Source: Verrucomicrobiota bacterium
GTDB lineage: Bacteria; Verrucomicrobiota; Verrucomicrobiia; Limisphaerales; Fontisphaeraceae
Direction: 5' to 3'
Assembly (NCBI GenBank): GCA_037139415.1
Contig: JBAXGN010000062.1
Coordinates: 1 to 37,982 of the forward strand
DNA: 37,982 nucleotides
The notes below the pieces were generated by a model, which saw only the letters and a program-made list of their open reading frames with translations, was not told the origin of the DNA and searched no databases. Both the position numbers and the translations under genes were made by a program. Below, one piece after another: positions 1-37,982 of this stretch. Within the stretch, counting starts at the first letter, position 1. Each line of letters starts with the position of its first letter.

Positions 1-110
1 GATTTTACTGCCCCCTCCCGCCTCCCTTGGCAAGTTTAATTGCGGCTTATAGGTTAAATCGCCGGGGGCAAAAGGGCGGTGATTGAACCCTGGGGATAAG
101 CCCACCGATG

Positions 111-470
111 GGGAGCAACTCCAACGGAGTTGTGGCCGCCCGAAATCGAACCGTGGGTCGTTAAACCCGTTGTTGAAACGATGCACGGGGGAGGGAAACA
201 ATGGCCGTTGGTTAGTCCTGCCACAACTCCGTTGGAGTTGGAAAGCCCTGAACCCCATACCCAAGGTAGGTTCGCGTCCCCGATACCCCAGCGCGAACCA
301 ACCTTGGGCTGGAGGACGCAATTCCGTTGGAATTGTGGCGCGTATCCCGGTACACGATCTGCCGCAACCCGTACCGGGTAGGCGGGGAATCGGGGGCGCG
401 GAACCAGGGTAGATTGCGCCCCCTTCGCCCCCGCAACCAACCCTGGCCTTCGCTGACGCAATTCTTTCAG
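111..470. repeat. Cluster of hairpin repeats (palindromic intergenic element)
   Basis: At least five inverted repeats lie close together. Short ones have 7-bp arms around a 3-nt loop: CAACTCC/GGAGTTG at 116-132 and again at 224-240 (opposite loop orientation), and CAATTCC/GGAATTG at 319-335. Long ones alternate with them: 260-276 pairs with 292-308 over 17 positions with one mismatch (arm begins CCCAAGGT), and 403-445 forms a similar stem beginning CCAGGGT. The block 'CTGGAGGACGCAATTCC' links a long hairpin to a short one, and a degenerate copy of this junction recurs near 452-465. Open frames crossing the region overlap on both strands and look like no protein. The repeats are seen directly; that they form a dispersed family is inference. 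Confidence 0.75.
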
Positions 471-480
471 ATTTGTTTCC

Positions 481-1000
481 CCGCCTCACCCGCCGCCGAC
501 TGCGGGGTTTGATCGTAGGTAACGAGACTCAAACTTTCCGGATGGTTATTGGTTTCCCTTATTAAAATTTGAGACTTACGTCGTCTGCTACGGGGTTCGA
601 CTATGGCAACAATTCCGTCCAAACTTCGGTTCCTTCATCCTGACCATCCTGGCTTGTGTCTTGACCTGTCGGGTCCCGTTGTTTTGCCATGTCTGGCCCC
701 CATTTTTTACCCGCCATTTTTCTGCCTTCCATCTCCCATCTTCTTCACATTTTTCTGCCCGAAAATAATTCTGCAAAATCGGCTTCATTCCGCATTTGTT
801 GCTTTGCTTAATCATTCCGCAATCCGCAATCCGCATTCCGAAATCGAGTGTTCCGCATTTGAATCATTCACTTCCGGGCTGGACGGTTCTCAACGCCAAA
901 AACTTCTGGATTGTAACTGGGGGGAACTTGCGGCATACCTACTGTCAAACCTGACGTGTGCCGGTTCGACGGATGGCAGGGCAAACCGGTGGTGACGGCG
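481..1000. other. Intergenic region upstream of selC, no gene seen
   Basis: No convincing coding frame is present. Around 785-845 there are short tandem copies of ATTCCGCA / AATCCGCA (TTCCGCA, ATTCCGCAATCCGCAATCCG and so on), a low-complexity heptamer-like array. The stretch 600-780 is pyrimidine-rich on the plus strand. A promoter for selC is expected between about 880 and 990, but I could not pick a convincing -35/-10 pair. Confidence 0.5.
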
Positions 1001-1098
1001 GGAGGTGGCTGGCGGCCTGGTTGGCGCTCCTGGTCTTCAAAACCAGTGTGGGGCTCAACAAAGTCCCGGGTGGGTTCGATTCCCATCCACCTCCGCCA
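1001..1098 (+). tRNA. selC: tRNA-Sec (anticodon UCA)
   Basis: This is the selenocysteine tRNA, which decodes in-frame UGA together with SelB. The acceptor arm has 8 base pairs (1001-1008 with 1087-1094), followed by discriminator G1095 and an encoded CCA at 1096-1098. The anticodon stem 1030-1034/1042-1046 encloses the loop CTTCAAA with anticodon TCA at 1037-1039, the same loop as E. coli selC. The long variable arm pairs GGGGCT with AGTCCC around CAACAA, and the T arm carries TTCGATT. The extended acceptor and long variable arm separate it from a suppressor or Ser tRNA. It implies the genome carries selA, selB and selD elsewhere and has at least one selenoprotein. It sits 19 nt before a small membrane-protein gene. 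Confidence 0.97.
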
Positions 1099-1117
1099 AG
1101 GTTTGGTTGGTTCTGAT

Positions 1118-1474
1118 ATGCAACGCATCGCGCAACCGCCGATTAATCCCGTGCGACGGGATTCGGAGCATCATGACTTTTTGCCGGGGTTTATCCCGGC
1201 GGTTATTGGTGCGCTGCTGCTTTTCATTGGCAGCCGCCACTTGACCAGCCTGGATACCACGGCGGGCAACTCCGCCTGGGAGACGCAATTGGTGAAGGCC
1301 ATCGCGAACAGCGGACTTCAGATTGTGCCACCCGCGCCGCCGCCTGATCCCGCGTCCTTGGATGACCCGGTCAAGGCGGCCGCCGCGTTTCAGCAAATGG
1401 ACCAGCAATTTGCCCAACCATACAAACTAAAATACCGAATCAACACCGGCGCCAAGGCCGCCTGTCCCACGTGA
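1118..1474 (+). CDS. Small one-pass membrane protein, possible selenoprotein ending CPT-UGA
   Basis: Frame of 118 residues starting 19 nt after the selC CCA end. Residues 1-20 are hydrophilic, about 21-43 form one hydrophobic membrane segment, then comes a Pro-rich linker (about 70-80) and a polar tail ending in GAKAACPT. I do not recognise a named family. The frame closes on UGA at 1472-1474, directly after Cys116-Pro-Thr; if UGA is read as Sec the protein gains U, V and K and stops at UAA (1481-1483), giving a C-terminal redox motif Cys-Pro-Thr-Sec. The adjacent selC, the CxxU spacing and a stem-loop 15 nt downstream favour recoding, but an ordinary stop cannot be excluded. The polyferredoxin gene begins 45 nt downstream, so a membrane thiol/electron-transfer partnership is plausible. 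No Shine-Dalgarno is visible, and the start is chosen because it is the first ATG after the tRNA. Confidence 0.6.
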   Translation: MQRIAQPPINPVRRDSEHHDFLPGFIPAVIGALLLFIGSRHLTSLDTTAGNSAWETQLVKAIANSGLQIVPPAPPPDPASLDDPVKAAAAFQQMDQQFAQPYKLKYRINTGAKAACPT

Positions 1475-1489
1475 GTAAAGTAATCTTTT

Positions 1490-1510
1490 TCAGCCACATG
1501 GCGTGGCTGA
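1490..1510 (+). other. Stem-loop after the UGA, SECIS candidate
   Basis: TCAGCCAC pairs perfectly with GTGGCTGA (8 bp) around the 5-nt loop ATGGC. The loop begins 23 nt after the UGA, within the spacing generally seen for bacterial SECIS elements. It has no T-run after it, so it is a poor intrinsic terminator. Against it: the first two loop bases are A and U, whereas bacterial SECIS loops usually have a G there. It could instead only be an intergenic hairpin that limits ribosome access to the next start codon. Confidence 0.35.
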
Positions 1511-1519
1511 CCCTTTAAA

Positions 1520-2437
1520 ATGGATTGCCCCACCCCAGGTCCAGCCTGCCCGAGTCAAGTCACGCCGCCGGTTCCCGGCAGGAAGCGTGAATTGTTCGCC
1601 AAGCTGTTGCAGGTGCGGCATTGGGTGCAACTGGCGTTCACCGGTCTTTGGCTGGCTCCGCTGGGAGAATGGATGCAACGGGTTCCCGGCTGCGTGTTTC
1701 ATTGTTATTCCTGCCCGTGGTCATCGGTGTCCTGTCCGGTGGGGATTGCGGCGCAGTACGCCGCGTTGTTTCCGGTGGCGTTGGAAATTCCCTATCTGCT
1801 GTTGGGGGTGTTGCTGGTGGTGGCGGCGGTGAGCGGGTCGCTGGTGTGCGGGTGGGCGTGTCCGTTCGGTTTTTTGCAGGATTTATTGGGCAAACTCGTT
1901 CCACGAAAACTCCCCATGCCGGGCTGGCTGGGCTATTTTCGCTACGTGGTGCTGGTGGGATTGGTGCTGTTATGGCCGGCGATTTTGGGTTATCAGGGCA
2001 TTCCCTTTGAGCATCAAGTTGTCTCTATCTGTCGTTGGTGCCCCGCCGGAGCGCTGGAAGCGGGGGTGCCCTACTCGATCAGCAGTGTGCTGGATGGCCA
2101 TGGCTGGCTGATGAGTGGTCTCAAGACCGGCATTCTGGTGGTGTTTCTGCTGTTATCCGTGGTATTCCTGCGTCCGTGGTGCCGGATTTTCTGTCCCCTC
2201 GGCGGCTTCCTGGCACTGTTCAACCGTTTCAGTTTATTTCACTTGCAGTTCAAAGGCTCCGAATGCAAGGAATGCAACTTGTGCCGAAGCCATTGTGCGG
2301 TCGGCGTGAAAGTGGATGAAAAAATCAATGTGACCGGATGTATCCGCTGCCTGGAATGCACGCGGTGCGGCGCGGTGGATCCGGCGTTTGCACTGCCAGA
2401 GAAAGCGGCTGAGCAAGCGCATGCCGCGCCGAAATAA
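1520..2437 (+). CDS. Membrane-bound polyferredoxin, NapH/CcoG-like 4Fe-4S protein
   Basis: 305-residue multi-pass membrane protein that probably passes electrons across or along the cytoplasmic membrane. Cysteine motifs in order: C58-x3-C62-x2-C65-x6-C72 in the first loop, CGWACP (110-114), CRWCP (171-174), CRIFCP (221-225), then two ferredoxin-type motifs C249/252/255/259 and C274/277/280/283 in a cytoplasmic-like tail. The CxxxCP repeats at the ends of membrane helices are typical of the NapH/NosR-C/YccM polyferredoxin group. An in-frame stop at 1508-1510 lies just upstream, so ATG 1520 is the earliest possible start. It follows the small membrane protein by 45 nt and is likely co-transcribed with it. 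Its electron donor and acceptor are unknown. The family call is secure, the exact subfamily is not. Confidence 0.85.
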   Translation: MDCPTPGPACPSQVTPPVPGRKRELFAKLLQVRHWVQLAFTGLWLAPLGEWMQRVPGCVFHCYSCPWSSVSCPVGIAAQYAALFPVALEIPYLLLGVLLVVAAVSGSLVCGWACPFGFLQDLLGKLVPRKLPMPGWLGYFRYVVLVGLVLLWPAILGYQGIPFEHQVVSICRWCPAGALEAGVPYSISSVLDGHGWLMSGLKTGILVVFLLLSVVFLRPWCRIFCPLGGFLALFNRFSLFHLQFKGSECKECNLCRSHCAVGVKVDEKINVTGCIRCLECTRCGAVDPAFALPEKAAEQAHAAPK

Positions 2438-2475
2438 ATGGTTTCCAGCGGCAGTAATTTGATTAGACTGATTCC

Positions 2476-3756
2476 ATGATTAGAAACGCAACGAGTTGCT
2501 TGGCATGGGTGACATTTTTGTTGGTTGGTACTGGCCATTGCGGCGGCGCTGATTGGCCGGCCTGGCGTGGCCCCGCCGCCAATGGCAGCACGGCGACCGG
2601 GAATTACCCCACGCGTTGGACGCCGGAAACGGCGACTTGGAAAATTGGTTTGCCGGGCAAGGGGACTTCAACGCCGATTATGTGGCAAAACCGGATTTAT
2701 CTCACCACGCCGGCGGATGGTCAGGATGCGGTATTGGCGCTGGACCTGAGCGGTAAACAATTATGGTTGGCCAAGTTTGGGGCGGCCAGCCAGCCAAAGC
2801 ACAAGACGCTGGCATCCAGTTGCAACGCCTCGCCGATCACCGATGGCAAGGGTATTTTTGCCACGTACCGCAGCGGGCGGGTGGTGGCGCTGGAACTGGA
2901 TGGCAAGACCCGCTGGGAAATCAATTTGGACGAGCAGTTCGGGCCCGAGAAACTTTTCTGGGATCGGGGCAGTTCGCCGGTATTGACTGAGCGGGACGTT
3001 CTCCTTACGCGTATGCACCACGGAGAATCCTGGGTGGCGGGATTCGACAAGGCGACAGGCAAACAGCGGTGGTTGCAGAAACGGAATTATGAAGTGCCGT
3101 CTGAAAATGACAATGGTTATACCACCCCCCTGTTTTTCGAGTACAAAGGCCGCCAGGCATTCTTGCTATGGGGGGCGGAACACGTGACCGCTCATGCCGC
3201 CACGGATGGCGCGTTGCTGTGGTCGTGTGGCGGCTTTAATCCAAAGGGAACGATTAACTGGCCGGCCATCGCCACGCCTGTTATCCAAGGCGGCATCGCC
3301 GTGGTGCTGGTGGGCCGGGATGACCGGGGGCAGGCAGGGGTTCAGGGAATTCGGATTGACGGCAGCGGCGACGTCTCCGCCACGCACCGGGTCTGGCAGC
3401 GGGACGATCTCGGCGTGTTTTGCAGCACCCCGGTGGAGTATAAGGGCAAAGTCTATCTTTTGCGCCATCGCGGTGGAGTCGTCTGCCTCGACCCGGCTAC
3501 CGGCAAATCACTCTGGGCCGATGAGCTGCCGCGCGGGACCGGCAGTTACTATTCATCGCCAGTGATTGCCAATGGGATTTTATATGCGGCCCGCGATGAC
3601 GGCATGGTTTTTGCCGCCCGAGTGGAGGATCATTTTCAGTTGCTCGGTGAAAACCCCATGGGCGAGCGCATCGTTGCTTCGCCCGTGCCGGTTAATAATG
3701 GGCTTCTCCTTCGGGGCGACAAAAACTTGTTTTTGATTGGGGTAAAAGCGCAATAA
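2476..3756 (+). CDS. Secreted PQQ-like beta-propeller protein
   Basis: 426 residues with an N-terminal signal peptide (hydrophobic 8-20, cleavage likely near GHCGGA) followed directly by DWPAWRGP, the usual opening of PQQ-binding-like beta-propeller proteins in Planctomycetes and Verrucomicrobia. Blade repeats of the form 'V.ALD..GK..W' recur (VLALDLSGKQLWLAK, VVALELDGKTRWEI, VAGFDKATGKQRWLQ, VVCLDPATGKSLWAD), with 'SSPV' and 'TPL' blade starts. There are no obvious dehydrogenase catalytic residues, so a scaffold or BamB-like role outside the cytoplasm is as likely as an enzyme. It starts 38 nt after the polyferredoxin and may share its transcript. Its stop is 13 nt from the stop of the convergent gene. 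Confidence 0.85.
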   Translation: MIRNATSCLAWVTFLLVGTGHCGGADWPAWRGPAANGSTATGNYPTRWTPETATWKIGLPGKGTSTPIMWQNRIYLTTPADGQDAVLALDLSGKQLWLAKFGAASQPKHKTLASSCNASPITDGKGIFATYRSGRVVALELDGKTRWEINLDEQFGPEKLFWDRGSSPVLTERDVLLTRMHHGESWVAGFDKATGKQRWLQKRNYEVPSENDNGYTTPLFFEYKGRQAFLLWGAEHVTAHAATDGALLWSCGGFNPKGTINWPAIATPVIQGGIAVVLVGRDDRGQAGVQGIRIDGSGDVSATHRVWQRDDLGVFCSTPVEYKGKVYLLRHRGGVVCLDPATGKSLWADELPRGTGSYYSSPVIANGILYAARDDGMVFAARVEDHFQLLGENPMGERIVASPVPVNNGLLLRGDKNLFLIGVKAQ

Positions 3757-3769
3757 TTTCCCCGCCAGC

Positions 3770-4609
3770 TCAGCGCAATTTTCCAATGGCCGTAAGGATG
3801 CCGTGCAGCAGTGCGTGCGGATTGGGTGGACAACCGGGGATATAGATATCCACGGGAATCACCTGGTCCACCGCGCCAAGCGTGGCATAGTTCCGTCCGA
3901 AAATCCCGCCGCTACATCCGCAAGCGCCGACGGCCACCACGAGCCGGGGATCGGGGGTGGCATCGTAGGTTTTCTTCAAGGCCAATTCCATGTTGCGCGT
4001 GACTGGGCCGGTCACGAGCAGCATATCCGCATGACGCGGGGAGGCGACGAAATGAATGCCAAAGCGTTCCAAGTCGTAGATGGGGTTGTTCAAACCCACA
4101 ATCTCAACTTCGCAGCCATTGCAGGACCCGGCATCCACCTCGCGGATATGCAGGGAGCGTCCCAGCACTTTCTGGGTGCGTTCCTTCAAGGCTGCGCCAA
4201 TGGCTTGCAGCCCCTGATCCATGGCCGGGCTCGGAGTGGTGGGGCCAGACGTCAAGCTGGTCTGGGAACCATCCTTTGCCAGTGCGTATTGGGCGATTTG
4301 GTACAAGTCGGCGCGCTTGGATTTGGCCAGTTCGCAGCGATTGGTCAGGTGGATGGCCGGCTCCACCTCCGCGCACAGCCCGCAGAAAATACATTTGGCC
4401 AGATCAAAGGTCACCGTGCGGTTACCCCGGTTATCCACGCAGGCAATGGCTCCGGTGGGGCAGATGGCTGCGGCGGGGCGCGCGTCCCGCCATTGGGCAA
4501 AGGCGATTTCCGGCAGCCCGCGTGCGATGGGCGAGACTTCGGCAGGTTGCTGCGGATAATCGCTGGTAACCACGCCCACCCGGAGACTGTTGTTAAGCAC
4601 CTTAAACAT
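3770..4609 (-). CDS. Ferredoxin-domain/HycG-like small subunit fusion
   Basis: 279 residues joining two parts usually encoded separately. Residues about 30-100 are a degenerate ferredoxin domain: CPTGAI (C50) and C73-IFC-GLC79 can ligate one [4Fe-4S] cluster, while the other cluster's ligands are gone. Residues about 140-279 are the small subunit of the complex I / group 4 hydrogenase family: SCNGCE (C163, C166), GACGCSGG (C230, C232) and PGCPPNP (C260) supply the proximal cluster. The CNGCE form resembles HycG/HyfI more than NuoB. It follows the large-subunit gene by 17 nt, so the two form one transcript. No membrane subunits (HyfB/C/E/F type) are in this window. Role: cytoplasmic electron relay of a membrane oxidoreductase; donor and acceptor unknown. 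Confidence 0.8.
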   Translation of the reverse strand: MFKVLNNSLRVGVVTSDYPQQPAEVSPIARGLPEIAFAQWRDARPAAAICPTGAIACVDNRGNRTVTFDLAKCIFCGLCAEVEPAIHLTNRCELAKSKRADLYQIAQYALAKDGSQTSLTSGPTTPSPAMDQGLQAIGAALKERTQKVLGRSLHIREVDAGSCNGCEVEIVGLNNPIYDLERFGIHFVASPRHADMLLVTGPVTRNMELALKKTYDATPDPRLVVAVGACGCSGGIFGRNYATLGAVDQVIPVDIYIPGCPPNPHALLHGILTAIGKLR

Positions 4610-4626
4610 GGCGGCGGGGATGTGGG

Positions 4627-6216
4627 TTAGCGGTCATTGCCGGAATAGGAAAGGTTGAAGCTCTTGTTGACCACGGGGAAATCCGGCACGATGTTGCCGA
4701 GGATGGCCTCGCTCATGGCTGGCCAGTTTTGCAGCGACGGGTCCTTGATTTTGCAGCGTTGCAGGCGGTTGTCCGGGCCGGTGCGAATCCAATGGAAAAT
4801 CTCGCCGCGCCAGCCTTCCACGTAGCCCAAGGCCATACGGTCTGGCGGCAGGTTTTCGATTGGCTCAAACAGTTTTCCCTCCGGCAGGTTGGGGACGAGT
4901 TGGCGGAGGATGGAGATGGATTGGCCGACTTCCTCAATCCGGATTTCCATGCGGCGGGCGACATCTCCCTCGCCATAGACCGGCACATGAAAGCGCACCT
5001 GGTCATACGCGGCGTGCGGGAAGTCACGGCGCAAATCATGGTTGAAACCCGAGGCGCGCCCGGCGACACCGACAATGCCAAGATCACGCGCGATGCCCGG
5101 CTTGAGAATGCCGGTGGTTTCCAGGCGTTCACGCGTGGAGGCGGACGCCTGGATCATTTCGATCACGGCATTAAAATCAGGCTCCAACTCATCCAAAAAG
5201 CGTGTCAGGGCACGACATTGATCCGCATTGAAATCGAACCGCACGCCGCCCAATCGCGCCATGCCCCGCAAAAGGCGATTGCCCGTCAACGCCTCGTTCA
5301 GGCGCAGGGTTTTCTCCTTGAGCCGCATGGCGTGGGCATTGCCCGTCACAAAGGCCACATCGGTGGCAATTGCCCCAATGTCGGCAATATGATTATACAG
5401 GCGTTCCAGTTCAAGGCAGACGGTGCGCAACGCACGGGCCCGGGGCGGGGCATCCACGTCGGCAGCGCGTTCCACCGCATGACAAAACGCGGTGGCGTGC
5501 GCGAAGCTGGAATCACCGGAGATGCTTTCGGCCAGGCGCACGGCATGAGTGACGGGCAGGCTTTCAAAGCGTTTTTCGATGCCTTTGTGGACATAGAACA
5601 GGCGTAACTGCAGGTAGAGCACCGGTTCGCCGGCGACACTGAAAAGAAAGTGGCCCGGCTCAATGATGCCCGCATGGACCGGTCCCACCGGCACTTGGAA
5701 CACGCCTTCGCCCTCCACCGTGCGAAATTTATGGCGCTCCCCTTGAAACGGGGGAAGCTGCGTTGCCAGATCAAAGTCCTTGCGCAACGGATGGACATCC
5801 GGCCAGTCGTCATGCAAGGCGCAACGGCGGGGATTGGGATGCCCCACCAACTTCAGCCCGAACATGTCCTGGATTTCCCGTTCCTGCCAGTTGGCGGCGG
5901 GGACGGCGTTGGCCAACGAGGGGAACTCGAGATTGTCTGGTGAGACCGGCGCCTGCAAAATGAAAAAGCCGTGTGCCGAATCCACGGCGAACACGTAATT
6001 GACCAGGTACGATTTTTCCGCTTCCCGCCGATCTTCCGCGAACACGCCGACCAGGCGCGCCTCCCACTTTTTATAGAGGTAGGCGCAGATGCCGCCGACG
6101 AGGTCCATGGACACGCGGAGATAGACTTCGTTGTGCCGCGCAACGAAGGTGGATTGGAGGCGGGCGTGGAACCGGGCGGTGACGTCGTCAAAAACGGGTT
6201 GGAATGCGGCAAGCAT
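4627..6216 (-). CDS. NuoCD/HycE-like large subunit without Ni-Fe ligands
   Basis: 529 residues. The N-terminal part (about 1-160) is a NuoC-like 30-kDa domain with the EREIQDMFG signature at 112-120; the rest is a NuoD/HycE-like large-subunit domain, the architecture of HycE/HyfG. In hydrogenases the first ligand motif is E-R-x-C-G-x-C; here it reads ESISGDS (230-236), Ser at both Cys positions. The C-terminal DPCxxC reads DPSLQN (492-497), so both of those are lost too. It cannot hold a Ni-Fe centre, which places it with the energy-converting hydrogenase-related (Ehr-like) complexes or a quinone-reducing relative. It begins 25 nt after the ilvB stop. The call as a cysteine-less homologue is firm; the substrate is unknown. 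Confidence 0.85.
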   Translation of the reverse strand: MLAAFQPVFDDVTARFHARLQSTFVARHNEVYLRVSMDLVGGICAYLYKKWEARLVGVFAEDRREAEKSYLVNYVFAVDSAHGFFILQAPVSPDNLEFPSLANAVPAANWQEREIQDMFGLKLVGHPNPRRCALHDDWPDVHPLRKDFDLATQLPPFQGERHKFRTVEGEGVFQVPVGPVHAGIIEPGHFLFSVAGEPVLYLQLRLFYVHKGIEKRFESLPVTHAVRLAESISGDSSFAHATAFCHAVERAADVDAPPRARALRTVCLELERLYNHIADIGAIATDVAFVTGNAHAMRLKEKTLRLNEALTGNRLLRGMARLGGVRFDFNADQCRALTRFLDELEPDFNAVIEMIQASASTRERLETTGILKPGIARDLGIVGVAGRASGFNHDLRRDFPHAAYDQVRFHVPVYGEGDVARRMEIRIEEVGQSISILRQLVPNLPEGKLFEPIENLPPDRMALGYVEGWRGEIFHWIRTGPDNRLQRCKIKDPSLQNWPAMSEAILGNIVPDFPVVNKSFNLSYSGNDR

Positions 6217-6241
6217 ACATTCTCACGCGCCCAGGCCGCGT

Positions 6242-8122
6242 TCAGGGGCCGACGATCATATCGGCCACGGTGCGGTTGGACGGGATGAACGGCATGACGT
6301 GCTCCGTGTAAGGCACAATGACATCCAGCACGTACGGTTCATCCGCATCCAACATGCGCTGGATTGCGCCGCGCAGTTCGCTCTTGTACATCACGCGTTC
6401 GCATTTGACGTTGAACCCTTTGCAGATGGTGACGTAATCCGGGTAAATGTTGGCGCGTTTCAGCGGGTCGCCCAGGTAGGTGTGGCCGCGGCGTCCGTGG
6501 TAGAAACGGTCTTCCCATTGCACCACCATGCCCAAGTGCTGGTTGTTCAGGATGACGGCTTTGGCGTTGATCTTCTCGATGTGCGCCATCGCCAGCTCCT
6601 GCACGTTCATGAGGAAGCTGCCATCGCCATCAATGTCAATCACCTGGCGATCCGGAAAAGCCACCTTGACGCCGATGGCGGCTGGGTAACCGAAGCCCAT
6701 GGAGCCAAGGCCGCCGCTGGTGATGAACTGGCGCGGGTGCTTGCATCGGTAATATTGCCCGGCCCACATCTGATGCTGGCCGACCCCGGTGGTGATGATG
6801 GCATCGCCCTTGGTCATCTCCCACACCAGATCCACGATGTGCTGCTGCAAAATGATTTCCTTCTCCTTGCCGACCAGATGATCCTTCATGTGATCCGAAC
6901 TGACCACTTCTTCCGTCACGCGATAGGCGAAGGGCGCCTTCTTCTTCCACAGGTCAATCTGCTGGTGCCAGGCGGCGTTCTTCTTGGCGGCCACCCGCTG
7001 CTTTTGCAATACCACCAGGCGGGCTAGGGCGTGCTTGATGTCGCTTTCGATGGCGAGGTTCGCCCGGCGGTTCTTGTTGTGCTCGGAGCGGTCCACATCA
7101 ATATGAACAATGGTGCCACCCTCGCAAAAACTCTCAAATTTACCGGTGACGCGGTCATCAAAGCGGGCCGCGAAGGCCAGCAGCAAATCCGCGCCATTGG
7201 CCAGTTTGGTTACCCGTTCGGAGCCGTCCGGCAGTTTTTCCTTCTTAAATTCACCACTCACCGCCCAGTTGGCGTAGGCGGCCCCGTGCATGCCCAGCCA
7301 GCGCAGGGAGAGCGGGTGCTCTTCCGGGAAACCACCGATACCCATGAGGGTGGTGGTCACCGGGATGTTTGTCAGTTCGGCGAAAGCCAGTAATTCCTTG
7401 CTGGCGCCACCGCTGACGATGCCGCCGCCGCAATAGATCACCGGACGATCCGCCTTTTCGATCAAGTCCAGGACTTTGAGCAATTCCGCGTCCTCGGCGT
7501 TGCGCGGTCCGGGGTAGCCCGGCAAATCCAGTTTGTCCGGCCATACGGGTATGGCTTTGGCTTGCTGGATATTCTTGGGAAAATCAATCAGGATGGGGCC
7601 GGGCCGTCCGCTGGTAGCGATATGGAATGCCTCTTTTACGATGCGCGGGATATCATTGATGTCGGTGATTAGATAGCTGTGCTTCACGATCGGCAGGGTG
7701 ACGCCGAACATGTCGGTTTCCTGAAACCCGTTCCGGCCAATCATGGATTGGACCACCTGGCCGGTGATGCAAATCAGCGGGACGGAATCCATATAGGCAT
7801 CTGCCAGCGCCGTAACGAGGTTGGTGGCGCCGGGGCCGCTGGTGGTCATGCACAGCCCGGCTTTGCCGGTCGCGCGCGCGTAACCGCTGGCCGCGAAAGA
7901 ACCGCCCTGTTCGTGCCGTGGCAGGATGGTGCGAATCTGGCTGGAATGGGTCAGCGCCTGGTGCAGTTCCATGCTGGCGCCGCCCGGATAGGCAAAAATC
8001 ACCTCAACGCCCTCGCGTTCCAGGGCGGCCACAAAGATTTCACTGCCCTGCATCAGGCGGTTTTCCGGTTTCGGCGCGGGCGCCGGTTTCTGTTTCGCTT
8101 TGGTTCGGACTGTTTTGCTCAT
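6242..8122 (-). CDS. ilvB: Acetolactate synthase large subunit
   Basis: 626-residue thiamine-diphosphate enzyme that condenses two pyruvates (or pyruvate and 2-oxobutyrate) in the first common step of valine, leucine and isoleucine synthesis, in the cytoplasm. The catalytic Glu is E71 in the PRHEQGG motif. The TPP/Mg motif starts at GDGS (499) and ends at NN (526-527). The N-terminal 20 residues (K/P-rich) precede the usual domain start [15 protein letters not shown], a modest extension. No regulatory subunit gene (ilvN/ilvH) is adjacent; downstream are instead two complex I-like genes. Upstream lies a Leu/Val-rich leader peptide and an intrinsic terminator, so expression is probably controlled by transcription attenuation. 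Confidence 0.95.
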
Positions 8123-8163
8123 CGCTCGATTATGTTTTGTACAACTGACGGTCGCAAGCTAAC

Positions 8164-8195
8164 AAAAAACCCACGACTGTCGCCAGCCGTGGGTT
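8164..8195 (-). terminator. Attenuator terminator in the ilvB leader
   Basis: On the minus strand AACCCACGGCTG pairs with CAGTCGTGGGTT (12 positions, one G-U) around the GNRA-type tetraloop GCGA, followed by six T (8164-8169, partly in the stem). It lies between the ilvB promoter and the ilvB start (8122), so it can only reduce ilvB transcription. The 5' arm sequence CACGGC (8186-8191) can pair instead with GCCGTG at 8232-8237 inside the leader-peptide gene, giving a candidate antiterminator. Confidence 0.85.
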
Positions 8196-8213
8196 CTTGT
8201 CGAAATCGTTCGG

Positions 8214-8291
8214 TTACGTTCGGCAAGCACGCACGGCGTCGTCGGGTACGACGACTACCAGCACCAGCAGTTGCGGAACGTTTTCGTTCAT
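8214..8291 (-). CDS. ilvB leader peptide (branched-chain attenuator)
   Basis: 25-codon reading frame beginning ATGAACGAAAAC and ending TAA. Residues 8-15 are Leu-Leu-Val-Leu-Val-Val-Val-Val, eight consecutive codons for the amino acids that ilvB helps to make, followed by Pro. This is the hallmark of leader peptides of ilv operons (E. coli ilvB and ilvG leaders are known cases). Stalling on charged-Leu or Val shortage would hold the ribosome on the codons that form the 8238-8255 hairpin and leave 8232-8237 free to pair with the terminator arm. It is too short for ordinary gene finders. The predicted transcription start lies only a few bases upstream, so it may be translated without a Shine-Dalgarno. 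Confidence 0.85.
   Translation of the reverse strand: MNENVPQLLVLVVVVPDDAVRACRT
8238..8255 (-). promoter_or_regulatory. Leader hairpin over the Val codons (pause/1:2 stem)
   Basis: GTCGTCG pairs perfectly with CGACGAC around TACC. The 5' arm is the run of Val codons in the leader peptide and the 3' arm is the two Asp codons after Pro. Position and mutual relation to the candidate antiterminator (8232-8237) fit the pause hairpin of a classical amino-acid attenuator. Folding is by eye. Confidence 0.6.
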
Positions 8292-8301
8292 TACGAGGGC
8301 T

Positions 8302-8330
8302 AAAGTAGGCCATGAGCCCGGTTGGGTCAA
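8302..8330 (-). promoter_or_regulatory. Candidate sigma-70-type promoter of ilvB
   Basis: TTGACC (8325-8330) and TACTTT (8302-8307) are separated by 17 nt on the minus strand. The -35 matches five of six consensus bases, the -10 only three. The expected start near 8295 is about 4 nt before the leader-peptide ATG. Confidence 0.5.
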
Positions 8331-8354
8331 GCAGATTTCAAACTTTCAGAAAAC

Positions 8355-8368
8355 TTGACTTGCATCAA
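8355..8368 (+). promoter_or_regulatory. FNR/DNR/HcpR-type binding site upstream of hcp
   Basis: TTGAC-TTGC-ATCAA matches the TTGAY-N4-ATCAA consensus of CRP/FNR-family regulators of anaerobic and nitric-oxide genes. Its centre (8361.5) is about 41 nt before a plausible start site near 8402 that has TACGTT (8390-8395) as -10, the geometry of class II activation. Which family member binds cannot be told from the site. It lies 25 nt upstream of the ilvB -35 as well. Confidence 0.75.
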
Positions 8369-8470
8369 GAACAACCCGGTGGATGCGTGTACGTTACACC
8401 CATATTCGCTGCGGGCAAATGGCACCGGGCAAGTGACAGTCAACCTTAACAACGAAAGTGACCTTAGATT

Positions 8471-10114
8471 ATGTTTTGCTATCAATGTGAACAAACCTCG
8501 CGCGGCCAGGGATGCCGCGATTTATCCGTCTGCGGCAAGGATGAGACCTCTGCCGCCTTGCAGGATTTGCTGGTGCATGCCGCCAAGGGAATCTCCCAAT
8601 ATTTACATCGCGCCCGTCAACTCGGGGCCAAAGATCGGGAACTGGATGTGCAGGTGGTGGAGCTGTTGTTCACCACGGTGACCAATGTGAATTTTGATCC
8701 CGCCCGGCTGGAACAAATGCTGTGGACGGCGATGAAGCAGCGCGATAAGGCCAAGCGCCTTTATGAGAGCGCTTGCGCGCATAACGGGAAGACGGCGGAA
8801 AGCCTGTCCGGTCCCGCAACCTGGGTGCCGGCAACGCAACTCGCCGGGCTGTTGGTTCAGGCAATTGACGTGGGGATTGCCAAACGCAAGCAACTGCTGG
8901 GCGACGATCTTGCTGGGTTGCAGGAACTGCTGCTGTACGGAATCAAGGGCACGGCCGCCTACGCGGATCATGCGCTGGTGCTGGGATTTGAAGAAGATTC
9001 GGTGTATGCCTACTTCGAGGAAGCGCTGGATTACCTGACCGACCCGAAACCCACGGTTGAGAAACTGCTGGGCCTGAACCTGAAATGCGGCGAGGTTAAT
9101 TTGAAGGTGATGGAAATTCTGGATAGCGCCCACACCAGCTCGTATGGGCATCCCACGCCGACCCCGGTGCCGATCACAGCGGTGCAGGGCAAGGCCATTC
9201 TGATTTCCGGCCACGATCTCAAGGACTTGGACGTATTGCTCAAGCAGACGGAAGGCAAGGGGATCAATATTTATACGCACGGCGAAATGCTGCCGGCTCA
9301 CGGGTACCCGAAACTCAAGGCGTACAAACACCTGGTGGGTAACTACGGTGGTGCCTGGCAGGATCAAGCGGAGGAATTCGCGGCGTTCCCCGGCGCGATC
9401 CTGATGACCACGAACTGCCTGCAAAAACCGCAGGACAGCTATGCCAAGCGCATCTTCACCTCTGGCCTGGTTGCCTGGCCCAATACCACGCATATCGGCA
9501 ACCAGGATTTCACCCCGGTCATCGAAGCCGCCCTGGCGGCCCCGGGCTTTGCCAAGACGGAAGAGGAAAAGACCATTCTCGTCGGGTTTGGGCACAACGC
9601 TGTGATGCAGGCGGCGGGTGCGGTGGTCGAAGCCGTGAAATCCGGCGCCATCAAGCACTTTTTCCTCGTGGGCGGTTGTGACGGAGCGCGCACCGGGCGC
9701 GATTATTACACGGAATTTGCCGAATCCGTGCCGAAGGATTGCGTGATCCTGACGCTGGCTTGCGGCAAGTATCGCTTCAACAAGCTGGACTTCGGCAACA
9801 TCGGCGGGATTCCGCGCCTGTTGGATGTCGGCCAATGTAATGACGCGTATTCCGCCATCCAGATTGCGGTGGCGCTGTCCAAAGCGTTCAACTGCGGGGT
9901 GAATGATCTGCCGTTATCCATGATCATCTCCTGGTATGAGCAAAAAGCCGTCGCGGTATTGCTGACGCTGTTGCACTTGGGCATCCGAAACATCCGCCTT
10001 GGACCGACACTGCCGGCATTCGTTACGCCTAACGTGTTGAACGTACTGGTGGAGAAATTCAACCTGATGCCGATCACAACCGTCGAGAAAGATCTCAAGG
10101 CTATCATGGGCTGA
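8471..10114 (+). CDS. hcp: Hybrid cluster protein (Hcp)
   Basis: 547-residue cytoplasmic iron-sulfur-oxygen enzyme; historically called hydroxylamine reductase, now mostly seen as a nitric oxide reductase / nitrosylase acting in nitrosative stress. N-terminal cluster ligands are C3, C6, C15 and C21, the spacing of the class found in anaerobes. All seven hybrid-cluster ligands align: H248, E272, C316, C403 (persulfide position), C431, C456 and E490. Length is normal for the family. No hcr reductase gene is next to it. The 5' region of about 110 nt after the FNR-like box has no clear Shine-Dalgarno; the ATG is fixed by the essential N-terminal MFCYQC. A terminator follows 40 nt after the stop. 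Confidence 0.97.
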   Translation: MFCYQCEQTSRGQGCRDLSVCGKDETSAALQDLLVHAAKGISQYLHRARQLGAKDRELDVQVVELLFTTVTNVNFDPARLEQMLWTAMKQRDKAKRLYESACAHNGKTAESLSGPATWVPATQLAGLLVQAIDVGIAKRKQLLGDDLAGLQELLLYGIKGTAAYADHALVLGFEEDSVYAYFEEALDYLTDPKPTVEKLLGLNLKCGEVNLKVMEILDSAHTSSYGHPTPTPVPITAVQGKAILISGHDLKDLDVLLKQTEGKGINIYTHGEMLPAHGYPKLKAYKHLVGNYGGAWQDQAEEFAAFPGAILMTTNCLQKPQDSYAKRIFTSGLVAWPNTTHIGNQDFTPVIEAALAAPGFAKTEEEKTILVGFGHNAVMQAAGAVVEAVKSGAIKHFFLVGGCDGARTGRDYYTEFAESVPKDCVILTLACGKYRFNKLDFGNIGGIPRLLDVGQCNDAYSAIQIAVALSKAFNCGVNDLPLSMIISWYEQKAVAVLLTLLHLGIRNIRLGPTLPAFVTPNVLNVLVEKFNLMPITTVEKDLKAIMG

Positions 10115-10153
10115 TCCAATTGCGGGAACGTTTTTAAACCAACCAAACGCCAA

Positions 10154-10190
10154 CGGGCGGGGCTATTCAGCTCCGTCCGACTTTTCTTTT
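10154..10190 (+). terminator. Intrinsic terminator of hcp
   Basis: CGGGCGGGGCT pairs with AGCTCCGTCCG (11 pairs, two G-U) around ATTC, followed by ACTTTTCTTTT. It lies 40 nt after the hcp stop on the same strand. Confidence 0.85.
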
Positions 10191-10333
10191 TGGTAGCGAA
10201 GAATGGGCAAGGAACAAGCTCAGACCTCCTGATCTCGTGGAATTAGCCTGAGCCCGAAAGCTTGAAAACCAAGCGCAGGTCGGTGCTTGCATTCCGGAAG
10301 GGGAAGGGGTAACAACTTTAATAGTGATGCGCT
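10191..10333 (+). other. Possible structured 5' leader of the pilin-tail gene
   Basis: The region between the hcp terminator and the next gene can form a 6-bp helix GCTCAG (10218-10223) / CTGAGC (10248-10253) and a hairpin CAAGCGC / GTGCTTG (10270-10289) around AGGTCG. A purine tract GGAAGGGGAAGGGG follows 30 nt before the start codon. It does not match any riboswitch consensus I know, including c-di-GMP-I. Confidence 0.3.
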
Positions 10334-10879
10334 ATGAATGCTCATGAAACAACTGTTGTTCCCAAGCCGCGCGGGTGTCGCATGGGTTTGTTTGGCTTTA
10401 CGCTTGGCGTATCCGCCTTGATGTTTGAATTGATGGTCGGTAACTCATGGGGCGTGCCCCATGTCGTAGCGATTCCTTTCGCTGTCTGCGCGGTGCTTTT
10501 CAGTCTTGCGGCATGGTGGCGCATCCGGTCCTCTGCGGGTGCCCTGACTGGCCGATGGGCGGCGATCTGGGGGTTGGTATTGGCGGTGGGTGTGTTGGCA
10601 AATTTCGGGCGGTTGGTGATGACTGGTGGTGCGATCAACATCGCTGAAAAGCAACGGAATCAGCGTCACTGTGTGAATCAACTGCGGATGATGGATGGTG
10701 CCAAGGAACAATGGGCGTTGGAAAATCATAAGACCGCCGCCGATGCCCCGAAAGAGTCTGATATTTTCGGCCCCAAAAAATATATCCCGGCACGATACAT
10801 TTGCCCCAGTGGCGGCAGTTATTCGCTGAACAGCATGTCGAACAAGCCCGCCTGTAATTTCCCAGACCACACGCTGTAA
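10334..10879 (+). CDS. Multi-pass membrane protein with pseudopilin-like C-terminal domain
   Basis: 181 residues. Three hydrophobic segments at about 18-38, 47-64 and 73-94 are followed by a soluble tail (about 105-181). The tail pattern 'C.NQLRMMDGAKEQWALE ... YICPSGGSYSL ... PACNFPDHTL' is the pattern seen in Verrucomicrobial type II secretion pseudopilin-like proteins, where it normally follows a single cleavable prepilin helix. Here there is no G|xxxxE processing site, and a three-helix anchor replaces it. Function unknown; a membrane-tethered partner of pilins or a surface protein is possible. It stands alone between the hcp terminator and a convergent HAD gene. Confidence 0.6.
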   Translation: MNAHETTVVPKPRGCRMGLFGFTLGVSALMFELMVGNSWGVPHVVAIPFAVCAVLFSLAAWWRIRSSAGALTGRWAAIWGLVLAVGVLANFGRLVMTGGAINIAEKQRNQRHCVNQLRMMDGAKEQWALENHKTAADAPKESDIFGPKKYIPARYICPSGGSYSLNSMSNKPACNFPDHTL

Positions 10880-11113
10880 GCAGCCATCATTGACCGCAAT
10901 GAGCGGCGACTGGTTTTACTTGCGGTTCGCGCTTTGCCATCGTGAACGGTATTGATCAGGAGGTGGGCATGCGATTATCTGGCACCGCCCGCAATCGGAA
11001 AACTGGTGGAACTTGATCCGGCTATCATTGTTACGCTGCCGTCTGGTTTGGAGGCGGGGTATGTTCCCATCGCTACGCGCCAGGAGGCGGCCGAATCGGT
11101 AAGGTCTTTTCGA
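10880..11113 (+). other. Intergenic stretch with a coding-like fragment
   Basis: Between two convergent genes. In one plus frame, about 10955-11100, the translation KLVELDPAIIVTLPSGLEAGY is protein-like but has no ATG, and it runs out into the antisense of the HAD gene. It may be a decayed gene piece. Nothing else is visible. Confidence 0.25.
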
Positions 11114-11806
11114 TCACACCCGCTTCAGAAAATAACTTTTGCGCAGTTCCTCCAGATCTTTCACCCGGATATTTGCCAGGGAATTCAGCCGGGGGAAATC
11201 CAAATCAAATTGCAGCAGGCGGGTGATTTCGTTGGGGACAATCACACAGAACAGGCCGGCCAGGTAGGCCGCCTTGGCCCCGTTCGGGGAATCCTCGATG
11301 GCCATGGCTTCCTGTACGGTCAGGCCGAACCGGGAGAGGCCGCACAGGTATAGTTCCGGGGAGGGTTTGGCGTGACTGACATCGTCAATGGTGGTGATGC
11401 TGTCAAATAAATGATCCAGCGCGACATGGCGCAACCAGCGGTCCACCCATTCACGGGGTGAACTGGAGACAATGGCCAGCTTGAGGTCCCGGCCATGCGC
11501 GTCTTCCACCAGTTCTTTGATGCCCGGCATCGCGGTGCGTTGCGTGAGGACCTCATGGTAATAATCGCGGCGCTGACGATCCAGGGTTTCCCAATCCAGC
11601 GTGCGGCCGATGCGCTCTTCCAGGGCGCGCCGGGGATCAAATTTGCCATACTGACTGCCGATGACCACGGCGTATTCCTCCAGCGTGATGGTCTGCCCGT
11701 ATTCGGCGTAAAGTTTTTGCCAGCCGATAAAGCCGGGCACTTCGGTTTCGAGGATGACACCATCGAAATCGAACAACAATGCCTGCAAGTCGGAAATCGC
11801 TTCCAT
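11114..11806 (-). CDS. HAD-superfamily phosphatase/phosphoglucomutase-like protein
   Basis: 230 residues of the beta-phosphoglucomutase-like HAD subfamily. Motif I is LLFDFDGVILETE (nucleophile Asp and acid/base Asp near residues 13-15), followed by a helical cap domain; motif II is the Ser in LAIVSSSPREW; motif III the Lys in SHAKPSPELYL; motif IV is AIEDSPNGAKAA. It removes or transfers phosphate on small metabolites in the cytoplasm; the substrate cannot be read from sequence. The start is the ATG 15 nt before the conserved core. It is divergent from the epimerase-like gene at 11918. Confidence 0.88.
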   Translation of the reverse strand: MEAISDLQALLFDFDGVILETEVPGFIGWQKLYAEYGQTITLEEYAVVIGSQYGKFDPRRALEERIGRTLDWETLDRQRRDYYHEVLTQRTAMPGIKELVEDAHGRDLKLAIVSSSPREWVDRWLRHVALDHLFDSITTIDDVSHAKPSPELYLCGLSRFGLTVQEAMAIEDSPNGAKAAYLAGLFCVIVPNEITRLLQFDLDFPRLNSLANIRVKDLEELRKSYFLKRV

Positions 11807-11917
11807 GCGCGAAAGCTTAATCCAGCCGGAACGAATTTTGCCAGCGCGATTATTTCATCCGCGGCTGGGCGACTTGACGTCATGGGAATCCCCAGTACGT
11901 TGATGGCAGGGCAAGTT

Positions 11918-12895
11918 ATGAGTATTGATCCATCTGCGGTCTCATCCGGGCAAACGGGCACAGCCAAGTCGGGTATGCCGGTATTGGTCACCGGCGCCAC
12001 TGGATTTATTGGCCAGGCCGTGGTTGGCGAATTGCGCGCGGCGGGCCATGCCGTGCGCGTGCTGGTGCGGAATCCCGCTTCCGTCGCGAGTCAACAGCTT
12101 ATGAAAACGCAAGGCGTGGAATTATGCGCGGGAACATTTTCTGATCGCGAATCGTTAAGCAAGGCGGTGCAGGGAATAGGCGCCATCATTCACTTGGTTG
12201 GGATCATCAGCGAAGTGGGGGAGAATACGTTCCAATCCATTCATGTGGAAGCCACCCGCAACCTGCTTGCTGCCGCACAAACATTGGACGCACGGCGGTA
12301 TCTCCACATGAGTGCGTTGGGTACTCGACCACAGGCGGCTTCGCGCTATCACCAGACCAAATGGGCCGCCGAAGAGTTGGTGCGGCAGAGCGGTTTGGAC
12401 TGGACCATTTTCCGTCCCTCCATTGTCTATGGTGTCCGGGATCAGTTCACCAATTTCTTTGCCCGCATGGCGCGCTGTTCTCCCGTGATGCCGGTGATGG
12501 GGGCAGGGCAGGGGAAGTTGCAGCCCATTGCGGTGGAAAATGTCGCGCAGGCATTCGCGCGGGCGCTGACCGAGCCTAGAGCGATTGGGAGGACCTTTGA
12601 TTTGTGTGGCCCCGAGGTTTTCACCTTTGAACGGTTATTGAGCATCGTCTTGGCTGAGGCGGGGAGAAAACGCGCATTGGTTCATCTGCCGATGCCAGTG
12701 GCCCGGATGCAGGCGCGTTTAATGGAATTGATCTATCCCACCCTATTGCGGCGAGCTTCGCCGCTTACCAGTGATCAACTGCTGATGCTGCAAGAGGACA
12801 ATGTTGGCGACTCGGAAACGGCGCGGGAATTATTCAAGCTGAAGTTTCGCCCGTTTGCGGAGAGTGTGCGTGCCTATCTCAGAATGATACAGTGA
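11918..12895 (+). CDS. NAD(P)-binding epimerase-like protein (NDUFA9-like SDR)
   Basis: 325 residues of the atypical short-chain dehydrogenase group related to complex I subunit NDUFA9 and NmrA-type reductases. The Rossmann motif GATGFIGQ is at 26-33, followed by 'AGHAVRVLVRNPAS', and a YHQTKWAAEELV segment supplies the YxxxK pair. 'SGLDWTIFRPSIVYG' is characteristic of this family. The catalytic Ser/Tyr arrangement is partial, so it may bind cofactor without classic dehydrogenase activity. ATG 11918 is preferred; ATG 11903 in frame is an alternative. The stop overlaps the first repeat of the vapBC operator. Confidence 0.8.
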   Translation: MSIDPSAVSSGQTGTAKSGMPVLVTGATGFIGQAVVGELRAAGHAVRVLVRNPASVASQQLMKTQGVELCAGTFSDRESLSKAVQGIGAIIHLVGIISEVGENTFQSIHVEATRNLLAAAQTLDARRYLHMSALGTRPQAASRYHQTKWAAEELVRQSGLDWTIFRPSIVYGVRDQFTNFFARMARCSPVMPVMGAGQGKLQPIAVENVAQAFARALTEPRAIGRTFDLCGPEVFTFERLLSIVLAEAGRKRALVHLPMPVARMQARLMELIYPTLLRRASPLTSDQLLMLQEDNVGDSETARELFKLKFRPFAESVRAYLRMIQ

Positions 12896-12930
12896 TGCCT
12901 TGACATCAAACCAGATGATGCCATGATGCC
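12893..12930 (+). promoter_or_regulatory. vapBC promoter with three TGATGCC repeats
   Basis: TTGACA (12900-12905) and CATGAT (12922-12927) are 16 nt apart, a good sigma-70-type promoter. TGATGCC occurs three times, at 12893, 12916 and 12924, bracketing the -35 and covering the -10, a likely operator for autorepression by the antitoxin. The predicted start coincides with the vapB ATG (12934), which suggests a leaderless mRNA. Confidence 0.6.
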
Positions 12931-12933
12931 TTT

Positions 12934-13179
12934 ATGAGAACAACGCTCGCCATTGACGATGATGTTTTGGATCAAGCCAAGGCCGCCGCCGCCAGACTCC
13001 GGACTCCCTTTCGCCGGGTGATCAACGAGGCGTTGCGCAGTGGGCTCCAAACAATTGCGATGCCTGCCAAAAGCAGACCCTACCGCACGCGTCCGCACAA
13101 AATGGGGCTGCGGGACGGACGGAATCTGGATAATATTCAGGAACTTCTGGCGCAGGTTGAAGGAGACGGGCGATCGTGA
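12934..13179 (+). CDS. vapB: VapB-type antitoxin
   Basis: 81 residues. The N-terminus RTTLAIDDDVLDQAKAAAAR is the ribbon-helix-helix DNA-binding opening of the VapB (DUF2191-like) family: a beta strand followed by a helix. The C-terminal part, basic (KSRPYRTRPHK) then acidic, would wrap around the toxin. It overlaps the toxin gene by 4 nt (ATCGTGA), the usual antitoxin-first order. It would neutralise VapC and repress the operon. Confidence 0.9.
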   Translation: MRTTLAIDDDVLDQAKAAAARLRTPFRRVINEALRSGLQTIAMPAKSRPYRTRPHKMGLRDGRNLDNIQELLAQVEGDGRS

Positions 13180-13607
13180 TTTTAGTGGATGCCAACATCC
13201 TGCTGTATGCCGAGGATACCCTGAGTCCACGGCATAAGCCGGCACGAGAATGGTGGGATATGCAGATGTCCGGCGCTTCGCCGGTGTGCTTGTGCTGGAA
13301 CACGCTTGATGCGTTCATTCGCATCAGCACCAATCATCGTATTTTCGAGCATCCGCTCTCCCTGGATGCGGCTTTGGCCCGCGTGCAAGAATGGCTAAAC
13401 CAGCCCTGCACCCGGATTATTCAGCCAACCGAACGGCATTGGATTGTCTTCCAGACCATGTTGAGGAAAAGTCAGGCGGTCGCCAATCTTGTGCCTGATG
13501 CGCATCTCGCCGCGCTGGCGATGGAGCACGGTTGTGAGTTATTTTCCACGGATAACGATTTCGCACGGTTTCCAGGCCTGAAATGGAGAAATCCATTGGC
13601 GAAATGA
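13176..13607 (+). CDS. vapC: VapC-type PIN-domain RNase toxin
   Basis: 143 residues, GTG start overlapping the end of vapB. PIN-domain ribonuclease, the toxin of a type II module; related VapC proteins cut tRNA or rRNA. Acidic residues that bind Mg are D5 (ILVDANILLY), probably D45 (NTLDAFIRI), D108 (LVPDAHLAALA) and D126/D128 (FSTDNDFARF). Length and motif spacing are normal, so it looks intact. No reason to assign a target. Confidence 0.92.
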   Translation: MILVDANILLYAEDTLSPRHKPAREWWDMQMSGASPVCLCWNTLDAFIRISTNHRIFEHPLSLDAALARVQEWLNQPCTRIIQPTERHWIVFQTMLRKSQAVANLVPDAHLAALAMEHGCELFSTDNDFARFPGLKWRNPLAK

Positions 13608-13655
13608 AAGGGTACCGCACATTTTGCTCCCACGTTTGAAGCCGTTACTCGACGG

Positions 13656-14255
13656 CTACGCAATGCAGGCAAATCGTTCCACCAACGCATGGCGCGCGCC
13701 TGCCGGAGTCAGTTCACTGCGCATCAAATCAAAGCAGTCTGCCTGCCAGGTGCCAAACGGAGTCGCCTCGTGGGCTGCGATGCGGGCGGCCAGGCTGGCG
13801 ACATTCCGGGACGACAGAAGTTTAATGCGGCCCAAGGTGAGGTGGCCGGTGAACTCTTCATGATCCGGTGGCGAACCGAAATTCGCGGTTTCCCGGTTGA
13901 GCGATTGCCACAGTTGGATCAGAGCATTGGCCGGCTCGCCCTGAACTCCAGCCCACAGCACCCGTGGACGGCTGGGGGTTGGGAAAGCTCCCAGTCCCAT
14001 CGCGCGCAAGGTGATCGGGTGGTGGCTGGCGGCGGCGGTCCGCAATGCCTGCATCAGTTGCGGCAATTGGCTGGTGGGAACGTCGCCGTAAAACCGCAGG
14101 GTCAAATGCATCTGCTCGGGCGATGTCCACCGGATGGATGTGGCGGGAATTTCCCGGCGCAATGCCGCTTGGACCTTCACCAGTTGTTCCCGCACCGCTT
14201 CGGGCACCGGAATGGCGGCGAACAGGCGAAAAAACGTTGGGACTTCCCCCGGCAT
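13656..14255 (-). CDS. thpR: RNA 2',3'-cyclic phosphodiesterase (LigT/ThpR family)
   Basis: 199 residues of the 2H phosphoesterase superfamily. The two catalytic HxTx motifs are H50-LTL (in EQMHLTLRFYGD) and H138-LTL (in FTGHLTLGR). The start FFRLFAAIPVPEAVREQL is the typical N-terminus. The enzyme hydrolyses 2',3'-cyclic phosphate RNA ends to 2'-phosphates and can ligate tRNA halves in vitro. It lies 7 nt after a broken aldo/keto reductase tail, at the end of a long minus-strand gene run. Confidence 0.93.
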   Translation of the reverse strand: MPGEVPTFFRLFAAIPVPEAVREQLVKVQAALRREIPATSIRWTSPEQMHLTLRFYGDVPTSQLPQLMQALRTAAASHHPITLRAMGLGAFPTPSRPRVLWAGVQGEPANALIQLWQSLNRETANFGSPPDHEEFTGHLTLGRIKLLSSRNVASLAARIAAHEATPFGTWQADCFDLMRSELTPAGARHALVERFACIA

Positions 14256-14262
14256 GGTGGGC

Positions 14263-14409
14263 TTACGGCAAACGCTCGGGGCGCGCCGCCGTGAACAGCC
14301 GATACCATTCCACGAGGCTCAATTCGAGGTCGGCAGCCTTGGCCGCTTCGCGAATGCGCTCCGGTTTCGTGGAACCCACAATGGGCACGATGCCGCTGGG
14401 ATGCCGCAT
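14263..14409 (-). pseudogene. C-terminal remnant of an aldo/keto reductase
   Basis: A 48-codon frame whose translation (HPSGIVPIVGSTKPERIREA near its start, then AADLELSLVEWYRLFTAA) is the C-terminal cofactor-binding end of aldo/keto reductases; 'GSTKPERI' is the NADP phosphate-binding part. The front about 250 residues are missing: just upstream the same frame has TGA, and the DNA codes for the ABC permease in another frame. Its ATG overlaps the permease stop (TGATG). Most likely a 5'-truncated gene left by a deletion or insertion; translation of the stub is possible through coupling. Confidence 0.75.
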
Positions 14410-16148
14410 CAATGTTCAAAGTTGGCTAGGCGTTGTTTGGCGAGGCGCATGGGCAGCCAGCCGAGCGCGAGGGATAAGCCCAGAAATCCCAGCGTGCAGA
14501 GGGCTTGTATCCACAGCGGCGCGGCGGGCCAGCGGGATGCCCACGGCGAACCCACCGCCAGTACCGCCACGGAGGCAGCGATGTACACAAAGCTCAGCAC
14601 CAGGCAGAAGGTGCCGCCGAAGCCGCTCACGATTTTGCCGGGATGATCTTCTTTCAGGTTGGGATAGAGCGTGCCCAGGCCCACGGCCAAGCCGTTCAGG
14701 GTGAAGGTCATGATGGCGACGATGGCGGCGAAGTAGGCGGTTTTGTCCCAGTTCATTTTCAGCATGCGGCAGGACATGACGATGAGGCCCAGGGTGAGCA
14801 GGAGGGAGATGAGGCTGGTCATCCAGAATTTGATGCGCACCACCTGGATCATGCCCAGCGGGGTCATGCCCACAATCCAGACGCGCTTGCCTTCGAGGGA
14901 GAATTGCGGGAAGACGAAGCGGGTGGTGAGGGTGGAGAGGTTCAGGGCGCACGCGCCGAGGTTCAGGTAGGACACGAGGTGAACCCAAAAGGGGTTGGCA
15001 AGCTGGTTGCTGAAGTGGCGCAGGTTCAGGATGTACACGCCCAGCAGGCCGAACAGGACGATGGTCTGGCCCCATTGGGTGGTGTCGCGCCAGAAGACGC
15101 GCAGGTCTTTGATCACGAGCGCGCGGACGTCGGCGGGCATCGGGCGCAGGCCGCCGATGATCCAATCCAGCCAGCCGGGCCGCCAATCCTGGGTTTGGCG
15201 GCGCGAGGTCCAGGCGCGAAACCACTCCCATTGGCCGAAGACGGCGCCGCGGCTTTGCACGGCGGAGGCGGCGTCATAGAAGCGGGCGCCGGTTTTGGTG
15301 AAGGAAAGGAAGCCCCAGAACAGGGCGTGGCTGAGCAGCACGAGCATGAAGAACAGGGCGGCGGAAAGCGCTCCCTCGGCCCATTGCAACGCGGCGGTGG
15401 AGAGCCAGTAGCTTGGCAGGAAGGCCCGTTCGGCAAAGTGGGTTTTGGCGAGCATCTGGTCCAGCATCATGACGACGCGCAGTTCGGCGTTGTCGTCCGG
15501 CAACGGTTCCGGCTTCAGCCAGCAGGCCAGCGCGGTCAGGACCACCAGGGCGGTGCCCACCGCCAGCAGTTGGAAGAGCCGGCGCTCCAAGTGGCGTGCC
15601 AGCAGCAGGGCCAGGTAGGCGCCCGCCGCGCCCGGCAGCACCAGGAAGAGGGTGATCAGCACCAGGGTGGCGGGATAAAAATGCCACGGCACGCCGCGCG
15701 TCAGGCCAAACGCCGCCAACAGCGGGGCGATGAGGAAGAGAAACGCCCAGGAGGCCAGCAGCGCGGACTCGATGAACTTCCAGCGGTAAATGGTTTGAAA
15801 GGAGACCGGCAGCGTCAGCAGAAACGACGTCTCGCGGTTGCGGAAGAAGTTGGTGTAGCCAATGACGAGGTTGCTGAACAGCAGCAGAATGAACAGGAAC
15901 GCGAACAGCAGGAACAGCAGGCGCTCGACGAGCAGTGAACCCAGCCCGGGAAAGGCGCTGACGAATTGCAGCCCCCGGTAGAACAGCCAGAAGGAGAGCC
16001 CGAGGTAGCTGACGATGAACCCGGCAATCAGGGCGGTGAGCAACCGGGATTGATCGCGGATCGCCAGCAGCCGCCGCCAGTTCTGCCGCAGGTTGATCGC
16101 CGCCAGCAGGCGAAGGGGCGAGCCTGCGGGGATGGGGGAGGCGTTCAT
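14409..16148 (-). CDS. ABC-2-type exporter permease
   Basis: 579 residues with about a dozen hydrophobic segments, for example 40-60, 78-104, 128-150, 155-180, and several near the C-terminus. The arrangement (RDQSRLLTALIAGFIVSYLG; YTNFFRNRETSFLLTLPVS; KDLRVFWRDTTQWGQ) fits the putative ABC exporter family in which two half-modules are fused. No ATPase gene is adjacent, so its partner is elsewhere or lost. It starts 10 nt after the beta-helix gene. Substrate unknown. Confidence 0.75.
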   Translation of the reverse strand: MNASPIPAGSPLRLLAAINLRQNWRRLLAIRDQSRLLTALIAGFIVSYLGLSFWLFYRGLQFVSAFPGLGSLLVERLLFLLFAFLFILLLFSNLVIGYTNFFRNRETSFLLTLPVSFQTIYRWKFIESALLASWAFLFLIAPLLAAFGLTRGVPWHFYPATLVLITLFLVLPGAAGAYLALLLARHLERRLFQLLAVGTALVVLTALACWLKPEPLPDDNAELRVVMMLDQMLAKTHFAERAFLPSYWLSTAALQWAEGALSAALFFMLVLLSHALFWGFLSFTKTGARFYDAASAVQSRGAVFGQWEWFRAWTSRRQTQDWRPGWLDWIIGGLRPMPADVRALVIKDLRVFWRDTTQWGQTIVLFGLLGVYILNLRHFSNQLANPFWVHLVSYLNLGACALNLSTLTTRFVFPQFSLEGKRVWIVGMTPLGMIQVVRIKFWMTSLISLLLTLGLIVMSCRMLKMNWDKTAYFAAIVAIMTFTLNGLAVGLGTLYPNLKEDHPGKIVSGFGGTFCLVLSFVYIAASVAVLAVGSPWASRWPAAPLWIQALCTLGFLGLSLALGWLPMRLAKQRLANFEH

Positions 16149-16158
16149 GGCGGCGCGC

Positions 16159-18936
16159 TCAAGGTTTCGGCGTGAGCAGCAGCGCGCGCAGGTTCATCAC
16201 CGCGCCGGTCACTTTGACGGGCTTCAAGGTGACCACGGCTTCGCCCGTTTGCTCCAGCCGCACAGAGCCGAGTTTGACGGCCTCGAATTTCTCCCAACCG
16301 CCGGTGTTGAGCACGGTGCCGGTCAGCGTCTGGTTCCCGATCTTCACCTCGAAGGTGTTGCCCGGCGCCATGCCGGCCAGCAGGATCACCACTTCATAAT
16401 CGCCCGCCTTGGGGACTTTCAGGGACCATTCGAGCGAGGCGCTGGCATTGTTCCAACTGCCCATGAAATTCTTGCGCGCATCGTAACGCGGGCGGGTGCC
16501 CACACCGTTGATTTTGGCGTCGCGCGGGCTGAGGAGCAATTCGTTGGCGGCCAGCACCTCGATGATCTCCGCTTTCTGGTTGCGCCAGATGCCCAGCTTG
16601 ACGGGTTGTCCGGCGGGGGCGGCGCGGAATAGTTTGAGGAAATCATCGAGCGAGTTGGCTTCCTTGCCATTGCACTTCAGGAGGATGTCGCCGGCCTGCA
16701 AACCGGCTTTGGCGGCGGCGCTCGACTTGGGCGCTTCCACCACCGTCACGCCAATCTCACCGGGCAACCCGGCGGCGGAAATCTCGCCGAGGCCAATGAC
16801 ATTTTTCACGGTGGCTCCCAGCCATTGCGCGGTCCGGGCGTCCCGCTGCGATTTGGGCTCCGTCGCCAGAGTCTTGTTGGGATCGGGCAACTCCGGTGTG
16901 CGCGCCAGGGCTTTCAGGGCCGGCTTCTGCACGCCGAATTGATCCATGGGGAAATTCTGGAAGCCCAGCTTGAGGGCGGGGGAATCATCCCGGACGCGGT
17001 AATCGCCCTTGGCGGCATCCACGAACCGGGCGTCGGCCTCGATGGAATTGGCATCCAGCCCGCTTTGCCCTTGGAAGCCGGTGGCGGGCGCGGGCGTCGT
17101 CTGGCCCGGCTTGTGCAGCAGGTTGTAATTGCATTCCTTACCCCACGGTTTATTGACGCGGATCGGGCGGTAAGCGCCGAACATCAGGTTGCGGCGGAAG
17201 GTGTCCTGGCTGTTGCCGTACCATACGTGTGGGTGGAAGGAATTGTTGACCATGATGTTGTTTTCGCAAATCCGGTAGAAGCCCTCGCGCAGTTTGATGC
17301 CGCCGTTCAGGCAGAGATTGTTGCGGAGTTCATAATTGGAAGAGCCGTCATCCAGGTCAATATCCCAGCCGTGATCGCACCGCCAGCGGTTGTTTCGCAG
17401 GATGTTGGGTTTGACGACATCCAACACCGGCAGGTTTTTGTTTTCGCCCAGCGTCACGGTGCCGAGGTCCACGCCTTTTAGTCCCCAGTAACGGTCGCGC
17501 CCCCAGGAGTTGAAGGAACCATGATCGCCGGTTTCCTTGACGGTATCAAAGATGTCGCAGAACTCGATGACATGCCCGCCCCAGCAGCCGTCGCCGATGT
17601 TGATGCCCGCGCGCGGCACATCGTAAATGGAGCAATGCCGCACGGTGATGCTCTGGGCCATCTCGATCTGCACCGGGGCGGTCTGCTTCTCGACGCGTCC
17701 GCTGAGATAGATCAGGCAATCCTCGACCAGGCATTCGGCGGGGTAGTTGTGGGATTTCGGCCCCGGCGTTTTATCAATCGCGGAAAAGTCCTGCCGCTCG
17801 TTGTATTCAAACAGCGGATTGCGCACCGCTTGGGGATCGCCCACAAAGGCGACGCCATTCGCGCCGGCGTTGGCAATGTGGCAACCGCGAACTGTTACCC
17901 GCCGGTTATAATTGTTCACGAAGACGGCATTGCCACCCACCTGGTCCAGGAAGCAATCTTCCAGCGTGCAATCCTCCGTGCCATTGATAAAAACCGCGCC
18001 GCCGCGATACGTGGTCCAATCGCTGCGTAACAGTTGCTCCTTGTTATCCATGAAGGTGCGCGCCGCATGCCGGAACGTCAGGCCCCGGAGGGTTACGAAT
18101 TTGACCGGCTTATCCATGGTGCCAAGGAATTCCACCAGGTGCCGCAGGCGGACGGCTTCCACGGTGGCTTTGGCCAGATCAAGGCCCGGCGGTGGATAAA
18201 AATACAGCGTGCCGGTTTTGGCGTCGTGGAACCACTCGCCGGGGACGTCCAGTTCCTCGAAGATATTCTCCACCATGCGATGCTGGTTATGCATCCCCAT
18301 GCGGCGATTATTCTGCCAGCCGCCTTCATAGGTGACCTTGTTGTCCGGGCCTTTGCCGGTGATCACGTAATGAAAATCGCCCCATTCAGCGCGATGCATC
18401 GCGTGGATGTATCCCCCGCGCGGATCAGCCCAGCGCGCGGCGCGTTCCGGGCTGAAGGCATCGGCGGCAAAGCCGTTGAAATGGCGCACCTGCGGATCAA
18501 AGTTGGGATACCGCGCCATGTTTTGTCGCTCCCCGTTGACGAAGAGTTGGTCCGAGGTGAAGTCGCTGGGGACCTTGGCTTTCATGATCCCGTTGCGATA
18601 CGGCTCCCAGGTCAACGCCAGTTTCTGCCCGCCGCTGATCACCGGCGTTTCTCCCTCGGCGGCCATATAAATCACCGGGGCTGTGGCGGTGCCGGAGTCT
18701 TCCGCCGTAAATTTCAAAGTTGCCGGCAGATAATATATCCCGCTCCGCAGATAAACCGTGATGGGGCTGTCTCGTTTGATGGAACGGGCTGCCTGCTGTG
18801 CACGTGTCAGAGTGGCAAACGGTTGTTCTTTCGTGCCCGAATTGGCATCATTGCCCGTCGGGCTGACGTAGAATTGCGTCGCGCTCAGCGAAACTTGAAG
18901 GGCAAGCGAAATGCCTGCCAGCAGGAACATGCGCAT
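16159..18936 (-). CDS. Secreted parallel beta-helix protein with PDZ and beta-sandwich domains
   Basis: 925 residues. A signal peptide (about 1-19) is followed by QFYVSPTGNDANSGTKEQPF, the standard entry of right-handed parallel beta-helix polysaccharide enzymes. Repeating rungs with 'V.DC.I', 'NN.....V.GC.I.N' run to about residue 650. A PDZ domain with 'AGLQAGDILLKCNGKEANSL' spans about 715-795, and a beta-sandwich resembling carbohydrate-binding modules ends the protein (about 800-925). A glycosidase or lyase role on plant or algal polysaccharide is plausible, but no catalytic residues can be assigned. It follows nnr by 12 nt. Confidence 0.75.
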   Translation of the reverse strand: MRMFLLAGISLALQVSLSATQFYVSPTGNDANSGTKEQPFATLTRAQQAARSIKRDSPITVYLRSGIYYLPATLKFTAEDSGTATAPVIYMAAEGETPVISGGQKLALTWEPYRNGIMKAKVPSDFTSDQLFVNGERQNMARYPNFDPQVRHFNGFAADAFSPERAARWADPRGGYIHAMHRAEWGDFHYVITGKGPDNKVTYEGGWQNNRRMGMHNQHRMVENIFEELDVPGEWFHDAKTGTLYFYPPPGLDLAKATVEAVRLRHLVEFLGTMDKPVKFVTLRGLTFRHAARTFMDNKEQLLRSDWTTYRGGAVFINGTEDCTLEDCFLDQVGGNAVFVNNYNRRVTVRGCHIANAGANGVAFVGDPQAVRNPLFEYNERQDFSAIDKTPGPKSHNYPAECLVEDCLIYLSGRVEKQTAPVQIEMAQSITVRHCSIYDVPRAGINIGDGCWGGHVIEFCDIFDTVKETGDHGSFNSWGRDRYWGLKGVDLGTVTLGENKNLPVLDVVKPNILRNNRWRCDHGWDIDLDDGSSNYELRNNLCLNGGIKLREGFYRICENNIMVNNSFHPHVWYGNSQDTFRRNLMFGAYRPIRVNKPWGKECNYNLLHKPGQTTPAPATGFQGQSGLDANSIEADARFVDAAKGDYRVRDDSPALKLGFQNFPMDQFGVQKPALKALARTPELPDPNKTLATEPKSQRDARTAQWLGATVKNVIGLGEISAAGLPGEIGVTVVEAPKSSAAAKAGLQAGDILLKCNGKEANSLDDFLKLFRAAPAGQPVKLGIWRNQKAEIIEVLAANELLLSPRDAKINGVGTRPRYDARKNFMGSWNNASASLEWSLKVPKAGDYEVVILLAGMAPGNTFEVKIGNQTLTGTVLNTGGWEKFEAVKLGSVRLEQTGEAVVTLKPVKVTGAVMNLRALLLTPKP

Positions 18937-18948
18937 GATTAAACCCGA

Positions 18949-20391
18949 TCAGAGGTTGATGGCCGTATTTTCTCCGGTGTCCCCTAACTCGGCCGCCAGG
19001 TCGTCCAGGTTCCAGTTTGAACGCATGTGGCTGAGATTATCCGCCGCCTGTCCGTGCGCCCAGACTCCGTAACGAATCGTCAGCATGGGATTGGTTTGCA
19101 GGGCGGATTGAGCCAGCAGCCCGGCCAGGAATCCTGCCAGCAGATCCCCCGCGCCGCCTTGCGCCAGGTGTGGATTGCCGCTGGGGTTCACAAACACGGT
19201 TCCCTCGCTGCTGCCGATCAAGCTCAAATACCCTTTCAATACCACATGGCAACCACCGTGCAGGCGGGATAAGTTGTGAACTGCGGTGGGGCGATCTTTC
19301 TGAATCTCCGCCGCCGTGCGATGCAACATGCGCGCCGCCTCGCCGGGGTGCGGCGTTATCAAGCGTAATGCCTTTGGGCAAGTTGGGCCCTGTGGCAACC
19401 AGTCCAACGCGCTGGCATCCGCGACCACGGGCAAAGGAGATTCCCGCCAGATGCGTCCCATTTTCCGTTTAAAATCATCGGCCAGAGCGGTGCTGGCCAA
19501 GCCGGGACCAAACAAGATTGCGTCAAATCCTTGCTCCGTCCAGCGGTCGGTCTGCCAAGCGTGAACCATCGTGGACCGCAATTGGCTGGCGACCGGCCCC
19601 AAAATACCCTCCGGCACAATCAGCGTGATCAGGCCGGGTTGGGCGCGTTGCGCCCCCTGAGCTGCCAGCACGGCTGCGCCGTGATAACCCGGGCTGCCGG
19701 CGATGATGCACAAATGACCAAAACTCCCCTTGTGCCCGGCCACCGGACGACGCGGTGGAAAACCGCTAAAACTTTCCGGCAATGTCCAATGCAGGTCATT
19801 CGTGAAAGGGCAGGGGATCAGCCCAATATCCGGCACCACTTCCAAACGTCCGGTGAATTCCGCTGCGCCACTGGTTACCAAGCCCATCTTGGCTGCACCG
19901 AATGTAACGGTTACCGCCGCACGCACCGCCGCGCCGAGCGGTTCACCGGTGTCCGCATTCAACCCGCTGGGCACATCCACCGCCAGAATCGGGAAACCGG
20001 ATTCATTCAACAACTGCACCAACTTCAGCCAATCCCCTTCCAGCGGACGATTCAGCCCGATGCCGAACAGGCCGTCCACAACCCAAGCACGGTGATGCGG
20101 ATGGCTGAGCAGCCAGTGTTGGATCGGTTCCAAGGCGACCGCTGGGTCGGCGACTTCCAGCAGGGTGACCAGCCGTCCTGGCAGATGCTTTGCGGCGGCG
20201 CGTGCGTCATCGCCGTTATGCCCGCGCCCGGCAAGCACCAGAATGGCGTCCTTTGCGTGGCTGTGGTACAACAATCGTTTGGCGATCGCCTGGCCGGCTT
20301 GCTCAATTACGACCACCTGGGAACACCCACTCGCCCACGTCTGATCTTCCCAAGCGCGTACTTGCGCGATATTTAACACTGGTTGCGACAT
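18949..20391 (-). CDS. nnr: Bifunctional NAD(P)H-hydrate epimerase/dehydratase
   Basis: 480 residues, the fused form (YjeF). The N-terminal epimerase domain has LAGRGHNGDDARAAAKHL and VDVPSGLNADTGE; the C-terminal ADP- or ATP-dependent dehydratase domain has GHKGSFGHLCIIAGSPGYHG, LFGPGLA, ITPHPGEAARML and the nucleotide-site GGAGDLLAGFLAGLLA. Together they repair hydrated NADH and NADPH. 'GHNGDD' replaces the more common GxGNNGGDG with one Gly fewer, a small variation. Neighbours upstream and downstream are unrelated; this is ordinary housekeeping inside a minus-strand run. Confidence 0.95.
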   Translation of the reverse strand: MSQPVLNIAQVRAWEDQTWASGCSQVVVIEQAGQAIAKRLLYHSHAKDAILVLAGRGHNGDDARAAAKHLPGRLVTLLEVADPAVALEPIQHWLLSHPHHRAWVVDGLFGIGLNRPLEGDWLKLVQLLNESGFPILAVDVPSGLNADTGEPLGAAVRAAVTVTFGAAKMGLVTSGAAEFTGRLEVVPDIGLIPCPFTNDLHWTLPESFSGFPPRRPVAGHKGSFGHLCIIAGSPGYHGAAVLAAQGAQRAQPGLITLIVPEGILGPVASQLRSTMVHAWQTDRWTEQGFDAILFGPGLASTALADDFKRKMGRIWRESPLPVVADASALDWLPQGPTCPKALRLITPHPGEAARMLHRTAAEIQKDRPTAVHNLSRLHGGCHVVLKGYLSLIGSSEGTVFVNPSGNPHLAQGGAGDLLAGFLAGLLAQSALQTNPMLTIRYGVWAHGQAADNLSHMRSNWNLDDLAAELGDTGENTAINL

Positions 20392-20402
20392 AAAAGTATC
20401 CT

Positions 20403-20420
20403 CATGGTAATGTTACCATG
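20403..20420. promoter_or_regulatory. Palindrome upstream of nnr
   Basis: CATGGTAA-TG-TTACCATG, 8-bp arms with a 2-nt centre, located 12 nt before the nnr start and 30 nt after the previous stop. The short loop favours a protein-binding operator over a terminator. No regulator can be named. Confidence 0.35.
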
Positions 20421-20449
20421 CCCACACTCTACCAAAATCTCCGAGTCTG

Positions 20450-21808
20450 TCAAAGACTGGGTTTTTGCGGTTCGGTTTCCAGCATGGTCAACTGTTTCAG
20501 CCCCTTGCGTTTGGCCGGTTTGCTGAAGCCTTTCCAGGCCAGGCGGAACCGGTTGAAACAAGGCCCGATCACCTTTTCCGGCAGGCGTTCTACCAGCCAA
20601 TGAAGCCAGCGAGAACGGCAAACCAAAAAGATGGTAAAAATAACCAACTCGACTAACACCCGGCTGACCGGCAAAGGCACGGGCCGCAACCCGTGATCGG
20701 GCGCCTTTAGCCCCAATCGTTGTCGAATTCGGTTGCGAACGTAGGAGCCGCGTTTCTTGAAATCAATCATGTGCCCATGCATCTCGGCGGCTTTGAGGGG
20801 CTCGACCTCTTCCGCCACCAATTCACCGTGCTGGATCATCTCCGCCACAATGGCCTCCATGGCTGGAGTGCGGGTCAAGACCACCGAGTAGCCGCCACCT
20901 TGTTGTTCATATTGAGGCGACCAAGCGTCGCCGGCGGACAGGTCACAGAACTCGTTGGCAAAATCCATCCCTTGCAGGCTGTTCTGGGTGATGAAGAAGG
21001 GGATGAGGTAATTATAATAGAATTTGAGCGAGCGAATGACGCGACCGGATTGGGTGCGAATTTCTAGATAGCCCGGCCATTCCCCCGCCCGCCATTGCAA
21101 GGACACCACCGGGTCATTGGCGGGCACCCCCCAGGAACGCAGGAAGGAGTGGATGGCGGCTGGATAAAGCGCTGTGCCGGTGTACGGCCCCAAAACAAAC
21201 TGGATTAATTTCGCCTTGGGATGGCCGGCCAATTGCAGACGGCGTAAAGCGGCGGCCTGATCAGGCAAACAGGTGATGGCATAGCGCTTGCCATCCTCCA
21301 ACAGCGGCAGAATATCCAGAACGCTCACGGGGATATAAACCGATTGCGAGCAAGCGCGCAGAGCGTCCACCGTGCCGGCGAGAACCACCCGGGCCTGCTC
21401 GGGTGAGGGGAGGCCCTGGCGGACGACAATCGCGGCATCCACCTTGCCGCTGGCAAGCAGGTGGACCAGCACGCGCGTAATGACTCCGCCCGAGGAGGAA
21501 CCACGCCTTATTTCCGGATCGGCGGCATAGGCCACGCGCGCCTTGACCACCGGGCCAAGCAACCAATTCTCCGGGAGTTTGCCATAGTGCTGGCGGTAAA
21601 GATCGGCATAACCAACCCCTTTTCCCGGACAGGCTTCCCAAGCCAGTTCGGGCAAGGCCATGGTGGAATCAAACACTGGAACCGGACCATGGGGCGTGTA
21701 TTCCATGCGCGTCTTGGACGCTGAGAATGCACAGCAGGCGCCGCAGCCGGTACAAATACCCGGCTGCACAACTTCATCAAATAACCGCTGGGCGACACTG
21801 GTTGGCAT
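20450..21808 (-). CDS. FrhB-family flavin/iron-sulfur protein (F420 hydrogenase beta-like)
   Basis: 452 residues. The N-terminal CTGCGACC (C19, C22, C25, C26) provides an iron-sulfur ligand set; 'RRGSSSGGVITRVLVHLL' and 'ITCLPDQAAALRRLQ' are the conserved FrhB N and C domain signatures (the latter usually CxPCQ, here CLPDQ). 'FCDLSAGDAWSP' is also typical (CxDxxxEfADIsvGDaW). The usual EFADI-type pattern is kept. A hydrophobic stretch near the C-terminus (VELVIFTIFLVCR) is extra. In bacteria lacking F420 such proteins occur in polysaccharide or redox loci, acting as flavin-dependent oxidoreductases; the substrate is unknown. Confidence 0.8.
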   Translation of the reverse strand: MPTSVAQRLFDEVVQPGICTGCGACCAFSASKTRMEYTPHGPVPVFDSTMALPELAWEACPGKGVGYADLYRQHYGKLPENWLLGPVVKARVAYAADPEIRRGSSSGGVITRVLVHLLASGKVDAAIVVRQGLPSPEQARVVLAGTVDALRACSQSVYIPVSVLDILPLLEDGKRYAITCLPDQAAALRRLQLAGHPKAKLIQFVLGPYTGTALYPAAIHSFLRSWGVPANDPVVSLQWRAGEWPGYLEIRTQSGRVIRSLKFYYNYLIPFFITQNSLQGMDFANEFCDLSAGDAWSPQYEQQGGGYSVVLTRTPAMEAIVAEMIQHGELVAEEVEPLKAAEMHGHMIDFKKRGSYVRNRIRQRLGLKAPDHGLRPVPLPVSRVLVELVIFTIFLVCRSRWLHWLVERLPEKVIGPCFNRFRLAWKGFSKPAKRKGLKQLTMLETEPQKPSL

Positions 21809-21881
21809 GTGCGAAGCGAATAGACCTTGCCAGGATTAATGAAGCAAGTTCAAAGAATAGTAGTATTTGCAAACCCAATCA

Positions 21882-23813
21882 CTATGGGGTGTCGTCACTT
21901 GGCTGTGAATGCACCGCTTTCAAGTTGAAGGCGTTTACCGGTTCGCTGAAGCCCTTGAGGGTCAGCGGGGGGATGGTCTCGACGGTAATGATCGAGCCAA
22001 GTTTTTCCGTGGTTTTTTGATCCACCATGATTTCCATGCGGCCTGCCACTGAACAAAGCCGGGATGCCAGGTTCACGCGTGCGCCAATCACGGTGTAAAT
22101 CATGCGGTCGGTGGAACCCATGCATCCCACCACCATGTCACCGGTGGCAATGCCGATGCCGATATCCACCGCGTAACGGCTGGTTTGGTTCAGTTTCACC
22201 CGTTCCTGGATCATTCGCACGGCACACCGCGCCGCCTGATAAGCGTCTTCACCCGTACGATGCGGCGCACCAAAGAGCGCCATGACCAAGTCGCCCACAA
22301 ACTTATCCACCACCCCGCCGTGTTCATAGACCACCTGGGTCATGATCGTCATATGCTCATTGAGTAACTGCACGATTTCCCCGGCTGGCATGTCATGCGT
22401 CAGTTCCGTAAAGCTGCGAATGTCGCAGAACAGCACTGTGACCTCGCGCAACTCGCCGCCGAGTGAAAGTTTTCCAGAGGTCAATTCCGCCACCACGTTT
22501 TTATCCGCCACCACATTCAGCACGCTGCGATACCGTTCTTTTTCCGCCAGCCCCTCCGCCATTTCATTGAAGGACATGACCAGCCGCCCCAATTCGTCAT
22601 GGCTCCGCACCGGCACCTTCACATTGAAATTGCCTTTTTCAATCTCCACCGTGGCAGACGCCAGTTCCGAGATGGGCACCGCGAGACTGCGCGCGACAAA
22701 CAGGCTGACGAACAGCGCCAACGACAGGGCAAACATGCCCGTTCCGGCAATCATGTAACGTAATTCGCGCCGCTCTTGCACCGCCGGGGCCAGTGAATAC
22801 AGGCACACCTGATAGGCGGGCAGCAACGTGGATTCCGGGTTTAACCGATCAAAAACGACATGATATTCATCGTGGTGATATTTAAACAAAAAGGATTGGT
22901 GTTCATCGGCAGATTTGCCAGCTCGTTTCTCGATTTCCACCCCCAATTTCGCTCGCATATCCTGATCCAGCAACGAAGAATAAATCTGACCATCCAGCCA
23001 GATACCACTGAACAACTCTGCCCCATCGCTCAGCCGGCTCAAAAGATTCAAGTCGCGTTCCAATTGATCCGAAAAAGCAAACCCCATCACCAGCACGCCC
23101 ACCGGGCGGTTGGACTTATCCTTGAGGGGGGTAAAAATCACTTCCCGCACCCGGGCATTGCTTCGCTCCGGCTCTGGCGGAGCCAGAAAACCGACCTGTT
23201 GCCGATCCTGGCGCAGGATGGTTGTGGCCACGCTGGTGATCCTGGGCAGTGCGCGTCGTTGCAGGTTCGCCGAGAGCAATCCCGGCTTGTTTTCCATGCC
23301 GCGCACAATCTGCATGTGACTATCGAGAAAAAAGAAGAACGGGTCACTGTCATTGCGGGCGAGTGGTGCGGATACCAGGTTGGTGGTCATGCCGAAGCGC
23401 CGCATTGCATTCTTCATCGGTTTCTTTGCATCCGGTGGCGGTGCGGCTGCTTTCCAATCTTTCAACCGCGACATGGCGTCTCCCAATTGAAGCTGGGCCA
23501 ACCGGTTCATCAAGTCAGCCGGTTGTTCCCCGCGATCCGCCCGATCCATCCGGACGGTGCCTTTGAGAGCATCCAAAAAGACATCATTGGTGGCAACCAG
23601 TTTTACCAGATTTTGCGAGGCTTCCCGCGCCAGCCGCAACGGCTCGTCGTGTTTTTGCACCAGGAACTCAATGCGCGAATTAAACTGATCCCGGAAAATG
23701 TCCTCGTACAGCATTTGCACGCGCCACTCCGTCACCAACAAGGTAATACCCACCACCCCAATTACCAGGAACGACATGGTCAACAGCAACTTGGCGCGAA
23801 ACGTCAGATTCAT
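21882..23813 (-). CDS. Membrane-bound class III adenylate/guanylate cyclase with HAMP domain
   Basis: 643 residues. TM1 (about 8-27), a large extracytoplasmic sensor domain (about 30-355), TM2 (about 360-380), a HAMP linker (ARSLAVPISELASATVEIE, then HDELGRLVMSFNEM), then the cyclase domain. Catalytic residues align: metal Asp464 (FCDIRSFT) and Asp508 with substrate Lys504 (VDKFVGD), and Arg585 (VNLASR). It would make cAMP or cGMP in response to an outside signal. It starts 4 nt after the CotH-kinase gene, so both are translated from one mRNA. Confidence 0.92.
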   Translation of the reverse strand: MNLTFRAKLLLTMSFLVIGVVGITLLVTEWRVQMLYEDIFRDQFNSRIEFLVQKHDEPLRLAREASQNLVKLVATNDVFLDALKGTVRMDRADRGEQPADLMNRLAQLQLGDAMSRLKDWKAAAPPPDAKKPMKNAMRRFGMTTNLVSAPLARNDSDPFFFFLDSHMQIVRGMENKPGLLSANLQRRALPRITSVATTILRQDRQQVGFLAPPEPERSNARVREVIFTPLKDKSNRPVGVLVMGFAFSDQLERDLNLLSRLSDGAELFSGIWLDGQIYSSLLDQDMRAKLGVEIEKRAGKSADEHQSFLFKYHHDEYHVVFDRLNPESTLLPAYQVCLYSLAPAVQERRELRYMIAGTGMFALSLALFVSLFVARSLAVPISELASATVEIEKGNFNVKVPVRSHDELGRLVMSFNEMAEGLAEKERYRSVLNVVADKNVVAELTSGKLSLGGELREVTVLFCDIRSFTELTHDMPAGEIVQLLNEHMTIMTQVVYEHGGVVDKFVGDLVMALFGAPHRTGEDAYQAARCAVRMIQERVKLNQTSRYAVDIGIGIATGDMVVGCMGSTDRMIYTVIGARVNLASRLCSVAGRMEIMVDQKTTEKLGSIITVETIPPLTLKGFSEPVNAFNLKAVHSQPSDDTP

Positions 23814-23817
23814 GTCG

Positions 23818-25488
23818 CTACTTCAATTTGACGAGGCGCAACGAATCGAGATCAAACCATGACTGGCCTTTGCTCGCCCGGAGTTCGCAGACCAAAACGA
23901 CTTCCGTAAAACTGCCCCCGGCGTCAAACTCGAATCCGAGTTTCTGCCACGTCGCGCTGCCTTCCAGGCCGTTCATGTTTACCCGTTTGCCGCCTGAGAT
24001 GCGCAGGCCGGCCCCCCGTCCGGCATCATCCTTCAACGCGGTTATATTGGCTCCTTTGACCATCCCTTCAAAACGATAACGCCCGCCCTCCAATTGAATT
24101 TTGGCCCGCCATGAGGCGCTGGATTCGGCGTTGGCTTGGACACTTAAGGCCGTCTTGCCATCCACGTTTTTTAGCAGTTCCAACTTGGCCGAACCACCTT
24201 CCTGCGCTTCCCAGTTTATGCGGTCCAATTTGGCCGCTCCTTGAATGAATTTGAGCCCGGTTGGCACCGGCTGGTTCAACTGGCGGGCAAGGGAATTGGC
24301 GCGACTGACAATCCGGTCGCGCACGTTATTGATATGGTTTGCATACTCCTTGGCCGCGTTGGGATTGGAGATGGCCAACTCGGCTTTCACCCTGCCACCG
24401 ATTTCCGCCACCAGGTTGGTCAACACCTCCAGCCGATACACATTCGTGAACAAAGGCAGGTAGGTCTCGTCATAGAGCGCTTTGCCTTCAGGAGTATTAT
24501 AGACCGCCTTGGCAACCAGTGCATTGATACCAGCATTATAGGGCGCATTGGCTTCGCCAAACATCTGATCCATGCCATGTGGTATAAAAACGGCCTTGCC
24601 CGAACCAGGCTCGAAGTAGATCCGGTAGTTATTGCGATTCATCATGTAACAGTCCCAGTCCCACACCATATTCTCTAGCGCCATATAACGAACAAAACGA
24701 GGCACGTCGAGCACCTGTTGCAATCGTTGCCAGCGTTTGATCGCGTCAGGCTCCTGAGCCGCTTGCGCTAAGGCTTTGACATCCGAAAGATCATCGGGGC
24801 CGGACCCGCACATGCGTTCCAACTTATCGGTTATCTCGCGGCAGAAGCCGCCATCGTACAGGTTGCCATCCTTTTGTTTATAAAACAGTCCCACAAAATC
24901 CTTGTTGAATCCTTCCTTGAGGACGTACACCCCCAGCTTGCGATCATTCAACTGTACCGTCGCATGCGTTACTCTGGCCGCCGGGATATTCACCGTGCGA
25001 AACATTTCTCCGCAGATGTATTCCGTCATCAGGGCCGGGTCTTGCACCGAGTTGTTCAGGTGGATTTTTCGCAAGCCAAAGAAACGCTGGTCGGGAACAA
25101 ACTTGTCGAAGTTCAACGTCAAGGCCGGCTTGTCATCCACGTTGCGAAAACTGCCAGCCGAGCCTTTCAGGTGAACCGCGACATTTTTAAAGACCTGCCC
25201 ATCCACCGTTACGGTGGCGGTAGTGTCATGCCGGGCCTCCTTGCGCAAGTTATCCAGTGCGGCCTGGGATAGTTCGATGCGAAAATGCCGCACCATCTGG
25301 TTGGTGAAAAGTTCGGCTCCGGGAACCGGCTTACTAGGATGCGCCTTCGCGGAATTTGTCGAGCCTGTAAGGGGACCAGCTTCCCTATCCTTATCTTTCT
25401 TTTTGGCTGAGAGCGTTAAACTCCCGCCAACCAGCAAGGTTAGCGCTACCAGCAACCAGCGATATAAAAATATGTGCATTTGTAACAA
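23818..25488 (-). CDS. Secreted CotH-kinase family protein
   Basis: 556 residues, N-terminal signal (hydrophobic about 10-27), CotH kinase domain about 60-390. Motifs include 'VAVHLKGSAGSF', 'LRKIHLNNSVQDPALMTEYI', 'LGVYVLKEGFNKDFV' (ATP-site Lys region) and 'WDWDCYMMNRNNYRIYF...FIPHGMDQMFG', the metal-binding D..N region of these atypical protein kinases. A C-terminal beta-sandwich (about 415-556) resembles carbohydrate-binding folds. CotH proteins phosphorylate spore-coat proteins in Bacillus; the role in Gram-negative bacteria is unclear. Directly precedes the cyclase gene. Confidence 0.9.
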   Translation of the reverse strand: MLQMHIFLYRWLLVALTLLVGGSLTLSAKKKDKDREAGPLTGSTNSAKAHPSKPVPGAELFTNQMVRHFRIELSQAALDNLRKEARHDTTATVTVDGQVFKNVAVHLKGSAGSFRNVDDKPALTLNFDKFVPDQRFFGLRKIHLNNSVQDPALMTEYICGEMFRTVNIPAARVTHATVQLNDRKLGVYVLKEGFNKDFVGLFYKQKDGNLYDGGFCREITDKLERMCGSGPDDLSDVKALAQAAQEPDAIKRWQRLQQVLDVPRFVRYMALENMVWDWDCYMMNRNNYRIYFEPGSGKAVFIPHGMDQMFGEANAPYNAGINALVAKAVYNTPEGKALYDETYLPLFTNVYRLEVLTNLVAEIGGRVKAELAISNPNAAKEYANHINNVRDRIVSRANSLARQLNQPVPTGLKFIQGAAKLDRINWEAQEGGSAKLELLKNVDGKTALSVQANAESSASWRAKIQLEGGRYRFEGMVKGANITALKDDAGRGAGLRISGGKRVNMNGLEGSATWQKLGFEFDAGGSFTEVVLVCELRASKGQSWFDLDSLRLVKLK

Positions 25489-25632
25489 TCCAGCCAGCCA
25501 AGCCGGACCTGCCGCACAGCGTGACCAGCGAAGCCACGCGCCGAAGACCCTGCCTTTTGTCCACTATCCCTGACTCATTGGGTTCATCCGTCTCGTCCCT
25601 CGGTGGCTACAAAATCTGGTGAGCCGTGCGGC

Positions 25633-27078
25633 TTAACGTGTGCCCGGTTTGGGCATCCACATGTCCTGCCATTTTAAATTTAATTCATCCACCATCTGGA
25701 AACAGTAATCCAACCGGCCGATATTTTTATCGGTATTGTTCGTACCGAATGTGAATTTGACGCCGGCTTGCTTCGCCAGCTTCAAAAAAGCCGCACTGGG
25801 CAGTTTGCTTCGGCTATTAATTTCAATGGCAATTCCACGTTTGGCGGCGGCGTCCACCACGCGTTGCATGCGTTCCGGTGTCCAAAGCTGGTCATACTGC
25901 GGTGCCAATTGGGCGGGCAGATACGTTGGGTTTACGTAGATATCAATCGGTTCCGTGCTCAGAATTGTCACCGTCCGGCTCACCAGCATTTTCATGAATG
26001 CCTCAGCATCTGGAATCTCCCCCACCTCTTCCTTGATCCACAGGCGCATGCGCTTGCCGCTGTCGTCCACCACGGTCATGGCATCCGTAAAAACATAATC
26101 AAACTTGGCGCGCGCCGCCGGTGAAAACAGATTCACCCACTCACGTCCTTCCGCCTGCATCCCAATAAACACCGGCTGGCCTTCCATGCTTTTCAGGTAC
26201 GCCTCAATTCCGGTGTCATTCGTCACGGCAAAGTTTAAGCCGCAGTTCACCGCGATTCCGTTAAATATGCCGGTCTTTCGCGACTCCGCCCGCACCTCGT
26301 CCACCGTCAGTCCCCCTTTCAGATGCGTGTGAAAATTGATGACCGGGAAGTTATCCTTCGCCAAAGCAACGATCCGTTGTTCGTAAGCATCAAAGGTGAT
26401 GACTGGATCGGTATCCGGCAAATCATCTGGTAATGGCTGCACCCGAATATTTTTAAAAAACGTCCGGCTCTTGGGATCGTGCCCCTGCAAAGCGAACGTA
26501 CCCCGGGAAAGCCGGCGGCCCGGTTGTTTAGGGTTAAACACCGGATTGGACGGTTCCACGTAATCCACCACCAGCGTATCGTTAAGTAGAATTTGAATGC
26601 GCTTACCCCGGACTGAGATGTGCATCTTGAACCACTCCTCATCCTTTATTAGTTGCTTATAGACGTTGCGAATGCCGTACAGACTCCCCGTTTTCTTCAA
26701 TTCCCGATAATTCTCCTCGCCGATATGCGTGTTGCTTACTTGCGCTTCAAACCCTTTCTGGGGAAAGCCATTCTCCTGATACTCCGTATGGAAATAGACA
26801 CCGGAGTTGGCGCCCGGTTTGGTCAGTATCTCGCATTCCAACTCGAAATTCTTGAAGTCCGCCTTGACCTGTTCAGTGCCGGTGAAAAATAAGTGCGAGC
26901 GCGGACCTTCCACAGCAATCATGCCTTGTTCCACGCGGAAGCTGCCTGGCTTTTCACTCGCCTTCCAGCCATTCAGCGTCTTCCCGTCAAATAAGGATAC
27001 CCAATCCGCGCCAGAGGCGGACAGGATCGTGGTTGCCAACAGGCAGGCCAATGTACGTGCCAAATTTGTTTTCTTCAT
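25633..27078 (-). CDS. Secreted DUF1080 domain fused to a PHP-like hydrolase domain
   Basis: 481 residues starting at the MKKTN methionine, with a signal peptide cut near LSASGA. Residues about 25-215 form the DUF1080 (3-keto-disaccharide hydrolase-like) jelly-roll: 'DWVSLFDGKTLNGWKA', 'DFKNFELECEI', 'NSGVYFHTEYQ', 'TFFKNIRVQPLPD'. Residues about 235-481 look like a PHP/amidohydrolase barrel: 'FPVINFHTHLKGGLTVDEV', 'IAIEINSRSKLPS', 'VKFTFGTNNTDKNIGRLDY'. Likely periplasmic sugar-metabolism enzyme; the reaction of the second domain is not known. An upstream in-frame extension has no signal and was rejected. Confidence 0.85.
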   Translation of the reverse strand: MKKTNLARTLACLLATTILSASGADWVSLFDGKTLNGWKASEKPGSFRVEQGMIAVEGPRSHLFFTGTEQVKADFKNFELECEILTKPGANSGVYFHTEYQENGFPQKGFEAQVSNTHIGEENYRELKKTGSLYGIRNVYKQLIKDEEWFKMHISVRGKRIQILLNDTLVVDYVEPSNPVFNPKQPGRRLSRGTFALQGHDPKSRTFFKNIRVQPLPDDLPDTDPVITFDAYEQRIVALAKDNFPVINFHTHLKGGLTVDEVRAESRKTGIFNGIAVNCGLNFAVTNDTGIEAYLKSMEGQPVFIGMQAEGREWVNLFSPAARAKFDYVFTDAMTVVDDSGKRMRLWIKEEVGEIPDAEAFMKMLVSRTVTILSTEPIDIYVNPTYLPAQLAPQYDQLWTPERMQRVVDAAAKRGIAIEINSRSKLPSAAFLKLAKQAGVKFTFGTNNTDKNIGRLDYCFQMVDELNLKWQDMWMPKPGTR

Positions 27079-27135
27079 TTTTGTGAACCGGATTTTGAAC
27101 GCGGCCACTGAATAATCAAGCCAAGAAACGACTAT

Positions 27136-27169
27136 AAAAAAGTTCCGTGGACCGAAATCCACGGAACTT
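27136..27169 (-). terminator. Intrinsic terminator of trpB
   Basis: AAGTTCCGTGGA pairs perfectly with TCCACGGAACTT (12 bp) around 6 nt, followed on the minus strand by a run of T. It lies 48 nt after the trpB stop and before the DUF1080 gene start. Confidence 0.9.
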
Positions 27170-27216
27170 GTGCATCACACTAATCTTCAACCCGCAACCC
27201 TGCGGCAGGCAATATC

Positions 27217-28620
27217 TTACGCCGACACTGGCCATTTACCGGATCGGCGAACCGCCGGCTTGGGATGGTCTTTGATCTTGGCGGTAAAGCGTTCCAAGTC
27301 CTCTTGTGGCAGGGAATAATCCGTCAGTAATCCTTGGAAATATTTATGATACCCCACCAGGTCCATCAGCCCGTGACCGGACCAATTGAACAGGATGACT
27401 TTTTCTTTGCCTTCCTCGCGGGCTTTGACCGCTTCATCAATGGCACACGCGATGGCGTGCGAGGTTTCGGGGGCAGGAATAAAACCTTCGGTGCGGGCGA
27501 ACATCACCGCTGCCTCGTAGCACTTCAATTGGTGAACCGCCCGGGGCGTGGCCAACCCTTCCACCACCGCCTGGCTGACCAACGGAGACATGCCATGATA
27601 CCGCAAACCGCCGGCATGGATGGGGGGTGGCATAAACTCGTGGCCAAGCGAATGCATGGGTAACAACGGCGTCATCTTGGCAATATCGCCGTGATCGTAT
27701 GAGAACGGCCCGCGCGTCATCTTGGGGCAGCTTTCGGGTTCCACCGGGATGATGGTGATGTCGGCTCCATGGATCTTATCGCACATGAATGGGAACGAGA
27801 GACCTGCGAAGTTGGAGCCACCACCCGCACAACCGATCACCACATCCACCTTGCGTTCGCCGGCTTTCGCCAATTGTTTTTTAGCTTCGAGCCCGATGAT
27901 GGTTTGATGCAACATCACATGGTTCAGCACGCTGCCCAAGCCGTACCGGGTCTGGCCGGTCGTATCCGTCACTGCGGCTTCGATGGCTTCCGAAATGGCA
28001 ATGCCCAGCGAGCCGGGAGTGTGCGGGTCCTGTTCCAGGATCGCGCGGCCCGCCACGGTTTCATGGGACGGGCTGGCCACGCAGGTGGCACCCCAAGTCT
28101 CCATCATCATTTTGCGGAATGGTTTTTGATCAAAGCTGATGCGCACCATGAATACTTTGCAGTCCAGCCCGATCAGGGAACACGCAAACGCGAGCGCGCT
28201 GCCCCATTGCCCGGCGCCGGTCTCCGTGGTCATTCGTTTGATGCCAAATTGCTTATTGTACCAGGCTTGGGGCACGGCGGTATTGGGCTTATGACTGCCA
28301 GCCGGAGAGACGCCCTCGTTCTTATAATAAATCCGGGCGGGAGTTTTGAGCGCGGCTTCCAGGCGCTTGGCGCGATACAGCGGGGAGGGCCGCCACAGCG
28401 CCAGTAATTCCAGAATTTCTTCCGGAATCTTCACCCAGCGATCCGTACACATTTCCTGCTCGATCAGGTTCATGGGGAACACCGGCGCGAGCATTTCAGG
28501 TTTGATGGGCTGGCCGTCGGGTCCTAGCGGCGGCAACATGGCATTCGGCAGGTCGGCGGCCAAGTTGTACCACTCACGAGGTATCTCGCGGTCCTCAAGA
28601 ACGAATTTCGTATCAGACAT
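27217..28620 (-). CDS. trpB: Tryptophan synthase beta chain, TrpB2 type
   Basis: 467 residues, about 70 longer than the TrpB1 type, with the extended N-terminal region typical of TrpB2. The PLP lysine is K111 in GSHKPNTA, and the phosphate loop is CAGGGSN. The enzyme makes tryptophan from indole and serine. TrpB2 proteins are often encoded away from the trp operon and need no TrpA partner, which fits: no trpA or other trp genes are near. Followed by a strong terminator; the gene is divergent from the helicase. No Shine-Dalgarno. Confidence 0.95.
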
Positions 28621-28756
28621 AGTTGTTATTTTTTTCTATTAGGCTGCGTGGATTTTTTGTCGCTGATTCCCCGGCACTTGTCAAGCGGGGGTTGAATAAT
28701 TAGGCAAATATTGTGCGTGCTTATCGCCGGCAGGTGACGTATGTTAGGGGAACGAT

Positions 28757-30025
28757 ATGCCATTTCGCGCACTTGGCCTTGAGGCCAATATCCTTAAAGC
28801 GGTCCAGGAAGCTGGATATACCGAACCAACGCCCATCCAGGCCGCAGCCATCCCGCAAATCCTTGCGGGCCACGACCTCATTGGCATCGCCCAGACCGGC
28901 ACCGGCAAGACCGCCGCGTTTGTGTTGCCCATTCTGGACAAGTTGATCAAAACCCCGGTCGGCGGACGCCGATGCATTCGCACTTTGGTCGTTGCTCCCA
29001 CCCGGGAACTCGTGGTCCAGATCGAGGAAAACGTGCGGGCCTACGCCCGGCACCTCCCTTTGCGCATGGCCACCGTCTATGGTGGGGTCGGGGAGCGCCC
29101 GCAAATCCAGGCGCTGCGATCCGGGGTGGATCTCGTTGTGGCCACGCCTGGCCGTTTGCTGGATCTGATGAACCAGGGCTATGTGGATTTCGCCGGGCTG
29201 AACTTCCTGGTTCTGGATGAGGCCGACCGCATGTTGGACATGGGGTTCCTGCCGGACATCCGGCGCATTGTCAAAGCGGTGCCGCGCCAGCGTCAGACGC
29301 TCTTATTTTCCGCCAGCCTCTCCCGCGAGATTGAAGGGCTGACGCATGAGTTTCTCCGCGCTCCCAAGATCGTGCAGATTGGCCGCCGCGCCAATCCCGC
29401 CGAGACGGTCACCCAACTGGTCTATGAAGTGCCGAAGCACCTCAAGCCCGCCCTGCTGCTGCACCTCCTGGACAATCCGGAACTCAACATGGTGCTGATT
29501 TTCTGCCGGATGAAGCACTCGGCGGATCGGCTGGCGCGCACGCTGGAAAGTCATGGCATCCGCACCGCCACTCTCCACTCGAACCGCTCGCAAAACCAGC
29601 GGCTCAAGGCGCTCAAGGATTTTAAATCGGGCGTGGTGCGTGTGCTGGTGGCCACGGATATTGCCGCGCGCGGCATTGATGTGGACGGCATTTCGCACGT
29701 GGTCAACTTTGATTTCCCCATGCATTCGGAGGATTACGTTCACCGCATTGGCCGTACCGGGCGCGCCCACGCCGTGGGGGATGCCATCAGCTTTGTGACG
29801 AACGAAGACCGCGACGGATTACGCGCGCTGGAGCGTTTCATCGGGCGGGGCATTGTGCGCAAACGCGCTGAAGGATTCAACTACGATACTCCGAGCACCC
29901 TCGGTTTTCAGAAGGAGCAATCGGATCGTCCCGCCCGCTCGCACCCCCAGCGCGGTAACGCCTCGCACCAAGGCGGCGGGCAAAAGCGGGTCCGCACTGG
30001 CCACACCAACCGGTGGCGCCGCTGA
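28757..30025 (+). CDS. DEAD-box ATP-dependent RNA helicase (RhlE-like)
   Basis: 422 residues. Q motif (YTEPTPIQAAAIP), motif I AQTGTGKT (K51), PTRELVVQ, motif II DEAD (154-157), motif III SAS (in LLFSASLS), and motifs V/VI (VATDIAARGIDVDGI, HRIGRTGRA). After the two RecA-like domains (ending about 370) is a short basic tail rich in Arg, Ser, His and Gly (KRAEGFNYDTPSTLGFQKEQ onwards), typical of RhlE-type helicases. Role: RNA remodelling in ribosome assembly or mRNA turnover. GGGGA 7 nt before the ATG is one of the few Shine-Dalgarno-like sites here. Confidence 0.95.
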   Translation: MPFRALGLEANILKAVQEAGYTEPTPIQAAAIPQILAGHDLIGIAQTGTGKTAAFVLPILDKLIKTPVGGRRCIRTLVVAPTRELVVQIEENVRAYARHLPLRMATVYGGVGERPQIQALRSGVDLVVATPGRLLDLMNQGYVDFAGLNFLVLDEADRMLDMGFLPDIRRIVKAVPRQRQTLLFSASLSREIEGLTHEFLRAPKIVQIGRRANPAETVTQLVYEVPKHLKPALLLHLLDNPELNMVLIFCRMKHSADRLARTLESHGIRTATLHSNRSQNQRLKALKDFKSGVVRVLVATDIAARGIDVDGISHVVNFDFPMHSEDYVHRIGRTGRAHAVGDAISFVTNEDRDGLRALERFIGRGIVRKRAEGFNYDTPSTLGFQKEQSDRPARSHPQRGNASHQGGGQKRVRTGHTNRWRR

Positions 30026-30046
30026 TCGAAATGCTTTGAACCGGCA

Positions 30047-30075
30047 CTGACGGCGCTCACTCTGAGTCCCGTCAG
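30047..30075. terminator. Weak hairpin between convergent helicase and EF-P genes
   Basis: CTGACGG pairs with CCGTCAG (7 bp, 15-nt loop), overlapping the stop codon of the EF-P gene. T-rich sequence on the plus strand begins only 13 nt later, so termination is uncertain. Confidence 0.3.
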
Positions 30076-30656
30076 CCTTTGGGCCCTTTTTCGGTGGTGT
30101 CCTTGCCCTGATACTTGCGCAGTTGCGTATCGACGAGGATCTGATCACCCGTTTCGACGAATAATGGCACCATGAGTTCCAGGCCGGTTTCCAGTTTGGC
30201 AGGCTTCCAGTTGGAGGTGTTGCCAATGCGAACCGGCGGATCTGTCTCCACGACTTTCAGTGATGTCGAGGGCGGCAGGGTGATATCCAGGAATTTACCG
30301 TCCAGAAAGAGGGCGGTGTACTCCTCGTTTTCCTGAAGGAACCAGCGGCGGTCCCCAATATGTTCGGCATGTAAATCCAGCTCCTCATAGGTTTCCGCAT
30401 CGGAGAACATGAAGGATTCTCCCTGCTGATAGCTGAACTGGACCCGGCGGCGCTGCAATTCGGCCAGGGGCAGGCGTTCATTCTCGGCAAAAACCTTGTC
30501 AACGACTTTGCCCGTCTTGAGATTGCGCAGGCGGCTGTGCAACTTATGACGTGTTTGCGCCGTACCCGAGACATGGAAGTCCTCGATTTCCTGCGGGGCG
30601 CCATCGAGCATCAACACCATGCCGCGTTTGAATTCGGAGGATAAAACAGTTTGCAT
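30072..30656 (-). CDS. efp: Elongation factor P-like protein with atypical tip loop
   Basis: 194 residues in three beta-barrel domains: KOW-like N-terminal (about 1-65), OB (about 66-125, with 'RVQFSYQQGESFMFSDAETYEELDL'), and C-terminal 'GLELMVPLFVETGDQILVDTQLRKYQGK'. EF-P helps the ribosome form Pro-Pro bonds. In canonical EF-P the tip of domain I carries Lys (KPGKG) that is lysylated, or Arg for rhamnosylation. Here the loop reads HVSGTAQTRHKL (28-39), so the tip positions are Ser/Gly/Thr and no basic residue stands there. It is an EF-P family member but could be a paralogue working unmodified. Convergent with the helicase. Confidence 0.85.
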   Translation of the reverse strand: MQTVLSSEFKRGMVLMLDGAPQEIEDFHVSGTAQTRHKLHSRLRNLKTGKVVDKVFAENERLPLAELQRRRVQFSYQQGESFMFSDAETYEELDLHAEHIGDRRWFLQENEEYTALFLDGKFLDITLPPSTSLKVVETDPPVRIGNTSNWKPAKLETGLELMVPLFVETGDQILVDTQLRKYQGKDTTEKGPKG

Positions 30657-30770
30657 AATATATTTTCAGCATGGTACCGCCTCCATCGCTCACTTCCAAT
30701 GTCTAACTATGGAAATTTTCGCTGTGTGTTTGCGCTTGCGTTGGGCGGGAGACATTCTTAACGTGCGTCT

Positions 30771-31166
30771 ATGCAGAGTATGCAATATTATCCGGTACTG
30801 ATGCTGGCCCTTTTGGCGGCTGGCACGGCAGCGTTCATACTGATTGCCTCGGTCGTCATTGGCCGCCTGGCCAACCGGAATATCCGCCGAACTCCCACCA
30901 AGGATATTCCTTACGAATGCGGCATGATTCCCATACAGGGGAAAAGCACCCGCATGAACGTGAAATTCTACCTGGTAGCGATGCTGTTCATTCTGTTCGA
31001 TATCGAAGTGGTGTTTCTGTATCCCTGGGCCGTGGTGTACCGGGATATGCTCGATGATCCCGCCACCAAGAACCTGATTTTCACCGTGATGCTGACGTTT
31101 ATGGGCATTCTGCTGGTGGCCTACGTGTATGCCGTGAAAAAAAAGGCGTTCGATTGGAAGAGTTAA
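30771..31166 (+). CDS. nuoA: NADH-quinone oxidoreductase subunit A
   Basis: 131 residues with three membrane helices. Conserved motifs: 'DIPYECGMIPIQGKS' (TM1-2 loop facing the quinone site) and 'KFYLVAMLFILFDIEVVFLYPWA' region (helix 2). It is the smallest core membrane subunit of complex I and normally starts a nuoA-N operon; here it is followed by a phosphohexomutase, so other subunits must be elsewhere. The first ATG is 30771; ATG 30780 is an alternative. It is divergent from efp, across a 114-nt region with no clear promoter. Confidence 0.93.
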   Translation: MQSMQYYPVLMLALLAAGTAAFILIASVVIGRLANRNIRRTPTKDIPYECGMIPIQGKSTRMNVKFYLVAMLFILFDIEVVFLYPWAVVYRDMLDDPATKNLIFTVMLTFMGILLVAYVYAVKKKAFDWKS

Positions 31167-31215
31167 TCGGCAATTGGATACTGCCGGACGGCTTAAATAT
31201 TAAACCAACAAGACT

Positions 31216-32652
31216 ATGGCTGATACGATCAAATTCGGTACTTCCGGCTGGCGCGGTCTCATCGCCAGGGATTTCACTTTTGCCAACGTGCGCCTGGCGG
31301 CGCAAGGGATAGCGCAGTATTTGCGCGCGGAACTGGATAACCCGCAATCCTCCATTTACGGGCGCGATCCGGTGGTGATCATGGGGCATGATACCCGTTT
31401 TCTGGGGCACGAGTTTTGTCTGGCCGCGGCGGAAGTGATGGCCAGCCTGGGGCTCAAGCCGGTGTTATGCGAGCGCGACGCGCCCACACCGGTCATCGCG
31501 CATACCATTCGGGTGCGTAAAGCCATCGGTGGCATCAACATGACCGCCAGCCATAACCCGGCCGAATATCAGGGCCTGAAGTTTTCCACCGCTAACGGCG
31601 CACCGGCGGCTCCGGAGGTCACCAAGCAGATCGAGGCCAACATCCGCGAGTTACAGGCGCAGAATTGGACCTTCCAGGCCAGCGTCGTTGGGACGTATTC
31701 CTGCAAGAGCATTGATCCCCAGCCGGCCTACTTTAAACAAATCCGGAAACTGGTGAACTTTGAGACGATCCGTAAAGCCAAGCTCAAGCTGGCCGTCGAA
31801 CTCATGTACGGCACCGGGCGCGGCTATCTGGATTTCCTATTGCAGGAGGCGGGGGCCAAAGTGACCGTCTTCCATAATGAACTCAATCCCCTCTTTGGCG
31901 GGCACCATCCCGAACCGAATGCCGAAGGCATGAGCGAGGTGGCCAAATTCATCCGTTCCGGCAAAGCGCAGCTAGGCTTAGGATTAGATGGCGACGCCGA
32001 CCGCTTTGGCATTGTGGACAAGGACGGCACATGGCTGACGCCGAATCAAATCCTGGTGCTGGCGTTGTATCATTTGAAGAAGAATCGCGGCTGGACCGGC
32101 GCGGTGGTGCGCACCGTTCCGACCAGCCACCAGGTGGATGCCGTGGCGGAAATGCTGGGCGTCAAGGTTCATGAAACCCCGGTGGGCTTCAAGTACATCG
32201 GCGCTTTGATGGAAAGCGAACCGATCATCGTGGGTGGTGAGGAATCCGGCGGGCTGAGCGTCAAGGGACATGTGCCGGAAAAAGACGGCGTACTGGCCTG
32301 CCTATTGATGGCCGAATTGGTGGCCACCGAGCGGAAGTCGTTGGGTCAAATCCTCAAAGACCTCGCCAAATCCTGCGGTGAATTTCACACCACGCGTATC
32401 AACGTGGCGATTCCGGCGGACAAGAAAGAAGCGCTGCTGGCCACGCTGGCGAAGGGCATGGAGAAATTTGGTCCGTTCAAGGTCGAGCAGTTCATCACCA
32501 CTGACGGCTATAAATTCCTGCTGCCGAATCGCGAATGGGTGGCCTTCCGAGCGAGCGGCACTGAGCCGTTGATCCGCTGCTACATCGAAGCCCGTTCCGG
32601 CGCGCAGATGAAGAAGCTTGAAGGTGTGGCGAAGAAGATTTTGCTGGGGTAA
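31216..32652 (+). CDS. Phosphoglucomutase/phosphomannomutase family enzyme
   Basis: 478 residues of the alpha-D-phosphohexomutase superfamily. The phosphoserine is S112 in TASHNP, the metal loop is DGDADRFG (258-265), the sugar loop is GGEESGG (about 338), and the phosphate loop is 'FRASGTEPLIRCY' near the C-terminus. The start 'IKFGTSGWRGLIARDFT' is the usual N-terminus. It interconverts hexose 1- and 6-phosphates for cell envelope or glycogen precursors; glucose versus mannose specificity is not visible. It begins 49 nt after nuoA. Confidence 0.93.
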   Translation: MADTIKFGTSGWRGLIARDFTFANVRLAAQGIAQYLRAELDNPQSSIYGRDPVVIMGHDTRFLGHEFCLAAAEVMASLGLKPVLCERDAPTPVIAHTIRVRKAIGGINMTASHNPAEYQGLKFSTANGAPAAPEVTKQIEANIRELQAQNWTFQASVVGTYSCKSIDPQPAYFKQIRKLVNFETIRKAKLKLAVELMYGTGRGYLDFLLQEAGAKVTVFHNELNPLFGGHHPEPNAEGMSEVAKFIRSGKAQLGLGLDGDADRFGIVDKDGTWLTPNQILVLALYHLKKNRGWTGAVVRTVPTSHQVDAVAEMLGVKVHETPVGFKYIGALMESEPIIVGGEESGGLSVKGHVPEKDGVLACLLMAELVATERKSLGQILKDLAKSCGEFHTTRINVAIPADKKEALLATLAKGMEKFGPFKVEQFITTDGYKFLLPNREWVAFRASGTEPLIRCYIEARSGAQMKKLEGVAKKILLG

Positions 32653-32728
32653 TCGCCGGACCGTCGGCAGCAGTCCAACCTCTGATTGGTAAGAGCGCCT
32701 TGGTCACCTTGCCAAGGAAGACGATGCG

Positions 32729-32761
32729 CCTGCTCTGGCGGCAGGGTTCCCTCTTTTTTTT
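32729..32761 (+). terminator. Possible terminator of the phosphohexomutase gene
   Basis: CCTGC pairs with GCAGG around 7 nt, followed 8 nt later by a run of eight T. The stem is short and the gap before the T-run long, so the call is weak. Confidence 0.35.
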
Positions 32762-32824
32762 GGATGCCCAAAAACATCTAGGAACCGGTTGATTCTCCGT
32801 TGGCCTGCCATTATACTGAACTTC

Positions 32825-33628
32825 ATGTTATCGAATCCTAACGCACATCTCTCGGACGTCCAGTCAGTGTACGCCGGCGCAGAAGGCCGGCTTTGGGAAC
32901 TGATCATGGGCGAGCAAATCCACATCGGCGGTTTTCAATCCTCATTGGACCTCGCCATGCGCGCCCAACTCAGCGCGGGGCAGCAAGGGGTGGACCTTTG
33001 CTGTGCGCTGGGCGCCGGGATGCGCGCGCTCGTGCGCTTCTGCAAGGTGGCCCGCATGACCGGCGTGGATGCCACTCCGGCGATGTTGGAAAAGGCCGGG
33101 CAGCGCTGCGCACAGGAGGGTTTGGCGGCGCAGATGACTTTTGTGCAGGCGGACGTGTGCGCCACCGGTCTCCCGGCGGGCCAGTTCGATTTTGTCTGGG
33201 GCGAGGACGCCTGGTGTTACGTGGAGGATAAAAAGCGCCTGATTGCCGAGGCGGCCCGACTCGTGCGCCCCGGCGGCACCATCGCCTTCACCGATTGGTG
33301 CGAAGGTCCCACGCGCATGACGTCGGAAGAAGCCGCGCGTTACCTCGGCTTCATGAAGTTCCCCAATGTGCTGACGCTGCCGGAATACAGCGCGCTGCTC
33401 GAAGCCAACGGCTGCACCGTGGCCCTCGCCGAGGATACCGGGCGCTTCCCGAAATACGTGCCGCTGTATCTGAGCATGATCGAGCAGCAGCTCACGTACG
33501 ACGCGCTCAAGATCATCAATTTCGACACCGCCCTCGCCGGGGCGTTGACGGGCGAGATGCGCTTCATGCAATCGCTGGCCGAAGCGGGCAAAATCATCCA
33601 GGGCATCCTCGTCGCAAAAAAGACCTGA
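32825..33628 (+). CDS. SAM-dependent class I methyltransferase
   Basis: 267 residues from ATG 32825; an upstream in-frame ATG at 32789 gives 12 more residues with no homology-like pattern. 'YAGAEGRLWELIMGEQIHIGGF' at the start resembles glycine/sarcosine-type and phosphoethanolamine-type N-methyltransferases ('GE.IHIG'). Motif I is GVDLCCALGAGMRALVRF, motif II 'GVDATPAMLEKA', then 'VQADVCATGLPAGQFDFVWGEDAW' and 'LVRPGGTIAFTDW'. The substrate is unknown. It is followed 3 nt later by the first dehydratase-like gene, so the three genes are one unit. Confidence 0.88.
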   Translation: MLSNPNAHLSDVQSVYAGAEGRLWELIMGEQIHIGGFQSSLDLAMRAQLSAGQQGVDLCCALGAGMRALVRFCKVARMTGVDATPAMLEKAGQRCAQEGLAAQMTFVQADVCATGLPAGQFDFVWGEDAWCYVEDKKRLIAEAARLVRPGGTIAFTDWCEGPTRMTSEEAARYLGFMKFPNVLTLPEYSALLEANGCTVALAEDTGRFPKYVPLYLSMIEQQLTYDALKIINFDTALAGALTGEMRFMQSLAEAGKIIQGILVAKKT

Positions 33629-33631
33629 TTC

Positions 33632-34609
33632 TTGGACGTACTGCTTACCAGCCCCTGGCTTCCCGCCGAATGGATCGCCGCGCATGATCTCGCGCCGCGC
33701 GGCGTGTGGGCGCTGAACCCGCCGGAGGCCGTCGCCCTCAAGGCGGGCGTCTGCGCCTTTGCGCAGGGGGCGCTGCAATGGGCCGGGGCCGGCGCGGAGG
33801 GCGCCGCCGTCTTTGCCTCCTCCTGCGATCAACTGCGGCGCGCCGCCGATGAAGTCGCCGCGCGGAACGCGGCCCGCACCTTTCTATTTAACCTGCCCGC
33901 CACCTGGCAGACCGCCGCCGCCCGCCAAATGTATCGCGCGGAAGTCGCGCGCCTGGGTCGGTTCCTCGTCGCGCTCGGCGGTTCCGCGCCGACGCCGGAA
34001 AAACTGGCGCAAACCTTCGCCGCCTATCAGCGCGCGCGCCAGCAACTGCTCGCCGCTCAACCCGCTTGCGCCGCCCGCGCCTGGGCCGAAGCCGTGGTGC
34101 GCTTTCACGCGGGCGACCCCGTGAACGCGCTGGAACCCTCCGCCCCCGCCGATCCCCGGCGCGCCGCTGCGGGCGTACCCGTGGCGTTGGTGGGCGGGCC
34201 GATGCTGCCCGCCTATTTCAACCTGCTCGACGCGCTGGAGGCCGCGGGCGGGCGCGTGGTGCTCAACGCCACCGAGGCCGGCGAACGCAGCCTGCTCGCG
34301 CCTGCTCCGGCGGACGCGCCTGTGCTTTCCCGCGACGCCCTGGCCGATTTTTACCTGGACCGCTGCGCCGATGTCTTTCAGCGCCCCAACACCCGCCTCT
34401 ACGCGTGGTTGCGCGAGCGCCTCGCCGCCCGCGCCGTGCGCGGCCTCGTGTTGTGGAGCTACTTTGCCTGCGACCTCTGGCGCGCCGAACTCCAGAGCCT
34501 GCGCGAGGCCTTCGACCTCCCCGTGCTGCTCATCGAGCCCGACGCCATGCACGGCGATTCCCCGCGCCTGCATACGCGGCTCCAGGCCTTCGTGGAGATG
34601 CTGCAATGA
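33632..34609 (+). CDS. 2-hydroxyacyl-CoA dehydratase-like subunit (HgdB/BcrC type, 325 aa)
   Basis: 325 residues, TTG start 3 nt after the methyltransferase stop. Three cysteines sit where this family binds its [4Fe-4S] cluster: C41 (KAGVCAF), C65 (FASSCDQLRRA) and C280 in 'GLVLWSYFACDLWRAELQSL', followed by 'LPVLLIEPD', a close match to the family's C-terminal motif. C146 and C245 are extra. The protein is Ala-rich and GC-rich. It overlaps the next gene by 4 nt (ATGA). Family members reduce or dehydrate acyl-CoA (or related) substrates after ATP-driven activation; no activator gene is in this window. Confidence 0.8.
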   Translation: MDVLLTSPWLPAEWIAAHDLAPRGVWALNPPEAVALKAGVCAFAQGALQWAGAGAEGAAVFASSCDQLRRAADEVAARNAARTFLFNLPATWQTAAARQMYRAEVARLGRFLVALGGSAPTPEKLAQTFAAYQRARQQLLAAQPACAARAWAEAVVRFHAGDPVNALEPSAPADPRRAAAGVPVALVGGPMLPAYFNLLDALEAAGGRVVLNATEAGERSLLAPAPADAPVLSRDALADFYLDRCADVFQRPNTRLYAWLRERLAARAVRGLVLWSYFACDLWRAELQSLREAFDLPVLLIEPDAMHGDSPRLHTRLQAFVEMLQ

Positions 34610-35988
34610 ACGCCGCGCCGCGCCAGATTTCCCTGCCGGAATGGGACGCCCGCCACGCGGACCTGGTTCGCCAGGGCTTGCGCGAGCCGTGCTACGGCGG
34701 CCCCCTCGGGCGTCACCTCGCTGCCGAGGGCGACCTGCGCCTGCGCCATTTGCGCTTCGATAATTCGGCGGCGGCCTTGCGCCTTTGGAATTTTCTGCTC
34801 ACCGAGAACCAGCGGCTCCACGCGGCCCGCCAAAGCGGCGAACTCATCGTCGGCACCATGAAAGACCTTGGCACCGTGCCCGTGATGGCGTACGCGCTGC
34901 CCCGCGTGCGCGCGTTCTATCCCGACGGCGCGTGGTGGACTCCCTGCCTCATGGAATGCAGCGATGGCCTCTTGCAACAGGCCGAACGCTGCGGTATTGA
35001 CGCCGCGTTCTGTCCCGTGCGCGCGATGCTCCCGGCGTTCGTGCACGGCGGGCATTTCCCGATCCCGGACCTCCTGATTTGCAGCGCGGGTGCCGTCTGC
35101 GATGATTTCACCGCCATTGCCCAGCGCCTGGAGCATCTGGGCTTCCCGATCTCCTGGTGGGAAATCCCCCGCCGCCGCGCGCCCGATCCCGGCGAGCCCG
35201 CCTGCCTCCTGCCCGGCGGATTCCTCGCCCCGCAGACCCAGGTGGACTGCGTGCGCGGGGAATTCCAGCGCCTGGCCGCGCTATTGGGGCAGCGCGCCGG
35301 GCAACCCCTCGATGACGCCGCGCTGGCCAACGGCATCCGCCAGGCCAACGTCATTCGGCGCTTGTTGGCCCGCCTGCGGCAGACCGTCCATGCCGGCGCG
35401 GGCGCGGCGCTGCCCGCCCTCGAAATGCTGATCGCCGAGATGCTCGCCATCCACTTCTGCTCCGATCGCCTCGAAACCGAAGCCGTCCTGACCGATCTGC
35501 TGCGCGAAGCCGAGCGCCGCGCCGCCGCTGGACACTATGCGATTGCGTCGGGTGCGGCCCGCGTCTATTGGGTGAACCCCGTTGCGGATTTGCGCCTCAT
35601 GAATTGCCTGGAAGAACTGGGCGGCCGCATCTGCGGCACCGAATACATGTTCACCCACGCGCTGGATGTCATCCCCGAAGATTTGCCGCCGTTGGAAGCC
35701 CTGGCGCGCACCACCCTCGCCGATCCCATGATCGGTTCCGCCGCCGACCGCGCCCGGCGCATCCTGGCCGAATGCCGCGCCGCGCGGGCCGAGGCGCTCG
35801 TGATCGCGCGCATCCCCGGCGCGAGCCATTGCGCGCGCGAGGGCGAAATCATCGCCGCATGCGTGCAGCGCGAACTCGGCATCCCGTGCCTCGAACTCGA
35901 AATCCCGCCCGTGGCCGACGCCCTGCTGCAAACCCTCAAAACCCGCCTCCAAGCCCTGATCGAGACCTGCCACACCCGCCGGAGCTGA
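34606..35988 (+). CDS. 2-hydroxyacyl-CoA dehydratase-like subunit (HgdA/BcrB type, 460 aa)
   Basis: 460 residues starting at the ATGA overlap with its partner. Many cysteines follow family positions: C136 (AAFCPVRAM), C159 and C165 (PDLLICSAGAVCDDF), C334 and C343 (MNCLEELGGRICGTEYMF), and C409 (PGASHCAREGEIIAAC). 'GTMKDLGTVPVMAYALPRVR' near residue 83 and 'RELGIPCLELEIPP' (422-435) match the two-lobed fold. Together with the 325-residue partner it should form the catalytic heterodimer. The substrate is unknown; the methyltransferase neighbour hints at a methylated or methyl-accepting compound. A longer frame beginning at 34066 was rejected because it runs antiparallel in phase through the partner gene. 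Confidence 0.82.
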   Translation: MNAAPRQISLPEWDARHADLVRQGLREPCYGGPLGRHLAAEGDLRLRHLRFDNSAAALRLWNFLLTENQRLHAARQSGELIVGTMKDLGTVPVMAYALPRVRAFYPDGAWWTPCLMECSDGLLQQAERCGIDAAFCPVRAMLPAFVHGGHFPIPDLLICSAGAVCDDFTAIAQRLEHLGFPISWWEIPRRRAPDPGEPACLLPGGFLAPQTQVDCVRGEFQRLAALLGQRAGQPLDDAALANGIRQANVIRRLLARLRQTVHAGAGAALPALEMLIAEMLAIHFCSDRLETEAVLTDLLREAERRAAAGHYAIASGAARVYWVNPVADLRLMNCLEELGGRICGTEYMFTHALDVIPEDLPPLEALARTTLADPMIGSAADRARRILAECRAARAEALVIARIPGASHCAREGEIIAACVQRELGIPCLELEIPPVADALLQTLKTRLQALIETCHTRRS

Positions 35989-35992
35989 GGCA

Positions 35993-36010
35993 TCATCCCG
36001 CAAGGGATGA
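35993..36010. terminator. Short hairpin between convergent genes
   Basis: TCATCCC-GCAA-GGGATGA, a perfect 7-bp stem with a GCAA tetraloop, just after the stop of the dehydratase-like gene and before the stop of the prepilin gene. No T-run; a weak bidirectional terminator at best. Confidence 0.4.
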
Positions 36011-36026
36011 AATTACGCACCCACGC

Positions 36027-36767
36027 TCACGGAATCACGAAACGATTCGTGGCGACGCCGCTGGATTGAAGTTGGCTATTTAGGTTGGTGATTGATAATT
36101 GCCGAACACTGCCATCCGCCAAACCGACGTTTCCGCACTGGTTGTGCATTTTACCGTCCCAAGCCAGATTGTCATTGGTCGTCACAATGGACAGCCCGGG
36201 AGCAACGGGCTTGTTGTTTACCATCAAATTGTGGTCGCCAATTAAAATCGAGGCCGGCTTGGTTTCATTGGCTTCAAGGTTGACGAAATAACTGACGTTG
36301 CTCCGGGTTAACTGGTACCAACTGGTAGTGGCTTTACGTTCCTTATCAGTCGGGCAAGTCAATACGGTGGGGGAACCGATTTCATTGCTGGCAATTTGAA
36401 AATGCACCGCTGGGGTCATCATTGCTACCAATTCCATTGTCCCTGGGGAATTGCTCCCCACGGCATTTGTGGAGACCTGCCAGGGAAACCGATCTTCGTA
36501 ATCATTACTCCACATACGCAATCCCAGTCCGATCTGCTTATGATAACTAACGCATTGGATCCGCTGCGCTTTGTGTTTTGCACTAAGAAGGTTTGGGATG
36601 AGGGCCAGAAAGATCAGGGATAAAACCGCCAGCACCACAAATACCTCGATTAACGTCATCCCCCTCATCCCCACCTTCCGCCTCCATCTCCCACCACCTC
36701 CGCACAAAATCTCCCGTCTGGCGTGATCGCCTTGCGGGGTTCGCGGTTGTTGGCACTCATTGCTCAT
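36027..36767 (-). CDS. Prepilin-type protein A (DUF1559-like)
   Basis: 246 residues from ATG 36767. A 36-residue basic leader precedes the processing site G|MTLIE (Glu at +5) and the hydrophobic helix EVFVVLAVLSLIFLALIPNL. The soluble part contains 'RMWSNDYEDRFPWQVSTN', 'VLTCPTDKERK' and the C-terminal 'LADGSVRQL', a mark of the large DUF1559-like prepilin families of PVC bacteria. An internal ATG (36668, MRGMTLIE) with GGAGG just upstream is an alternative start giving an ordinary short leader. About 60% identical by eye to protein B just upstream, the same length, clearly a tandem duplicate. Probably assembled or secreted by a type II/IV pilus-like system. Confidence 0.85.
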   Translation of the reverse strand: MSNECQQPRTPQGDHARREILCGGGGRWRRKVGMRGMTLIEVFVVLAVLSLIFLALIPNLLSAKHKAQRIQCVSYHKQIGLGLRMWSNDYEDRFPWQVSTNAVGSNSPGTMELVAMMTPAVHFQIASNEIGSPTVLTCPTDKERKATTSWYQLTRSNVSYFVNLEANETKPASILIGDHNLMVNNKPVAPGLSIVTTNDNLAWDGKMHNQCGNVGLADGSVRQLSITNLNSQLQSSGVATNRFVIP

Positions 36768-36807
36768 GGGTTTTAATAAACCACAATTGCCCACGCGTGG
36801 CAAGCTC
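36674..36807 (-). repeat. Conserved 134-nt 5' region, copy A
   Basis: Aligns without gaps to the 134 nt at 37453-37586, with 11 mismatches counted by eye (about 92% identity). A 35-nt block just upstream of the start codon is identical in both. Conservation runs from non-coding sequence into the leader-peptide codons and stops near the processing site. Confidence 0.8.
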
Positions 36808-37546
36808 ACGGAATCACGAAACGATTGGTGGCGACGCCGCTGGAGCGAAGGAGGGGATTTAAGTCTTTGGAGACCACTTGCTGTACACTGCCATCCCCAA
36901 AACCGATATTGCCGATTTGGCCATGAAATCGGCCATCCCATTTCAGCGCTTCATCAGCCGTCACAATGATCAATCCAGGCACCACTGCTTTGTTGTTTAT
37001 TGCCAAATTGCGGTCGCCAATCAGAGTACTGCACTGATTGGTTGTATTGGCCTCCAGGTTGATGAAATAGCTGATATTAGTTCGAGTAAGTTGGCTCCAA
37101 TTGCTAACAACCTGACGATCCCTGTCACTTGGGCATGTCAACAACGTGGGAGAGCCAATTTCATTACTGGCAACCTGAAAATGAATCGCCGGAGACATGA
37201 GCGTAATCAATTCAAGTGTCCCTGGGGAATTTCTCCCTATGGCATTCGTGGACACCTGCCAAGGAAACCGATTATCATAATCATTGCTCCACATGCGAAA
37301 TCCCATTGTCGTATTTTTAAGCAAGTTATTACAATAGATTCGTTTGGCATTGCTCCTTGCTTTAAGGGTGCTCGGTACAAACCATAACAAAAAAATGATG
37401 ACTACGGAGGTCATTATCACCAGCATCTCTATTTTGGTCAAACCACTGATTGCCTTCCGCCCCCATTTCCCACCACCCCCGCACAAAATACCCCGTCTGG
37501 CGTGATCGCTTTGCGGGCCTCGCGGTTGCTGGCACTCATTGGTCAT
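36806..37546 (-). CDS. Prepilin-type protein B (DUF1559-like)
   Basis: 246 residues. Leader of 35 residues (LCGGGGKWGRKAISG), processing site G|LTKIE, helix with hydrophobic 'MLVIMTSVVIIFLLWFV', then a soluble domain with 'RMWSNDYDNRFPWQVSTN', 'LLTCPSDRDRQ' and 'GFGDGSVQQV'. Unlike protein A there is no internal ATG before the processing site, so the long leader is needed and its conservation in A suggests that it is real there too. It lies 38 nt upstream of gene A, so both are probably on one transcript. Ends in SSGVATNRFVIP, identical to A. Function as in A; which system uses them is unknown. Confidence 0.85.
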   Translation of the reverse strand: MTNECQQPRGPQSDHARRGILCGGGGKWGRKAISGLTKIEMLVIMTSVVIIFLLWFVPSTLKARSNAKRIYCNNLLKNTTMGFRMWSNDYDNRFPWQVSTNAIGRNSPGTLELITLMSPAIHFQVASNEIGSPTLLTCPSDRDRQVVSNWSQLTRTNISYFINLEANTTNQCSTLIGDRNLAINNKAVVPGLIIVTADEALKWDGRFHGQIGNIGFGDGSVQQVVSKDLNPLLRSSGVATNRFVIP

Positions 37547-37586
37547 GGGTTTTAATAAACCACAATTGCCCACGCGTTGCAAGCTC
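37453..37586 (-). repeat. Conserved 134-nt 5' region, copy B
   Basis: Partner of copy A. It covers 40 nt upstream of the gene B start and the first 31 codons. The block TTTATTAAAACCC just before the start codon, and CACGCGT further upstream, are shared exactly up to one base after them. Confidence 0.8.
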
Positions 37587-37667
37587 GTTTGGCGGGGGCG
37601 GTTCTGGCATCGCTTCAAGATGCATTGGGTCAACGGCGGTTTCCGGTGGTCCAGCCTCCCCCGTACC

Positions 37668-37709
37668 GCAGACTTCCAAGTCTGCTGTGTCGCAGGTTTC
37701 CCAACCTGC
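37668..37709. repeat. Paired small hairpins
   Basis: GCAGACTTCCAAGTCTGC (8-bp arms, 2-nt loop) and GCAGGTTTCCCAACCTGC (7-bp arms, 4-nt loop) are separated by 6 nt. Both begin GCAG and end CTGC, so they look like two divergent units of one repeat type. Confidence 0.7.
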
Positions 37710-37894
37710 GGGCTGCTGGAAATTCGCGAGCGTCGGGAAATGATGAACGGTCTGCCGACTGTCAAAAGGGTCAAACTCGAACAATGCCCCAGTTATAGCG
37801 GTAAACACCTGACTCCAAGCTTCTATTTTTTTCGGTCTTATTTTTCTGCAAAATTATCTTTCTGCAGATGGTTCCGCGTTTTGACGAATTTCCC

Positions 37895-37914
37895 TTATGT
37901 GTACGTACACATAA
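37895..37914. promoter_or_regulatory. Perfect 20-bp palindrome
   Basis: TTATGTGTACGTACACATAA is identical to its reverse complement. Without a loop it is a better candidate for a dimeric repressor site than for an RNA hairpin. The gene it controls would lie beyond the window's right edge or be prepilin B, whose start is 350 nt away. Confidence 0.45.
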
Positions 37915-37982
37915 TTTCCCTCCCGGCGGCAACCACCTTTTCCGGTTCCCTGTTAACGTCGCTCCCGTTGGCCATCACGGGC

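Follow-up and report, generated by a model that had tools for sequence, protein, structure and literature searches.

The window is a stretch of 37,982 nucleotides from a Verrucomicrobiota bacterium and corresponds to contig C62 in a draft assembly 7.9 Mb in size and 98% complete. On its forward strand, the tRNA-Sec gene selC was located at positions 1001..1098 by ARAGORN and by the Rfam model RF01852 (67.6 bits). The end of selC is separated by 19 nt from the ATG at 1118, which opens a 118-codon frame ending Cys116-Pro-Thr-UGA-Val-Lys-UAA. Based on translation and the family alignment, the gene of this putative small one-pass membrane selenoprotein, here named the CPTU protein, spans 1118..1483 on the same strand including the UAA stop, and the product comprises 121 residues ending C-P-T-U-V-K when the in-frame UGA at 1472..1474, present in 18/18 loci, is read as Sec at residue 119. 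A SECIS-like hairpin of 8 bp (seven conserved pairs and one local pair) with the loop AUGGC, identified by covariation, occupies 1490..1510 of the forward strand. It begins 15 nt past the UGA and lies entirely 3' of the UAA, in the gap between the CPTU gene and the next forward-strand gene (1520..2437), which encodes a NapH-like membrane polyferredoxin of 305 aa assigned by Pfam Fer4_5 and 18 aligned homologues. A first-pass annotation had described selC, the short gap, the frame with its terminal motif and a polyferredoxin with 16 or more Cys; all of these were confirmed in the window, with 20 Cys counted in the polyferredoxin.

Conservation of the UGA codon and the hairpin

Using a profile of five sequences, we identified the CPTU protein in 18 of the 320 genomes searched in the window's order, the window's own counted; a first search had matched 5 of 97 relatives, the window's genome among them. 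In an alignment of 17 proteins, the 16 others are 34-53% identical to that of the window. The C-termini were read at 18/18 loci, and all carriers end CPT-UGA-[VIL]-[KRH]-stop, with TAA, TGA or TAG as the final stop and with neither Cys nor TAA nor TAG at the UGA position in any of the 18 loci. The tail codons differ between carriers (GTA, GTG, ATA, ATC and CTG at the first position; AAA, AAG, CAC and CGC at the second), and in one carrier (G267) the gene is split across two contig ends. Coding past the UGA is conserved but short, comprising two residues and then a stop in 18/18. The first-pass annotation had held that a protein confined to this locus, or relatives closing on other stops or lacking the two-residue tail, would speak against recoding. 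Neither outcome was seen: homologues exist in other genomes, and UGA and the [VIL][KRH] tail are kept in 18/18 loci.

A phylum-wide sample of 387 genomes contained no CPTU protein besides the window's own. Two strict peptide patterns run on the GTDB-species collection returned 6 loci, all with UGA and all among the 18 carriers; the other carriers were missed through overly strict patterns or because their genomes are absent from that release. Plasmid searches with the window's CPTU protein and with one partner of a distant polyferredoxin (see below) gave no match. The genomes are drafts, and the six identified ones are MAGs. A Cys version was found in none of the 320 order genomes, the 387-genome sample, the GTDB-species pattern scan and the plasmids, and the CPTC form predicted by the first-pass annotation for relatives lacking selC thus appeared in no genome searched.

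Alternatively, UGA1472 could be an ordinary stop, the protein ending at CPT and the hairpin acting as a regulatory or stability element between co-transcribed genes. TGA is the commonest stop in the loci read, terminating 267 of 431 frames of at least 250 codons (shadow frames counted in), so the 18 UGAs alone could partly reflect chance and descent, and the hairpin does sit between two genes. However, chance and descent can hardly account for eighteen tails that each comprise two codons of conserved type before a stop. Furthermore, the distance between hairpin and UGA is nearly fixed across loci, and selC adjoins the CPTU gene in 14/18 carriers, lying no more than about 0.5 kb upstream.

The hairpin itself covaries over seven pairs, which answers the check suggested in the first-pass annotation for the stem at 1490-1510. 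Its covariation score is 0.273 versus 0.147-0.148 in shuffled alignments, with 0/500 shuffles as high, and it falls to 0.113 or less when the hairpin is slid along the alignment; a second run of the test agrees. Standard pairs fill 87.5% of the pair cells in the 18 loci, compared with 81.6% in shuffles. Weaker measures of covariation are reached more often by shuffles (52/500 for pair changes on both sides, 232/500 for pair types). The 8-bp stem reported in the first-pass annotation is present 15 nt after the UGA, but its outermost U-A pair is standard in just 4/18 loci, leaving seven conserved pairs. The loops of bacterial SECIS elements usually have a G at their first or second position, a rule from which this hairpin departs. 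The same annotation had taken the loop without a G near its 5' end as a weak point; the Gs do fall at loop positions three and four, a placement that characterises the family and is no local defect, the loop reading A-N-G-G-N in 17/18 loci, with the most divergent locus (L026, in G255) as the exception. In Rfam, the hairpin matches no SECIS family at E up to 10. A model trained on these same family hairpins ranks the family's own hairpin first in 7/7 genomes searched, the window's included, with E of 2e-5 to 3e-4 in six genomes and 0.085 in G255. An ordinary stop codon is ruled out in our view by the UGA in 18/18 loci, the conserved tail and the hairpin, and we regard that reading as extremely improbable. 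On these sequence patterns, the UGA is very probably recoded, and the CPTU protein would end in a selenium-containing redox motif.

Sec machinery of the carriers

Sec incorporation requires selA, selB, selC and selD, and the window's genome holds the full set (selC on C62, selA on C149, selB on C152 and selD on C29). UGA1472 would be decoded as Sec by the adjacent selC with the genome's own SelA, SelB and SelD, the hairpin at 1490-1510 directing the insertion. We identified selA in 17/18 carriers and a strong selC in 17/18, and both exceptions are one genome (G054) that is 57% complete. A strong selC, counted by eye from the listed matches with E no higher than 8.4e-11, occurs in 83 genomes, with approximately 66 of the 302 non-carrier genomes of the order having one, versus the 17/18 carriers. 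The CPTU protein is present in 17/83 strong-selC genomes versus 1/237 others (Fisher p 4e-10, kinship ignored). A bare RF01852 match is uninformative, being found in 315/320 genomes and 13/14 controls, presumably through other long-armed tRNAs. In 7/18 carriers, sel protein genes lie convergent to the CPTU locus on the same contig within approximately 13 kb, namely selD, selB and selA in G080, G123, G250, G255 and G115, selB and selA in G122, and selD in G207. Beside selC of 20 non-carriers and at four selC loci of three carriers, the profile matched no CPTU-type homologue and tblastn detected no polyferredoxin; at ten of these loci, the search for shared UGA frames gave nothing convincing.

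The SelB of the carriers belongs to one distinct clade in 17/17 carriers compared, which are all carriers except G054 (17/18), and in 0/10 non-carriers. Identity to the SelB of the window's genome is 50-71% in the 16 other carriers, over nearly the full length, save that the SelB of G120 is a 255-residue fragment with 68% identity. Those of ten selC-bearing non-carriers reach at most 46.5% identity, several of these comparisons being N-terminal only, in some cases because the available stretch ends there; the exception is G060, where a 168-residue N-terminal fragment is 54% and the later part 29% identical. Two carriers, G124 and G126, hold both kinds of SelB, which are approximately 35% identical to each other, and G126 additionally has two tRNA-Sec genes and two selA. 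These observations raise the possibility of a largely private Sec system, in which the distinct SelB clade would read the A-N-G-G-N hairpin and serve the CPTU protein, with a second Sec system using a different SelB beside it in some cells. We consider this arrangement doubtful, because G124 and G126 each have one selD above the cut-off, of the Sec type, and both are draft bins, G124 being scored 8% contaminated.

Other selenoproteins were sought in the carriers. The SelD of the window's genome has Cys, and its formate-dehydrogenase-like matches are free of internal stops. A SelD without internal TGA lies above the cut-off in 13/18 carriers, and G266 has one with TGA in addition; G122 (a fragment), G124, G126 and G054 have a TGA-containing SelD only, and G267 gave a partial match only. 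For the formate dehydrogenase alpha subunit, no match above 100 bits in 27 genomes has an internal stop and none reaches the family cut-off; G250 is without a match, and some weak partial matches contain internal stops, with a lone TGA in G256 (77 bits). The hairpin model gave 66 matches in 7 genomes, 7 of them the family's own hairpins, and 27 were read (4 own and 23 others). Among these 23 non-family matches no second convincing selenoprotein was found, and in the window's genome the 4 of 10 matches read include no second notable UGA-ended gene. Two odd frames were seen among the matches in G016. Because SelD has Cys, the formate-dehydrogenase-like matches have no internal stops and the hairpin matches read show no second notable case, the CPTU protein is the sole selenoprotein demonstrable in the window's genome, and others with a different hairpin are possible.

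The polyferredoxin partner and its distant relatives

A homologous polyferredoxin, 56-68% identical, lies directly downstream of the CPTU gene in 18/18 carriers. In the alignment of 18 homologues, 18 of the 20 Cys are invariant, including C58, C62, C65 and C72, the CxxxCP pairs 110/114 and 221/225, the pair C171/C174 and two C-terminal four-Cys sites. Pfam assigns Fer4_5, and the NCBIfam matches are sub-threshold hits to NapH and NosR alone. The protein shares Fer4_5 domains, CxxxCP motifs and the two C-terminal four-Cys sites with NapH/MauN and the NosR C-terminus, but its scores fall far under the cut-offs (43.5 of 213.05 bits for NapH/MauN TIGR02163), and it adds the invariant N-terminal Cys set. 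No nap or nos gene was found among the neighbours identified, which are a part of all neighbours. The structure model of the polyferredoxin (pLDDT 53.6) is too poor to use.

Since the carriers were picked by the CPTU protein, the CPTU protein implies the polyferredoxin, and the reverse does not follow from these loci. A polyferredoxin search of 377 phylum genomes (E 1e-25 or better) identified nine distant relatives, 29-35% identical, and a Cys-x-x-UGA frame lies upstream of each of them (9/9). Together, the pairing of polyferredoxin and CxxU frame holds at 27/27 loci, 18 from the selenoprotein side and 9 from the polyferredoxin side. The frames in G375, G692 and G533 encode one-TM proteins of 88-92 aa ending CPTU-K or CPTU-L. 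The other six (G677, G665, G564, G689, G607 and G569) run 41-45 residues beyond the UGA, and these conserved extensions further argue against an ordinary stop. The first five of these carry the motif C-P-[ST]-U, align with conservation on both sides of the UGA and have secretion-signal-like starts by eye; the frame in G569 is cut by a contig end and has the motif C-S-H-U, with a tail similar to the other five by eye. All nine genomes contain selA, and their tRNA-Sec genes score 66.9-80.5 bits, whereas no other match in any of them exceeds 49.9. In G533, selC, selA, selD, selB, the selenoprotein and the polyferredoxin follow one another in this order on one contig; in G689, the selenoprotein, polyferredoxin, selA, selB and selD share a strand, and selC lies on the opposite one.

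Pfam and NCBIfam scans of eight distant partners gave nothing convincing. Membership of one of them in NF040473 was rejected, the match reaching 27 of 110 bits and being confined to the N-terminal part. The distant short CPTU proteins align with the CPTU family over the last 14 residues alone (hhalign E 2.6e-4, probability 42%), and the longer partners align at the motif alone. Profile comparison detected no homology among the CPTU family, the distant short CPTU proteins and the CD1871A proteins described next beyond the terminal motif.

A search of 72,556 plasmid records gave a single match to the polyferredoxin with E of at most 1e-15, namely EAL2_808p of Peptoclostridium acidaminophilum, whose polyferredoxin is 38% identical over 75% of the window query. 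The preceding gene encodes a CD1871A family CXXC motif-containing protein (NF040920 confirmed) of 45 aa with one TM, ending CLECIGIG; the accessions of the pair are WP_168023683.1 and WP_025437090.1. A member of the TlpA family is encoded two genes further upstream of the CD1871A gene. The layout of the CPTU protein is shared here, with a small one-TM protein, a Cys-x-x-Cys in place of the C-terminal CxxU, four residues from the end, and a position directly before the polyferredoxin gene. The two proteins differ in length (45 aa versus 121) and in the Cys in place of Sec, and no homology between them is detectable (hhalign probability 2%). NF040920 is absent among the NCBIfam matches of 17 CPTU homologues at E up to 1, and searches of 12 genomes, the window's among them, gave no match to it, nor did the control genomes. 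The first-pass annotation had noted that one-pass CxxC proteins accompany polyferredoxins in some clostridia; such a pair does exist, in one record, but homology of its small protein to the CPTU protein was not detected, so the CPTU protein is not classed in the CD1871A family. By analogy, the CD1871A protein may work like the CPTU protein.

Proposed function and significance

The CPTU protein has one membrane helix near its N-terminus. The N-terminal side of the helix is more positive in 14/17 CPTU proteins; the window's protein has a net charge of 0 on either side, the two sides are balanced in one relative, and the bias is reversed in another. This positive bias, with which the signal-like starts of the five distant partners agree, suggests an exported tail, and the C-terminal part ending CPTU would most likely lie outside the membrane. 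The structure model of the CPTU protein is of moderate quality (pLDDT 74.7, pTM 0.38) and has no fold match in the PDB. Proteins of the NapH type transfer electrons between quinols and Fe-S carriers. Reducing equivalents from the cytoplasm or the quinone pool would most likely reach the CPTU pair through the polyferredoxin, after which the selenol would reduce exported thiol/disulphide or peroxide-type partners; we infer both the topology and this direction of electron flow. Six carriers (G123, G207, G115, G080, G250 and G084) have large carboxypeptidase-regulatory-repeat proteins within approximately 8 kb upstream, with a C-terminal stretch that looks thioredoxin-like by eye and that no Pfam thioredoxin model matched in the one tested; these proteins are candidate substrates only.

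The fixed pairing would be best accounted for by a membrane thiol/selenol relay that the polyferredoxin reduces. The chief rival of this relay takes the Cys and/or Sec of CPTU as ligands of an Fe-S cluster of the polyferredoxin, so that the small protein would serve as a structural subunit in a membrane-bound Fe-S complex. The strict gene pairing is consistent with this arrangement, as is the invariant extra set C58, C62, C65 and C72 that the polyferredoxin has besides its two C-terminal four-Cys sites. However, CxxU and CxxC pairs typically serve as redox centres of the thiol/selenol kind, and at the distant polyferredoxins the motif is carried by proteins of other sequence and layout; ligation of a cluster by the motif is therefore unlikely in our judgement. 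Metal or metalloid handling, with metal-ion reduction by the polyferredoxin and binding or delivery of the ion by the CPTU tail, appears less likely still. A CPxU motif could form a soft-metal site, and several selenoprotein families are named as metal-related in Table 1 of a May 2026 review (PMC13188914), but the few recurrent neighbours identified, a small part of all neighbours, include sel genes and secreted-looking large proteins and no metal gene, which argues weakly against such a role. The reading as a whole, a Sec-decoded CPTU protein with an exported tail acting in a thiol/selenol relay fed by the polyferredoxin, is the one that we favour and hold to be fairly probable.

The CPTU protein has no convincing match in Pfam or NCBIfam and none by sequence in the PDB. 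Table 1 of the same review comprises 119 prokaryotic selenoprotein families and subfamilies, many of which share a CxxU motif (for example GrdA, HdrA and SELENOW-like), but by the names, motifs and domain identifiers given there none is recognisable as the CPTU protein. Neither the protein nor its pairing with the polyferredoxin is described in the open-access literature searched, bioRxiv and most subscription papers lying outside that scope. We take the CPTU protein to represent a new family of bacterial selenoproteins that comes with a new partner in a fixed pairing.

Search methods based on Sec/Cys pairs would tend to miss proteins of the CPTU type, for which the searches detected no Cys relatives. 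The family may explain why the Sec machinery is kept in some Verrucomicrobiota despite their Sec-free SelD and formate-dehydrogenase-like proteins. If the occurrence of two SelB types in a single genome is genuine, orthogonal Sec decoding in nature would become open to testing. Through two or three protein layouts, these loci link Sec to an electron carrier of the membrane Fe-S type and suggest a general route by which electrons may be pushed to thiol/selenol chemistry outside the membrane.

Further genes of the window and the SelD of its genome

The genes on the minus strand of the window at 3773-6216 resemble those for the 20, 30 and 49 kDa subunits of complex I, and their products may belong to a complex of the energy-converting hydrogenase type. 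A prismane/hybrid-cluster family protein is encoded on the plus strand at 8471-10111. On another contig of the same genome (C29), a Cys-type SelD (locus L050, 4787-6412, minus strand) combines an N-terminal extension rich in Cys with a C-terminal domain of the carboxymuconolactone-decarboxylase/AhpD-like type (Pfam CMD match). This SelD aligns nearly end to end by tblastn in 11 of the 18 carriers of the selenoprotein and polyferredoxin, the window's genome counted, and its matches in three non-carriers (G006, G254, and G256) show 44% identity.

Arrangement of the Sec machinery

Two differing SelBs, approximately 35% identical, were observed in each of two genome bins, G124 (loci L056 and L057) and G126 (L059 with L060, and L047 with L048); G126 also has two tRNA-Sec genes and two selA genes. 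In G533 (L131) and G689 (L136), the selA, selB, selD, and selC genes are grouped compactly about the selenoprotein and the polyferredoxin.

Other UGA-containing frames

Two more types of CxxU protein, both undescribed, were observed 5' of the distant polyferredoxins (loci L120-L128). The first is short with one transmembrane segment, and the second is longer, with a hairpin within the coding region directly 3' of the UGA, whose loop is predicted to be GGU-like in several. In genome G016, two SECIS-like hairpins (L076:1501-1529 and L088:1501-1517) each lie 3' of a UGA-ended frame. One frame has 29 codons, encodes a lipoprotein-like peptide and closes with SGCG-UGA-R-stop; the other closes with poly-Gly-UGA-GPY-stop.

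A recurrent neighbour family

A protein encoded at 5316-6569 of locus L033 (G123), with relatives in L040, L039, L032, L129, and L130, belongs to a family for which a Pfam search returned no match. In four of the carriers, G123, G250, G084, and G122, a member of the family is encoded 5' of selC, and in two of the distant genomes, G375 and G692, one lies next to the polyferredoxin. It is possibly a third component alongside the selenoprotein and the polyferredoxin.
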